NCBI GenBank assembly: GCA_016284295.1
Contig: JAEEOP010000006.1
Location: forward strand, 62,001 to 126,000
Origin: Methanomassiliicoccaceae archaeon
GTDB lineage: Archaea > Thermoplasmatota > Thermoplasmata > Methanomassiliicoccales > Methanomethylophilaceae
Direction of reading: 5' to 3'
Length of the DNA stretch: 64,000 nucleotides
The notes beneath the pieces were generated by a model. It searched no databases and was not told the DNA's origin. It saw only the letters and a list, made by a program, of their open reading frames with translations. Position 1 is the first letter of the stretch; every line of letters begins with the position of its first letter. The translations under genes were made by a program, and so were the position numbers. Positions 1-64,000 of the stretch are shown piece after piece.

Positions 1-3000
1 TGCCTGGAGTTCGACCTCGATCTCGGTGATTCCGTACTGCAGATATCCGTACTCGAACTTCTCGTAGTATTTGTTGAACTCTGCGATCATGTCCTCGATC
101 TGTGCGTCGGTGTACCTGTCCATGGATCCCCTGAGGGTCATCAGGACGTTGTATGCGGACCTGAGGTCCTTGACGCAGTCGGGTGCGTCGTCTCCGAAGG
201 AGGCGATAGCGGTCTCGAGCTCGGGTATTACGATATCGAGGGTCATCTTGAGAGAGTCCCTGTCGATGGCGAACTCTGCCTCGATGATGTCCCTGATCTC
301 CTGGAAGTAGGGAGACATGTCGATTCCCTCGATGGCGGCTCCGTACTGTCCGATCGCTGCGGCGACGGTCTTGACCTCTGCGATGATCTTGTCGATCTGA
401 GCGAGTATGACGGGCCTGACCTCATCGTCGATGTAGGTCTCTGCAAGCTTCTTCAGCTTGTTGAGCTCGTCGATGACGAGCTGGAGCTCGGAACCGATCA
501 TCTTCTCGATCTCCTGTCCGTCGAAGAACTCCGTGATCGCTGCCTTGACGTCGGCGATCGCGAGGGGCTGGATCTTGTCCGAGAATGCCTTGAGCTGTTT
601 GAGCGCGTTCTCGATGATGGGCTGGTACTCCTTGGGGATATCGCTCTTTGCGACATCGTATGCCAGCTTGGCGTTGTCATAGAACGACTTGACGCCTGCC
701 TTGAGCTTGGTGAACTGCTCCTCGGTGGGGAGGGAGGTGTTCATGAAATCCTTGATCTGCGCCTTGAGTTCAGGGATGTAGGTGAAGTAGTTGTCGGGGT
801 TGGCTGCGACATCGGCGACATATCCGGCGATGGCATCGATTCCGGCAAGGGTCTTCTTGCACTGGTCGGCAACGTACTGTGCGAGGGTCTGCTTCTCCTT
901 GTCGATCTGCTCGGAGAACTTCTCCACAGCTGCGGAGAGGTCGTTGACTGCCTTAGCAGCGGCGGCCTGCACGTTCTTGCATGCGGTCTCTGCGTTGTCC
1001 ACGAGCTTCAGGAGGTAGGCTTTCAGGTCGAAGTTCTCGATGTAGTCCGCGAGGGCGAGCATCGAGGCATCGGTGTCGGACTCTACTCCGCCCATGATCG
1101 CGATGAGCTCGGGATCGGACAGAGGCATGTCCTTTGCGAGGGTTTTGAGCTCCATGGCGGCGTTCTCGTCTCCTGCGAAATAGGAGTCGACGATGGCCTG
1201 GAGCTTGTCGATGAATGCCTGGACATCGATCTCGTCGAAGTCGTCGCCCATTGCTGCGAGGGTGTCGGCGAGGGTATCGAGGGTGTCGAGGACAGGCTGG
1301 ACGGATTCGGTGATGTACGCCCTGAACTCTGCGGAGTCGACGTACGCCTTGGCCTGCTCTCCGAGGGCCCTGACCTGCTCTGCGACGGCCTTGATCTCCT
1401 TGGCGAGCTCATCCTCGATCGCAGTGCTTTCGAGGTATGCGATGATGTCGGCCTTGATCTTGGTGATGTCGACCTTGTTGAAGGAATCCACGATCGCCTT
1501 GAGGTCGGCGACAGCCTTGGCGGCCGCCTCCTTGTACTCCTCAGGGATGACATCCTTGCATGCGTCGTAGGTCTTGAGGACTGTGGCGTAGAGCTGGTTG
1601 ACGAGTATCTTGAGCTGGCTGACCTGCTTTTCGGTGGGGAAGTCGTTCTGGACGATCTTCTTGATCTGGGCCTTGAGCTCTGCGATGTGGTAGAACTTGT
1701 CCATGTCCTGGGCGGTGGATGTGATGAAGTCGGCAAGAGCGCCGGGCAGCTGGGCCACGCTCATGCACTGGGCGATGATGTTGTCGACGTATCCGAGAGC
1801 GACCTGGTCGACCGCTGCGGATGCCTTGTCCAGTGCGGACACTACGGAGACGATTCCTGCTTCGATAGCCTTCTGGAGGATGTCGATGGATGCGTCGAGG
1901 ATCTGCTTGACATCGAAGAGATCGGGCTCGCTGGCGATGTAGTCGTTGAGCTTGTTCTCGGCTGCCGTAAGGTCAGCAATGATCTCGTCGAGCTCTGTTC
2001 CCTCGTAGTGCAGCTCGGTCTTCAAGTAATCGTTGAGGATCTGGAGCGAGTTGGCGGATACCTTGAGAACCCAGCTGCAGTCCTCGAGGACTGCCATCTC
2101 CAGGTCCTGGAGGGCGGATGCGAGCTTCATCTCGGATTCGGGTGCTCCCTCTCCGAGGATCTCCTTGATGATTGTCTTGATGACATCGAGTGCGTACTCG
2201 ACCTGCTCGTTCATGTACGGGCGGTAGTCCTGGTAGATCGCGTCGATCTCGTCCATGATGGGCTTGATCAGGGCCTTCGCGTCGTCGGCGTCCATGTCGT
2301 TGAGCTTCTTCTGGATGTTCTGGAGCTCTGCGATGATCTCTGCGATCTCCTGGTCGACCTTGATGGAGTTGAGTGTGTCGAGGATGGAGTTGAGGACTGC
2401 CTGGTAAGCATCGTCGACATACTCGCCGGATGCGATACCCTTCATGACGTCGTCCCAGTTCTCGTAGAGCTTCTGTGCGAACTGCTCGATGACTGCGGAT
2501 TCGTCGAGCATGTTCCTCTTGGACTCAAGGAGAGCCGCGAGGATCTTTCCGTAGAGCTGTAAGGAGTACTTCTCGTCCTCCAGGAACTGGATGGCGTTCT
2601 CGATCTCCCTCTTCTCTGTGGGGGACAATCCCTCATCCTCGAGCATCTTCTCGAGAGCGGTGATGACCTGCGCCTTGAAATCGAGGAAGTATTCGTATGC
2701 GTCGTCGACGTTTCCCTTGACGTCAAGGTATGCGTCTCCGATCGCGGCGTTGACGATGGTATCCCAGTTCTCGTCGAGGTATCCGAGCATCTCGCGGAGC
2801 TTGTCGGTGACGACCTTGATGGACACCTCCTTGTACTCCTGGAGGGTGTCGTCGATGGTCTTGGCGGAATCCGGGTCCATGAATGCGGGGTATCCTGCGG
2901 GCTTCTCCATCACCTTGTTCGCGGCGATGAACTCGTAGAGGTAGCCTGCGATGAGCGCGTGGTCGGCCTCGCTGGGGTGAGCGAGGACACCGTTGGCGGA

Positions 3001-4425
3001 GATGTATCCGATGTAGAGGTTCATCAGGGCCATCTCGCCTCCGGTGAACTTGATGGTCTTTCCGGGGGAGACGATCGTGCAGTCTCCAGTCCTCTCGTCG
3101 ACTGCGATGCTGCAGTCTCCGACGGTGAAGACTCCGATGGCCTCCTTGATCTTGGGACCGAGGACGTTCATGATGTCTCCGATGTCGGAGATAGAGGACA
3201 GGTCGATGTTGTTGCTCTGGACGACGTATTGGATGAACTCGGAGAACTTGAAGCTGATTCCGTCGATGAGGTCGTACATCACATAGCCGTTGGCGGGGAT
3301 GATGCTGCTGGTACCTGCCCTGAGCGCGGTGGGATCTGCGTTCTGGAGAAGAGCGTAGGCAACCATGTTCTTGACCTCGTTGGGTGCATTGGCCCCATCG
3401 TCGACGATGTAGGCTGCATACGATGCCGGGTTGTCGACATTGACGTGGTACGTCATCATGGAGTAGGGCGAGATGTACTGGGCGTACAGGTTGCAGTACT
3501 CCTGAACGACTCCGTAGAGCTGTCCGAGTGGAACGGTCACTCCGTTGCAGACAATGTTGATGTTACTGAAGTAGTTGGTGGAATCGAGCACGATGACCTT
3601 CGCTTTGGGGTTCGCGGAGAGGATGTACTTCATGTTGTTGTCGAAGCTGGAATCGTAGATGGTGATCGCATACGCGGTCGCACTGATAATTCCGGACAGG
3701 GCATCAAGGACCTTTTCGGTCTGCGCGGGGCTGATTCCTGCCTTCTGCACGAGCTTGACGATGTGTCCGGAGATGAACTCCCTGGCGTCGTCCATCATCT
3801 GCATGAGCTCGGCGTCGTAGAACAGGTCGAACTGCTCCTCAGGGATCTCTCCATTGATGATTCCCTCGATCATCTCCATGTAGGTGTAGGTGAAGTCCGA
3901 GTTGAACTGGTATGTGATGATGTCCGCCTGCTTGATGGAGTCCTGGTAGTACTCGCGGAGTCCGGACAGCGACTTCTCGTATCCGGGGACGTTGAAGTTC
4001 TTCAGCGCACCGGTGTTGCCGTAAAGTCCGACAAGGGATACGGGGATGACTTCGTTGACGGTGACGGAATCACCATCGAATCCATCCTCGAGCATATACC
4101 TCAGGTCGAGGCTGCGGGTGCCACTGACCGCAAGCTGGCGGTAATCGACATCGTATCCCTGCGACTCGAAGAGCTTTGCAAGGAGCGAGGGGTAGTTGTT
4201 TTCGAGTTTGACCTCGAAACCATAGTAATCATAAGCGTTCTCGGGATAATACTCTGTCACCCCGTAGCCGTTGACCGCCGAATCTCCGAGAGCGACGTAG
4301 TTCAGAGTCCCTTTGGACTCGTCCGCCGCGTCCCCGTTGGGGGCAGCCAACAGCGTGGCGTTCGCTGCAAGCATTACGAATACAGCGAATACTGCCATTG
4401 ACTTGATCAATGTTGTCTTTCTCAT
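1..4425 (-). CDS. Giant secreted SGNH/GDSL-hydrolase-like protein with long C-terminal helical tandem-repeat region (partial, runs off left edge; >=1475 codons)
   Basis: ATG complementary to 4423-4425. The frame (plus-strand triplets 1-3, 4-6, ...) has no stop down to base 1. N-terminus MRKTTLIKSMAVFAVFVMLAANATLLAAP is a signal peptide. YVALGDSAVNGYG matches GDSL block I; FNSDF is block III-like; HPSEADHALIAGYLYEF is block V-like (catalytic His). The remainder is Ala/Lys/Asp/Glu-rich helical sequence. Confidence 0.85.
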   Translation of the reverse strand, partial: MRKTTLIKSMAVFAVFVMLAANATLLAAPNGDAADESKGTLNYVALGDSAVNGYGVTEYYPENAYDYYGFEVKLENNYPSLLAKLFESQGYDVDYRQLAVSGTRSLDLRYMLEDGFDGDSVTVNEVIPVSLVGLYGNTGALKNFNVPGYEKSLSGLREYYQDSIKQADIITYQFNSDFTYTYMEMIEGIINGEIPEEQFDLFYDAELMQMMDDAREFISGHIVKLVQKAGISPAQTEKVLDALSGIISATAYAITIYDSSFDNNMKYILSANPKAKVIVLDSTNYFSNINIVCNGVTVPLGQLYGVVQEYCNLYAQYISPYSMMTYHVNVDNPASYAAYIVDDGANAPNEVKNMVAYALLQNADPTALRAGTSSIIPANGYVMYDLIDGISFKFSEFIQYVVQSNNIDLSSISDIGDIMNVLGPKIKEAIGVFTVGDCSIAVDERTGDCTIVSPGKTIKFTGGEMALMNLYIGYISANGVLAHPSEADHALIAGYLYEFIAANKVMEKPAGYPAFMDPDSAKTIDDTLQEYKEVSIKVVTDKLREMLGYLDENWDTIVNAAIGDAYLDVKGNVDDAYEYFLDFKAQVITALEKMLEDEGLSPTEKREIENAIQFLEDEKYSLQLYGKILAALLESKRNMLDESAVIEQFAQKLYENWDDVMKGIASGEYVDDAYQAVLNSILDTLNSIKVDQEIAEIIAELQNIQKKLNDMDADDAKALIKPIMDEIDAIYQDYRPYMNEQVEYALDVIKTIIKEILGEGAPESEMKLASALQDLEMAVLEDCSWVLKVSANSLQILNDYLKTELHYEGTELDEIIADLTAAENKLNDYIASEPDLFDVKQILDASIDILQKAIEAGIVSVVSALDKASAAVDQVALGYVDNIIAQCMSVAQLPGALADFITSTAQDMDKFYHIAELKAQIKKIVQNDFPTEKQVSQLKILVNQLYATVLKTYDACKDVIPEEYKEAAAKAVADLKAIVDSFNKVDITKIKADIIAYLESTAIEDELAKEIKAVAEQVRALGEQAKAYVDSAEFRAYITESVQPVLDTLDTLADTLAAMGDDFDEIDVQAFIDKLQAIVDSYFAGDENAAMELKTLAKDMPLSDPELIAIMGGVESDTDASMLALADYIENFDLKAYLLKLVDNAETACKNVQAAAAKAVNDLSAAVEKFSEQIDKEKQTLAQYVADQCKKTLAGIDAIAGYVADVAANPDNYFTYIPELKAQIKDFMNTSLPTEEQFTKLKAGVKSFYDNAKLAYDVAKSDIPKEYQPIIENALKQLKAFSDKIQPLAIADVKAAITEFFDGQEIEKMIGSELQLVIDELNKLKKLAETYIDDEVRPVILAQIDKIIAEVKTVAAAIGQYGAAIEGIDMSPYFQEIRDIIEAEFAIDRDSLKMTLDIVIPELETAIASFGDDAPDCVKDLRSAYNVLMTLRGSMDRYTDAQIEDMIAEFNKYYEKFEYGYLQYGITEIEVELQA

Positions 4426-4611
4426 AAGCACACACTCTTTCGGCAAACCAGCGGTCGGTTTATCGACCGATAGTCCGGGTGAAAGCCCAGTTACTGCTAT
4501 AACCTCCTTTATGTTATAATAAGATAAAAAGTGAACTATGAGCAAGTCATAATGCCTGCGTGCTATATGAAATAGCAACCTCATGTCGTCAAAGGTCGAG
4601 TAGCACCGATT

Positions 4612-5262
4612 TCAGCTAATTTTGTTCTCGGGATCCGGGAACAGCCTCTTGATGACCCTGGTCGTGTACCTCACGACGATACCCACGGTCAATGCGGCGA
4701 AGATCGTTCCCTCCCTCACGCCCTGGAGCCCTCCAAACGAAATGAGGGAGATGACGGCCGCTATAGAGATGTTGGTGACATCGAAAATTATCTTCATCCT
4801 GCTGAATGGGACCTTGGTCTTTATCGACAGTGCCAGCACTGCCCCTTCGCCTGGTACCATGGTGGTCCTCGAGTTGACCACCAGGGCCACTCCGGCCCCC
4901 AGGATGACAACGCTCAGCACGGCGTAGATCCAGCATTCGACGTACGATTGGGGGGACCATCCGCTCACCAGATCGACTGTGATCTTGGTGAAGAAGCTGA
5001 ACACAATGGATACGGGAAGCTGGAGCAGGGACACGTAGCTGAAGTCCTTGCGGAGCACCAGATACTGCAGGACGATCAACCCGATGTTGAGGGCGAACGT
5101 GGTCAGATAGAGCTCCACGCCGGTGGTCAGACTGAGGACGAAGGGTATGGAGGAGATTGGTGTCGTACCGATATCCGCCTTCGTGGACAATGCGATACCG
5201 AAGGTCATGACGAACAATCCGATGACGAACATCGCGATACGTTTGACATGGTCCCGGTTCAT
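4612..5262 (-). CDS. YczE/YitT-like integral membrane protein
   Basis: MNRDHVKRIAMFVIGLFVMTFGIALSTKADIGTTPISSIPFVLS..., multi-TM. Start placed at 5262 because the longer ORF start (5508) reads through a tRNA gene. Confidence 0.75.
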   Translation of the reverse strand: MNRDHVKRIAMFVIGLFVMTFGIALSTKADIGTTPISSIPFVLSLTTGVELYLTTFALNIGLIVLQYLVLRKDFSYVSLLQLPVSIVFSFFTKITVDLVSGWSPQSYVECWIYAVLSVVILGAGVALVVNSRTTMVPGEGAVLALSIKTKVPFSRMKIIFDVTNISIAAVISLISFGGLQGVREGTIFAALTVGIVVRYTTRVIKRLFPDPENKIS

Positions 5263-5398
5263 AGCCTGTGCAAAGGTATGGCGTATTAATAGCTGAGTCT
5301 GCGACAATCGTATGGATGACGGTGCGTAAGATTCGTTATTGCGATACGTGACGATCGAACGAACGGACCAAAAAAACACTGAAGCAGTGAAGAATTGG

Positions 5399-5483
5399 TG
5401 CAAGGGAAGGGATTTGAACCCTCGAACTCCTACGAGAATAGGCCCTGAACCTATCTCCTTTGGCCAGGCTCGGATACCCTTGC
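5399..5483 (-). tRNA. tRNA-Leu (anticodon CAG), CCA encoded at 5396-5398
   Basis: GCAAGGG/CCCTTGC acceptor stem; anticodon stem ATAGG/CCTAT with loop TTCAGGG; long variable arm; T-arm GAGGGTTCAAATCCCTT. Confidence 0.95.
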
Positions 5484-5592
5484 ACGTCAGGCCAATTGCC
5501 TTGAACACATCATCGTATAAAAAACTGAGAGGAAGATATGCCGCCCCGGGCTAGTGGGCGGCTTTTAGGTCGATTTATGGTGAACGCGGATT

Positions 5593-5811
5593 TCAGGCTT
5601 TCATGATCTTCATCCATCCACCGGATTCGTAGATGGCGAGCTTCCTCTCCTTGAGGATCTTCTCGAACTCGGCCCACTCGATTACGTCGAGCCTGTTGTT
5701 CTTTCCTTTTGTGAACTGAATTCCGGATGTTCCCTTGACTTTTCCGGGCTTGAGTCCCTTGTTCTTTGCGATCACTTTTGCTTTATCCAGGTCAATGCGT
5801 TCCATTACCAT
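5593..5811 (-). CDS. Small hypothetical protein (72 aa)
   Basis: MVMERIDLDKAKVIAKNKGLKPGKVKGTSGIQFTKGKNNRLDVIEWAEFEKILKERKLAIYESGGWMKIMKA; compact ORF in an otherwise empty interval. Confidence 0.6.
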   Translation of the reverse strand: MVMERIDLDKAKVIAKNKGLKPGKVKGTSGIQFTKGKNNRLDVIEWAEFEKILKERKLAIYESGGWMKIMKA

Positions 5812-6011
5812 ATAGAATGCCCCCGAAATTAGTATTCTTATAGTTACTATTTATACCTTGTTCAGTTTTCCGACCATCTGGCTAGTACAATCTATCCATT
5901 TTTTCATCCAAATACAGGAAAATTGAGCCATTAACACCGTTATTGAATTATCCCAGGATGTGCCAACATACCTCAAAAACCAGTTGGATGCAACATCCGA
6001 TTTAAGGCACT

Positions 6012-7697
6012 TCATTCATTGACGATTCTACCCTCGTCGATCCTTATGACGGTGTCCGCCTGATCGATGAGGGCGAGGTTGTGACTGATGATGAGGACGG
6101 TACGCCCGTCCACCCTGTCCTTGAGCCTGTCGAAGATGGTCTGCCCGGTGATGGGATCGAGACCTGCGACCGCCTCATCGAGAATCAGAATCTTGGGGTC
6201 GCTCAAGATCGCACGGGATATGGCGAGCATCCTCCTCTGGGCCAGGGGCAGACGATTCATCTCGTTTCCTATGCGGGTCTCGTAGCCGTCTGTGAGCCTT
6301 CCGACGTAATCGTCCAGTCCGGTCAGCCTGCAAACGTCCAGGAACGTCTCCTCGGATACGCCTTCCATGTTGTACAGCACGTTCTCCCTGATGGTACCCT
6401 CGAAGGTCCAGGGGTTCTGGAGGACGGCGACCAGCCTGTGGCTGAGGTCCTTCCTCGGGATTGTCCTGATCTCCCTGCCGTCTATCTCTATGGATCCGGT
6501 GTAGTCGGAATAGAATCCCATCATCAGGTTCGCAAGGGTCGTCTTCCCGGAGGCGGTAGGACCGACCAGGGCCGTGATCTTCCCGGGCTCGATGTCGAAA
6601 GACACCGAATGAATGATCTCCCTGCCTTCGACGTACGAGAACGACACGTCCCTGAAGCTCACACGGCCCTCGCCCATCACGAACCCGTCATCCTCGGACG
6701 GGACCTCCTCGTCGGGCTCCTCCAGCACGTCGAGGATCCTCTCGAGGGAGATGATCTCCTCGCGCATACCGTCGAAGACCGTCACGGTCATCAGCAGGGG
6801 GGAGTTGACCAGCCTGACGTAGATCAGGAACGACAGGAACATTCCCACCGGCATGGATCCGCCGTAAATCAGCAGGACGCCTGCTATGACGGTCACCAGG
6901 TACCCTATGTTCGCCATGATGCTGACCACGGGCGCGATCATCCCGGTGCGGGTGTTGGACCTGATGAACGCCTCGGTGAACTCGTCATTGTAGAGGGTGA
7001 ACCTCTTCTTCACGACCTCCTCCATGTTCTCCGCCTTGATGGTCTTGTGAGCGGAGATTATGTCGCTCATCTGCGTGTTCAGTTCGGCGACCGCTGCCTT
7101 CTGCCTCCTGTAATCATCCTCCGAATCGCGGATGAGGTATCTGATGATGAGGACGGTTATCGGCATCAGTATGGCATACAGGATCGCCAGGATGGGGCTG
7201 GTGATGAACATCATGATGAAGATTCCGATGATCATCGTGAAATGCACTATGAATCCGATGTAATCGTTCGATATGAGCTTCGAGACCGCAGGCATGTCCG
7301 CGGTGAAACGCGACGACAGGTCCCCGGGTGGCATCCCGTCGATGTAGCTGATCGGGACCCTGAGGAGCTTATCGTTCATCTCGTTCCTCATCCTCCTAGC
7401 GGTCTGCAGCGACATCTTGCTCATGATGTTCTTGGAATGGCAGGTCATCACATACCAGAGCACCACCAGGAGGATGATGAACGTGCACAGGTCCAGCAGC
7501 ATGGAGAGGTCCAGCGCCTGGACCGTGTCGGGCGACACCAGCCAGTCCAACACCCTTCCGCAGAAGTATGGGACCACGCTGAGTATGACCGTTGCGGCGA
7601 AGGACAGCATGATGCATTTCCTCATGAGGTACTTGTCGTCGCCCACGTAGTCCTCCAGACGCCTCAGGACGATGGTGCTCTGCGAGATCATGCCCAT
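6012..7697 (-). CDS. ABC transporter, fused TMD-NBD half (heterodimer partner with intact Walker A)
   Basis: Six-TM domain; Walker A GPTASGKTT; degenerate signature LPLAQ; Walker B ILILDEA; H-loop ISHN. Confidence 0.9.
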   Translation of the reverse strand: MGMISQSTIVLRRLEDYVGDDKYLMRKCIMLSFAATVILSVVPYFCGRVLDWLVSPDTVQALDLSMLLDLCTFIILLVVLWYVMTCHSKNIMSKMSLQTARRMRNEMNDKLLRVPISYIDGMPPGDLSSRFTADMPAVSKLISNDYIGFIVHFTMIIGIFIMMFITSPILAILYAILMPITVLIIRYLIRDSEDDYRRQKAAVAELNTQMSDIISAHKTIKAENMEEVVKKRFTLYNDEFTEAFIRSNTRTGMIAPVVSIMANIGYLVTVIAGVLLIYGGSMPVGMFLSFLIYVRLVNSPLLMTVTVFDGMREEIISLERILDVLEEPDEEVPSEDDGFVMGEGRVSFRDVSFSYVEGREIIHSVSFDIEPGKITALVGPTASGKTTLANLMMGFYSDYTGSIEIDGREIRTIPRKDLSHRLVAVLQNPWTFEGTIRENVLYNMEGVSEETFLDVCRLTGLDDYVGRLTDGYETRIGNEMNRLPLAQRRMLAISRAILSDPKILILDEAVAGLDPITGQTIFDRLKDRVDGRTVLIISHNLALIDQADTVIRIDEGRIVNE

Positions 7698-9427
7698 GTT
7701 CCGTTCCTCCTCTGTCCGACGCTGCAGATGTCCTTATAGAGCTGGGACCTGGAAAGCAGTTCCTCATGCGTGCCCGAGTCCTGGATCCTGCCCCTGTCCA
7801 TCAGGATGATCCTGTCGGATACCATGCATGTCGAGACGTCGTGCATTATGAATACGACCGCCTTGTCCCTGCAGACGTCCATGATCGTGCTCAGGACCTT
7901 CCCCTTGGTCACCTGGTCGAGGGAGAAGAAGCAGTCGTCGAAGATGTAAAGGTCCGAATCGTGCAGGAGGCAGCGGACCAGGATCATCTGCAGCCTCTGA
8001 CCCCCGGACATGGAGGACGAGTCGCTGGTGATGGCGTGGTCCAGCCCTCCGGGGAGGCCTGAGATGAACTTCCCTATACCGATGCGGTCGCACAGCGCCA
8101 TGATCTCCTCGTCGGAGTGCTCCCCCTTCGGGTCGAGGTTGAAGCGCACCGTCCCCCTCATCACGCTCATGTTGTTCCCGGCGTACGAGACCACAGACCT
8201 TATCCTGGACGGATTCGCTCTGCCGACCTTGAGGCCCGCGATGTGCATCTCGCCCGAATCCGGGGCACTGAATCCCATGGCGATGCTGAACAGTTCGGTT
8301 GCGCCGCTCCCGTTCATGCCGACCATGGTGACCTTCTCCCCCCTGGCGATCGTCAGATCGATGCCGTTCAGGATGTGGTTGCCCCTGGTATCGACCTTGA
8401 CCATGTCCTTGACCTCCACCATTGGGGTGTCGGGGTCCGCGGGCGAATCCATGTAGATGACCGATTTGGATTTCTTGCCTGCGGCGATGATGGAACGTAT
8501 CCTGTCGAAGCAGATGCGGGCCCTCGGCTCCTCCACGCTCAGATAGGGGATGATCGTCAGGGTGGCGATCATCGTGGTCGCGTACTGCATGAATATGATG
8601 ATCTCCTCGGGGATGATCTTGCCGGTGCCGCTCAGCGCGGAATCCAGGAATATGAAGATGACGAAGATCCACATGACGGCGGTGGCGATATGAGGGAGGT
8701 AGTAACTGTTCATCAGCAGCCTGCGGTTGAAACCGCCGAACTCGGTGCTGGCCTCTCCGAATCTCCCTATCTCGTGCTCCATGCCGTTGAAGGCCCTGAT
8801 CGTACGGGCGCCTGTGACCTTCTCCTTCAGGAGGTTGTTGACCCTGTCCTGGGCGGTGATCTGAAGATTGTAGAGATGCTGGATGCGCTTGGACAGCAGC
8901 AATGTGACGATGGTTATGGCCACCATCATTATCAACAGGATGAGCCCGACCGTATCGTTGATGTCGAACGTGAAGTAGAACAGCAGCGCCAGCAGGAACG
9001 GCATCGGGAGGTATGTCCTGAGCAACTCAAGGATGAACTTCTCCACTATGGTCACATCGGTGGTCAGGCTGCTCATCGCCAGGGTGGATGTGTTCCCGAG
9101 CCTGCTCATATCCTGCATTTCCAGGGTGGCCCTCATTATCCTCATCCTGAGCTCGTTGGACACGCCCGAGGCTACCTTGGATGCTAGGAACGAGGTCACG
9201 GCGATGACCGCCAATGATATGAAAGTGAACAGAAGGAGGTATGCGCCCATCGCCAGGATCTCGTTCAGGTCGCCTTCGTTGACGGCGATGTTGATCATCG
9301 GCTTCAGGATGGTGATGGCCTCCACCTGCGCGATGGCGCCCAGGACCTGGATCGCCACTATGAAAGCGAGGGTCCACCTGTACGGATGCAGAAGTCTGTT
9401 TATGCTCCTGTCACGGTCCTTGTCCAT
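7688..9427 (-). CDS. ABC transporter, fused TMD-NBD half (degenerate Walker A)
   Basis: TMD plus NBD; Walker A region GMNGSGATE (no Lys); signature MSGGQ; Walker B LYIFDDC; H-loop IMHD; overlaps the downstream gene by 10 bp. Confidence 0.9.
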   Translation of the reverse strand: MDKDRDRSINRLLHPYRWTLAFIVAIQVLGAIAQVEAITILKPMINIAVNEGDLNEILAMGAYLLLFTFISLAVIAVTSFLASKVASGVSNELRMRIMRATLEMQDMSRLGNTSTLAMSSLTTDVTIVEKFILELLRTYLPMPFLLALLFYFTFDINDTVGLILLIMMVAITIVTLLLSKRIQHLYNLQITAQDRVNNLLKEKVTGARTIRAFNGMEHEIGRFGEASTEFGGFNRRLLMNSYYLPHIATAVMWIFVIFIFLDSALSGTGKIIPEEIIIFMQYATTMIATLTIIPYLSVEEPRARICFDRIRSIIAAGKKSKSVIYMDSPADPDTPMVEVKDMVKVDTRGNHILNGIDLTIARGEKVTMVGMNGSGATELFSIAMGFSAPDSGEMHIAGLKVGRANPSRIRSVVSYAGNNMSVMRGTVRFNLDPKGEHSDEEIMALCDRIGIGKFISGLPGGLDHAITSDSSSMSGGQRLQMILVRCLLHDSDLYIFDDCFFSLDQVTKGKVLSTIMDVCRDKAVVFIMHDVSTCMVSDRIILMDRGRIQDSGTHEELLSRSQLYKDICSVGQRRNGTWA

Positions 9428-9507
9428 GTACCTCGATTCGCTCCCTATAAATAAAACATAAAGTCCTAAGCGTTTGGTTTATATGCGACATCTTCTAACG
9501 GATTCCC

Positions 9508-9921
9508 ATGAAGGATGAACGCCCGTTCCTCGCGAACTACCTGCTGGCTCTGATGGCAGTCATGAGTCTGCACATGTTCATCAATTCCGTCTCGGCACTG
9601 CTGTACCCGGACGTCTTCTCCTCCTCCACCACGCAGAGTGACGTCTACCTGATGATTTTCACAGGGGTGTCCGTATGGGAGATGATCCTCACCGTGTTCC
9701 TCTTCATGGGGTCCGGGATCGCCTACAAGTTCACCGTCCTGACGCTGATCGTCATGGTCACCCTCACCACCACGAACATGGTGGCCGGAGGCATACTGGC
9801 ATATGACATCTGGATGCAGTCGGTGCTCGGAGCGGTATGCCTCGTGTTCTCACAGTTGCCGACGGTCAAGGGATACTACGACAACTGGTCCTTCGGAAGG
9901 CTCATGACATCCGAGGCCTGA
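9508..9921 (+). CDS. Hypothetical membrane protein
   Basis: 137 aa, about four predicted TM segments. Confidence 0.6.
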   Translation: MKDERPFLANYLLALMAVMSLHMFINSVSALLYPDVFSSSTTQSDVYLMIFTGVSVWEMILTVFLFMGSGIAYKFTVLTLIVMVTLTTTNMVAGGILAYDIWMQSVLGAVCLVFSQLPTVKGYYDNWSFGRLMTSEA

Positions 9922-9995
9922 ACATCCTTCACAGAAGTTCTGGGTATGCGCTTCCCACCTAACCGTTATAAAACCATCACCGCATATCCGGCGGT

Positions 9996-11357
9996 ATGGA
10001 GCAGATGGAGAAGCTTCAACTGAGATCGTCCCCGGCCAAGGATACCACGCCCGAGATGGGCATAAGGCTGGGCCGTGCGCTGGCCATGGAATACCGGAAG
10101 GTGGTGGTCGGGATGGACCTCATGAAGAGCAGTCCGATGATGAAGAACGCCCTCATCTCGGGCCTCATCTCCTCCGGAGCGGACGTCATAGACGTTGGAA
10201 CGGTCTCCGAACCCGTCATCGCCATGGCGGCGAGGATGGGTGATTGCGCCGTGTACGTCAACGAGTTCCGCCAATCCGACCTGGTCAGCGGATACCTGCT
10301 CATAGACACCGACGGCAGCCTGTTCGGTCTGGACCGCATCAGGCACATCGAGGGCAACGACGGACAGGAGGCCCCGAGGCCCAGCTACAAGTCCCTCGGC
10401 ACGGTGAAGGAGTACTACAACGCCACCAAGGACTACAACGATGCTCTGCTGAATGCGACCCACAACATCGCAGGGGGATCCGTCATCCTCAACTGCAACT
10501 GCGGGCTCTCCACCGATTCTGCACCGCAGATCCTCAACAGCATAAAGACCGATGTCATCTGCATAAACGCCCAGAAGGACCCCGACTACATCACCAACCC
10601 CCTATCCATCAAGGAGGCGGACATCCGCCAGATGAGGGCGCTGGTGGAGGCGAACGCCGGATCCATCGGGATATCCCTGAACCGCGTCGGGAACCTTATG
10701 AGGGTGTTCGACGAGTCCGGCGAGCCTCTGAACAACCAGGAGGTCCTCGGACTCCTGATCATGTTCCTGAAGCCCAAGAAGCTGGTCGTCCCGCTGGACG
10801 TCTCCAACCTCATCCCGGACATCTTCACCGGAAAGGTCACGGCGGACGTCAATTCCCCGCACCCCGCCCCGGACCCGGAGGAGACGGAGCTGATAATGGT
10901 GCAGCCATCTTCCGAGATGATATTCAAGGCGATGAAGGAAAGCGGGGCGGAACTGGCCTATTACGACGGCGGATTCGTCTTCAACGAGCCGGTCTGCACC
11001 CCCGATGCCATGCACGCGGCGATCATCCTGTCGCAGTTCACCGGCATGAACGACATCAGGGACATTATGAAGCAGTTCCCCGAATACTACTCCGAATCCA
11101 AATCCTACAAGTTCTCATGCAGCAGGGAGGATTTCATCCGCATGATGAACGCCAACGTCCAGGACGTCGGCCCCATCAAGGTCCAGGAGGACGGCTGCTG
11201 GAGGATAGACATGAATGAGGGAGCATTCTTCGTGGCATTCGACAACGATCAGGAGGATGCCGTCAACGTCGTGGCCGAATCCGGCGACAGGGTCTACCTG
11301 ATCAGCATGATCGAAGTCATCGACGGTCTGATGGAGTCCTGCTCCAGCGGTCAGTAA
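9996..11357 (+). CDS. Phosphohexomutase (phosphomannomutase/phosphoglucosamine mutase)-like protein, active-site motifs apparently degenerate
   Basis: KVVVGMDLMKSSPMMKNALISGLISSGADVIDVGTVSEP is typical of the family N-terminus; canonical TASHNP and DGDGDR motifs not seen. Confidence 0.65.
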   Translation: MEQMEKLQLRSSPAKDTTPEMGIRLGRALAMEYRKVVVGMDLMKSSPMMKNALISGLISSGADVIDVGTVSEPVIAMAARMGDCAVYVNEFRQSDLVSGYLLIDTDGSLFGLDRIRHIEGNDGQEAPRPSYKSLGTVKEYYNATKDYNDALLNATHNIAGGSVILNCNCGLSTDSAPQILNSIKTDVICINAQKDPDYITNPLSIKEADIRQMRALVEANAGSIGISLNRVGNLMRVFDESGEPLNNQEVLGLLIMFLKPKKLVVPLDVSNLIPDIFTGKVTADVNSPHPAPDPEETELIMVQPSSEMIFKAMKESGAELAYYDGGFVFNEPVCTPDAMHAAIILSQFTGMNDIRDIMKQFPEYYSESKSYKFSCSREDFIRMMNANVQDVGPIKVQEDGCWRIDMNEGAFFVAFDNDQEDAVNVVAESGDRVYLISMIEVIDGLMESCSSGQ

Positions 11358-11725
11358 ATCACTTCTATGTCCAGTGGCTCGCCGCGGGAATCGTATGCCT
11401 TCCAACTGGTGCGATCGTAAGGTTGGCATGTGATGAAATGCACGCCGCCCATGTTGCTGAAGAAATCCTTGTCCGCATCCGAAGGCATGTTGGAGAACCC
11501 CGGGTGGGAGTGGGCGGAGCCCGCGATGGAGAAGTCTATCGGCTCCATCCACCTGTTGATGAAGCTGTGCTCGTCGCCGAAAACGGTGCCCGGCAGCATG
11601 ACCATCTCAGATATCACCCCGTCGATCTCGCGATGGACGCAGAGGAACTCGTCCGGATAGGTGGACTTGGCGGCCTCGTTGAAGCCGTCTATGAAATCTA
11701 TGCTGACCCCGATGATCCTGTTCAT
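11351..11725 (-). CDS. JAB/MPN (JAMM) domain metalloprotease-like protein
   Basis: JAMM motif HSHPGFSNMPSDAD (HxH...SxxD); 124 aa. Confidence 0.8.
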   Translation of the reverse strand: MNRIIGVSIDFIDGFNEAAKSTYPDEFLCVHREIDGVISEMVMLPGTVFGDEHSFINRWMEPIDFSIAGSAHSHPGFSNMPSDADKDFFSNMGGVHFITCQPYDRTSWKAYDSRGEPLDIEVIY

Positions 11726-13329
11726 AGCGCATTCACCAGTTTCTCGCGCACCCTGGAGAAGAAGTCCATGTCGAACCTGATGAACCTGGCCTTCTTGTCC
11801 GAAAGCATAAAGTCGACCTTGGTGCGTCCTTCCATGGGGATCTCCTCCTGTCCGTCCAGGACTATGACGCAGTCCTTGTCCAGAACGGATTCCACGGTGA
11901 TCTTGCTCGTCGCAGGCACGACGAACGCCCTCGAGGTCGATTTGTAAGCGGCCATCGGCACCACCATCAGCGCATCCACATGCGGATCCATGTAAGGGGC
12001 GCCGAGGCTCATCGCGTAGCAGGTGGATCCGGTCGGGGTGGATATTATCACGCCGTCCGAGCGCATCTCGCAGGCCAGGACGTCGTCCACGTAGATCTTG
12101 TAATGGCGTATCTTCGCCACTGAGGATGTGTGGATCAAAGCCTCGTTGACAGAATCCTTGAGGTACTCGCCGTTATACCATGAGGCGAGCTTGAAACGGG
12201 ACTCTATTGTATAGTCCTCTCTGAGCAGGCGCTCTATGCCGTCCTTGATGTGATCGCGGTCGATCTCCGCCAGGAAGCCCACGCTCCCTCCGTTGATCCC
12301 TATGACCATGGCATCAGTCTGCTGCAGGACCCTCAGGAGGGTACCGTCGCCTCCGACCACTATGACGATGTCGACATCCATGTCCTTCAGGGGCATGCCC
12401 TCCATGCCGAGGACGCCCGCTATGTGGGAATCCAAGATGTACTCGTGGCCCTTCAGCGCATCCATCACCTGCCTGGTGTAATCCGCTGCCTTGGACAGCG
12501 AGGTGTTGGCGTAGATCCCGTACCTGTGGTCCTTGACCGGGTCCTTGCCCCTTATGAGGTAGTCGAACACGGGCTTGCTGCCGACTGCAACGACATTGCT
12601 GCGGTGGTCCAGGTCGAATCCCATCTCCAACACGTTGCCTTCGAGGTCATAGATCTCCCCTCCGGCCTCCCTCAGGATGACCACAGCGGCGGCGATGTCG
12701 ACGATCCTCTCGCAGCGGACGTAGTTCTCGGCGTTCATGCAGAAGGCATCCGCCTGCCCCTCCGCAACGATTGCTATCTCCAGGGAGGAGCATCCCAGCG
12801 AGCGGCTGGAGTACACCTTCTTGCATATGGCGTACGCATCCGGATGGGAGTAGCTGCCGGTGTAGTTCATAACGAACAGCTCGTCGAACTTCGGGGTGCG
12901 GACCTTGATCCTCTTTCCGTTCTTGAACGCCCCCTTGCCCTTCTCGGCCCAGTAGGAGTCGCCGGTGACCAGGTTGCGAAGGTATCCGAGCCTCATCCCG
13001 GACAGGGATCCCTTCCCGACCCCCAGGGATACGGTGTAGTAGGGGATGCCGGCGATGGCATTGTTGGACCCGTCCACCGGGTCCAGGATGAGGGTCTCTT
13101 CCCCTCCCCTATCGACGAAGCCGATCTCCTCGCTGAGCACGTTCAGAGATATCGCGTTCCTCTCGAGGTACATGAGAACGGCGTTCTCCGCCACCTTGTC
13201 GATCCTAGCGGTAGGCGTTCCGTCGGCTCCGATGCAGATCTCATCCTTCATGCAACCGGTGTCGGGTATCTTCCCGATCTCCTTCTGTACCGCATCGGCT
13301 ATGGCCGAGAGGACGTCTATCGTGATCAT
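11722..13329 (-). CDS. nadK: Bifunctional inositol monophosphatase-family (NADP phosphatase)/NAD kinase
   Basis: N-terminal IMPase motif LILDPVDGSNNAIAGIPYY; C-terminal NAD kinase motifs VVGGDGTLLR and GINGGSVGFL; same architecture as M. jannaschii MJ0917. Confidence 0.88.
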   Translation of the reverse strand: MITIDVLSAIADAVQKEIGKIPDTGCMKDEICIGADGTPTARIDKVAENAVLMYLERNAISLNVLSEEIGFVDRGGEETLILDPVDGSNNAIAGIPYYTVSLGVGKGSLSGMRLGYLRNLVTGDSYWAEKGKGAFKNGKRIKVRTPKFDELFVMNYTGSYSHPDAYAICKKVYSSRSLGCSSLEIAIVAEGQADAFCMNAENYVRCERIVDIAAAVVILREAGGEIYDLEGNVLEMGFDLDHRSNVVAVGSKPVFDYLIRGKDPVKDHRYGIYANTSLSKAADYTRQVMDALKGHEYILDSHIAGVLGMEGMPLKDMDVDIVIVVGGDGTLLRVLQQTDAMVIGINGGSVGFLAEIDRDHIKDGIERLLREDYTIESRFKLASWYNGEYLKDSVNEALIHTSSVAKIRHYKIYVDDVLACEMRSDGVIISTPTGSTCYAMSLGAPYMDPHVDALMVVPMAAYKSTSRAFVVPATSKITVESVLDKDCVIVLDGQEEIPMEGRTKVDFMLSDKKARFIRFDMDFFSRVREKLVNAL

Positions 13330-13378
13330 AGCACGCCCATTGACAGGATTTTATAAAGAGTATGCCATCGACGGCCCC

Positions 13379-14038
13379 ATGGAACCGCTAAGCTTCACCT
13401 CCGATAGGGTCTTCCTGGACAGGGGTCGCCTTTACACGATATCGGCCTGCCCCGGCAAGAGGATCTACGGGGAACGCCTGTTCACCCTGTCCGGTACCGA
13501 GTACCGCGAGTGGGATTCCAGGAGGAGCAAGCTGGCGGCGTATCTGACTGTCGGCGGGAAGCAGTTCCCTTTCAGGAAGGACTCCAAGGTCCTGTACCTC
13601 GGGGCATCCAGCGGCACCACGCCCTCCCATGTGGCGGACATCTGCCCGGACGGGAAGGTGTACTGCGTGGAGTTCGCCCAGAGGATGTTCAGGGACCTGG
13701 TCGGGACCTGCGAGACCCGTCCTAATATGATGCCCATCCTCGGGGACGCCACCAGGCCGGAGGAGTACTCGATGTTCACCGACGGGGTGGACGTGGTCTA
13801 CCAGGATGTGGCGCAGAAGATGCAGGCGAAGATCCTGTGCGACAACATGGACACCTTCGATGCGGATTACGGCATGGTCGCAGTCAAGGCGCGGTCGGAA
13901 GACGTAACAGCATCCCCTGAATCCGTGTTCAAGGAGGCCGAGAAGGTGCTCCGCGAGAGGGGGTTCTCCATACTCGACGACGAGCCCTTGGACCCCTTCG
14001 AGAAGGCCCATGCGATGATAGTCGTGAAGAGGGATTGA
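13379..14038 (+). CDS. flpA: Fibrillarin-like rRNA/tRNA 2'-O-methyltransferase
   Basis: [42 protein letters not shown]; start at ATG 13379. Confidence 0.9.
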
Positions 14039-14039
14039 C

Positions 14040-14378
14040 ATGCGCACGGCCTATGCGATAGCGTTCAAGGATGACATGTTCCTCATGGTCTGGCACAATA
14101 GGAGGAACGGCTGGGAGATGCCCGGCGGGCATGTGGAGGAGGGGGAGACTTCCGAGCAGGCGGCTGCCAGGGAGTTCATGGAGGAGGCCGGGTACGAGAT
14201 CGAGATCGTGGCCACCCGCGACATCGGCTACTGCGATGTCTGCGCTGCACGCCTCGGCAGGAAGGTCAAAGAGGACTGCGAGATGAGATCCGAGCTGTTC
14301 GATGCCCTCCCGGAGCAGCTGTCATTCGGCAGGGACGAGTATGAGGATACTGTGCCCTGGGCCAGGTCGCAGCTGTGA
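14040..14378 (+). CDS. NUDIX hydrolase
   Basis: Nudix box [24 protein letters not shown]. Confidence 0.9.
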
Positions 14379-14485
14379 GCCTTTTATGTATAGCCCTATA
14401 AAGGCCCGCGATTTATGTTTTATATACTACTTCCATAATCACTTGCATAGCCTCGCCGCCTAGATATGATTCGGAGGATCACATT

Positions 14486-14941
14486 ATGGCAAGAATGCAC
14501 ACAAGAAGAAAGGGAAAATCCTGTTCAAAGCACCCAATGGTTTCCGAGAATCCTTCCTGGGTTCCTCTCAACGCCACCGAAATTGAGGATCTCATCGTGA
14601 AGCTCTCGAAAGACGGTATCATCTCCGCCCAGATCGGACTCATCCTCAGGGACCAGTATGGAGTTCCTGATGTCAAGCTCGCTACCGGCAAGACGATCAC
14701 CGAGATCATGGCTGAGAAGGGAGTCGCTCCCGCTCTTCCCGAGGACCTTTCCAACCTCATGAGGCGCGCAATCTCTCTGAACGTTCACTTGAAGAACAAC
14801 AAGGGAGACGTCTCCAACAAGAGAGGTCTCCTCATGATCGAGGCAAAGATCAGGAGACTCGAGCGCTACTACAAGAGGAACGGAGTCCTTCCCGCAGACT
14901 GGAAGTATTCTCTCAGCAATGCGGAACTCATGCTTAAGTGA
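14486..14941 (+). CDS. rps15: 30S ribosomal protein uS15
   Basis: MARMHTRRKGKSCSKHP...RGLLMIEAKIRRLERYYKRNGVLPADWKY, archaeal S15. Confidence 0.95.
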   Translation: MARMHTRRKGKSCSKHPMVSENPSWVPLNATEIEDLIVKLSKDGIISAQIGLILRDQYGVPDVKLATGKTITEIMAEKGVAPALPEDLSNLMRRAISLNVHLKNNKGDVSNKRGLLMIEAKIRRLERYYKRNGVLPADWKYSLSNAELMLK

Positions 14942-16293
14942 GTTATATGGAGACTGAGGTCCCCTCAAAACTTCTTACAACCTTATCTCATGCCGCGGAC
15001 ATCGTCCGCGGACATGATTTCATACAGGTCTATTCTCACTACGATGCCGACGGCGTATCCGCTGCATCCATAATCGCACAGACCCTTCTCCGCGAGGGCA
15101 AGGAGTTCCGCGTGACCCTTTTCACCACGCTGAACGACTTCAACATGGACATCATCCGCAGCACCAAGACCGACTGCATCATCATCACCGATCTGGGAGC
15201 ATCCTACATCGAGCAGCTGGATGCCATGAAGAACGACATTGTCGTCCTGGATCACCACACGATCATCGCAGAGGCCAAGCGCATCTGCTACGCGAACCCG
15301 CACCTTTACGGCATCGACGGCATGACATCGGGATGCGGTGCGACCATGGCGCTGCTGTTCGCAGTGACCATGAACGAGAAGAACTGGGATCTGGTGCAGA
15401 TCGCCTTCGCCGGGATCGCCGGTGACAGGCAGCACATCAACGGCCTCTCCGGACTCAATGTCCACCTCCTCGAGGAAGGTAAGAAGAGGGGCTACATCGA
15501 GGAGATGCCCGGTTCCCTGATCCCGTCGGGGCATCTGAAGACACAGCTTTTCCTGACCACCGACCCCTACATCCGCGGAATCAGCGGCAACGAGGAGGGT
15601 GTGACCAAGCTCCTGGAGGACGCCGGGATCGACCAGAGCAAGACGTACATGGACCTCACCGATGAGGAGAAGAGGAAGCTGTCGTCCCTCATAGCGATCA
15701 GGCTCACCCAGCAGGGCATGCTCGAGTGCTCGCTCAACGAGATCGCCCGCACCAGATACTATCTGACGGGATTCAAGATGGATGCCGAATACCTCTCATC
15801 CGTCCTGAACAGCTGCGGCCGCTCCGGGCTGGGAGGGATGGGAGTATCCGCTGGGATGGGCGACGCCAAGGCCATCGAGATGGGCGCCAAGCTCATGAAC
15901 GAATCCAACCACGACGTGGTCATGAACATGGTCGACCTCGACAGCAAGGGACTGAACCAGATGGCCCATCTGCAGTGGTTCGACAGCTCCGATTCAGGTT
16001 TCACGGGGATGCTCTGCGGCATATCGATGCAGTGCATAGGCGACCCCGACAAGCCCACCATAGGGATGAACCGTTCCAAAGAGCCTGTCAACATCTCGTC
16101 CAGAGGCATGTGGGTGCAGCTTGACAAAGGAATCGATCTCGCAGCCGCCATGAGGGAGGCATGCGCTTCCGTCGGCGGAGAGGGCGGCGGTCACAGGATA
16201 GCCGCAGGCGGATCCGTTCCCGGAGAAATGGTTGATGAGTTCCTGAAGAACCTCGATGCCATCCTGGAGAGACAGCTCAGCTCCTCCAAGTGA
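14938..16293 (+). CDS. DHH-family phosphoesterase, archaeal RecJ-like/GAN exonuclease
   Basis: VYSHYDADGVSAASII, VVLDHHT, SGCGATMALLF, C-terminal GGEGGGHRIAAGG; overlaps rps15 stop (GTG start; alternative ATG at 14947). Confidence 0.9.
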   Translation: MSYMETEVPSKLLTTLSHAADIVRGHDFIQVYSHYDADGVSAASIIAQTLLREGKEFRVTLFTTLNDFNMDIIRSTKTDCIIITDLGASYIEQLDAMKNDIVVLDHHTIIAEAKRICYANPHLYGIDGMTSGCGATMALLFAVTMNEKNWDLVQIAFAGIAGDRQHINGLSGLNVHLLEEGKKRGYIEEMPGSLIPSGHLKTQLFLTTDPYIRGISGNEEGVTKLLEDAGIDQSKTYMDLTDEEKRKLSSLIAIRLTQQGMLECSLNEIARTRYYLTGFKMDAEYLSSVLNSCGRSGLGGMGVSAGMGDAKAIEMGAKLMNESNHDVVMNMVDLDSKGLNQMAHLQWFDSSDSGFTGMLCGISMQCIGDPDKPTIGMNRSKEPVNISSRGMWVQLDKGIDLAAAMREACASVGGEGGGHRIAAGGSVPGEMVDEFLKNLDAILERQLSSSK

Positions 16294-17260
16294 CCTCTAC
16301 CTCGTCGGTCCTGAATCTCTGATCGACCACCGTGTCGGCGATCTCCATTCTGACTCCGGACTCGTACATCTCGCTTCCGAGCCACGCGATCATGGCACCG
16401 TTGTCCATGCAGAACCTACGGTCCGGAACGTACATCTGCGCTCCTCTCTCCTCGGCCATCTCCCTGACCATCTCGCGGAGGCGCATGTTCTGGGCAACTC
16501 CCCCTCCGAGGAGGACCTCATCCTTGCCGATATGGGCCATCGCCCTCTCGGTGACCTCCGTTAACATGGCATAGGCGGTCTCCTGGACGGACAATGCGAT
16601 GTCCTCCAGTGGAACGCCCTTCTTCTGCAGGGCGAGCGCAGCGGTCATCAGACCTGAGAATGCGACATCCATGCCCTTGACTGAATACGGAAGTTCGTGG
16701 TACACCTTGCCTTCCTTGGCGAGCTTCTCGAAGACCGGACCTGCATAGAACCCCATCCCGAGGTCCCTTCCCAGCTTGTCCAGCATGTTGCCGATGCCGA
16801 TGTCCTGGGTCTCCCCGAATATCCTGTAGCGCCCCTCGGCGAAGGCTATGACCTGTGTGTTGCCTCCCGAAGCGTACAGGAGGGCGGGATCGTCGCATCC
16901 GCAGAGGGCGCGTCCGATCTCCACATGGGCGACGCAATGGTTCACACCGACTATCGGTATCCCCATGGTGCATGAGAACGCCCTGGCCGCAGTGGCGGCC
17001 ACACGGAGGCACGGGCCCAGACCCGGGCCCATCGAGAACGATATGACGTCGATATCCTTGGGCTTCAGACCGGACACGTCGAAGGCCTGCTGCATTATCC
17101 TGGAGACGACCTCCACATGGTGGTTGGCGGCCTCTCTGGGATGGAGTCCCCCGTTCTTCGGCCTGAACATGTCCAGCTCGTTCGCCAGGACATTGTGGTC
17201 CGAATCGACGATCCCCACACCCAGGGTATGGGCGGTCCCCTCGATACCTAACGTTATCAT
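16277..17260 (-). CDS. kae1: tRNA N6-threonylcarbamoyladenosine synthase subunit Kae1 (not fused to Bud32)
   Basis: ITLGIEGTAHTLGVGIV, NHCVAHVEIG, VSGGNT-like YASGGNTQV, MDVAFSGL, GGGVAQNMRL; ORF ends without a kinase domain. Confidence 0.95.
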   Translation of the reverse strand: MITLGIEGTAHTLGVGIVDSDHNVLANELDMFRPKNGGLHPREAANHHVEVVSRIMQQAFDVSGLKPKDIDVISFSMGPGLGPCLRVAATAARAFSCTMGIPIVGVNHCVAHVEIGRALCGCDDPALLYASGGNTQVIAFAEGRYRIFGETQDIGIGNMLDKLGRDLGMGFYAGPVFEKLAKEGKVYHELPYSVKGMDVAFSGLMTAALALQKKGVPLEDIALSVQETAYAMLTEVTERAMAHIGKDEVLLGGGVAQNMRLREMVREMAEERGAQMYVPDRRFCMDNGAMIAWLGSEMYESGVRMEIADTVVDQRFRTDEVEVTWRS

Positions 17261-17269
17261 CGGCAGTCA

Positions 17270-17312
17270 ATCCCAATCGCCGTTATATAACGTTCCTCTC
17301 GGGGATTGGGAT
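17270..17312. promoter_or_regulatory. 9-bp perfect inverted repeat ATCCCAATC/GATTGGGAT flanking a TTATATAA box
   Basis: Left arm 17270-17278, right arm 17304-17312; TATA-like 17283-17290 upstream of kae1. Confidence 0.5.
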
Positions 17313-17371
17313 ATATAGCGACCAAGCGGATTCCGACCGCGGGGACGTCCTCCTGAAGACGTATCGATATC

Positions 17372-18100
17372 ATGGGACAGGGATACAGCTACGATTGCCC
17401 GGCCTGCGGCCACTCGGCGGAGCTCTGCATGGGAATCTACAACTGCAAGGGATGGGGCGACAGGCCCACGCTGAGGGACATCGAGGACGGCAGATACGGG
17501 AAGGATGCAAAGAGCGCCCTTGCCAAGCACCCGAAGAGCCTGTACCACTTCCAGTCGGACGTGTTCGTATGCGGATGCGGATATACGAAGAGCTACGACT
17601 CCCTCGTCATCCACAGCAACGACTACCGCGATTGGGAAGTCTTCTACTCGACCAGGCACAGATGCCCGCGGTGCAACAGGACGATGGGATCGATAGCGTA
17701 CTTCCCGACGAGCATCAGATGCCATCGCTGCGGTGCCGAATCCCCCATAAACAGGCGCAGCATGGTGAGATGGAACCGATGCTGGATGCCGTTTATGGAT
17801 CGGGTCAGCGGGACAGCCCTCCAAAACTTTATGTACTGTAAGTATATCGTCCTCTCATCGGACCCGTGGTCTAGGGGTTATGACGTCGCATTGACATTGC
17901 GGAGGTCGCCGGTTCAAATCCGGCCGGGTCCACCATCTCTTATGGTTCCTTGTGACTTGTCGATTGTTACGATTCTCGCATTCGCGTGCATCAACCCGTC
18001 TGTCTGGACACGGCGATCGCCATGCCGCCGATGCTCTGAGCCAGACGTCCGAATTAGTACAGGTTTAACGACCTTCATGGCTATAGTCAAATACTATTGA
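17372..18100 (+). CDS. Zinc-ribbon protein; the 3' part of the ORF overlaps tRNA-Val, so the true end is uncertain (probably near 17840)
   Basis: Cys pairs CPAC, CGC, CPRC, CHRC; the ORF translation then reads through the tRNA. Confidence 0.55.
   Translation: MGQGYSYDCPACGHSAELCMGIYNCKGWGDRPTLRDIEDGRYGKDAKSALAKHPKSLYHFQSDVFVCGCGYTKSYDSLVIHSNDYRDWEVFYSTRHRCPRCNRTMGSIAYFPTSIRCHRCGAESPINRRSMVRWNRCWMPFMDRVSGTALQNFMYCKYIVLSSDPWSRGYDVALTLRRSPVQIRPGPPSLMVPCDLSIVTILAFACINPSVWTRRSPCRRCSEPDVRISTGLTTFMAIVKYY
17860..17932 (+). tRNA. tRNA-Val (anticodon GAC), CCA encoded at 17933-17935
   Basis: GGACCCG/CGGGTCC acceptor stem; anticodon loop TTGACAT; T-arm GCCGGTTCAAATCCGGC. Confidence 0.95.
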
Positions 18101-18325
18101 CTTAATTCTACTGATTCAGTAGCAATTCTACGAAAAACAATATAAAATCGCATTATTTTCTATTTATCGCAATAATATTATTGGATATATCAGTAATTTC
18201 GCCAATTCATACGGATTTCGTAACAGATAGGAAACCCTTATATTATGCGGATAATCATTCGGTACGCATCGATTGTCGGTGTTTCTAAGATTCACCGCTT
18301 TCAAAAACCCTGAAAAGTGAGAATA

Positions 18326-19765
18326 ATGGGAATCATAGAGACATTGAACGACGTGTTCAGCCCGTTGAACACGTATATCTGGTATATCGCCTTCGTTTGT
18401 CTCATCGGACTTGGACTGTATTTCCTTGTGAGGCTCAAGTTCATGCAGGTGACCCACATAGGCGAGAACGCCAAACTGGCGGTCTCCGGGGTCAACGATC
18501 AGACTGATGGCAGGAAACTCTCTTCCTTTGAAGCGTTCTGTTTGGGAATGGGTGCGCGTATCGGTGTTGGAAACATCGCCGGAGTCGCCACCGCTATCGC
18601 CACAGGAGGACCTGGAGCGGTCTTCTGGATGTGGATCTTCGCACTGATCGGTGCAGGGACCAGTTTCATGGAGTCCACCGCCGCTCAGATTTATAAGGAG
18701 AAGAAAGCCGACGGAAGCTACTACGGAGGACCCGCATACTACGCTACCAAAGGACTCAAGAAGAGATGGCTCGGAGTCGTCCTTGCCCTGCTTATCACGA
18801 TCACGTTCGGTTTCGGATTCGTCGGCGTGCAGGCGAGCAACTCGTCCTCTGCTATCGTCAACGCGTTCAACATCGACAGCCACCTTGTCGGAATCGTCAT
18901 CGCGATGGGTACCGCCCTGGTCATCTTCAGCGGAACCAAGCTCATCGGAAAGTTCTCCGCAAAGGTCGTTCCCGCTATGGCCGTCCTCTGGATCATCTTC
19001 ACGCTGGCTATCATCGGTGCCAACATCGGCAACGTCGGAAATGCTTTCGCCATGATCTTCCAGTATGCGTTCACCGCACCCTCGCTCATCGGTGGAGGAA
19101 TCGGATTCATCATCATGACCGGTCTGAAGAGAGGAGTCTTCTCCAACGAGGCTGGTCTGGGATCCGTCGCCAACCTGGCAGGTACCGCGGACACGTCGCA
19201 CCCCGTCAAACAGGGACTCATCCAGTCCTTCGGAGTCATCGTGGACACTATCATCGTCTGTACCTTCACCGCCATCGCAGTCCTGTCCTTCGGTGACTGG
19301 AGCACGATCGCGGATGCGATCTACGAGGATGGGGCTCTTGTCCTCAAGGCAGCGCCTCTGGTGCAGATGGTCGCCACTTCCGCTCTCGGAAGCTGGACCG
19401 CGACCCTCATCGCGATCTTCCTGTTCATATTCGCATTCACGAGTATGATCGGATACTACACCATGTCCGAGGCCAACCTTAGGTTCGTGAAGGACAACAA
19501 CACCGTGATCTTCGTCATGCGTATCGCCGTCGTCCTGGTCGCGTTCGGATCGTGCCTCATCGATACCAGCCTGATGGATCTGATATCGGATACATTCATG
19601 GCGGCCATGGGAGCAGTGAACGTCGTCGTGGTGTTCCTGCTGGCCAAACCCATCATGGAAGCCTACAAGGACTATAGGCAGCAGAAGAAGGACGGTGTGG
19701 AGGAACCGGCGTTCCACAAATCCGCATTGTCCGATTCCAGCGGTGTCACCGAGTGGGAAGAATAA
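18326..19765 (+). CDS. Sodium:alanine/glycine symporter (AGCS family)
   Basis: GARIGVGNIAGVATAIATGGPGAVFWMW, GLKRGVFSNEAGLGS; multi-TM. Confidence 0.93.
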   Translation: MGIIETLNDVFSPLNTYIWYIAFVCLIGLGLYFLVRLKFMQVTHIGENAKLAVSGVNDQTDGRKLSSFEAFCLGMGARIGVGNIAGVATAIATGGPGAVFWMWIFALIGAGTSFMESTAAQIYKEKKADGSYYGGPAYYATKGLKKRWLGVVLALLITITFGFGFVGVQASNSSSAIVNAFNIDSHLVGIVIAMGTALVIFSGTKLIGKFSAKVVPAMAVLWIIFTLAIIGANIGNVGNAFAMIFQYAFTAPSLIGGGIGFIIMTGLKRGVFSNEAGLGSVANLAGTADTSHPVKQGLIQSFGVIVDTIIVCTFTAIAVLSFGDWSTIADAIYEDGALVLKAAPLVQMVATSALGSWTATLIAIFLFIFAFTSMIGYYTMSEANLRFVKDNNTVIFVMRIAVVLVAFGSCLIDTSLMDLISDTFMAAMGAVNVVVVFLLAKPIMEAYKDYRQQKKDGVEEPAFHKSALSDSSGVTEWEE

Positions 19766-19820
19766 GCAAATCAATTACAGGGGGGAGACCCCCTGGTCAT
19801 CTTCTATAATGATGTTATAT

Positions 19821-20933
19821 TCAGAGGACCACGAGATTCTCCGAGAGGACCGCTTCCTTGTGGTCCTTGCGGCCGAGGACGGATTCCAGGTCCGATGAAT
19901 GCTTGCCGGCGATCATTGATAATTCCTTGGAACCGTAGCCGACTATGCCCTTGGCAACTTTTGTACCATCGCAGACGATGTCCACGACCTCGCCCTTGTC
20001 GAACGTGCCCTCCACGGATCTTATCCCAACGGGGAGGAGAGACTTGTGGTCGAGGACCGCGTTCTCCGCGCCGGTATCGATCACTATCCTGCCGGATGCG
20101 TGGGCTGCCTTGATCCACCTGCGCTTCTTGGAGATCTCGTTGTCCGATACGAACAGCGTTCCGATGTCGTCCCCGCTGACGGCCCTGTAGATGGCATCCT
20201 GCTCCTTGCTTGATGCGATGATCATGGAGCAGCCGGCATCCTTGCAGATGACGGCCGCATCGAGCTTGGTCCTCATGCCGCCGGTCCCCAGACCGGTGCT
20301 ACTGTCGCCCGCCATGGAACGGACGGAGGAGTCCACGTTGTGGACCTCCGGGACCAGCTTCGCATCGGGGTTCTTGGTCGGGTCGGAATCGTACAGGCCT
20401 TTCACATCCGACAGGATGATCAGCAGGTCCGCATCGGTCCTGCTCGCCACTATGGCTGAAAGGGTATCGTTGTCGCCGAACTTGATCTCGGTGATACACA
20501 CGGCGTCGTTCTCGTTGAATATGGGTATGACACCGTTCTCGAGCAGTGAATCGATGGTGTTGTTGAGGTTGATCGCGCTCTCCCTGTCCGAGTAGGTGTC
20601 GAGGGACATCAGGATCTGGCCTACGATAAGTCCCTGCCTCTGGAAGCTGTCGGCCCACCTCTGCATGAGGATGCTCTGGCCGACGGATGCCGCAGCCTGC
20701 CTGGTGGGGATGTCGTTGGGGTTGGCCTGTATCTTCATAGCCCTGAGGCCGACGCCTATGGCGCCGGACGTGACTATGAGGACCTCCTTGCCCTCGTCCT
20801 TCAGGGCCTTCACCTGCTCCGCCACGGAGTCCATGAAATCGATCGATATCGTCTTCCTTCCCTGCATGAGCGAGGTCGTGCCTATCTTGACGACCACGCG
20901 GCCCACGTTCCCCAGCGCATCCTTCCTGGTCAT
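19821..20933 (-). CDS. proB: Glutamate 5-kinase with C-terminal PUA domain
   Basis: VVVKIGTTSL, VTSGAIGVGL, NENDAVCITEIKFGDND, GTGGMRTKL; start at ATG 20933. Confidence 0.92.
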   Translation of the reverse strand: MTRKDALGNVGRVVVKIGTTSLMQGRKTISIDFMDSVAEQVKALKDEGKEVLIVTSGAIGVGLRAMKIQANPNDIPTRQAAASVGQSILMQRWADSFQRQGLIVGQILMSLDTYSDRESAINLNNTIDSLLENGVIPIFNENDAVCITEIKFGDNDTLSAIVASRTDADLLIILSDVKGLYDSDPTKNPDAKLVPEVHNVDSSVRSMAGDSSTGLGTGGMRTKLDAAVICKDAGCSMIIASSKEQDAIYRAVSGDDIGTLFVSDNEISKKRRWIKAAHASGRIVIDTGAENAVLDHKSLLPVGIRSVEGTFDKGEVVDIVCDGTKVAKGIVGYGSKELSMIAGKHSSDLESVLGRKDHKEAVLSENLVVL

Positions 20934-20937
20934 GAGA

Positions 20938-22242
20938 TCACCTGAGCGGACACTCCGCGTCCTTCCTGATATGCTTGAACTGTCTGGCATCCTTGCCGAC
21001 GTAGTCCTTGACCACCTGTCCATTGCCGATGAGCACGTACTTGTAGATCATCAGGCCCTCCATGCCCATCGGTCCGCGGGCGTGGATCTTGTTGGTGCTG
21101 ATCCCCACCTCGGCCCCCTTGCCGAACCTGTATCCGTCGGCGAAGCGGGTGGAGGCGTTGACGAAGACATCCGCGGAATCGACCATCTTGGTGAAGACGG
21201 CCGCCTTCTGCATGTTGTTGGTGATTATCGCCTCCGTGTGATGGGAGCTGTGCGAATTGATGAAATCGATGGCGTCCTCCAGAGAATCAACGACCTTGAT
21301 CGCTATGATCAGGTCGTCGTACTCCTCGAACCAGTCCTCCTCGGAGGCAGCATTGATGTCGGGAACGATGGCCTTCGTGCGAACGTCGCCCCTGACCTCG
21401 ACCCCGTTCTCCTTCATGGAGGATATCAGCCTGGGAAGGAACTCCTCCGCTATGGCGGAATCAACGAGGATGTTCTCCACCGCGTTGCACACGGCGGGGT
21501 ATTGGATCTTGGAATCCATGGCTACCGAAAGCGCCATATCTTGATCGCATTCAGAATCTATGTACACATGGCAAATCCCTGCGGCATGTCCGAGGACGGG
21601 TATCCTGGTGTTGTCCTGGACGTACCTCACGAATGAATTGGATCCCCTGGGGATCAGCAGATCGATGTACTCGTCCAGATCCAGGATCTCCTTGAAATCG
21701 TCGCGCGACTCCAGCAGGACGAATGCGGACTCCGGGATCCCTGCCGAGGATGCGGCATCCCTCAGGACGCCGAATATCGCCTTTATCGTGCGGTGAGCTT
21801 CGCTCCCGCCTTTGAATGCCACGCAGTTCCCCGACTTCAGGCACAGGGACATGATCTGCGGCACCACATCCGGGCGGGACTCGAACACCACGCCCAGCAT
21901 CCCTACCGGACATCTGACCTGGTACAGCATCAGACCGTCGTCGAGCTCCGTCGCGGACATCGTCCCTCCGACGGGATCCTCCAGCGACATGACACTCCTG
22001 ATCCCTCTGACCATCTCGTCGACCTTGGCATCGTCCACCATCATGCGCTTGTACATCGGACCCGGGATCTTGCCCTCGGCATCCTCGAGGTCCTTGCGGT
22101 TCTCCCCGATGACGTATCCGCGCTTGGAATCCAGGGCGTCCGCCATATTGGACAGGGCGTCGTTCTTGACGCCTGTCGGAAGCACGGACATGCTGACGGT
22201 GGCCGATTTGGCCTTCTTGATCTGATCCGTTATACCAGTCAT
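20938..22242 (-). CDS. proA: Gamma-glutamyl phosphate reductase
   Basis: PVGMLGVVFESRPDV, LKSGNCVAFKGGSEAHRTI, CNAVENILVD. Confidence 0.95.
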   Translation of the reverse strand: MTGITDQIKKAKSATVSMSVLPTGVKNDALSNMADALDSKRGYVIGENRKDLEDAEGKIPGPMYKRMMVDDAKVDEMVRGIRSVMSLEDPVGGTMSATELDDGLMLYQVRCPVGMLGVVFESRPDVVPQIMSLCLKSGNCVAFKGGSEAHRTIKAIFGVLRDAASSAGIPESAFVLLESRDDFKEILDLDEYIDLLIPRGSNSFVRYVQDNTRIPVLGHAAGICHVYIDSECDQDMALSVAMDSKIQYPAVCNAVENILVDSAIAEEFLPRLISSMKENGVEVRGDVRTKAIVPDINAASEEDWFEEYDDLIIAIKVVDSLEDAIDFINSHSSHHTEAIITNNMQKAAVFTKMVDSADVFVNASTRFADGYRFGKGAEVGISTNKIHARGPMGMEGLMIYKYVLIGNGQVVKDYVGKDARQFKHIRKDAECPLR

Positions 22243-22295
22243 CGAGACCTCGATAGACGAAGATATTTAATAGACTAGTTGCTCGGGGTAAACAA

Positions 22296-22378
22296 GCCGA
22301 GATAGCCAAGCCCGGTATGGCGGCGGTCTCGAAAACCGCTGGGCCTCGCCCTCGGGAGTTCGAATCTCTCTCTCGGCG
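22296..22378 (+). tRNA. tRNA-Ser (anticodon CGA), CCA encoded at 22379-22381
   Basis: GCCGAGA/TCTCGGC acceptor; anticodon stem GCGGT/ACCGC with loop CTCGAAA; long variable arm. Confidence 0.95.
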
Positions 22379-22491
22379 CCATTCTTACCCTTCTAACACT
22401 CCTTTGAGATACAGGGGCCTCCCTCGCCATGCATGCGCTGCCCTGTAAGGGGAGTAGCACAGAAGGATGAATCGTCTCGGGGATCGATAGC

Positions 22492-23160
22492 ATGAAACTG
22501 TTAAAATGCGAGGTATGCGGATCCAATGAACTCACTAAGAACGGAGAACTATTCGTTTGCGATTACTGCGGAGCCAAGTATACCGTTGAAACTGTTCAGA
22601 ATATAATCAATCAAGGAAAGATCGACATATCTGGCAGCACAGTGAGGATTGATAACTCTGGAAGACTGAGAGGCATCGTGCAGAAAGCACTAGATTGCTA
22701 TGATGACGGCAAAACGGACATTGCAATGAAGTATGTTGACAATGCCCTCCTAGAAGACCCTACTCTGACAGACGCCCTATACCTTAAGATTCTACTAACA
22801 CCCGATAACGATAGGCACCAGAAGGAGCGCCTGATGGAGAGGGCCGTTGAAAACGAAGCCAACAACCTCGGCCTAATGACCAAGGAGGACTTTGAGTGGT
22901 TAAACAACCTCAAGGATTGCTCCTTCATCAATTACACCATCACTGAGATTGACCTGTATATCGACGGGGATCTGATCAAAGAGAGAATGAAGAATGGTGG
23001 CAAGATAACGGTATCGATGGATCCTGGCGACCATGAAGTAGAGATATGCGATTCTACAACGAGGAAAACGCTTGACAAACAGACCGTTGACTTCACAAAG
23101 CAACCCAATGTAAAGATCGATACGGACCGCAACAGAATGCCACGCCTCTTCATCCTATAA
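22492..23160 (+). CDS. Zinc-ribbon protein with helical (TPR-like) middle region; atypical, AT-richer composition
   Basis: CEVCGSNELTKNGELFVCDYCGAKY; codons visibly less GC-rich than neighbours. Confidence 0.65.
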   Translation: MKLLKCEVCGSNELTKNGELFVCDYCGAKYTVETVQNIINQGKIDISGSTVRIDNSGRLRGIVQKALDCYDDGKTDIAMKYVDNALLEDPTLTDALYLKILLTPDNDRHQKERLMERAVENEANNLGLMTKEDFEWLNNLKDCSFINYTITEIDLYIDGDLIKERMKNGGKITVSMDPGDHEVEICDSTTRKTLDKQTVDFTKQPNVKIDTDRNRMPRLFIL

Positions 23161-23242
23161 CCGAGTAGTATCGGGCTACATCGTAGAAGATATGGCGTCT
23201 GGCCTTCTACCAGGACAGCATGATGTAGTCGGTGACGCTCGA

Positions 23243-23470
23243 TTAATTGCTAAGCACGTTGGAACTCGGATAACAATAGGTGTCATCCACACATGGGAAT
23301 ATGACTCGACAGTCATGTCTGCATTCGGAGATGATCTGACTGATAGCATCATCGAAGGACATCTCACCTCTGAGACATCTGAGAGCAAGGAGCTTCGTTT
23401 CCTCCGGGATGTGGAAACCCTCTGCTTCGACAGAGCCGACATTGCTGTTGATTATGGCCATCTCATCCAT
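23243..23470 (-). pseudogene. Possible remnant of a VbhA-like antitoxin joined to the N-terminus of a Fic protein
   Basis: VEAEGFHIPEETKLLALRCLRGEMSFDDAISQIISE resembles the VbhA antitoxin helix; DDTYCYPSSNVLSN then stop resembles a Fic N-terminus (YCYPGTxVLxN). Confidence 0.35.
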
Positions 23471-23665
23471 GAATGACCGTATGCTCTGGACCGAATTAAA
23501 GGTCTTGACAGTGGTCCCCGGAACCGGATTTTATCGGTCCTCTGAAGGCTCTGACCATGGTTGATAGATAGCCTGGAAGCCCGGTTTGGAGGCCAAATCT
23601 TCCTGTCAATAAACGATTTTTAGGTTTCAAGATACTATTTATAGAGCTTACAAGTAGCCCACACC

Positions 23666-25195
23666 ATGTCGAATGATATTCTAACATACGAGAATATCGA
23701 CCCAAAAGTCCGTGACAAGATCATGGTCGGAGTCGCTCTGGCCATGCTCGTCGCATGTTTCGATGGTTCTATCACCACCACATGCGGACCCGAGATCGGT
23801 AACTCGTTCAACAACACAAGCCTTCTTCCTTGGCTTACGATGGGATATCTGCTCTTCGAGACTATCATGATCCCGATCTCGGGAAAGCTCTCCGACCTGT
23901 ACGGAAGGAAGAAGCTGCTGATGATCGGACTCGTGCTCTTCCTCCTGAGCTCCATCGTTGCGACCATCGGTATCAGCATGGAGGTCATGATCGTCGCCCG
24001 TGCCATACAGGGTATGGCCGGAGGTATCATCATCCCCGTCGCCACCGCAGTCATCGCCGACCTGTACGCCCCCGAGGAGAGGGCCAAGATGCAGGGAGCA
24101 CTCGGTGCCCTGTTCGGTATCGGATTCGGTGTCGGACCCCTCATCGGAGGTACCCTCGCCACAATGAACATCGCTGGCATCCCCGGATGGCATCTCGCAT
24201 TCGCCATCAACATCCCGCTCCTTCTAATCACGATCGCCCTGTGCAGGGGACAGTTCCCCTCGCCCGCCAACCTGCAGGCCAAGCCCCAGATCGATTTCAA
24301 GGGTATCGCCCTGATCTCCGCGCTCCTGATCATCTTCATCATCTACTTCCAGCTGATCGGAGCCTCCATCGGCGTCTTCAGCATCGAGTCCCTCGTCCTG
24401 ATCTTCATCATGGTCGCCCTGATCATGACGCTCGGCAGGGTAGAGTCCACCGCCGCCGAGCCCATCATCGCACCCCACGTGCTGAAGAACCCCACGGTCA
24501 GGTCGGCATCCGTGCTGCTCCTCCTGCTCGGTTTCTCCATGGTCGGAGATGAGCTCTTCACATCGATGTTCCTTCAGAAGATCGAGATGTACAGCGCCAT
24601 CAACGCCGGAATGTTCATGCTCTGCATGATCGTCGGTATGGCGATCACGTCGTCCGTCGCGGGAAAGATGGTCGAGAAGACCGGATACAGGCCCTGGATC
24701 ATCGCTGGACCCGTCCTCATGGCCATCGGAATGGCCGGAATGTCCTTCATCAGCCAGTTCTCCGTTCCCCAACTCGCCATCTCCGAGTTCGTCTTCGGTC
24801 TCGGTATCGGATGCCTCATGGCATCGCTGATGGCCTGTGTGCAGAACAGCTGTGACGACTCCGAGGTCGGTATGACCACATCCGTCGTATCGCTGTTCAG
24901 GAACATCGGTTCCACCATCGGATCCAGCGTCTACACCATGATGGTGAGCCTCGGTATCAGCTACTACGCGATCGACCAGGGCATCACCCAGTGGGCGAAC
25001 GAGGGTGTCGGTATCCTCGAGCACCTGGGCGGACTGTTCGATGAGCAGATCAAATTCGTCTTCACCAACGCCGTGGCGGATGCCTTCTTCATGGGAGCGA
25101 TCATCCTCGTCGTTGCGGCAATCATCGGATACCGCTTCAAGATCGTCCACATGAGCAAGACGAAAGAGATCATCGATATCGAGAACAAGGAGTGA
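23666..25195 (+). CDS. MFS transporter (DHA2-like multidrug family)
   Basis: GKLSDLYGRKKLLMIG, ARAIQGMAGGIIIPVATAVIADLYAPEERAK; ~14 TM segments. Confidence 0.9.
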   Translation: MSNDILTYENIDPKVRDKIMVGVALAMLVACFDGSITTTCGPEIGNSFNNTSLLPWLTMGYLLFETIMIPISGKLSDLYGRKKLLMIGLVLFLLSSIVATIGISMEVMIVARAIQGMAGGIIIPVATAVIADLYAPEERAKMQGALGALFGIGFGVGPLIGGTLATMNIAGIPGWHLAFAINIPLLLITIALCRGQFPSPANLQAKPQIDFKGIALISALLIIFIIYFQLIGASIGVFSIESLVLIFIMVALIMTLGRVESTAAEPIIAPHVLKNPTVRSASVLLLLLGFSMVGDELFTSMFLQKIEMYSAINAGMFMLCMIVGMAITSSVAGKMVEKTGYRPWIIAGPVLMAIGMAGMSFISQFSVPQLAISEFVFGLGIGCLMASLMACVQNSCDDSEVGMTTSVVSLFRNIGSTIGSSVYTMMVSLGISYYAIDQGITQWANEGVGILEHLGGLFDEQIKFVFTNAVADAFFMGAIILVVAAIIGYRFKIVHMSKTKEIIDIENKE

Positions 25196-25202
25196 TCCTC
25201 CA

Positions 25203-25230
25203 TTGGCCCTTCGGGGCCAAACCCTTTTTC
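25203..25230 (+). terminator. Hairpin TTGGCCC-TTCG-GGGCCAA followed by CCCTTTTTC
   Basis: Perfect stem and U-rich tail just after the MFS stop. Confidence 0.6.
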
Positions 25231-25323
25231 TTCTATCTGACAGGTTTGTTTTACAACACCGGCGGATATGCTCCGGACCCATGCACATTTTTAAACCGTG
25301 TTGACCTAGTCTTGGCCGATAAG

Positions 25324-26049
25324 ATGGAACTCTACAAGGTGTTCGGTATCGCCGCTGTCTGTGTCGTCCTGGTGCTCGCATGCACCTACCTGCTCGCATC
25401 CGACGGGAACAACGATACGGACGACTCCTCGGATTTCGTTCTCGTCAGCGAAGCGGTGCCCGACGCCATCCTGGAGATCCGCTACTATTCCACATACAAC
25501 TTCGTCGGCGAGCGCATCGACGGCTACGAGCAACCGGTCGCCCTTCTCACCAAGGAGGCGGCCAAAGCCCTCCGCGAGGTCAGCGACGATCTGGTCCAGA
25601 AGGGATTCAGGCTGAAGATCTACGACGCCTACCGTCCCCAGATGGCCGTGGACCATTTCGTGAGGTGGGCCAAGGATGTCGACGACGTCAGGATGAAGGA
25701 GTACTTCTACCCGGAGCTGGAGAAGGACCAGCTGTTCCCCCAGGGCTACATCTACGAGAGGTCGGGGCACACCAGGGGCAGCACCGTGGACCTAACATTG
25801 TTCGACATGTTCGCTGGAAAGGAGGTCGACATGGGAGGAACGTTCGACTATTTCGGGGAGCGCAGCCATCCCGATTACAGGGACATCACCGAGGAGCAGT
25901 ACAACAACCGCATGATCCTCAGGGAGGCGATGATGGCGCACGGATTCGATCCCCTGCCGGAGGAATGGTGGCATTTCACCCTGAAGGACGAGCCGTTCCC
26001 TGACACGTATTTCACGTTCCCCGTCAGCGAGTCCTTGCTGAAAGGATAA
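25324..26049 (+). CDS. D-alanyl-D-alanine dipeptidase (VanX/DdpX-like, peptidase M15D), N-terminally membrane anchored or secreted
   Basis: LKIYDAYRPQMAV, SGHTRGSTVDLTL, EEWWHFTL motifs; N-terminal hydrophobic segment FGIAAVCVVLVLACTYLLA. Confidence 0.88.
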   Translation: MELYKVFGIAAVCVVLVLACTYLLASDGNNDTDDSSDFVLVSEAVPDAILEIRYYSTYNFVGERIDGYEQPVALLTKEAAKALREVSDDLVQKGFRLKIYDAYRPQMAVDHFVRWAKDVDDVRMKEYFYPELEKDQLFPQGYIYERSGHTRGSTVDLTLFDMFAGKEVDMGGTFDYFGERSHPDYRDITEEQYNNRMILREAMMAHGFDPLPEEWWHFTLKDEPFPDTYFTFPVSESLLKG

Positions 26050-26391
26050 GATCTACGAAGTGCTCGCTCCGCTCGGGATTTGAATCCTATGAGCGTCACC
26101 CACATCGTGTGATGAAAGCTCAGCACTCCCTTGTGATCCAATATCCGGATTTCCTGGAGCCGCTGCGCTCTATCGCACCCCGCGTTATCCATGCCAGATC
26201 TCTCGCACCGCAGTTTATCTTATACTTATCTTATACACACGTTTAGAAGTTATTTCAGATGACGATGCCGTTGATCACTTCCCCATCACCCTCTAGAGTA
26301 AACCGACATGGTAATCGTTCCACTGCGGACGATAGCATATATGAAAAACTGAACTCCTCCGATGAATGTCAGATAGGCCTGCATTTGATAC

Positions 26392-27432
26392 TCATCTTCT
26401 AACGTAACGCACAGACCTTCCGGAACCCATCATCTCGATCTCCCCTTCATCGCACATCCGCTTCAAGGTGCGCTCCACCGTGATCTTCGACATATCAGGG
26501 AACATCAGAACAAGATCGTGCTTGGACACAGGCATCACTGCCATTCTCAGGAACGCCTCCAATCCGTTAGATTTCTTTCTGCGACCGATCTCCAAGCCTG
26601 TCATCCTATTCAGATCGCGATAGCACAGGAACAGCTCGCCGAGGAAGTAATGGATGAAAGGCCCATAGTCGCACCTGTTCTCGAACCACCCGATCTGCGA
26701 TTCCTCCAACGCCTTGTAATAATCCATCTTGCTCGCATTGATCTTCGATTCCATCGACACGTATCTGCATACATCGTATCCCTCCTGATAGAGCAGCAGC
26801 GTGGTGAGCAGTCTGGACATTCTCCCGTTACCGTCCGAGAACGGATGTATACGGAGAAAATCCATGATGAAGCATGGTATCAGAAGTAGACTGTTTATCT
26901 CCATATCGTCCCGTGCCTCCCAGAACGCACCGATCAGTTGATCCATACAGAAGTCGGTCTCATCCGCTGGGATCGTTTGATAGACTGCGGATATCTTCCC
27001 GTCCGGACCCCTGTCCACTATGACGTTGTCCTGCTTCTTGAACCCGGGTTCGTTCATATCGGACCTCCCCATCAGGATACCGTAGATGTCGAGGATGCTC
27101 TGCTTTGTGATAGCTATCCGGGAGTGGTTCTCATGGATGTATCTGAGAGCATCGCCGTAGCCTGCAATCTCCATCTCATCGTGACCTCTAGGATGAACCG
27201 ATCCGTTCACAAGACCGGCCACCCTGTCCGATGTCGTACGAATCCCCTCGATGGCGTTGGAATCCCTCACGGACATCATGATGGCATTGTTCATCAAGGC
27301 GGATGCTATCGTTCCTGCCTCCTTGAGATTATGGTCCGCCTGCACATTGACGGCCTCGATGCGGACGGCCCTATTCAGTATATCGGGATCGACCTTCATC
27401 GACTTCAGAAATGAATAATCGAAAATGTGCAT
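26392..27432 (-). CDS. Fic/DOC family protein (putative AMP-transferase) with C-terminal winged helix
   Basis: Fic motif HPFSDGNGRMSRL; N-terminal inhibitory-motif-like SNAIEGI. Confidence 0.93.
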   Translation of the reverse strand: MHIFDYSFLKSMKVDPDILNRAVRIEAVNVQADHNLKEAGTIASALMNNAIMMSVRDSNAIEGIRTTSDRVAGLVNGSVHPRGHDEMEIAGYGDALRYIHENHSRIAITKQSILDIYGILMGRSDMNEPGFKKQDNVIVDRGPDGKISAVYQTIPADETDFCMDQLIGAFWEARDDMEINSLLLIPCFIMDFLRIHPFSDGNGRMSRLLTTLLLYQEGYDVCRYVSMESKINASKMDYYKALEESQIGWFENRCDYGPFIHYFLGELFLCYRDLNRMTGLEIGRRKKSNGLEAFLRMAVMPVSKHDLVLMFPDMSKITVERTLKRMCDEGEIEMMGSGRSVRYVRR

Positions 27433-27596
27433 ATGAATTTATCATTGGTTATGATATTTAAAAGATTTGTTTTTTCTACATCATTTTGATGTAAAAATGA
27501 TGCCTAATTTAAATATTAAATGAAGAACCTACATCAAATTATATAACTTCACCGAGACAACTATAAAGGGTTGATTCGATTTCCTGGACGATAGCG

Positions 27597-28163
27597 ATGA
27601 ACAGAACGACGGTCATCATAATCGCGGTTGTCGCGATAGTCGCCGTGGCGGCGATCGGCGTCTATGCCCTGAACAGCAACAACTCGGGCCAGGGGGACGA
27701 TGGGGACAGGACCGCCATCGTCTACTTCTCGTACACCGGCAACACCGACAAGGTCGCCAAGATGATATCCGATATCACCGGAGGGGACCTCCTCCGCATC
27801 GAGGCCGCCATGCCCTACACGAAGGAGGACACCGAATACGGCAAGGAGGACTGCCGCGCTATGATCGAGGCCAAGGACCCTACCGCACGCCCCGGGATTG
27901 CCAAGGACGTCGACATCAGCGGATACTCCCGCATATACCTCGGATATCCGATATGGCACGGCGATTCGCCCAAGATCATGTGGACTTTCACCGAGGCCCA
28001 CGATTTCAAAGGCAAGACGATCGTACCGTTCTGCACCGCGGCGGACAGCGCAAAGAATCTGGATGCGCTGACCGACGACGGGAAATGGCTGGACGGCAAG
28101 AGGTTCTTCAAGGACGTGATCGAATCGGAGCTCAGGGAATGGATCTCCGGTCTCAAATCATGA
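27597..28163 (+). CDS. Membrane-anchored/exported flavodoxin
   Basis: N-terminal TM MNRTTVIIIAVVAIVAVAAIGVYAL, then IVYFSYTGNTDKVAKMI and YLGYPIWHGDSP. Confidence 0.88.
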   Translation: MNRTTVIIIAVVAIVAVAAIGVYALNSNNSGQGDDGDRTAIVYFSYTGNTDKVAKMISDITGGDLLRIEAAMPYTKEDTEYGKEDCRAMIEAKDPTARPGIAKDVDISGYSRIYLGYPIWHGDSPKIMWTFTEAHDFKGKTIVPFCTAADSAKNLDALTDDGKWLDGKRFFKDVIESELREWISGLKS

Positions 28164-28184
28164 CAAGGCGCTGAATGAGCGGAC

Positions 28185-29465
28185 TCAATCGTCGAACTCG
28201 AGCTTCCTGTATAGGAACTCCTCTTCCCCGCCGGTGATCACAAGGCTGCCTTCCCTGTAGTAATCGTCCGTATCCTCCCTGAATTCCACGGACTTCAGCT
28301 GCGACACGAAATACTGGCGTATGCCCAGGCACACCCCTGCCCAGATGAATACGGCGAACGACATCCAGTCCATCAGCTCCTCCCCTCTGAACTCCGCACT
28401 GAAGGTGAACCAAGCGCCCGCTATCAGGAAAATGTACAGGGCGATGATGCAGATGTTCAGCCGGGTCATGTCCATCGGGATGTCCCCGACGACCTTCCCC
28501 GTCTGCCCGTTCATTGCGAAAGTGTACTTCCTATCCTCCCAGCTCAGGTTGAACAGCCATACCGGGAACAGGACATAATCCGCATCCGATTTTACAGTCT
28601 CCACCTCCGCATTGTTGAGGATTATCTCGTCATAGCCTTCGATCTTGCCCTTGAAGCTGTCCTCGACGCTCTTGGACATGCGCTCGCGGATACGGGGGAG
28701 CACATCCTCCTGGGGCACATCGTATTTGTCCGCGACGTACCCTGCCAGATAATCCGTCCTGAACGAGTCGGATTCCGAGAGGTCGAACGGCTCCAGGGAT
28801 TCCATCAGGTCATCGGGCATCTTGGACGATGCGTCGGCTGGAACATGGTCGAACGAGATGTCGCCCTCCTTCCTGACGCGGTAGTACTTGCGCTCCTTGA
28901 GGTCCTCGTTCTTCCCGGAGACGACGGTACGCTCCTTGATGGCGGTGAAGGTCATGTCCGCATGGATGTCCGCACTGTAGATCCAATACGGAACGTACAG
29001 TCCCTTGACCTCGTCCAGCTGGTTGGTCTCCTTGAAGGCCTTGGGAACGAAGCGCCTCTTGCTGTAATGCTGGTCCAGCGCCTCCAGCGCCTTCTCCTTG
29101 TCAAACTTGAACGGGATGACCCTGTCCGGTCTGAGTGAACCTTGTATGCGCCCCTTCAGGATGACCGCGTTCCCGCAGTAGGGACAGATCGTCGCCGATG
29201 TTGTCCTGTCCGTGTAGAGGCTGCTTCCGCAGGAACCGCATGCGTATGAGTCCAGGGAGTCCATCTCTTCGGCGGACCATTCCTCCCCGGCATCCTCGGA
29301 CAGGCCTATGGACCCGGGGTCCGACTCGATTGGGGTATCATCTACTAGCAGAGAGCGGGGATCGTAACTGGTTCCGCAGTACTCGCATACCACAGATTGC
29401 GTGCTGATGTCGAATCTCATGGAGGCTCCGCAGTTGGGGCAGCTGTGCTCTATGGTCTCCTTCAT
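28185..29465 (-). CDS. Membrane protein with two N-terminal zinc ribbons
   Basis: CPNCGASMRFD...CEYCG and CGSCGSSLYTD...CPYCG; C-terminal TM segments. Confidence 0.8.
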   Translation of the reverse strand: MKETIEHSCPNCGASMRFDISTQSVVCEYCGTSYDPRSLLVDDTPIESDPGSIGLSEDAGEEWSAEEMDSLDSYACGSCGSSLYTDRTTSATICPYCGNAVILKGRIQGSLRPDRVIPFKFDKEKALEALDQHYSKRRFVPKAFKETNQLDEVKGLYVPYWIYSADIHADMTFTAIKERTVVSGKNEDLKERKYYRVRKEGDISFDHVPADASSKMPDDLMESLEPFDLSESDSFRTDYLAGYVADKYDVPQEDVLPRIRERMSKSVEDSFKGKIEGYDEIILNNAEVETVKSDADYVLFPVWLFNLSWEDRKYTFAMNGQTGKVVGDIPMDMTRLNICIIALYIFLIAGAWFTFSAEFRGEELMDWMSFAVFIWAGVCLGIRQYFVSQLKSVEFREDTDDYYREGSLVITGGEEEFLYRKLEFDD

Positions 29466-29580
29466 GTCATCCTCCTCGGCCGTGCGGACCGCATATGCGG
29501 ATCGCTACCGAATGTGTAATCATGATGAATGTAAATCTACCTTTACCTTGCGGCCGTGACGATTGGTTATATCATCCGAT

Positions 29581-30345
29581 ATGCATGCGGATGGCATGAG
29601 CAGACTGACAGAGATCCTTAGGATGGAGAACCATGCGGTGGCCATCTATCGGTCGAAGACCATTCCGGAGGATGCCTTCGTGCCGGAGAACGGGCACTGC
29701 ACGATACCTTCGCTGTTCGTGCGCTGCACCCGTCTCGGCGGGAAGTGCGCAGCGGATTCCGCACACTCGCCCTGCCACGGGTCGAAGAGCGGGTTCGGAT
29801 TCGGAGGCATGGCCAGCAGGCAGAGGTCTGCCTGGTCCGCCTCGGTGGTGCCGGAGGATGTGAGGGAGAAGATGGCCCACAAGAGCACTGGGATGTCGTA
29901 CTTCAAGGACCCCGACATCGCGATGCTGCAGCTGGATCCGATAAAGGACTACGGCGACGGAAACGATGTGATCGTCTTCCAAGACTTGGACGATGCGATC
30001 AAAGAGGGTAGACCGATCGAGGTGGTCGTGTTCCTCACCGACCCCACACGCCTTACGGCTCTCCAGCAGCTTGCCGCTTTTTCCAAGAGGGCCCCGGGAC
30101 CCGCTGCGATCATGCCGTTCGGACACGCCTGCCAGCAGATCTACGCCATACCAAGGGCTGAAGGGGAATCCGACGATCCTCATGCGGTGGTCGGGATGAC
30201 GGACATGTACGCGAGACGCTTCGTCGACATAGGACAGCTGTCCTTTGCCGTTCCCTACAAACTGTATCAGCGCATGGTCGCCGACATCGACGAGTCGTTC
30301 CTCATGAAACCGAAGTTCATCGAGAACTTCGAGAAAAGCCTGTGA
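29581..30345 (+). CDS. DUF169 family protein
   Basis: RCTRLGGKCA...CHGSKSGFGFGG, PAAIMPFGHACQQIYAIP; ORF could start at 29563. Confidence 0.8.
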   Translation: MHADGMSRLTEILRMENHAVAIYRSKTIPEDAFVPENGHCTIPSLFVRCTRLGGKCAADSAHSPCHGSKSGFGFGGMASRQRSAWSASVVPEDVREKMAHKSTGMSYFKDPDIAMLQLDPIKDYGDGNDVIVFQDLDDAIKEGRPIEVVVFLTDPTRLTALQQLAAFSKRAPGPAAIMPFGHACQQIYAIPRAEGESDDPHAVVGMTDMYARRFVDIGQLSFAVPYKLYQRMVADIDESFLMKPKFIENFEKSL

Positions 30346-30358
30346 GTGTCATCCTTCA

Positions 30359-30376
30359 GGGGCCCTTGCGGGCCCC
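30359..30376 (+). terminator. GC hairpin GGGGCCC-TTGC-GGGCCC after the DUF169 gene
   Basis: Inverted repeat directly downstream of stop. Confidence 0.4.
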
Positions 30377-30408
30377 CTCGGGATATATTGGATGGAACTA
30401 ATCCTCAA

Positions 30409-31530
30409 TCAAAACAGTTTCTTGCGGGTCTTCTTGCCCTTTCCGGCCGATGAGTCGAGCTTCTGAAGGAGCTCCTTCTCCTCTTCGGTGACCTTCTTGG
30501 GCACGTCGACGAACACACGGACCATCATGTCCCCTCTGGACGATGAATTCATCCTCGGGAGACCCTTTCCGGGGACCCTGAGGACGGTGCCCACCTGGGT
30601 ACCGGACGGGATGTTGATGGCGACCTTGTCGCCATCGATGGCCTTGACGGTCTCCTCGCCTCCAAGGACCAGCCTGGGGTACGACGTTGTGATCTCGGTC
30701 CAGAGGTTCGCGCCGTCGCGCTCGTAGCCCTTGTCCTCCTTGATGTGGGTGACGACGAACAGGTCCCCTGCGGGTCCGCCGTTGAATCCGGCGTTCCCTG
30801 CCCCGGGCACCCTGATCCTCATGCCCTCCTCGATCCCTTTCGGAACGTTGAGGTCGATGTGGGAGTCCACGGTGAGCCTTCCGTTGCCGTGGCAGCGGGG
30901 GCATTTCTCCGCAGATGATTTCCCTTTTCCGTGGCATTCGGGACAGTCCGATACGGAGACCATGTTCCCGAACGGCGTTCTCCTGACGATCTGGACCTGT
31001 CCGGATCCGCCGCACTTGGAGCAGGTGGTGACCTTGCCGTCCTTCCCGCCGGTACCGTTGCATGATTCGCATACGACCGAATGGGGGACGTCCAGCTTGA
31101 CCTTCTTGCCCTCGAGGACGTCGTTGAGGGTGATCTCGATGTCGTACCTGAGGGATTCTCCCTGCTGGGGCGAGTTGCGGGACCTGGACGACCTGCTGCC
31201 GCCGAACATGCTCCCGAAGATGTCTCCGAAGATGTCGCTGATGTCGTCGGCACGTGTGAAGTTGTCCCAGGTGAACCCGCCTTCTCCGAACTGCTGCTTG
31301 ACTCCGTCGAAACCGTACTGGTCGTACAGGTTCCTCTTCTCCTGATCCGAGAGGACCTCGTAGGCTTCCGAGATCTCCTTGAACTTAGCTTCCGCTACTT
31401 CCTTGGGTTCGGACGATACGTCAGGGTGGTACTTCTTCGCGAGGGAACGGTACGCCTTCTTTATCTCCTCGGGGGTCGCGGTCTTCTCGACCCCGAGCAC
31501 CTCATAGTAGTCTCTCGGCATCAGTCTCAC
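30409..31530 (-). CDS. dnaJ: Chaperone DnaJ
   Basis: J-domain [31 protein letters not shown]; four CxxCxGxG repeats. Confidence 0.97.
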
Positions 31531-33413
31531 TCGTCGTCCACAATCTTGTAGTCGGCGTCCACGTAGTCGCCGTTGTTGGCCCCTCCGGTGGATCCGCCAG
31601 TCTGCTGCTGTTGCTGGCCCGCTCCTGCGTTCTGCTGGGCACCCTGCTGTGCGCCCTGCTGCTGAGAGGCCTCCTGGTACACCCTCTGGCTGATGGGTCC
31701 CATGGCCTTCATGAGAGCGTCCATCTTCGCCTTGATGTCGTCGACGTTGTCGGTCTTGTTGGCGTTCTCCAGGTCGGAGATGGCCGCCTCTACGGATGCC
31801 CTCTCCTGCTGGGTGACCTTCTCTCCGAGCTCGTCCAGGGACTTCCTGACAGTGTACGCCGCGGTCTCAGCCTGGTTGTGGACCTCCACAAGCTCCGCCT
31901 TCTTCTTGTCGGCGTCGGCGAACTTCTCTGCCTGCTTGACGAGGTCGTCGATCTCCTCCTTGCTGAGCTTGTTGGAGGATGCGATGGTGATCTTCTGCTC
32001 CTTTCCGGTTCCCTTGTCCTTCGCGGTGACGTTGATGATACCGTTCGCGTCGATATCGAAGGTGACCTCGATCTGAGGCACTCCGCGGGGTGCGGGGGGT
32101 ATTCCGTCCAAGATGAACTTTCCGAGGGAGGTGTTGTCGGCGGCCATCTGCCTCTCTCCCTGCACGACATTGATTTCCACGGAGGGCTGGTTGTCCGCCG
32201 CGGTGGAGAACACCTGCGACTTCTTGGTCGGGATGGTGGTGTTCCTGTCGATCAGCTTGGTCGCGATTCCGCCCAGGGTCTCGATACCGAGGGACAGCGG
32301 GGTGACATCCAGGAGAAGGACGTCCTTGACCTCTCCGGACAGGACTGCTCCCTGGATAGCTGCTCCCATCGAGACACACTCCATGGGGTCGATTCCGCGC
32401 TGGATCTTGGGTCCGACGATCCTCTCGACGAAGTTCTGGACGATGGGCATCCTGGTGGATCCTCCGACCATGATGATCTTGTCGATCTTGTCCGCGTTGA
32501 GTACGGCGTCGTTCATGGCCTGCATGATCGACTGCCTGCAGCGTGCGACGATGGGCTCCACGAGCTCCTCGAGCTTGGCGCGGGTGATGGTCTGGATCAG
32601 GTGCTTGGGTCCGGTCGCGTCGGATGCGATGAAAGGCAGGTTGACCTCCGTCTGCATGGTGGTGGACAGCTCGATCTTCGCCTTCTCGCATGCCTCCCTT
32701 ACCCTCCAGAAGGCCATATTGTCCGCTGCGAGGTCGATCCCGGTCTGCTTCTTGAACTCGCCGATGACGAAGTTGGTCAGCGCCTCATCCATGTCGGATC
32801 CTCCCAACTGGGTGTCTCCCGATGTGGACAGCACCTCGAACACTCCGTCGCTGAAGTCCATGATGGTGACATCGAGGGTTCCTCCTCCGAGGTCGAAGAC
32901 CATGATCTTCTGCTCCACGTCGGACTTGTCCAGTCCGTATGCGAGTGCGGCCGCGGTGGGCTCGTTGATGATACGGACGACATCGAGACCTGCGATGGCT
33001 CCAGCGTCCTTCGTTGCCTGCCTCTGGTTGTCGTTGAAGTAGGCGGGCACTGTGATGACTGCTTTATCCACAGTCTCTCCGAGGTAGGACTCGGCGTCCT
33101 TCTTGATCTTCTGGAGGATGAATGCGGAGATCTGCTGGGGAGTGTACTCCTTGCCGAGGGCGGTGACCTTCTCGTTTCCTCCCATCTTCCTCTTGACGTT
33201 CTTGATCGTACCGTCGGGGTTGGTGACGGCCTGTCTCCTGGCGGGCTCTCCGACGAGGAGCTGTCCGTCCTTTGTGAATGCTACGTACGAAGGGAAGGAC
33301 TTTCCTCCGACGCTCGTCCCCTCTGCGCTGGGGATCATAGTCGGCCTTCCTCCCTCCATGATGGAGGCGGCCGAATTGCTTGTTCCTAAATCAATTCCGA
33401 TGATTCTTGACAT
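31527..33413 (-). CDS. dnaK: Chaperone DnaK (Hsp70)
   Basis: [47 protein letters not shown]. Confidence 0.98.
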
Positions 33414-33434
33414 ACTTGCTCACCTTCCTTTAAT

Positions 33435-33953
33435 TTAAGCCGTTTTCTTGGTCACTTTCACTTTAGTGAACCTGATCACTTTCCCGTTCAGGGTGTACCC
33501 CTTCTGGAACACCTCTGCTATCTGATCGTCCTCGTCCCCGTCCACGGTGCACAATGCTTCGTGGTAGTTGGGGTCGAACTTGCCTTCGGCAGGGATCTCC
33601 TGCACTCCGTTGCTCTCGAGGACCTTCATCAGATTCGTCCTGACGCCGCGGATTCCGACGACCAGGTCGTCATCCTCCTTGGAGTGCTCCAATGCACGGT
33701 CCAGGTCGTCAACGATGGTCAGCAGCTCCGTCACGATTCCGGAGCACGCGTACTTCCTGAACTCCTCGTTCTCGCGCCGAGTCCTCTTGCGGTAGTTGTC
33801 GAAGTCCGCCTGGAGCCTCCTCGCCATGTCGAGATACTTCTCGGCCTGGTCCTGAGCCTCCTTGAGGGGATCCACTTTGGGCTCCTCTTCGACGATCTCG
33901 ACCTCTTCCTTGGAGGATTCCTCCGTCTTCTGCTCTTTAGACTTACCAGTCAT
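33435..33953 (-). CDS. grpE: Nucleotide exchange factor GrpE
   Basis: RRLQADFDNYRKRTRRENEE, FDPNYHEALCTVD, KGYTLNGKVIRFTKVKVTK; start at 33953. Confidence 0.95.
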   Translation of the reverse strand: MTGKSKEQKTEESSKEEVEIVEEEPKVDPLKEAQDQAEKYLDMARRLQADFDNYRKRTRRENEEFRKYACSGIVTELLTIVDDLDRALEHSKEDDDLVVGIRGVRTNLMKVLESNGVQEIPAEGKFDPNYHEALCTVDGDEDDQIAEVFQKGYTLNGKVIRFTKVKVTKKTA

Positions 33954-34021
33954 CCGTTTACCTTCTGTAGTGCATTTGGATAAGTAAGAGGGGGTTTTAC
34001 CCCCCTGTTTGTTCAATCTGT

Positions 34022-35647
34022 TTACATCATGTCGTTCATGTCGGGCATGTCCTGGGGTCCGGGACCGCTGTGCGTCGCAGCAGCGATGACATCGTCGATC
34101 CTGAGGATCATGACCGCAGCATCGGTGGCGGAGTTGATCGCCTGCTTTCCGATCCTGTAGGGCTCGATGACGTTGAGCTTCTTCATGTCCTCGACCTTTC
34201 CGGTGTAGGGGTTGAATCCTGCGTAGACCTTCTTGCCCTTGTGCTGCTTCCTCATCTCGATCAGCGTGTTGATGGGGTCCTGACCTGCGTTCTCGGCGAG
34301 CGTGGAGGGGATGACCTCCATAGCGGAAGCGAACGCCTCGATGGCGATCTGCTCCCTTCCGCCGACGGACTGGGCGTAGTCACGGAGCTGCATTGCGATC
34401 TCCATTGCAGTGGATCCTCCTCCGGTGACCATCTTTCCGTCCTCGATCGCGACCTTGACGACGGACCATGCGTCGACGAGAGACCTCTCCACCTCGTCTG
34501 CGACGTGGGTGGTTCCTCCCCTTACGAGGATGGTGACGGTCTTGGGGTCCTTGAGTCCGGAGATGAACGTCATCTGCTCCTCTCCGACCTTCTTCAGCTC
34601 GACGCAGTCGGCGTATCCGAGATCGGACTTGTCGAGGTCGTTGATGTTGTTGATGATGCTGGCACCGGTGGACTTGGCGAGCCTCTCCATGTCGGACTTC
34701 TTGACACGCCTGCATGCGTAGATGCCTGCCTTGGTGAACATGTGCTGTGCGGGGTCGTCGATTCCCTTCTGGCAGAAGACGACGTTGGCACCGCTCTCGA
34801 CGACCTTGTCGACCATCCTCTTGAGCATGTTCTCCTCTTCCTTGACGAATGCGCTGAGCTGCGAGGGGTCGTTGATCTGGATCTTCGCGTCGATCTCGGT
34901 CTTCTTGACCTCGAATGCGGAGTCTATCAGGGCGATCTTGGCCTTCTTGACGACCTTCTCCATGTTCAGCTGGACAGGCTCCTTGTCGATGACGAGTCCC
35001 TTGACGATCTCGGTGTCCTCCATGTTGGCCCCTGCCTTCTTGACAGTGGTGATGTTCTTGAGGTCGATCTCATAGCCGTTGCCCTTCTTGTCGGCGATGG
35101 TCTTGATGGCATCGACGACGAGGTCTGCGAACAGCTCCTTGGACTGGTTGACCTGCTTGGAGATCATTGCGGTCTCTGCGATGAGCTTCAGTGTCTTCGT
35201 GTCATCGATCGAGACCTTCATGGCGATGTCGTCCAGGACTTCCTGGGCCTTCTCGTTGGCCATCCTGTATCCCTTTGCGATGATGGTGGGGTGCACGTTG
35301 GCATCGATGAGGTCGGTCGCCTTCTTGAGGAGCTCTCCTGCGAGGACGACGGATGTTGTCGTTCCGTCCCCGACCTCGGCATCCTGTGTCTTTGCGACCT
35401 CGACGAGCATCTTGGCTGCGGGGTGCTGCACATCCATCTCCTTGAGGATGGTGACTCCATCGTTGGTGATGATGACATCTCCCATGGAATCGACAAGCAT
35501 CTTGTCCATTCCCCTGGGTCCCAGGCTGCTCTTGACTGCTCCGGAGATGGCGACGGCCGCTGCGATGTTGTTCATCTGAGCGTCCTTTCCCTTCTCCCTC
35601 TTTGTTCCTTCTCTAAGGATGATGACGGGGGCGTTACCCATTCCCAT
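34022..35647 (-). CDS. Thermosome subunit (group II chaperonin)
   Basis: SSLGPRGMDKMLVDSMGDVIITNDGVTILKEMDVQHPAAKMLVEVAKTQD, EVGDGTTTSVVLAGELL. Confidence 0.98.
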   Translation of the reverse strand: MGMGNAPVIILREGTKREKGKDAQMNNIAAAVAISGAVKSSLGPRGMDKMLVDSMGDVIITNDGVTILKEMDVQHPAAKMLVEVAKTQDAEVGDGTTTSVVLAGELLKKATDLIDANVHPTIIAKGYRMANEKAQEVLDDIAMKVSIDDTKTLKLIAETAMISKQVNQSKELFADLVVDAIKTIADKKGNGYEIDLKNITTVKKAGANMEDTEIVKGLVIDKEPVQLNMEKVVKKAKIALIDSAFEVKKTEIDAKIQINDPSQLSAFVKEEENMLKRMVDKVVESGANVVFCQKGIDDPAQHMFTKAGIYACRRVKKSDMERLAKSTGASIINNINDLDKSDLGYADCVELKKVGEEQMTFISGLKDPKTVTILVRGGTTHVADEVERSLVDAWSVVKVAIEDGKMVTGGGSTAMEIAMQLRDYAQSVGGREQIAIEAFASAMEVIPSTLAENAGQDPINTLIEMRKQHKGKKVYAGFNPYTGKVEDMKKLNVIEPYRIGKQAINSATDAAVMILRIDDVIAAATHSGPGPQDMPDMNDMM

Positions 35648-35664
35648 TTTCTTTCCTCCAATAT

Positions 35665-35680
35665 ATTCCGTATCCGGAAT
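35665..35680. promoter_or_regulatory. Inverted repeat ATTCCG-TATC-CGGAAT near the expected start site of the thermosome transcript
   Basis: 6-bp perfect arms; TATA-like (minus strand AATTTATATAG) about 30 bp further upstream. Confidence 0.4.
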
Positions 35681-35778
35681 GACTGAACGGATAAAGTTTG
35701 TTCTTCTATATAAATTTAAGCTATGTAACCATCGGTTGCATCGAAAAGGATGGAAGAGGTTTCAGGATAGGTGCTGGC

Positions 35779-37961
35779 TCACCTTATGAAGAGCGGCTCG
35801 CGGTACTTCGGGAGAGGCCACATCTCGTCGTCCACGATCATCTCTGGATCATCGACCAAAACCCTGATCCTGTCGAGGTACGGGACCACGCGGTCGCGGT
35901 ACGCGTTGGCCTTCTCGGAATCGTCCTCGAAGGTGTTCGCCCTGTCGCACTCGGCCTCCATCTCCTCGGAGAGGACGCGGAGGACGGACAGGTGCTCCGC
36001 GAGCGTCCTGATCATATCGAGCTCCCCTTTGCAGAGCTCTGCGAAGCTGTCGTCGGGGAAGACGTTCTTCATCTTGGACACGTTGTCGAGGAGCCTCGAC
36101 TCGTAATGGATCGCGATGGGCATGATGTGGTTGGCCGTCAGGTCCGCCAGGATCCTAGCCTCGATCTCCACCTTCTTGCTGTAGATGTCGCAGAAGGTGT
36201 CCTTCCTGGCCTCCAGCTCCGCCTCGGTCATGACGCCGGTCCTCTTGTAGAGGGCGATGGTCTTGGGTCCACGAGGATGTCGTAGGATTTGGGGACGGAT
36301 GTCTCGCAGTCCAGACCGCGCCTCGCGGCCTCGGCCTTCCACTCGTCGGAGTATCCGTTACCGTCGAAGCAGATGTTCTTGGATGCCCTGTACACCTCGC
36401 GGGTCTCGTCGAGGATGGCCTGCATCAGAGGGGTTCCGGATGCGACCCTCTTGTCCACCGCCTCCTTGAAGACCTTCAGCTGGTCTGCGACGATGGTGTT
36501 GAGCGTTGCCACTGCATTGGAGCAGTTCGCGGATGATCCGACGGCCCTGAACTCGAACCTGTTCCCTGTGAATGCAAACGGCGAGGTCCTGTTCCTGTCG
36601 GTGTTGTCCAGCAGGAGCTCCGGGACCTGGGGGATGTTGAGGCTGTACGATGTCTTGCCCTTCAGCTTGACCATGTCCTTGCTGTTGAGGAGGTCCTCGA
36701 ACGCCTGGACCAGCTGGTCTCCCAGGAATGCGGATATGATCGCGGGAGGAGCCTCGTTGGCTCCGAGCCTGTGGGCGTTCGTCGCTGTGAGGACGGATGC
36801 CTTGAGCAGCGCGTTGTTGTCGTACACCGCCTTCAGCACGTTGACGACGAACAACAGGAACATCAGGTTCTCGGTATCCGTCTTGCCGGGTGTGAACAAT
36901 CCTATGCCCGAGACAGTGCCGATGGACCAGTTGCAGTGCTTTCCGGACCCGTTGACGCCTGCGAAGGGCTTCTCGTGGAACAGCACCTTGAAACCGTGCC
37001 TCTCGGAGACCTTCTTCATCATCGCCATCAGCAGGAGGTTGTGGTCGTTGGCGAGGTTCGCCGCCTCGTACACGGGGGCGATCTCGAACTGGTTGGGGGC
37101 GACCTCGTTGTGCCTGGCCTTGACGGGGATTCCGAGCTTGTAGCATTCGAACTCCAGATCCCTCATGAAGGCTAGCACCCTCTCCGGGATCGATCCCAGG
37201 TAGTGGTCCTCCAGCTGCTGGTTCCTGGCCGCGTTGTGGCCGATGAGCGTCCTGTCGACCATGATGAGGTCGGGACGGAGGGGGTACAGAGCGGAATCCA
37301 CGAGGAAGTACTCCTGCTCCCATCCGAGGTACGAAACGACCATGTCGTTCTCGATGCCGAAATACTTGAGGAGGTCCTCCGCAGCCTTGCCGACGGCAAT
37401 CTCCGACCTGAGGAGTGGCGCCTTGTAATCCAGGGCCTCCCCGTTGTATGATATGAAAATGGTAGGTATTCACAGGGTGTCCGCGATGATGAACGCAGGG
37501 GATGACGGGTCCCATGCGGTGTATCCCCTGGCCTCGAAGGTGTTCCTGAGGCCCCCGTTGGGGAAAGACGACGCGTCGGACTCCTGCTGGCAGAGCAGCT
37601 TCCCTGTCAGCTCCTCGATGGCCTCGCCCTTTCCGAAGGGCTCGATGAAGGATACGTGCTTCTCGGCGGTACCGCCTGTCAGAGGCTGGAACCAGTGCGT
37701 GTAGTGGGTGGCGCCTTTGGCCATGGCCCACTTCTTCAGACCAGCAGCCACGGCCTCCGCGGTCTCCCTGTCCAATGTGACGCCCTGCTCGCTGGACTCG
37801 TAGATCCTGCGCCTGGTGTCCTCGGAGAGGTACTCCCTCATGGCCTTCCTATTGAAGACGTTGCATCCGTAGTACTCGGAGGTGGCTCCCGCCGGGGGGT
37901 CCACCGAGATCGGCATCTTCCTGAACGCTTCATCGACGGCTCTGAACCTGCTGCTAGGCAT
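35779..37961 (-). pseudogene. glnN: Glutamine synthetase type III (GSIII), interrupted by an in-frame TGA (37470-37472) and a -1 frameshift (~36262)
   Basis: Three ORFs together form one [22 protein letters not shown]...[33 protein letters not shown]...EQEYFLVD...HNEVAPNQFEIAPVYE...VNGSGKHCNWS...SVPKSYDILVD/PKTIALYKRTGVMTEAELEAR... Confidence 0.85.
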
Positions 37962-38079
37962 TAGTCCGATTAATCCTTACATATAATAGATATTGATACA
38001 GAGCGAGCGCTGGTAGCTCCGCATGGTTTCCGCTCGGATACTCCCCAACGTATATAGGCCGTAGGCCATCGGCCATGGC

Positions 38080-38568
38080 ATGGAATATCTCAAGGGCGTC
38101 AAGGAACGTTTCACTGGGCCGCAGATGATCCGCACCGCCGGATGCTTCGTGGGGATAGGCTTCCTCGGTGTCCTCTGGGCATTCTGGGATCTTCCCCTTC
38201 TGATAGCTTCGCTGGGGTCCACCGCCGTCACTCTGTTCGGCCTCCCGAAGGCCCCTGCTGCCGCGCCGAAGGCGGCGATAGTGGGACAGGTGTCCTCCGC
38301 GATAGTCGGATGGGGGACGCAGTACCTCCTGGGGACCGAATGGTATTCCTGCGCGATAGCCGTGATGCTCTCCCTTGTCGTCATGGTGCTGCTGAACTGC
38401 GTCCATCCTCCGGGAGGAGCGACCGCGCTGGCGGCAATGCTCACTCCCCAGCCGTGGACGTTCATATTCGCGCCGATCATGGTCGGGGTGGTCTTCCTCG
38501 TTATTGTCGCATATGTCTGCAACAAAGCCTGCAACAAGTACGAGAAGGAACATGCCAAGACCTCCTGA
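38080..38568 (+). CDS. HPP family membrane protein
   Basis: NCVHPPGGATALAAML; four TM segments. Confidence 0.88.
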   Translation: MEYLKGVKERFTGPQMIRTAGCFVGIGFLGVLWAFWDLPLLIASLGSTAVTLFGLPKAPAAAPKAAIVGQVSSAIVGWGTQYLLGTEWYSCAIAVMLSLVVMVLLNCVHPPGGATALAAMLTPQPWTFIFAPIMVGVVFLVIVAYVCNKACNKYEKEHAKTS

Positions 38569-38607
38569 GCCCGACACCATTATCATCCATGACATGGATT
38601 GACCGGC

Positions 38608-38970
38608 ATGGAGCCCGACCAGGAGACCAAGAAGTGGAACACCATTACCGGCATAGCGTTCGCTATAGCGCTGGTGGCGGGTGCGATCACAGGCTACAAG
38701 TTCGGATTCCTCTTCGCGGTCTACACCATCCTTATCGTGTCTGGGGTGTACTTCGCCGTATCGTTCTACATCCGCGACGACTCCAAGGAGACCGGGGGAC
38801 CGTCCGCAGTGGACGGGGCCATCATGGGCGGCGTCCTCCTCGCGGGCATCGGAGCATGCGGATTCATCTACGGATTCACCGAGGACGTGACGTTAACCGC
38901 CGTTTGCATAATAGCGGTGATGATAGCGGCATCCGCGACCATGATCATCCGCAACCGCAAATATCTGTGA
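38608..38970 (+). CDS. Hypothetical membrane protein
   Basis: MEPDQETKKWNTITGIAFAIALVAGAITGYKFG...; four TM segments. Confidence 0.6.
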   Translation: MEPDQETKKWNTITGIAFAIALVAGAITGYKFGFLFAVYTILIVSGVYFAVSFYIRDDSKETGGPSAVDGAIMGGVLLAGIGACGFIYGFTEDVTLTAVCIIAVMIAASATMIIRNRKYL

Positions 38971-39000
38971 TTTTTATACACAGTAAACGATGTTCCAGAC

Positions 39001-39525
39001 ATGAAACAGTTGGAAGACTATGTCACCACGATCCCCGATTTCCCGAAAGAGGGGATCATGTTCAGGGACATCACCACGATCCTGCAGGACCCGGAAGGGC
39101 TCAGGCTCGCCATAGACATGCTCGTGGACAACCTCAAGGACCTGGACTTCGACGTCGTCGTCGGATCCGAGTCCCGCGGATTCCTCTTCGGAGCGCCCGT
39201 AGCGTACAAGATGGGCAAGGGATTCATCCTCGCCCGCAAGAAGGGAAAGCTCCCCAGGGAGGTCATCTCCGAGGACTACGACCTCGAGTACGGAACAGCG
39301 ACCATCGAGATGCACAAGGACGCCATCAAGCCCGGCCAGAGGGCGGTCATCATCGACGACCTCATCGCCACCGGCGGAACAACCGAAGCGATCATCAAGC
39401 TGATCGAGAGGGAGGGCGGAAAGGTCGTCAGGCTCGGATTCGTCATCGAGCTCGCCGGTCTCAAGGGCAGGGAGAAGTTCAAAGGATACGACGTGTTCTC
39501 CTTGCTGACATACCCCGGAAACTGA
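39001..39525 (+). CDS. apt: Adenine phosphoribosyltransferase
   Basis: IPDFPKEGIMFRDITTIL, VVGSESRGFLFGAPVAY, PRPP motif VIIDDLIATGGT. Confidence 0.95.
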   Translation: MKQLEDYVTTIPDFPKEGIMFRDITTILQDPEGLRLAIDMLVDNLKDLDFDVVVGSESRGFLFGAPVAYKMGKGFILARKKGKLPREVISEDYDLEYGTATIEMHKDAIKPGQRAVIIDDLIATGGTTEAIIKLIEREGGKVVRLGFVIELAGLKGREKFKGYDVFSLLTYPGN

Positions 39526-39566
39526 TTATAGCAACGGGGCCCTCGGACGGGGGTCCCGATCCCTTC

Positions 39567-40715
39567 TCATTCGTCCGCAGCGGCCTTGCCTTCCTGGAAG
39601 TCCGCGGTGATCTGCTCCTTCATGTCCTCGACGAAGTTGTTGGCGTAGACCATCGCGAACATCTGCGAGATGCATATCAGCGGCACCAGGTAGTAGGCGT
39701 AGTTCAGCAGCATGTCCCAAACGGAATGTCCGTAGCTCAGCGCTATGAGGAACATCGTCAGGAACACCGCCAACGCGAGGAAGAATCCCATCAACGTCTT
39801 CTTGGCCCCGGTCCACAGATAATAGTCGCGGGGAGCATCGGAGACGACCCTGGCGTTGAGGTCGGCGACGATCTGCCACGGGACTATCAGCGTCGGCAGG
39901 AAGACAGACAGCATGACCATTATGGCCGACATGTCCTCGGTGCTCATGGTCTCCAGGAACACGGGGTTGAGGAACAGATACGATGATACCAGCAGTCCGC
40001 AGAGGACGATGTATATCGCGAGTTTGAGGGCCACAGGGGTGTTGTACCTGCTGCGGTCGATGGACGGGTCCAGGATCACATCCTTCACATCGATGATGTC
40101 CGGTATGGCGAAGAACTTCTCCGTCCCTGCCCTAATGCCCTGCCTGGAGTGGATGTACAGTCCGAGGAACACCCTCGGGAAGAACTTCCTGAGGTATGCC
40201 GACAGGACGTACATCACGCCGATTATAGCGAACAGGATGATGAGCATCATGATCAGCCATGACGTCATCGCCAGACCGAATCCGTCCAGGACTATCCCGG
40301 CCTTGGCGAGGAAGACGCCCACGGCCTGCTGGAAGAGGGCGTGCCCGGTCAGATGGCCGTACAGGGCTGCTATCCCCGAGAACACTGCGGCATCCACAAG
40401 GAGTATCCATTTGGGGAACACCCCGTCCGCCATCAGGAAGAAGATGGGTGTTCCGATCACCGTGAACCCAGCGATGAACACCACGCACAGGATCTTGATG
40501 ATGTTCTGGAGAGTGAACTCCTCCATGAAGAATATCGCGAAAATCCAGAACGCGATGCATACCCCGACGAAGACCGGGAAATGCTGTACGATCTTGGCGT
40601 CCATCTCCTTCAGCTGACGGTTCCTCTGCTTGCCCTTGTAGGGTATGATCTCCGCCACGGTGTTGATGCTGTTGTCGATGGCCTCGACCCTTCTTTCGCG
40701 GCGATCCTTGTCCAT
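39567..40715 (-). CDS. Hypothetical polytopic membrane protein
   Basis: About 8-9 TM segments; start MDKDRRERRVEA at 40715; TATA-like sequence upstream. Confidence 0.65.
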   Translation of the reverse strand: MDKDRRERRVEAIDNSINTVAEIIPYKGKQRNRQLKEMDAKIVQHFPVFVGVCIAFWIFAIFFMEEFTLQNIIKILCVVFIAGFTVIGTPIFFLMADGVFPKWILLVDAAVFSGIAALYGHLTGHALFQQAVGVFLAKAGIVLDGFGLAMTSWLIMMLIILFAIIGVMYVLSAYLRKFFPRVFLGLYIHSRQGIRAGTEKFFAIPDIIDVKDVILDPSIDRSRYNTPVALKLAIYIVLCGLLVSSYLFLNPVFLETMSTEDMSAIMVMLSVFLPTLIVPWQIVADLNARVVSDAPRDYYLWTGAKKTLMGFFLALAVFLTMFLIALSYGHSVWDMLLNYAYYLVPLICISQMFAMVYANNFVEDMKEQITADFQEGKAAADE

Positions 40716-40938
40716 ATGGATTCGTGATTGGCTGTCTTTATATGTTAATTTGACCCCTGATGCACCTCTGAACAGGTGGCCTGTCATGCATCCTTTTTGA
40801 AGAACGGACTGCCACCCGGTAAAATGTGTCCGCCCGACAGCCCGTGAAGGGCCATCGGGGAACGGAACTGCTTCGTTTGCCGCGAATCGCTAAATGCTCC
40901 AATGCTCTGCGGTTACGGTCTCCTCATCCATTTTCGGC

Positions 40939-40961
40939 ACCTTGGATGATTAATCCAAGGT
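40939..40961. promoter_or_regulatory. Inverted repeat ACCTTGGAT-gatta-ATCCAAGGT next to palindromic TATA box TTTATAAA
   Basis: 9-5-9 perfect inverted repeat, TATA box at 40964-40971. Confidence 0.5.
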
Positions 40962-41020
40962 CGGTTTATAAATGCGAAAGGTAAGCATATTGGATATCCC
41001 AACGAAGCTTGGAATGTCGG

Positions 41021-41038
41021 AAAAAGGTCGGCCGACCC
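41021..41038 (-). terminator. Terminator of TetR gene: GGTCGGCCGACC then TTTTT (minus strand)
   Basis: Perfect palindrome 41026-41037 immediately 3' of the tetR-family stop, followed by T run. Confidence 0.65.
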
Positions 41039-41039
41039 T

Positions 41040-41576
41040 TCAGCCCAGGTAGAGCCTGCAGTAGTAGCGGACCATCTCCTCAGGGGACACGTCGCTGAAC
41101 ATCCACCATCTGACCGTCTCGGAGAATCCGCTGACCAGATGGTTGAGATAGTAGTCGCGGGGGATGTCCTCGGGGCAGTTGGTGACCTCCTTCTCGAACA
41201 TCTCCCTCAGATGCCCCCTGAAGTAGCGCATGAACACCTCTCCGCCGTCGCTGTTGAGGATCCCGGAGATATACGCCCTGTTGTCCCCCAGATGGTACAG
41301 GATATGGGCGAGCTCGTGCTCGAGACCGGATTCCTTGGAGAAATCGTGGCTGGATTCCACCGACAGGTGCTCTGAGAAGACATGTTCGAATATCTCCCTG
41401 CAGAGGACGTCGAGCAGGTCGTCCTTCGTCTCGAAATGAGCGTAGAACGTGCTCCTGCCTATGTTGGCCTCGTCGATGATGTCCTGGATGGTTATCTCCG
41501 AATAGGGCTTCATGCTGAGGAGATCCGTGAAGGCGTCGTATACTGCCTTCCTAGTCTTGATCTGGCGGCGATCCAT
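41040..41576 (-). CDS. TetR-family transcriptional regulator
   Basis: ITIQDIIDEANIGRSTFYAHFETKDDLLDVL. Confidence 0.92.
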   Translation of the reverse strand: MDRRQIKTRKAVYDAFTDLLSMKPYSEITIQDIIDEANIGRSTFYAHFETKDDLLDVLCREIFEHVFSEHLSVESSHDFSKESGLEHELAHILYHLGDNRAYISGILNSDGGEVFMRYFRGHLREMFEKEVTNCPEDIPRDYYLNHLVSGFSETVRWWMFSDVSPEEMVRYYCRLYLG

Positions 41577-41637
41577 CGGTTCTCTGTATCGGTTGTGATT
41601 TTTAACTGTTGTCGGACCATTACATTACAAATCATCC

Positions 41638-41662
41638 GTTACCGAACATTTTGTTCGATAAC
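41638..41662. promoter_or_regulatory. 25-bp near-perfect palindrome (candidate TetR operator)
   Basis: GTTAcCGAACATTTTGTTCGaTAAC; between divergent TetR and P-type ATPase genes. Confidence 0.65.
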
Positions 41663-41680
41663 GTTATATCCTCGCTAACT

Positions 41681-43621
41681 ATGATGAGAATCATGGACAC
41701 AGGGATAATCAAACGCGTCAACGACGTCCTGGCAAGGCTGCCGGCGACACTCATCGGAGGTGTCTTCCTCCTACTGTCGTTCGTGCTGCCGACGATGGAC
41801 GTGCCCGAAGGGGCCCAGCTGGCATGGGTCTGCGTCATCATATGCGGACTTCCGCTGCTCTACCTATCGGTCTGGCGTATAATCTACAACAAGGGTATCA
41901 GCAAGATCTCCTCCGCACTGCTGATCACCATCGCGATGATCGCGGCACTACTGATCGGCGACCTGTTCGCCGCGGGAGAGGTCGCATTCATCATGGAGAT
42001 CGGTGCCATCCTCGAGGATATGACCACCGAACGCGCCAAGAAGGGGATCAAGGAGCTGGCCTCCATGGTCCCGGAGACGGCCAGGGTCATCAGGGACGGC
42101 AAGGAATCCACTATCCCTGTCTCCGAGATCGCCAAGGGCGATATCGTGAGGATCGTTCCAGGAGAGACCGTTCCGCTAGACGGAACGGTGATCAAGGGGG
42201 AGACGTCCATCGACCAATCCACCATGACCGGGGAGAGCCTCCCTGTGGACAAGGTCCCCGGGGACACCGTGTACAGCGGTACCATCAACCGCTTCGGTTC
42301 CATCGATATCGAGGTCACAAAGACCGGCGAGAACAGCTCCCTGCAGAAGCTCGTCAAGATGGTCGAGGATGCGGAGAACAGGCAGGCCCCCACGCAGCGC
42401 ATAGCGGACAGGTGGGCCAGCTGGCTCGTCCCCATCGCCGCGCTGATCGCCATCGCAGCCTACTTCGTCACCAACGACATCGTCCGTGCCGTTACCGTAC
42501 TGGTGGTGTTCTGTCCCTGCGCACTCGTGCTTGCCACACCCACTGCCATCATCGCCGGTATCGGACAGGCCACCAAGCACGGAGTGATAATCAAATCGGG
42601 AGAGGCACTGGAGAACATGGGTGCGGTGAAGACCATCGCGTTCGACAAGACCGGTACCCTCACCCACGGAACGCTCCAGGTATCAGACGTCACACCGTTC
42701 AACGAGATGTCCGCGCACGATCTCCTCAGGGTCGCCGCGTCCGCGGAAGCGAGGAGCGAGCATCCTCTCGGAAAGGCCATCGTCAGGAGGTCCGACGAAC
42801 TCGGACTGAGCCGCACGGACGTGTCGTCGTTCTCGATGTCCGCCGGTAGAGGAGTGGTGGCTACAGTCGACGGCAAGGAGTACCGTCTCGGCAACGAGGC
42901 CTTCATGAAGGAGTCCGGCATCGCCGTCGAGGACAAGGTCCACTCCCTGATCACGGACTACTCCTCCGAAGGGAAGGGCACGGTGCTCGTAGGCACCGAA
43001 GGAAGGATCATCGGGGCCATATCCCTCTCGGACGTCGTCAGAGACGAATCCAGACAGGTCGTCTCCGAACTGAAGAGCATGGGCGTGAGGACCGTCCTGC
43101 TCACAGGCGACAAGAAAGAGACCGCGGAGCACCTCGCAGCCAGGATCGGAATCGACGAGGTCAGGGCGGAGCTGCTGCCCGAGGACAAGGTGTCCGGTGT
43201 GGAATCCCTTAGATCCAACGGCAAGGTCTGCATGATCGGCGACGGAGTCAACGATGCTCCTGCGCTGAAGATCGCGGACGTCGGAGTCGCCATGGGTGCG
43301 ATGGGGAGCAACATCGCAATCGACGCTGCCGACGTCGCACTGATGACGGACGACATCTCCAAGGTGCCCTACCTGAAATGGCTGTCCAATGCCACGACGT
43401 CCACCATCAAGATCGCGATCACCATATCGATGTGCATCAACTTCGTGGCGATCATCGCATCCGTCATGGGGATACTCAACCCCACCACCGGTGCCATCGT
43501 CCACAACGCCGGCTCATGCTTCGTCGTGCTGCTGGCCGCGCTCCTGTACGACAGGAAATACCCCGGCGAGAAGAGATCCAAGAAGAAGGAACCTGTGCAG
43601 ACCGCACCTGCGGAGAACTGA
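41681..43621 (+). CDS. Heavy-metal translocating P1B-type ATPase (CPC motif)
   Basis: VFCPCALVLATP, AFDKTGTLTHG, EHPLGKAI, GDGVNDAPAL; lacks an N-terminal HMA domain; start uncertain. Confidence 0.93.
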   Translation: MMRIMDTGIIKRVNDVLARLPATLIGGVFLLLSFVLPTMDVPEGAQLAWVCVIICGLPLLYLSVWRIIYNKGISKISSALLITIAMIAALLIGDLFAAGEVAFIMEIGAILEDMTTERAKKGIKELASMVPETARVIRDGKESTIPVSEIAKGDIVRIVPGETVPLDGTVIKGETSIDQSTMTGESLPVDKVPGDTVYSGTINRFGSIDIEVTKTGENSSLQKLVKMVEDAENRQAPTQRIADRWASWLVPIAALIAIAAYFVTNDIVRAVTVLVVFCPCALVLATPTAIIAGIGQATKHGVIIKSGEALENMGAVKTIAFDKTGTLTHGTLQVSDVTPFNEMSAHDLLRVAASAEARSEHPLGKAIVRRSDELGLSRTDVSSFSMSAGRGVVATVDGKEYRLGNEAFMKESGIAVEDKVHSLITDYSSEGKGTVLVGTEGRIIGAISLSDVVRDESRQVVSELKSMGVRTVLLTGDKKETAEHLAARIGIDEVRAELLPEDKVSGVESLRSNGKVCMIGDGVNDAPALKIADVGVAMGAMGSNIAIDAADVALMTDDISKVPYLKWLSNATTSTIKIAITISMCINFVAIIASVMGILNPTTGAIVHNAGSCFVVLLAALLYDRKYPGEKRSKKKEPVQTAPAEN

Positions 43622-43624
43622 TGG

Positions 43625-43698
43625 TGGCCCTACTGGGATTCGAACCCAGCTCAGCGGTGTCGAGGACCGACAGGATATCCAGACTACCCCATAGGGCC
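43625..43698 (-). tRNA. tRNA, Arg(TCG)-like; isotype uncertain; CCA encoded at 43622-43624
   Basis: GGCCCTA/TAGGGCC acceptor; D-arm GGGTAGTCTGGATATCC; T-arm CTGGGTTCGAATCCCAG; anticodon stem CGGT/ACCG with loop CCTCGAC. Confidence 0.8.
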
Positions 43699-43755
43699 AT
43701 CCGAGATTACACGTCGGATGGTTATATCATTTTGGCAAAGGCGACGGCCCCGGGA

Positions 43756-45090
43756 TCACCGGAGGCCGTCCCTGAAACCCTTCGCCCAATCGTCGGATGA
43801 CAGGGCATGCTGATGCATGTACGTGCCCAGAGAATTGCGGACGGTGAGGCCGTCCCTCCTCCCGTCGATACCGGCACCGCGCCTCACATCGAAACCGAAT
43901 ACCGCACCATCCCCCGGGATCACCTCGGAATAATGGTACTCGTGGGCGCGGACGCTCCCGTGGAAAAGCGGATTGTCGGGGGTCGGGTCCGCCATGACGT
44001 ATGTCGGCCCGTGACGCTTGTTCACGAACACCGAATCGCATCCGAATATGCCGATCATCTCGTGCGCCTTCCCTTCCTTGTCCACCATCTTGGAGCACAT
44101 GCTCATGAGCCCTCCGCACTCCCCCAGGACCGGCTTCCCCTCCAGGGACATGTTCCTGACCCCCTCGAGGAAATCGCTGTTGGAGGAGATGGCCTCCGCA
44201 TGGAGCTCGGGGTATCCCCCGCCCAGGTAGACCGCATCGGCATCCGGGAGCGGGTCGCCGGCGATGGGACTGAACCTCCTCACCCTGAAACCTGATGCCT
44301 CCAGGCATTCCAGGTTCTCCCTGTAATAGAAGCAGTAGGCATCGTCATAAGGGACTGCTATGTCCGCGGACACGTCATCCTCATGATAGGGACAGTGCGA
44401 CGGAAGACACGGATCGGTGGACTCCGCTATGCCCATCAGGACGTCCAGATCCAGCCCTTCCACCAGCCTCTCCAAAGACGCTATCCCGCTGCGCTCCGGA
44501 TCGAGGACGGTGTTCAGACCGAGGTGCCTCTGGCCCAGGGCGTTATCCCTGTCCTTGCGTATCTTGCCGACCACCTCCACATCGCTGCAGTATGCTGACA
44601 TCGCCACGTCCAGCTTGTCCGAATGCTGGGGGCCTGACACCTTGTTGAGTATCACGCCTGCGATCCTGATGTCCGGATCGAATGCCCTGAATCCGTTAAC
44701 GATCGCAGCGGTGCTGCGCGTGAGGGACCCTGCATCCACCACCAGGACCACCGGGAGATCGAGAAGCTTCGCTATGTACGCCGTGGACCCTATGTCCGAA
44801 TCCCCGGAGAGACCCTCGTACAGTCCGCGGACCCCTTCTATTACGCAGATATCCGCATCCTTGGAACTGTACCCGACCAGGTTGCGGATCGTATCATCGT
44901 CCATCATGAAGGAGTCCAGGTTCCTCGAGGGACGGCCGGTGGCCGCCGAATGGTACATCGGATCTATGAAATCGGGACCTACCTTGTAACCCTGTACCCT
45001 GTATCTCTTGGACAACAGTGACATTATGCCTGTGGTCACCGAGGTCTTGCCGACGCCGCTCCCGGTGCCTGCGATGACGAATCCCTTCAA
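43756..45090 (-). CDS. cfbB: Ni-sirohydrochlorin a,c-diamide synthase (CobB/CbiA-like)
   Basis: VIAGTGSGVGKTSVTTGIM, KVGPDFIDPMYH, YLGGGYPELHAE, GECGGLM; position in the cfb cluster. Confidence 0.93.
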   Translation of the reverse strand: MKGFVIAGTGSGVGKTSVTTGIMSLLSKRYRVQGYKVGPDFIDPMYHSAATGRPSRNLDSFMMDDDTIRNLVGYSSKDADICVIEGVRGLYEGLSGDSDIGSTAYIAKLLDLPVVLVVDAGSLTRSTAAIVNGFRAFDPDIRIAGVILNKVSGPQHSDKLDVAMSAYCSDVEVVGKIRKDRDNALGQRHLGLNTVLDPERSGIASLERLVEGLDLDVLMGIAESTDPCLPSHCPYHEDDVSADIAVPYDDAYCFYYRENLECLEASGFRVRRFSPIAGDPLPDADAVYLGGGYPELHAEAISSNSDFLEGVRNMSLEGKPVLGECGGLMSMCSKMVDKEGKAHEMIGIFGCDSVFVNKRHGPTYVMADPTPDNPLFHGSVRAHEYHYSEVIPGDGAVFGFDVRRGAGIDGRRDGLTVRNSLGTYMHQHALSSDDWAKGFRDGLR

Positions 45091-46160
45091 CCGATCAGCT
45101 CCCTGAGGGTCTGCGCCGTCTCCAGCGTCACTATGCTGGTGGCGCCCATCACCATGCTGTGGCTACCGGCCTCGCCCACCGCCGTCAGGCCCTGGTCCAG
45201 GTAGTTCTTCAGCTCGCGTGGTTGATCTGTGACGAGGATGCAGTCCTCATCCAATTCAGGGTAGCTGTGGCATATCCCCAGCAGAACGGTAAGGTCGGGT
45301 CCGTATCCCCTGACCGCATCGTGAATCTCGTCGCCGATCACCGCGTACTCGTCGAGCCCGCCGATGACCCTGTCCAGGGTCACACCCTTGGCCTCCAGGT
45401 CTGTAATTATGTCCCTGCAGTATCCCCTGATCCTCGGCAGCCCCTTGTCAGGATCGAGATTCCCTACGAGGAACGTGCTCCCGCCCAGCTCCCTTCTGGC
45501 TGAATCCACCGCCTCGAACATGTCCGCGAAACGGTATGCCAGCTCCTTCTTGGCGATCATGACGACCGCGACCTTCCCGCCCGACGAGAGAATATCCCCT
45601 ATCCTCCTGCATACCGCCAGCTTGGTCGGGCTCTCCGCAGGCGACAAGTATGGTCTGACAGTCATCCCCCTCTTCCTCTCCAGGGCGGTCGCCGCCTTCA
45701 GCAGCGCTGTCTGGCGATCCGCCTCCTCCTTAGGGATGATCCCTGCCTGAGCACCCGCCTTCAATGCGCGGATGGCACCTTCCGTGTTGTTCTCAAGGCA
45801 TCCGTGGCAGTCTATTGCGAAGCACCTGGTGTCCCCAAGATCCACCCTGCCTATGACCGCCTTGATGTCGTCCCCGATGATCGTGCTTGCACATGTCCCT
45901 ATCACGGCCATCGTCCTCGGAGAGAACCTTTCTTTGGCATCCTTCAGCGTCCTCTCCAGGGAGGGCGCCCCGCCGAAGATGAGGTCGCTGTCCTTCATCG
46001 AGGATGTGACCACATGGACGCCAGCGTTCTCCAACGGCCTTGATGCCATGAACGAGCAACCTGCCGGCCCGTGCATGACGATAACATCCACATCCATGTC
46101 CCTGGCGGTGTACATGGCGGCCACGATGGGATTGGGACGGGGATGGAACACGTTGCTCAT
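45087..46160 (-). CDS. cfbD: Ni-sirohydrochlorin a,c-diamide reductive cyclase, catalytic subunit (nitrogenase component 1-like)
   Basis: HGPAGCSFMASRPLENAGVHVVTSSMKDSDLIFGG, VIGTCASTIIGDD, DCHGCL. Confidence 0.93.
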   Translation of the reverse strand: MSNVFHPRPNPIVAAMYTARDMDVDVIVMHGPAGCSFMASRPLENAGVHVVTSSMKDSDLIFGGAPSLERTLKDAKERFSPRTMAVIGTCASTIIGDDIKAVIGRVDLGDTRCFAIDCHGCLENNTEGAIRALKAGAQAGIIPKEEADRQTALLKAATALERKRGMTVRPYLSPAESPTKLAVCRRIGDILSSGGKVAVVMIAKKELAYRFADMFEAVDSARRELGGSTFLVGNLDPDKGLPRIRGYCRDIITDLEAKGVTLDRVIGGLDEYAVIGDEIHDAVRGYGPDLTVLLGICHSYPELDEDCILVTDQPRELKNYLDQGLTAVGEAGSHSMVMGATSIVTLETAQTLRELIG

Positions 46161-47371
46161 TGGTACCCTTCCTTGATCATGCGGATGACAGTCCCTTCGC
46201 CCTCCGGGATCTCCGGCTCCGAACCGTCGCCGGCAGTGATGATGAGACGGACGCCGTACTCCTGTGCCACATCGGCTATCAGATCCTTATCGAGCTTGTC
46301 GCAGACCTTCTTGGACACGGGGTCGATCACCAAGACCGCCCCTTCGAGGCAGTCCATGGCCTTCAGAGTCTCCAGTGTGCGCCTGACGCTCATGTGGGAT
46401 ATCCCGGGATTATGCTCGATGACGAACCTTCTTCCGTTCTCGATACGGATCTCCCCTCTGCCGGGGACACCGTCGAACGAGGACAGCGCATCCAGTACCG
46501 CTTCCGCAGGTATGTCCATCGCATCGGCGACCTCCAAGGCCATATCCATGGCCTCCAGGTACTGGAGGCACAGATAATCCGGATTGAACGATACCTTGTG
46601 CGTTCCCTTGTATTCCACCGTTGCCTCCGCAGGACTTCCGAAGACGGGTGATCCGGTGATGGTCACCTTCCTGCCACAGGTCCTGAGCGGCTTCCCGTAT
46701 GCAGACCAAACGTCCTTCTCGGATTCCAGGACGATGTTGATGCCGTCCGAGAGGATGTCCTTCTTGGCCTCGTGCGCGGACCTGGTCCTCTTCGCTATGC
46801 CGTAATCCTCGACAAGGTTCGTTATGCAGGTGATGTCCGCCTTGCCCGATCCTCCGAGCGATACCTCGCAGACCATCACATCATAATCCCCTTCCGGGAG
46901 GTCCAGCAGATAGGGTGGTGCGATGCTCTTGAGCACGTCGATCCTGTGGCCCTCCTTCGTGTATGGTCCCGAACCGCGGGAGGACCTGAGATAGACCTTC
47001 TTCCCGGCATGCGCCAGGATGTGCGCAATGAGGTAGCATGTGCTGGTCTTGCCCTTGACACCGGTGACCTCGATCCTGAACCTCCTGTCGTCGATGAAGC
47101 GGTTCACCGCCTGTGAATACCATATGCGCTCATCGTAGGTGCATCCCTCTAGGAATGAGTCAGGGCAATGGCAGGGCATGGAGACGAGGTCGTAATGCCC
47201 AGGCTCCGGCCTGCCGACCGTCACATGGACGCCCTTCTCCCTAAGACCTTCCAGCATGGTCTCCGGAGCGATCCCGTACACATCGCATACGTGCACCTCG
47301 CAGCCTTCGGCCTTGAACAGAGGGGCCAGCACCTGGCCTCCGTGGGTCATGTCAAGGAGCAGGACCCTCAT
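46157..47371 (-). CDS. cfbE: Coenzyme F430 synthetase (Mur ligase-like)
   Basis: ATP-binding VTGVKGKTSTCYLIAHIL; SSFDGVPGRGEI; cluster context. Confidence 0.92.
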   Translation of the reverse strand: MRVLLLDMTHGGQVLAPLFKAEGCEVHVCDVYGIAPETMLEGLREKGVHVTVGRPEPGHYDLVSMPCHCPDSFLEGCTYDERIWYSQAVNRFIDDRRFRIEVTGVKGKTSTCYLIAHILAHAGKKVYLRSSRGSGPYTKEGHRIDVLKSIAPPYLLDLPEGDYDVMVCEVSLGGSGKADITCITNLVEDYGIAKRTRSAHEAKKDILSDGINIVLESEKDVWSAYGKPLRTCGRKVTITGSPVFGSPAEATVEYKGTHKVSFNPDYLCLQYLEAMDMALEVADAMDIPAEAVLDALSSFDGVPGRGEIRIENGRRFVIEHNPGISHMSVRRTLETLKAMDCLEGAVLVIDPVSKKVCDKLDKDLIADVAQEYGVRLIITAGDGSEPEIPEGEGTVIRMIKEGYQ

Positions 47372-47372
47372 A

Positions 47373-48182
47373 TCAATCGCCCAGATAGTGTCTGGCCTTC
47401 CTTTCGATGTTGTCGGTCAGGCGCGGATCGCATTCCATGGGGCGCGTGTAGCATAGTTGGATCTTCCTGCCGTTGACCGCAATCTCCCCACCGTCGTTGT
47501 AAGCGGGGATGCCCAGCTGCTCCGGGATCTCCTCGCCGAGATGCAGGCCCATCGCTATGAACAGGGGTATTGCCACTATCCTATCGACACCTTCCTTCTC
47601 CAGACGGTCAAGCGCATCCTTTATCGTGGGCTCGCAGAACTCGTTGAATGCGTATGTCGCATGCTTGAAACCGAGTGCATGCAGCCTCTCGGCGTTCTTC
47701 TTCACCACGAACATGTTGGACAGGGAGAGATGTCTGGTGCCGTGGCCTAGGACGAGCACCCCGCAGTCGCGGTCCCCTCCGGCATCCGCGATCCTGTCGC
47801 AGATTATTCCCGTGAGGTCGAAGCTGTATCCGAATGCGGGCGCCACATGGATAAGGACCTTCTTCCCGTCGACATCGGCGTAACCGCAGTCGTCCTTGAT
47901 GCCGAGCTTCTCCGGGATCAGCTCCTTGGTGAGCGTGCCCTCGGCTATGTAGTAGGGTATGGCGACAATCTCGTCCGCACCTTTGGAAACAAGTTCCCTC
48001 ACGGCCTCCGGAATCGTCGGGGACGACACCCTGAAATACGCCACGGCGACGTTCTCCCAACCTCTACATCTGAGCCTGGCGGCCTGCTTCTGTAGGACCT
48101 CCTCGAGGTTCCCTTTCCTTGTTCCGTATCCTACTATCATGATTCCCTTACTCACAATCATCACATCCTGTGCAATCATCAA
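47373..48182 (-). CDS. cfbA: Sirohydrochlorin nickelochelatase/cobaltochelatase, two-domain CbiX-like
   Basis: Two chelatase-like halves: [17 protein letters not shown]...[22 protein letters not shown] and [15 protein letters not shown]...[22 protein letters not shown]. Confidence 0.9.
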
Positions 48183-48948
48183 ATCTCAATCCGCCGGAGA
48201 TGTTCTCCGAACGATCGTAAACGAGTTTGGCCAGTTCCCGGTAGCTGGATGCCATCACGGAATCCGGTGCCCCCGAGACGACGGTCCTGTTCATCTTCTC
48301 ACACTCCTGGACGGTCGCGGACCTCGGCAGCCTGAAGACCACCTCGGAACCCATCCTCCGTGCGGCCTCGTCTATGAGAGAATCCTCGTCCTCGACGCCC
48401 CTGGAGTTCTGTATGAGCCCGTCCAGACGGGCGTACCCGTCCCTACGGAAATCTTTCACCGCGGTGGCAATGTTGTTGGCCGCATAGAGGGACATCCTCT
48501 CCCCGGAGGTCACCACGAACACGTCGCGGGCGTATCCGTTGCGGATTGGCATGGCGAACCCTCCGCAGACGACGTCGCCCAGCACATCATAGATTATCAC
48601 GTCCGGCCTGTAGACGTCTATGGCCTCCAGGCGGTCGAGTTCCTGGAAGGCCGCGATTATTCCTCTGCCGGCACAGCCGGTGCCGGGACGGGGCCCTCCG
48701 CATTCCACGCACAGGACGCCGTTGGACCCTTCGTGGACCATGTCCTCCAGAGTCCTGTCGCTGTTGTCCCTCATGGTGTCAAGGACGGTCGGTATCGGAC
48801 GTCCGGTCAGGAGCCCGGTGGAATCGGCCTTGGGGTCGCACCCGATCTGCATAACGCACAGCCCGGACTCGGCCAACGCATCTGAGATGTTGGATGAGGT
48901 GGTCGATTTGCCTATCCCTCCCTTTCCGTAGACGGCTATCCTCCGCAT
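48148..48948 (-). CDS. cfbC: Ni-sirohydrochlorin a,c-diamide reductive cyclase, NifH-like reductase subunit
   Basis: [48 protein letters not shown]. Confidence 0.95.
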
Positions 48949-48991
48949 ACAAGGTGCAGTGCCTGTTTTAGTAATAAAAATTGTCATAAAA

Positions 48992-49030
48992 GTGTTACTG
49001 GATGTTACGAAAGGGTGTGTCCCGTAACAC
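48992..49030. promoter_or_regulatory. Half-site cluster GTGTTAC ... ATGTTACG ... CGTAACAC between cfbC and hypE
   Basis: GTGTTAC 48992-48998, ATGTTAC 49002-49008, GTAACAC 49024-49030. Confidence 0.5.
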
Positions 49031-49101
49031 TCAAACGTTCGATGCAGGTGCTGTCCGGATGCGTGGCAACACCTATATCCGACCTCGCCGATGACCGAGG
49101 C

Positions 49102-50148
49102 ATGTCCAAGGTGATCATGAATCACGGTGCTGGAGGAGAGCTCATGCAGGAGTTCCTCGGCAAGCATATCACAAGTCACTTCCCCAAGATGAAGGCTGAA
49201 GTGCCGTTGGATTCCATGGATGATTCAGCTGTCGTCGATGACGTTGTTTTCACCATCGACGGCCACACGGTGAAGCCCCTGTTCTTCCCCGGAGGGGATA
49301 TCGGTAAGATCTCCGTCTCGGGAACGGTCAACGACATCTCCGTCATGGGCGCCTCGCCGATAGCCTTGGCCTGCTCGGTCATCATCGAGGAGGGCCTGGA
49401 CATCGATATCGTGGACAAGGTCATGGAGAGCATGGGGAAGACCGCGGCGGACTGCGGCGTTCCGATAGTCACCGGCGACACCAAGGTCGTGGAGTCCGGT
49501 GCTGTCGACCAGATGGTCATGTCCACATCGGCGGTCGGAAAGAGATCGCCGTACCTGGATTCCGACCTCGCCAAGGCGGCGGAGTACAGGAAAGTCGACC
49601 ACAGGTGGTGCACCGATTCCAACCTGAAACCCGGGGATGCGATCATCGCGTCGGGATACCTGGGAGACCACGGTGTGGCCCTGCTGTCATTCCGCGAGGG
49701 ATACGGCTTCGAGGCCGAGGTCCAGAGCGATGTCGCTCCGCTGAACAAGATGATCGCAGAGGGACTGAAGACCGGCGGTATCGTGGCCATGAAGGACCCG
49801 ACCCGCGGAGGACTGGCCAACACGCTGAACGAGTGGTGCTCCAAGTCGCACATCGGAATGGACATCGAGTATTCCGCGATCCCCCTGAGGGACGCCGTTG
49901 TGAACGGATGCGACCTGCTCGGTATCGACCCCCTGAGCATCGGCAACGAAGGAAAGGCGATCATCGGAGTCGTGCCTGAGATGGCCGAAGAGGTCTTGAA
50001 GACCCTGAGGAGGACACCCGAAGGGAAGAATGCAGCGATCATCGGATACGCCACCGAGGGCCCCGAGAGAGTGGTCCTCAGAACAGAGATCGGCGGAAAG
50101 AGGATTCTCGAGGCACCTGCCGGAGATCCGATTCCCAGGATCTGCTGA
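49102..50148 (+). CDS. hypE: [NiFe] hydrogenase maturation protein HypE
   Basis: [48 protein letters not shown]-terminal ...IPRIC. Confidence 0.95.
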
Positions 50149-50269
50149 ACCTTTATAATAACAATAATCCTGGTCCGAAGCATACGCGAAGGGCCGGGGC
50201 ATCCTTCACATTCTGTTCTAATTCTGTAAGAGAGACCCGACCCCCTTGGACAGGGGCCGGGAAATCGTT

Positions 50270-51010
50270 TCATAGAAGGTGCGAAAGGAACTCCTTCACA
50301 TGCGGATTGCCGTTGTCTCCGAAGAACTCCTCCGGAGTGCAGTCGGCCTCGACCACTCCGCCCTGGAAGAGCATGACGCGGTCGGCGACCTCTCTGGCGA
50401 ATCCCATCTCATGGGTGACCACGACCATGGTCATACCCGTGTCGGCGAGGTCCCTGATGATGTTCAGGACCTCCCCTACCATCATCGGGTCCAGCGCGGA
50501 CGTGGGCTCGTCGAAGAGCATCACATCGGGATTCATTGCAAGCGCACGCGCTATGGCCACACGCTGCTGCTGTCCTCCCGACAGTTTCATCGGATAGGTG
50601 TCCGCCTTGTCCGCCAGGCCTACTCTCTTAAGGAGCTCGTCCGCTCTTGCCGAGGCCTCCTCCTCAGTCATCACCTTCAGCTTAACCGGCGCGAGCATGA
50701 TGTTCTTCTTCACGGTCATGTTCGGGAAGAGGTTGAACGATTGGAACACCATCCCGATCTTCTCCCTCAGCTTATTAGGGGTGACCGATCCGTCGAGGGT
50801 GTTCGTCCCTTCGAACAGGATCGTTCCCGACGTGGGGGTCTCCAGGAGGTTGATGCATCTCAGGAACGTGGATTTACCGCATCCCGAGAGACCTACCACT
50901 GCTACGACCTCTCCTCTCCTGACCTGCGTCGTTATGCCCTTCAGGACCTCCAGGTCGCCGAAGTACATGTGCAGGTCCTTGATATCAAGCAAAACTTCAT
51001 CTGTAGGCAT
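50270..51010 (-). CDS. Polar amino acid ABC transporter ATP-binding protein (GlnQ/HisP-like)
   Basis: [53 protein letters not shown]. Confidence 0.95.
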
Positions 51011-54000
51011 TGTTCAACCTCCTCTCCAATCTTCCGACAAGATACTGAAGAATCAGGACTATCACCAGATAGATCAGCGCCACACCGATCAGCGGCACGA
51101 ATGCGCTGTAAGTCTGCGCCCTGATAAGCATGGCCGCCTTGGTAACATCGATGATTCCGATGTATCCCGCGATCGAGGTCTCCTTCAGCAGGGATATTCC
51201 TTCGTTGCACAGCGCAGGCAGGATGTTCCTGAACGCCTGCGGCAGGATGACCGAGAGCATGGCCATATTGAATGTCATTCCCAGACTCTCCGCGGCCTCC
51301 AGCTGTCCCTTGGGCACCGCGTTGATTCCGGCACGGACGATCTCCGCCACATACGCTCCCGAATTGATTCCGAAAGCGATACCTGCGATCAATATCGAGT
51401 TCAGACCCGACGATGCGAACACCACGAAGTAGATGATCAGCAGCTGGACCAGGATAGGCGTACCGCGTATGACGGTGATGTACACCTTCGCGATCGCGTT
51501 GGGGATCTTGAACCTGCCACGGAGATCGTGGAACGCCCTCACGATTGCGCACAAGATACCGATCAGGAGACCGATCGCCAGACCGATGATGGTGATGTAC
51601 ACGGTGTTCTCGAGACCCATGAGGATCAGCTGGTAACGGTCCTTCTCCACGAAGTTCTTGATGATCTCGGACCATAGCCACTCGAACCAGTTCTGGTCAC
51701 CGCCGTTGCCGCCTCCTTCTGAAGAGGTGTAGTGGTCTATGACCTGTATCTTCTCCAGCTCCTCGGGATGCGCGGAGAAGTATCCGGGCTTCTCCGGATC
51801 GTAGCTTATGCTTCCGTAGTAATCGAAGATATCGTCGATGATGCCCTCGCTCTTCAGGAATGCCATCGCCCTGTTGACGTACTCCAGGAGCCTGGTGTCC
51901 TGCTTGTTCAGCACGAAGGCGTACTCCTCCGCTTCCGCTCCGGGGAGCTCGACCTTAAGGATCGTCAGCTCGTCCGGATGCGCCTCCACGTAGGACACCG
52001 CGACGAGGTCGTCGAGGATGGCGAATCCCACATGCTTGGTGAGTACGCTCTGGACAACTTCTGTATAAGTGTTGAAAGGCGAGACGTTGGCGTCGCCGTA
52101 GACCTCCGCGGCCAGATAGTATCCTGTGGTACCTGATTCGACGGCGATCTTCGTTCCCTTGAGGTCCTCCCATGTGGTGGCCTTCGCAAGGGGGCTGTCC
52201 TTCAGGATCAGGACGTTCTGGTATGCGACAGCGTAGGTGTCGGAGAAGTTGATCATCTCCTTCCTCTCGTCGGTGACTGTGAATCCTGATGCACCGACGT
52301 TGTACTGCTTGGCCTGGATCGCGTTGATGATGGAATCGAACTCCATGAAGTTGAAGTTCACATCGCAGTCGAGGGTGTGCGCGATGGCCTTCCAAATGTC
52401 CATGTCGATCCCCTCGAAGTCGGTGGACACCAGATAGTCGTATGGAGGGAAGTCGGGGTTGGTCACGACCTCGAGCGTCTCCCTCATCTGTCCGGGGATG
52501 TAATGCACCAGGACCTCCAGATCCTGGAGCTTCTCCGGATGGGCGGAGTAGTATCCCGGCTTGGAGGGATCGTATCCGATCTCGCCGTAGTACTTGTAGA
52601 TGTCATCGATGACCCCTTTGCCGTAGAGGTACTGCATCGCCTTGTTGGTGTATCCAAGGAGTTCGGTGTTGCCCTTGTTGAACACGAACGCGTACTGCTC
52701 CGCCTCCGCTCCGGGAAGTTCCAAATCGACGATGGTGAGATTGCTGTTCGCCTCCACATACGACTCTGCCACCAGGTCGTCCAATACGGCGAATCCGGCA
52801 TACCCTGTCAGAACGCTCTGGATGACCTCGGTGTACGTGTTGTACGGGAACGTGGATGCGTCCCCGAACAGATCCGCCGCGAGGTAGTATCCTGTCGTAC
52901 CGGATTCGACGGCGACCTTGGATCCCTTAAGGTCCTCCCAGGACTTGGCAGCTGCCAGCGGGCTGTTCTTCATGACGAGGACGTTCTGATGCGCGACCGC
53001 GTATGTGTTCGAGAAGTTCACCATCTCCTTCCTCTCGTCGGTGACTGTGAAACCGGATGCACCGACCTCGAACCTGTTGGACTGGATCGCGTTGATGATC
53101 GAATCGAACTCCATGAAGTTGAAGTTGACGTTGCAGTCGAGTGTGTACGCTATGGCCTTCCAGATATCCATGTCGATACCCTCGTAGGAATTGGACACCA
53201 GGTAGTCATACGGAGGGAAGTCCGGGTTGGTGGCGACCTCGATTGTGTGCTTGTCCGTGGGCTTGTAGTGCGTCACGAAATCGATCTTGTCCAGATTCTC
53301 GGGATGCGCCGTGAAGTATCCGGGCTTATCGGGATCGTATCCGATCGAGCTGTAATAGCCGAAGATGTCCGATATGACGCCGGTGCCCGTAAGGTAGTCG
53401 AGCGCCTTGTTGGCGTGCTGGAGCATCTGGACGTTGGACTTGTTGATCACGAAGGCGTACTCCTCGACCTCGTCGCCCGGGAGCGAGACGTCCAGGATCT
53501 TCAGGCTGGAGTACTTCTCGGCGAAGGACTCGGCAACAAGATCGTCCAGCACGGCGAATCCCGCGTAGCCGGACACGACGCTCTGGATGACGTCCGTGTA
53601 CGTGTTGTACGGGAGGACGTTGGCGTCACCGAAGTCCTCGACCGCCAGGTAGTATCCCGTGGTGCCAGATTCTACTCCTACCTGCCTGCCCTTCAGATCC
53701 TCCCAGTCGGTCACCGTCGATAGGGGGCCGTCCTTCAGCACGAGAACCACCTGATGGGCCACGGAATAGGTGTTCGTGAAGTTGATCTGCTGCTTCCTCT
53801 CCTCTGTCACTGTGAACCCGGAGGCCCCGACATCGTACTTCCCCGCCTCTATGGCGTTTATGATGGAATCGAAGTCCATCACGTTGAAGTTCACGTTGCA
53901 GTCCAGAGCCTTGGCGATTGCCTTCCAGATGTCCATGTCGATACCCTGGTAGGTGTCGGACCACATGTACTCGTATGGAGCGAAGTCCGGGTTGGTGACC

Positions 54001-54173
54001 ACTTGGATGGTGTATCTGTCATCCGCCGCGTCCTCCTGCGGGAGCAACGCGATACCGGCGATGACTGTCAGCACCAAGACAGCGGCCACGACCATTGTCT
54101 TTTTCTTGCCGAACAAATTATCTCGACCTTTCCGCACGGGCGGAGCTATTGCTGGATGATATCGAATGGCCAC
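50997..54173 (-). CDS. Polar amino acid ABC transporter: three tandem substrate-binding domains fused to permease
   Basis: Three PBP domains, each with TNPDFxPYxY, [11 protein letters not shown], [12 protein letters not shown] and [11 protein letters not shown], then HisM-like permease ([16 protein letters not shown]...[27 protein letters not shown]). Confidence 0.95.
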
Positions 54174-54258
54174 TATAATATTGGTTGCCGGCCGTTCTTT
54201 TGGATGTGAACGTTGTTATGAACCGATGTGGGAAGATTAAATGCTCTTATTTTTGCTA

Positions 54259-54280
54259 TAATGTATAGAATAATACATTA
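54259..54280. promoter_or_regulatory. Inverted repeat TAATGTAT-agaata-ATACATTA between the ABC transporter and trpB2
   Basis: 8-bp perfect arms, 6-bp spacer, in a divergent promoter region. Confidence 0.55.
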
Positions 54281-54322
54281 TTGAACAGTAAAACTAAATA
54301 CAGAACCTTTTTGCTCTAAATC

Positions 54323-55654
54323 ATGGCAATACCGAAAGACGCAAGAATCAATCTGTCGCCAGAGGACATCCCCAAGAGATGGTACAACATGGCCTCGGAC
54401 CTGACCGACCTCAAGCCCCCGCTAAATCCCGGCACAGGCGAGCCCGCCAAGCCCTCGGACTTCGAGCCTATCTTCTGTAAGGAGATCATCAAGCAGGAAG
54501 GCTCCACGGAGAGGTACATCGACATACCCGAGGAGGTCCGCGACAACCTCATCTATCTCAACAGGCCCGCCCCCCTGCAGAGGGCGTACAGGCTCGAGAA
54601 ATACCTCAAGACCCCGGCCAAGATCTACTTCAAGAGGGAGGATATGAGCCCCCTCGGAAGCCACAAGGGCAACACCGCGCTTGCACAGGCCTACTACAAC
54701 GCCGAGGCAGGTATCCACACCCTGACCACCGAGACCGGTGCCGGACAGTGGGGAACCGCCCTCGCCATGGTCTCCAACCTCTACGACCTGGACACCACAG
54801 TCTTCATGGTCAAGGGCAGCTACATGGCCAAGCCCCTGAGGAAGACCATCATCAACACCTACGGTGCCAAGATCTACGCCTCACCCAGCGAGTACACCGA
54901 GTTCGGAAGGAAGGTACTGAAGGAGCACCCCGAGACATCCGGATCCCTGGGGATCGCGATCTCCGAGGCATGCGAGCTCGCGGCCAAGGACCCCGGAACG
55001 AACTACTCCCTGGGAAGCGTGCTGAACCACGTCATGCTCCACCAGACCGTCATCGGTCTCGAGACCATCGAGCAGATGAAGATTGGGGAGATCGAACCCG
55101 ACTACGTAGTAGCCTGTACCGGAGGAGGATCCAACTTCGGAGGAATGGTCTTCCCCATGCTCGGACAGAAGATCAGGGGAGAGGGCTTCAAGGACACCCA
55201 GTTCGTCGCGGTCGAGCCCAAGGCGGCGCCCAGTCTCACCGAGGGTCAGTTCAAGTACGACTTCGGGGACACCGGAGGATTCACGCCCCTGCTCATGATG
55301 TACACGCTCGGTAGCGAGTTCATCCCCAGCGCCATCCACGCCGGAGGACTCAGGTACCACGGAATGTCGCCACTGGTCTCCGCGGCCTACGACTCAGGCA
55401 AGATCTCCGCAAGGTCCTACGACCAGACGGCAACATTCGAGGCCGGACTGTTGTTCGCCAGGACCGAGGGAATCATCCCCGCTCCTGAATCCTGCCACGC
55501 CCTCAAGGGCGCCATCGACCTCGCCCTCGAGGCGAAGGAGAAGAACGAGGAGAGGACCATCGTCTTCTGCCTGTCTGGACACGGACTGCTGGACCTGTAC
55601 GGATACGAGCAGTACATGGACGGAACCCTCCCGTCCTCGGACATCCACAACTGA
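54323..55654 (+). CDS. trpB: Tryptophan synthase beta chain-like protein, TrpB2 type
   Basis: RPAPLQRAYRLEKYLKTPAKIYFKREDMSPLGSHKGNTALAQAYY, ETGAGQWGTALA, CTGGGSNFGG; TrpB2-type N-terminus. Confidence 0.93.
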   Translation: MAIPKDARINLSPEDIPKRWYNMASDLTDLKPPLNPGTGEPAKPSDFEPIFCKEIIKQEGSTERYIDIPEEVRDNLIYLNRPAPLQRAYRLEKYLKTPAKIYFKREDMSPLGSHKGNTALAQAYYNAEAGIHTLTTETGAGQWGTALAMVSNLYDLDTTVFMVKGSYMAKPLRKTIINTYGAKIYASPSEYTEFGRKVLKEHPETSGSLGIAISEACELAAKDPGTNYSLGSVLNHVMLHQTVIGLETIEQMKIGEIEPDYVVACTGGGSNFGGMVFPMLGQKIRGEGFKDTQFVAVEPKAAPSLTEGQFKYDFGDTGGFTPLLMMYTLGSEFIPSAIHAGGLRYHGMSPLVSAAYDSGKISARSYDQTATFEAGLLFARTEGIIPAPESCHALKGAIDLALEAKEKNEERTIVFCLSGHGLLDLYGYEQYMDGTLPSSDIHN

Positions 55655-55664
55655 GAAAATTCTT

Positions 55665-55684
55665 CCCCCTCCCTCGGGAGGGGG
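55665..55684 (+). terminator. Hairpin CCCCCTCC-CTCG-GGAGGGGG after trpB2
   Basis: Perfect 8-bp stem. Confidence 0.5.
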
Positions 55685-55741
55685 CTTATTCAGGTTTTAT
55701 CGCAGCCGACCCGGTTGGGATTCGGCCGCGTTGTTCGTTCT

Positions 55742-57376
55742 TCACTGGATCTCGATGGTGACCGAGACCGAGGGATAGTACTTCTTGTTAAGGAAGTAAT
55801 CCTTCTCCTTGTTCGGGATGTCCCCCAGGTAGTATTCGTTGGAGGTGGTCTCGGCGAAGATGAATCCCTCCGGGTTGCGCTCGTGTCCGGTCGGATTGAC
55901 CAGGGCGACTGCCCCTCCCGCGTGCTGCGGCATCAACTGTAGTGCGATCCTGGTCTTGTAACCCAGCTCAGAACAGGCCTGATGGGCTATCGCCGCGAAG
56001 AGGATGGAGGTGTCCTCGCAGTCCCCTGCATTGTCGTACAGGGTCTCCAGCGGGAACTTCCAGTACTCGATGTACCCGATATCCGAATCCTCCTGGTATC
56101 TGATGCACTGGGTGAAGTTGAGGGCGAAGTTCAGGAAGCTGTACTCCTCCGGTTCGCCGTATTCCTCCTTGTACAGGGATATCAGGCCGTCGACCAGCCC
56201 GTCCAAGTACGGGGCCATACGGGGGTCGGTGTAGCTCAGCGTGACGAACGTCCTGTCGCGGACATGGTCGCTCCAGTCGGCCCTCCTCTCCTCCAGCGTG
56301 TAGTAGTCCCTGGCGTACTGCAAATCCGAATAATCGATCTCCATCTTCAGGCTGTAATCGCCTCCGTCGTAGTCCCATTTGAACTCGCGCTCGACGGAAC
56401 CGTTCACCAGCACCCAGCGAACGTACTTGGGGACATCGTTGTCGGATGCGACGATCTTGTAGGCCCCCGCCTCCGGGAACACGTACTTTCCGTCGGAGGA
56501 CGTCTCGGAAGTGCCCATCGATTCGTTCTCGATCAGGAACGAGCCGGCGTTGCCGAAGAGGCGCTTGAGGTCTGTCTCCGTTCCTGGTTCCAATTCCTTA
56601 TCCCAGCCCAGCCCGTTGACCGCATATACGGTAGTGTCCCTGGTCAGTTCCAGTTCCAGGGTCGGACTGATGGTTATGAGGTTGAACTTCTCGTCCAGCC
56701 AGCCTCCGAAGCCCTTTTCCTCGCCGTACTTCGCAGTGAGCTTGGCCTTGCCTCCGAGGGCGTAGCTGCCGATGTTCCCTTCGACGTCGACCCCGTCCCC
56801 TTTCACGACGGTAAGCACACAGCCCGACTTCTGCTCCGTGAAACCCTTGTCCATGAAGGTGTAGGTGGCCTTGTAGAGGGTGGTCCCGACGGCGTCCGTG
56901 CCGGCCTCGTGGACGATCCTGTAGGGGATCCATCCGTCCGCCACCCAGTATGTCCTGGTCTCTCCGGATCCGGTAGCCTCCTTTAGGATATCGCATTCCT
57001 TCTCCCCGGCAGAGGTCTGGATGGTCTCCTTGCCGATCTTCTCCATGCCGCTCTGCTCCGACATCCAATACATATCAAGTATCGGCTTCACAAGCTCCTT
57101 CGACATCTCCTTGTAGTCCCTTATGACGGAACCCGCCTCCATCATCTGATATCTGTGATCGGAACCGCTGTGGTAACCGAAGGTCAGCTTGCTCTTGCCC
57201 TCGAACGCGTAGGAGCCCATACCAGCCTCCCTGTCACCTTCGACCTCGTATTCCACCCAGTTCCCTGACAGGGTGCTCTCCTTGCTGTTGTTGCCTGTCA
57301 TGACGAAGGCCGCTGCCGCTATGCAGACGACCGCCACGATGGCTATCACTATCACCAGTTTCAGGTTGACGGACAT
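55742..57376 (-). CDS. Exported transglutaminase-like (papain-fold) protein
   Basis: N-terminal TM LKLVIVIAIVAVVCIAAAAFVM; triad-like GDCEDTSILFAAI ... PQHAGGAVAL ... AETT. Confidence 0.75.
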   Translation of the reverse strand: MSVNLKLVIVIAIVAVVCIAAAAFVMTGNNSKESTLSGNWVEYEVEGDREAGMGSYAFEGKSKLTFGYHSGSDHRYQMMEAGSVIRDYKEMSKELVKPILDMYWMSEQSGMEKIGKETIQTSAGEKECDILKEATGSGETRTYWVADGWIPYRIVHEAGTDAVGTTLYKATYTFMDKGFTEQKSGCVLTVVKGDGVDVEGNIGSYALGGKAKLTAKYGEEKGFGGWLDEKFNLITISPTLELELTRDTTVYAVNGLGWDKELEPGTETDLKRLFGNAGSFLIENESMGTSETSSDGKYVFPEAGAYKIVASDNDVPKYVRWVLVNGSVEREFKWDYDGGDYSLKMEIDYSDLQYARDYYTLEERRADWSDHVRDRTFVTLSYTDPRMAPYLDGLVDGLISLYKEEYGEPEEYSFLNFALNFTQCIRYQEDSDIGYIEYWKFPLETLYDNAGDCEDTSILFAAIAHQACSELGYKTRIALQLMPQHAGGAVALVNPTGHERNPEGFIFAETTSNEYYLGDIPNKEKDYFLNKKYYPSVSVTIEIQ

Positions 57377-57548
57377 GTGTATCTTTGCACGAATCCGAGT
57401 AGACAGATAAATAATGAGCATAGGGAACCCCTGTACGGACGGCGCGGATGCTAAAGGGATCTGGACCATCCGGCTCGCACACGGACCTAGCGAACCTGAC
57501 CGACCTTTAAATACGGGCGGCTGGAATCGGTTTCCGTTAGGTGGTACG

Positions 57549-57820
57549 ATGCAGAACAGATGCATTGTCGAAAGGAAAGATACAACTGAAACGGCAGGTC
57601 TCGGAGCAAGATATCGCTCCGTCCTGCTCGCCATGGCGCTGGCAGCGGTCATGCTGGCTCCGCATCCGTCATGGTCTTCGCCGATGAGGCGTATGCCGAC
57701 GGACCGGACAACAGCGGGGACGACGACAAGGTCCACTACTTCGCCATCGGCATCATCCTGATCATCGTGCTGATAATCGCTGCGCTGATCGTCATGAAGA
57801 GACGCCAGAACTCACAGTGA
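57549..57820 (+). pseudogene. Small exported/membrane protein split by a 1-bp deletion near 57656-57662
   Basis: Frame 1 MQNRC...YRSVLLAMALAAVMLA (signal-like), then in the shifted frame SVMVFADEAYADGPDNSGDDDKVHYFAIGIILIIVLIIAALIVMKRRQNSQ*; TATA-like TTTAAATAC upstream. Confidence 0.5.
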
Positions 57821-57861
57821 AACAAGGACGGGGATTCGCCCCGCCCTCATCCTTTACCAAC

Positions 57862-57887
57862 AGCCGGACCCCGGCCGGCTTTCTTCT
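57862..57887 (+). terminator. Hairpin AGCCGG...CCGGCT followed by TTCTTCT
   Basis: Inverted repeat with pyrimidine-rich tail. Confidence 0.5.
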
Positions 57888-57960
57888 GGATCTCTTATCT
57901 ACGCAAAGGTTCGGCATCCGGACGCCATCCGAGCATACCATCAATAGATTATTATAGTGT

Positions 57961-57983
57961 ACCGTGCTAGCACGTAGCACGGT
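57961..57983. promoter_or_regulatory. Inverted repeat ACCGTGCTA-gcacg-TAGCACGGT upstream of the aromatic amino acid operon
   Basis: 9-5-9 perfect inverted repeat directly after TATA-like TTATTATAG. Confidence 0.65.
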
Positions 57984-58027
57984 TGCAATCATTTGATAAG
58001 ATGATTCGACATACGACGAGTGATCAG

Positions 58028-59083
58028 ATGGAACTAGACACCCTGAGAGACGAGATCCGCAAGAGGGATGAGGAGATCATAAGACTGATCTCCGAGCGCA
58101 CAGAACTGGCCAGACAGGTCGGTGCGTACAAGAGGGAGCACAACCTCCCCATCAGGAACGTCGAGGTCGAGAAGAAGGTCATAGCCAGATATGTCGAGAA
58201 CGGGAAGGCCGGAGGCCTCAGCAGCGAGGTCATGACATCGGTCGCATCCAGCATCATCAAGGAGGCGGTGGACTCGGAGGCAGCCCTTCCACTGAAGATG
58301 GAGCCCAAGAAGGTCGGCATTGTCGGAGGCGCCGGGAAGATGGGCGCATGGACCGCCGATCTCCTGAGAGGATCAGGGCACGAGATCGTCATCATCGACC
58401 CTGCATCCAACAACGGGCTGACCATCGATGCCTGCAGGGACTGCGACATAGTCATCGTCTCCGTCCCCATCCACCTCACCTACAGCACGCTCTCCAAGCT
58501 GGAATCGATATGCCGCCCGGAGACGCTCATATTCGATCTGACATCATTGAAGACACCCCTCGTCGGAAGGCTCAGGGCCATGTCCAAGACGCACAAGGTC
58601 TGCTCCATCCACCCCATGTTCGGGCCCTCCGCCACATCCATGTACGGAAGGAACCTAATCATCTGCGACTGCGGCAACAGGGAGGCGGTGGAAGAGGCCA
58701 AGGAGCTCTTCGACGACAGGGGCGGCAACATCAGGATCATGGACGTCGAGCAGCACGACTCCTACATGTCCTACGTGCTCGGTCTGACGCATGCAGTCAA
58801 CATCGCGCTCTTCACCGTACTGGAGAGGAGCGGATACACCTTCGAGGACCTCTTGACGGTGTCATCGACGACCTTTAACAAAGGTCTCGACACGAACAGG
58901 TCCGTCGCATCGGAGGACCCCCTGCTGTACTACGAGATCCAGCACATGAACCAGCACAGGGACGAGATGTGGAAGCTGTTCTCCGATGTGGTAAAGGAGC
59001 TGAGGGAGAAATCGCTCGACGACGACCCCGAGGGATTCGTATCTATGATGAACGCAGGCAAAAGGTACTTTGATGGTTACTAA
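58028..59083 (+). CDS. tyrA: Chorismate mutase/prephenate dehydrogenase fusion
   Basis: N-terminal AroQ helix ELDTLRDEIRKRDEEIIRLISERTELARQVGAYKREHNLPI; dehydrogenase GIVGGAGKMGAWTADLLRGSGHEIVIID, HPMFGPSA. Confidence 0.93.
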   Translation: MELDTLRDEIRKRDEEIIRLISERTELARQVGAYKREHNLPIRNVEVEKKVIARYVENGKAGGLSSEVMTSVASSIIKEAVDSEAALPLKMEPKKVGIVGGAGKMGAWTADLLRGSGHEIVIIDPASNNGLTIDACRDCDIVIVSVPIHLTYSTLSKLESICRPETLIFDLTSLKTPLVGRLRAMSKTHKVCSIHPMFGPSATSMYGRNLIICDCGNREAVEEAKELFDDRGGNIRIMDVEQHDSYMSYVLGLTHAVNIALFTVLERSGYTFEDLLTVSSTTFNKGLDTNRSVASEDPLLYYEIQHMNQHRDEMWKLFSDVVKELREKSLDDDPEGFVSMMNAGKRYFDGY

Positions 59084-59130
59084 GGAGCGATTAAATATTC
59101 ATTATATTACAAAAGGAACGAGGCATCGAC

Positions 59131-59922
59131 ATGATGTATGGAAAGAGCATTCGTATGGAAAGGATAACCGACAGGAAGACAGGTAACGCGGTCATCGTCC
59201 CGATGGACCACGGTATTTCGGTAGGACCGGTCAACGGACTCATCGACATGAGGTCCACGGTCGACGACGTCTCGAACGGAGGGGCCACGGCCGTCCTCAT
59301 GCACAAGGGACTCATCAGGTACTCCTACCGTCAGTCCGGAAGGGACGTCGGTCTGATCATGCACCTCTCCGCCTCCACAGACCTTGGACCCACGAGGAAC
59401 AGCAAGGTCCAGATCACCACCATCGAGGAGGCGATCAAATACGGTGCGGACGCGGTATCCATACACATCAACTTCGGATCGGAGGACGAACCCACCATGC
59501 TCGAGCAGGCCGGAAAGGTCGCCGAGCAATGCAACGACTGGGGGATGCCTCTCATCGTGATGGCCTACCCCAGGGGACCCGAGATCAGGAACTCCTTCGA
59601 CCCCGATGCCATCGCACACTGCGCCAGGGCATCCGCAGAGATCGGCGCGGATATCGTCAAAGTCAGCTACACCGGCGACATCGACTCCTTCAAGGAGGTC
59701 TGCAAGGGAGCGCTCGCGCCCATCGTCATCGCCGGCGGACCCAAGATGGATTCCGACATGGATATCCTGAACATGGTCCACGACTCCATCGAGGCCGGAG
59801 GGCACGGAGTGTCCATCGGAAGGAACGTGTTCCAGAACAAGAACGTCATGGGCATAACCAAGGCGATCTCCAGCATCGTGCTGGACGGCTTCTCCGTAGA
59901 GGAAGCGGCCAAATTCATTTGA
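59131..59922 (+). CDS. 2-amino-3,7-dideoxy-D-threo-hept-6-ulosonate synthase (AroA')
   Basis: MDHGISVGPVNGLIDM, IVKVSYTGDIDSFKEV, IAGGPKMDSD; shikimate operon context. Confidence 0.9.
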   Translation: MMYGKSIRMERITDRKTGNAVIVPMDHGISVGPVNGLIDMRSTVDDVSNGGATAVLMHKGLIRYSYRQSGRDVGLIMHLSASTDLGPTRNSKVQITTIEEAIKYGADAVSIHINFGSEDEPTMLEQAGKVAEQCNDWGMPLIVMAYPRGPEIRNSFDPDAIAHCARASAEIGADIVKVSYTGDIDSFKEVCKGALAPIVIAGGPKMDSDMDILNMVHDSIEAGGHGVSIGRNVFQNKNVMGITKAISSIVLDGFSVEEAAKFI

Positions 59923-59930
59923 GTGATAGG

Positions 59931-60944
59931 ATGAAGAAGCTCATAGTAAGGGCCGACAGGCCCGAGGACCAGAACAGAAGGAAGGACTACGTCACCCACG
60001 GGTTGGAATCGGGTTTCACCAGTTTCATCCTCAGGAAGGGCGACGAGGATCTCGAGAACCTTGGGAAGATGGATGTCATCTACACGGAGGACGGCAGATT
60101 CCTGGACGACAGCTATGAGCTCGTGGACATCGACACCCCCGAGACGCAGGCCCACGCCATGTCCCTCGCAGGGAAGAAGAAGGCAGTCATCGTCACGACA
60201 TCGGACTGGACCATCATCCCGCTGGAGAACATGATCGCCAAGTTCGGCGGCACCGGCACGGAGATCCTGGCCTGCGCGTCAGACCCCGAGGAGGGCAAGC
60301 TCTTCCTCACAACCATGGAGAAGGGAGTGGACGGCATCGTAATCGACGTTGATAATCCCCTGATGGTCCGCAAGTTCGGTGACACGCTCTCCGGCAACGG
60401 CCACGAGTGCCTCACCGAAGTGACGGTCACTGCCGTCAAGGCCGTGGAGATGGGCGACAGGGTTTGCATAGACACATGCAGCATGATGATCCCCGGGGAG
60501 GGGATGCTCATCGGCTCTTACTCGAACTGCCTGTTCCTGATCCAGTCGGAGAGCGAGGACAACGGATACGTCGCCAGCAGGCCCTTCAGGGTCAATGCGG
60601 GAGCGGTTCATTCCTACATGGAGGTCCCCGGAGGAGGGACCAGATACCTCTCCGAGATCAGCGCGGGGGACACCGTCCTCCTGTGCGACAAGGAAGGCAA
60701 CACCAGGATCGCGGCCGTCGGAAGGTGCAAGGTCGAGAAGAGGCCCCTGCTGATGGTCACCGCCACGGACGGCAAGAGGGAGTACACAGTCATGCTCCAG
60801 AACGCGGAGACGATCAAGATGGTCGGTCCCGAAGGCGCCAAATCCGTCACCAAGGTCGTGCCCGGGGACAAGCTCCTCGCTAAGCTGGACACCGGAGGCA
60901 GGCACTTCGGAATGGCGATCGAAGAGACCATCTCGGAGAAGTAA
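59931..60944 (+). CDS. 3-dehydroquinate synthase II (AroB')
   Basis: SMMIPGEGMLIGSYSNCLFLIQSESEDNGYVASRPFRVNAGAVHSYMEVPGGGTRYLSEISAGD; start at ATG 59931. Confidence 0.93.
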   Translation: MKKLIVRADRPEDQNRRKDYVTHGLESGFTSFILRKGDEDLENLGKMDVIYTEDGRFLDDSYELVDIDTPETQAHAMSLAGKKKAVIVTTSDWTIIPLENMIAKFGGTGTEILACASDPEEGKLFLTTMEKGVDGIVIDVDNPLMVRKFGDTLSGNGHECLTEVTVTAVKAVEMGDRVCIDTCSMMIPGEGMLIGSYSNCLFLIQSESEDNGYVASRPFRVNAGAVHSYMEVPGGGTRYLSEISAGDTVLLCDKEGNTRIAAVGRCKVEKRPLLMVTATDGKREYTVMLQNAETIKMVGPEGAKSVTKVVPGDKLLAKLDTGGRHFGMAIEETISEK

Positions 60945-62225
60945 ATGAGGGTCTGCACCACGTACGGCTCCGACATGCCCATAAGGAAGGGCTCGGAGAT
61001 GCACGAGATCCGCCTAGACGTCTTCGACGGGATCCCCGACGGCGTGGGTGACGAGTCATTAGTCACCCTGTGCGGGAAGGACATATCCATCATACCCAAG
61101 GACTTCAAGGGCCTGGTGGACGTAGGCGACAGTCTCATCAAGACAGAGCACAGGAAGATCAGGTCCATCCACGATTTCGAGAGGACCCCTTCCGCCGACG
61201 AGATCGTCGGGATGCTGTCGGAGGGCGACCAGGAGATTTCCAAAGGAGCCTTCGTGGCATCGTCGTTCAAGGATCTGAAATCAATACTGGACGCATCCAG
61301 GAGGCTGGACAGGAAGCACGTCCTGCTGGGGATGGGCAAGATCGGGGAGGTCACCCGCATCAGGCAGAGGGTCCTGGGGAACGAGTTCTCGTTCGGATAC
61401 CACGGCGTATCCACCGCCCCCGGCCAGCTGAGCGCCGACGAGATGGAGGAACTCGGCGACGACTGCGTGCTGACAGGGATAACCGGACATCCGCTCTCCC
61501 ACTCTAAGTCACCGGCCATGCAGTCCGCGGCCATGAAGGCCGCCGGGATCAATGGAAGGTATCTCACATTCGACTCCCCCGACCTCGAAGGCGTAGAGGA
61601 TGTAATCCTCGGTTACAATATCAGGGGCATCAACGTCACGATCCCCTACAAGCAGGAGATCATGTCCCATCTGGACCACATCTCCGGAGCGGCCGTGTCG
61701 GCCGGTGCCGTCAACACCATCGTCAACGACAACGGCAAGCTCATAGGCCACAACACCGATGTGGTCGGCATCGCATACACCCTCAGGGACATAGAGACGT
61801 CCGGCGCCAAGGCCGTGGTCCTCGGATCCGGCGGAGCCGCCAGGGCCGCGGTGTTCGAGCTCGGCGCGCTGGGATGCAAGATGAGCATCTCCGCCAGGAA
61901 CGCCGACGCGGCATCGGCGCTGTGCAGGGACTTCGGCATCGAGAACGGGAATTTCGGCATAGAGGATGCGGACATAGTCGTCAACTGCACGCCGATCGGG
62001 ATCGTGGAAGGGAAATATCCTGCGGATATCACCAAGCTCCATGAGGGACAGACGGTGTTCGACATGGTCTACGGCAGGAGCACCCCCATACTGGAGACGG
62101 CCCGCATCAGAGGATGCACATGCATGGACGGCTCCGACATGCTCGTCGGGCAGGGTGCGGAATCGTTCAGGCTCTGGTTCGGCAGGAAGCCGGACATCGA
62201 TGCGATGAAGGATGCATTGAGATGA
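60945..62225 (+). CDS. Bifunctional 3-dehydroquinate dehydratase (type I)/shikimate dehydrogenase
   Basis: Type I DHQase motifs IRSIHDFERTP, EISKGAFVAS, LGMGKIGEVTRI; AroE motifs LTGITGHPLSHSKSPAMQ, GINVTIPYKQEIM, GHNTDVVG, VLGSGGAARA. Confidence 0.9.
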   Translation: MRVCTTYGSDMPIRKGSEMHEIRLDVFDGIPDGVGDESLVTLCGKDISIIPKDFKGLVDVGDSLIKTEHRKIRSIHDFERTPSADEIVGMLSEGDQEISKGAFVASSFKDLKSILDASRRLDRKHVLLGMGKIGEVTRIRQRVLGNEFSFGYHGVSTAPGQLSADEMEELGDDCVLTGITGHPLSHSKSPAMQSAAMKAAGINGRYLTFDSPDLEGVEDVILGYNIRGINVTIPYKQEIMSHLDHISGAAVSAGAVNTIVNDNGKLIGHNTDVVGIAYTLRDIETSGAKAVVLGSGGAARAAVFELGALGCKMSISARNADAASALCRDFGIENGNFGIEDADIVVNCTPIGIVEGKYPADITKLHEGQTVFDMVYGRSTPILETARIRGCTCMDGSDMLVGQGAESFRLWFGRKPDIDAMKDALR

Positions 62226-63037
62226 CTGGATACGGAATTTCACACGGAGCGGTGTCGGTCATGAACGCGATACCGTGCGGCATAGGATCGACCATCGGCA
62301 TAGACCTGAGGACCGAGGCGACATACGAGCCAGCGGAGAGCACGGACATAGAGCTTGTAGGTAGACCCGAGCTGAGCACGGACCTGGTCCGCACATGCGT
62401 CAGGAACACCTTGGAGGTCATCGGCATCGAACCCGAACCGTACAGGCTGAAGGTCGAATGCGCCGTGCCCCCGTCGATGGGTCTGAAGAGCTCGAGTGCA
62501 GTATGCAACGCTGTCATCTCAGCAGTTCTGGACCACTACGGCGCCCGCAGGGACCCGGTGGACATCGTCAGGCTCGGAACGGTCTGCGCCAAGGAGTGCG
62601 GAGTGACCATAACCGGCGCCTTCGACGACGCGTGCGGATGCTTCTTCGGCGGACTGGTCGTCACCGACAACAGGACGAACGAGATCCTCCTTAGCAAGGA
62701 GATCCCGGAATACGACGTCATCGTCTGCCTCCCGAAGAGATCCATCCTGAAGAGCAAGGTCCCCGTGGACAGGTACAGGGTGCTGAAGGACGAATACGAA
62801 TCCATGGTCCCCCTGATCGAGAACAACTACCTGGAAGTGATGTCCAGGAACGGGAAGCACATCGAATCGATCATAGGGAAGGACAACGACATAGTCGAGA
62901 GGGCGATGGCCGCTGGAGCATTGTCCGCCGGGATCACCGGCACAGGACCAGCCATCGCGATCATCGCCGAACCAGGATCGGGCAAGAGCATATCCGAGGG
63001 GCTCGGCTGCGAATGCATACTCACAAGGACGAGATAA
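62222..63037 (+). CDS. aroK: Archaeal shikimate kinase (GHMP family)
   Basis: PPSMGLKSSSAVCNAVISAV, GITGTGPAIAI; ATGA overlap with upstream gene. Confidence 0.93.
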   Translation: MTGYGISHGAVSVMNAIPCGIGSTIGIDLRTEATYEPAESTDIELVGRPELSTDLVRTCVRNTLEVIGIEPEPYRLKVECAVPPSMGLKSSSAVCNAVISAVLDHYGARRDPVDIVRLGTVCAKECGVTITGAFDDACGCFFGGLVVTDNRTNEILLSKEIPEYDVIVCLPKRSILKSKVPVDRYRVLKDEYESMVPLIENNYLEVMSRNGKHIESIIGKDNDIVERAMAAGALSAGITGTGPAIAIIAEPGSGKSISEGLGCECILTRTR

Positions 63038-63038
63038 G

Positions 63039-64000
63039 ATGGACATGGAATTCCGCGGAGGCAGCACTGTAGGGACGATGTACGTCCCGCCGTCCAAGAG
63101 CTACACACACAGGGCGATACTCATGGCCGCCCTGTCAGGCGGAAGATGCCTGATATCGAACCCTCTGGATTCCTTCGACACCAGGGCCACCGCGGATGCG
63201 GTGAGGTCCATGGGCGCGAAAGTCACTGAGACAGAGGATGGGCTGATCATAGAATCCAAAGGACTGCACGCACCCGACCGCATCGTCGATGTGATGAACT
63301 CCGGCACCACGATGAGGCTCATGACGGGGATAGCCGCGCTGTTCGATTCCCCTGTGACGATAACCGGCGACGAGTCCATCAGGAAGAGGCCCATGGGCCC
63401 GCTGCTGGCCGCCCTGGAGGGATGCGGCGTGGAATGCTCGTCCAACGACGGCAAGGCCCCGATCATCATCAAAGGGCCGGTGAAAGGAGATACCATTGAC
63501 ATCGACGGGAGCATGAGCTCCCAGTTCGTATCATCCATGCTGATGATGTCACCGCTCATCGGAAGGCCTATGGGCGTCCGCATCGTCGGGAAGATGGTCT
63601 CCAGGCCTTACGTGGACATCACGCTCTCGATGATGAGGGCTTTCGGCATCGAGGTGCAGGAGACAGACGATGGATTCCATATCGAGCCCCAGCAATACAA
63701 GCCGCGCGACTACGCGGTGCCATCCGATTTCTCATCGTCAGCGTTCCCGCTGGTCGCCGGAGGGCTCTCCGGCAGAGTCACGGTCAACGGACTGGACCTG
63801 AACGACCCCCAGGGCGACAAGCGCATCATCGACATCCTGAAGAAGGTCGGATGCGACGTGGAGATCTCAGGAGACACGATCACATGCTACAATCAGGGAA
63901 GACCCCGCGCATGCGACGTGGACATGTCGGAGATACCCGACCTGTTCCCGATCGTCGCGGTGCTCATGAGCACTGCCGAAGGCACCAGCAGGCTATACGG
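63039..64000 (+). CDS. aroA: 3-phosphoshikimate 1-carboxyvinyltransferase (EPSP synthase), partial, runs off right edge
   Basis: VPPSKSYTHRAILMAALSGG, NSGTTMRLMTGIAAL, GDESIRKRPMGPLL, VPSDFSSSAFPLVAG; open to the window end, so missing from the ORF track. Confidence 0.95.
   Translation, partial: MDMEFRGGSTVGTMYVPPSKSYTHRAILMAALSGGRCLISNPLDSFDTRATADAVRSMGAKVTETEDGLIIESKGLHAPDRIVDVMNSGTTMRLMTGIAALFDSPVTITGDESIRKRPMGPLLAALEGCGVECSSNDGKAPIIIKGPVKGDTIDIDGSMSSQFVSSMLMMSPLIGRPMGVRIVGKMVSRPYVDITLSMMRAFGIEVQETDDGFHIEPQQYKPRDYAVPSDFSSSAFPLVAGGLSGRVTVNGLDLNDPQGDKRIIDILKKVGCDVEISGDTITCYNQGRPRACDVDMSEIPDLFPIVAVLMSTAEGTSRLY

Follow-up and report, generated by a model that had tools for sequence, protein, structure and literature searches.

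A Ser-His dyad without the Asp is known among the SGNH esterases of family CE2; SpOatA carries a Ser in block II, and in PatB1 a block II Arg acts as oxyanion donor (PMC9487903). In host-associated Methanomassiliicoccales, giant proteins built of Listeria-Bacteroides repeats count as adhesion factors (PMC7883539). Our literature search, outside which most subscription journals lay, found no description of an SGNH protein of Methanomassiliicoccales.

In the usual picture of methylotrophic gut methanogens, methyl compounds and hydrogen support their growth, and exported carbohydrate-directed enzymes are few. The locus described here lies in a 64,000-nucleotide stretch of DNA (the window), which corresponds to positions 62001-126000 of a 178.6-kb contig in a draft genome of 1.86 Mb and 45 contigs. 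Since McrA was found in this genome, the host is a methanogen, as had been supposed from the sequence at the outset.

Results

A giant gene on the minus strand

The first-pass annotation had claimed a hidden giant protein of at least 1,475 aa, encoded in a minus-strand frame that runs open from an ATG at 4425 to base 1 of the window. Reading of the ORFs confirmed the frame, which is also open 5' of the ATG, up to 4584, and extension of the contig to the left supplied the stop codon that was to be sought there: the gene continues for 1,610 bases past the window edge to a TGA at L002:8390-8392 (flanking sequence L002), giving a product of 2,011 aa, with aa 1-1475 inside the window (Table 1). Pyrrolysine-type TAG readthrough at the gene end was dropped, as the stop codon is TGA.

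Opposite the gene lie antisense ORFs of 1,396 and 480 aa, and these, together with the draft state of the genome, would speak for the open minus frame being an assembly or reading artefact, or for an antisense ORF being the true gene. We regard this as extremely improbable, because codon usage favours the minus frame along its whole length and thus marks it as a real coding gene and not a chance one: it scores +0.48 to +0.66 bits/codon in the head, both tail halves and the C-terminus, compared with 0.3-0.6 bits/codon for most neighbouring genes, -0.6 to -0.9 for the other sense frames and only 0.12 for the 1,396-aa antisense ORF. Moreover, the gene is located mid-contig, and more than 40 proteins can be aligned to the head in this frame. 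The artefact or antisense reading is already refuted in practice, and the long antisense ORFs are by-products.

Giant exported proteins are normal in this host, since its genome gave 37 matches to Flg_new, the Listeria-Bacteroides repeat, on ORFs of up to 6,066 aa; with a single SGNH-like match in the whole genome, the other giants lack an SGNH head. Four ORFs of about 4,000-6,000 aa (L078, L079, L082, L083) have Listeria-Bacteroides repeats and no C-terminal membrane helix. The same-strand gene 5' of the giant gene encodes a YczE/DUF6198-like membrane protein that shows no clear functional link to it. Two adjacent ABC exporter half-transporters also lie upstream on the same strand (window 6012-9427, minus). 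Elsewhere in the window, a 1,058-aa ORF (50997-54173, minus) apparently combines, by reading, three tandem amino-acid-type solute-binding domains with an ABC permease; it resembles GlnPQ, but with three binding domains.

Table 1. Features of the giant gene and its product, in window coordinates
Feature	Position	Strand	Basis or remark
Giant gene, in-window part (aa 1-1475)	1..4425	-	remainder L002:8390-10000, left of window
Signal peptide (aa 1-~28), MRKTTLIKSMAVFAVFVMLAANATLLAA	4342..4425	-	sequence; hydrophobic maximum 2.2 (19-aa Kyte-Doolittle)
Predicted SGNH-fold head (aa 40-511), large helical insertion	2893..4308	-	Pfam, AlphaFold2, Foldseek
Block I Ser49 (GDS)	4279..4281	-	invariant, 41/41 relatives (alignment)
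Block II AVSGTR (aa 99-104)	4114..4131	-	alignment of 41 relatives
Block III region TYQFNSDF (aa 171-178)	3892..3915	-	Asn one residue before canonical place
Block V His483 (HPS)	2977..2979	-	invariant 41/41; no Asp at -3
Helical stalk (model), in-window part (aa 512-1475 of ~512-1745)	1..2892	-	repeat self-comparison; structure model
Partial stalk repeat copy (aa 659-779)	2089..2451	-	repeat self-comparison
Stalk repeat copy (aa 817-1089)	1159..1977	-	repeat self-comparison
Stalk repeat copy (aa 1116-1391)	253..1080	-	repeat self-comparison

The head is predicted to adopt an SGNH fold

Sequence and hydrophobicity bear out the signal peptide that had been noted at the N-terminus. The head behind it gave weak Pfam GDSL matches that scored below the cut-offs (21.2 vs 32.9 and 19.1 vs 23.6 bits); the head of a relative, L034, clears the SGNH cut-off (50.8 vs 32.9 bits). 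A PDB sequence search with the head gave nothing significant, it was unmatched among phage records, and NCBIfam had no match to the head or the C-terminus. An AlphaFold2 model of the head, computed on a 41-sequence alignment, reached pLDDT 77 and pTM 0.82, and in a Foldseek search the best five PDB matches, which are those under E 0.001 (E 4e-5 to 9e-4), came without exception from GDSL/SGNH esterases or lipases. Their target-normalised TM of 0.55-0.64 points to a core shared with SGNH proteins and to large insertions in the head. In the model, Ser49 stands directly after strand 1, and His483 sits where a loop connects the final pair of long helices in the domain, the same placement of Ser and His as in SGNH proteins. 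Judged by the predicted structure, the head is an SGNH fold, which is what had been proposed for the first ~510 aa.

A conserved Ser-His dyad without the usual Asp

We compared the active-site motifs in an alignment of 41 relatives, 19-34% identical to the head. The GDSL-type block I had been called correctly, with the Ser of GDS kept in every relative. The block V assignment stood for its His, which is likewise universal and always occurs as HP, but not as a canonical block V, since the Asp of DxxH, replaced by Val480 in the giant protein, is absent three residues ahead in all 41 relatives. FNSDF, which had been read as a plausible block III, has Asn175 one position ahead of the canonical one, where no Asn stands. 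Most bacterial relatives have GxNNF as block III and some have GN[ASG]xF, and the archaeal branch of the giant protein shows FNSDF, FHFDF and FHYDF. In block II, the oxyanion Gly is Gly102 in the giant protein and mostly Ser or Ala in the relatives, 93% of which conserve Arg104.

Since dyad members of the superfamily are known (PMC9487903), the missing DxxH Asp bars the head from the canonical triad class and not from the superfamily fold, and the precedents of the CE2 dyad, the SpOatA block II Ser and the PatB1 block II Arg make activity possible. The displaced block III Asn means, in turn, that oxyanion stabilisation must differ or that activity may be lost. In the second SGNH-like domain that several bacterial relatives carry (see below), Ser is lost in 8 of the 11 block I motifs found, whereas no head in the alignment has lost its Ser or His, which argues that the head dyad is under selection. 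The head represents a non-canonical SGNH family that lacks the Asp and probably has a Ser-His dyad.

A long repeat-bearing stalk and a surface-type C-terminus

The stalk (aa 512-1745) has a low content of Pro and Gly, and a single-sequence structure model predicted it to be helical throughout, though at a pLDDT of 46 that allows the word helical alone and no bundle type. Self-comparison revealed diverged repeats of ~300 aa, in which aa 817-1089 matches aa 1116-1391 and of which a further partial copy lies outside the window at about aa 1500-1617; the best pair (aa 913-1071 vs 1216-1373) shares 30% identity at E 7e-24. As a control, we shuffled the tail 20 times and obtained 10 off-diagonal matches in total (E<=1e-3), compared with the 32 listed for the one real tail, so that the weakest repeat pieces would not count alone. 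The earlier description of a low-complexity-like helical stalk is thus right about a very long and, in the model, helical tail, but the tail holds diverged repeats instead of low-complexity sequence. A search of 102 family genomes with the tail matched only itself. Pfam names such as Baculo_PEP_C and ATG17_like were matched below cut-off, as is typical of any long helical protein; these names also came up for the bacterial stalks, and homology was rejected.

The C-terminal ~200 aa resemble surface domains. A MucBP-like domain narrowly misses the Pfam cut-off (22.6 vs 23 bits), and a Listeria-Bacteroides repeat is matched weakly (Flg_new, 10.4 bits, below its cut-off of 27). These domains support the class of surface enzyme or adhesin to which the first-pass annotation had assigned the protein. 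The C-terminal anchor that the leftward extension was expected to reveal did not appear, as a hydrophobicity scan found no membrane helix at the C-terminus, and Pfam detected no dockerin in the protein. In 18 other family genomes, we found ORFs that contain relatives of the C-terminal region, and many of these ORFs are giant.

Head relatives in gut bacteria and archaea

A scan of 31 genomes of the genus found clear head relatives in four other genomes. Three of these relatives, L004, L005 and L006, measure 542 aa and are 33-35% identical to the head; these three and the archaeal L009 have a membrane helix at the C-terminus. In all three genomes, L004, L005 and L006 lie immediately 5' of an acyl-CoA-synthetase-like gene (motif TGGTTGxPKG, by reading). 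A GTDB scan, which works via short peptide patterns and is not a census, yielded 46 loci with head relatives, most in gut Bacillota (Clostridia, Ruminococcus, Oscillospiraceae, Lachnospiraceae) from the guts of ruminants and other herbivores; the named archaeal ones belong to Thermoplasmata/Methanomethylophilaceae. Many bacterial relatives are 1,000-1,670 aa long and consist of a head, a helical stalk (e.g. L033, L034, L041, L045, L048) and an anchor, frequently with a second SGNH-like domain ahead of the anchor. The anchors found were dockerins in L010, L015, L033 and L034, an SLH region in L037 and, by reading, a membrane helix in L012 and L013. Such anchors behind the stalks point to display on the cell surface or in a complex. 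One architecture recurs in gut Clostridia (L010, L015, L021, L033, L034), namely a head on a helical stalk with a further, mostly degenerate SGNH-like domain and a dockerin, and we found no description of it.

In a tree of the heads, built by a quick method with SH-aLRT supports only and no outgroup, the head of the giant protein clustered with two archaeal heads (support 100), while four other archaeal heads stood beside five Ruminococcus heads (support 100). The well-supported branches require three or more switches from one domain to the other, and the tree indicates that the head has been exchanged between bacteria and archaea inside gut communities, with no direction of transfer given because an outgroup is lacking. 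The second set of archaeal heads (L020, L025, L031, L035), ~570-630 aa long and beside the Ruminococcus heads, has GAS in place of GDS.

Discussion

The chances are about even, in our judgement, that the giant protein is an exported non-canonical SGNH ester hydrolase whose head is presented on the distal tip of a long helical stalk. The signal peptide would export the protein, the stalk would keep the head at a distance from the cell, and the C-terminal domains may tie the protein to its own cell surface, or to mucin or partner cells. Ser49, assisted by His483 in a dyad that lacks the usual Asp, would attack an ester. Its target would probably be an O-acyl group, carried either by a carbohydrate or by a surface polymer of a neighbour. 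That the head would act as a hydrolase on glycan or cell-surface esters is our best reading. In its favour are the AlphaFold2 model, the five best Foldseek matches, which are all esterases or lipases, the retention of Ser49 and His483 in all 41 relatives beside the Ser lost from most second copies, the L034 head that clears the Pfam cut-off, the anchors of the bacterial relatives, the MucBP-like domain and the dyads known from CE2; against it are the sub-cut-off Pfam scores, the shifted block III Asn, the missing C-terminal anchor, the low pLDDT of the stalk model and a stalk repeat found in no other of the 102 family genomes.

The main rival is a dead, binding-only head, in which the SGNH fold would serve as a lectin or adhesin module of a protein that is as a whole an adhesin for host mucus, plant particles or partner bacteria. 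With the block III Asn and the block V Asp both missing from their usual places, MucBP- and Listeria-Bacteroides-like domains at the C-terminus, and a genome rich in giant repeat proteins of the adhesion-factor class (PMC7883539), this is a real possibility, but one that we doubt on balance: constant Ser and His in the heads next to the frequent loss of Ser in the second copies would be unexpected for a pure binding domain. Alternatively, the protein might be a secreted esterase that is not cell-bound, with a tail that serves as a spacer and either self-assembles (coiled bundles) or gathers released enzymes, as in the dockerin-bearing bacterial relatives. We consider this unlikely, for although the lack of a C-terminal membrane helix and the dockerins of several bacterial relatives would suit it, the giant protein itself has no dockerin, and its archaeal cousins L004-L006 and L009 do end in a membrane helix.

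A conserved exported SGNH head on a giant stalk, from a family otherwise seen in gut Clostridia, would mean that these methanogens act directly on glycans or other cells, or hold on to them, and that stalked SGNH parts were passed from one domain to another within the gut; the giant protein may exemplify enzymes or adhesins common to gut bacteria and archaea. More broadly, and only tentatively, we suggest that Asp-less SGNH enzymes on giant helical stalks form a gut-associated family, not described before, which gene exchange would have made common to gut Clostridia and Methanomethylophilaceae. Methanogens would use these enzymes to edit the acyl groups of glycans of host, plant or partner-cell origin. 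If true, such editing is a capacity not usually attributed to Methanomethylophilaceae methanogens. The conserved dyad without Asp and the stalked forms common to gut Clostridia and methanogens interest us most, and the head family is widespread enough for tests in culturable bacteria.

Compared with the SGNH/GDSL superfamily (PF13472, PF00657), the head shares the predicted fold, the GDS nucleophile block and the block V His; it differs in the universal absence of the DxxH Asp, the variable block II Gly across relatives, the block III Asn that is shifted or missing in its branch, its large helical insertion and its sub-cut-off score. CE2 carbohydrate esterases likewise have the SGNH fold, several with a Ser-His dyad (PMC9487903), and CE2 structures (2w9x, 2waa, 4xvh) are among the lower-ranked Foldseek matches of the head, a likeness that is structural, with no sequence similarity shown. 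Gut Clostridia have stalked SGNH proteins, as yet uncharacterised (e.g. L033, L034, L010, L015, L021), that share the signal peptide, head family and long helical stalk. Unlike the giant protein, they also carry a mostly degenerate second SGNH-like domain, together with either a dockerin or an SLH region; the stalk of the giant protein is longer and bears repeats, and its C-terminus is MucBP/Listeria-Bacteroides-like. Its short archaeal relatives L004-L006 share the head and have a single C-terminal membrane helix and no stalk. With the Flg_new giants of Methanomassiliicoccales (PMC7883539), found in the same genome and family, it has related C-terminal domains in common, and it differs from dockerin-bearing cellulosomal enzymes, as some of its bacterial relatives do not, in having no dockerin. 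The giant protein belongs to a known fold family, rather than to a new kind of system.
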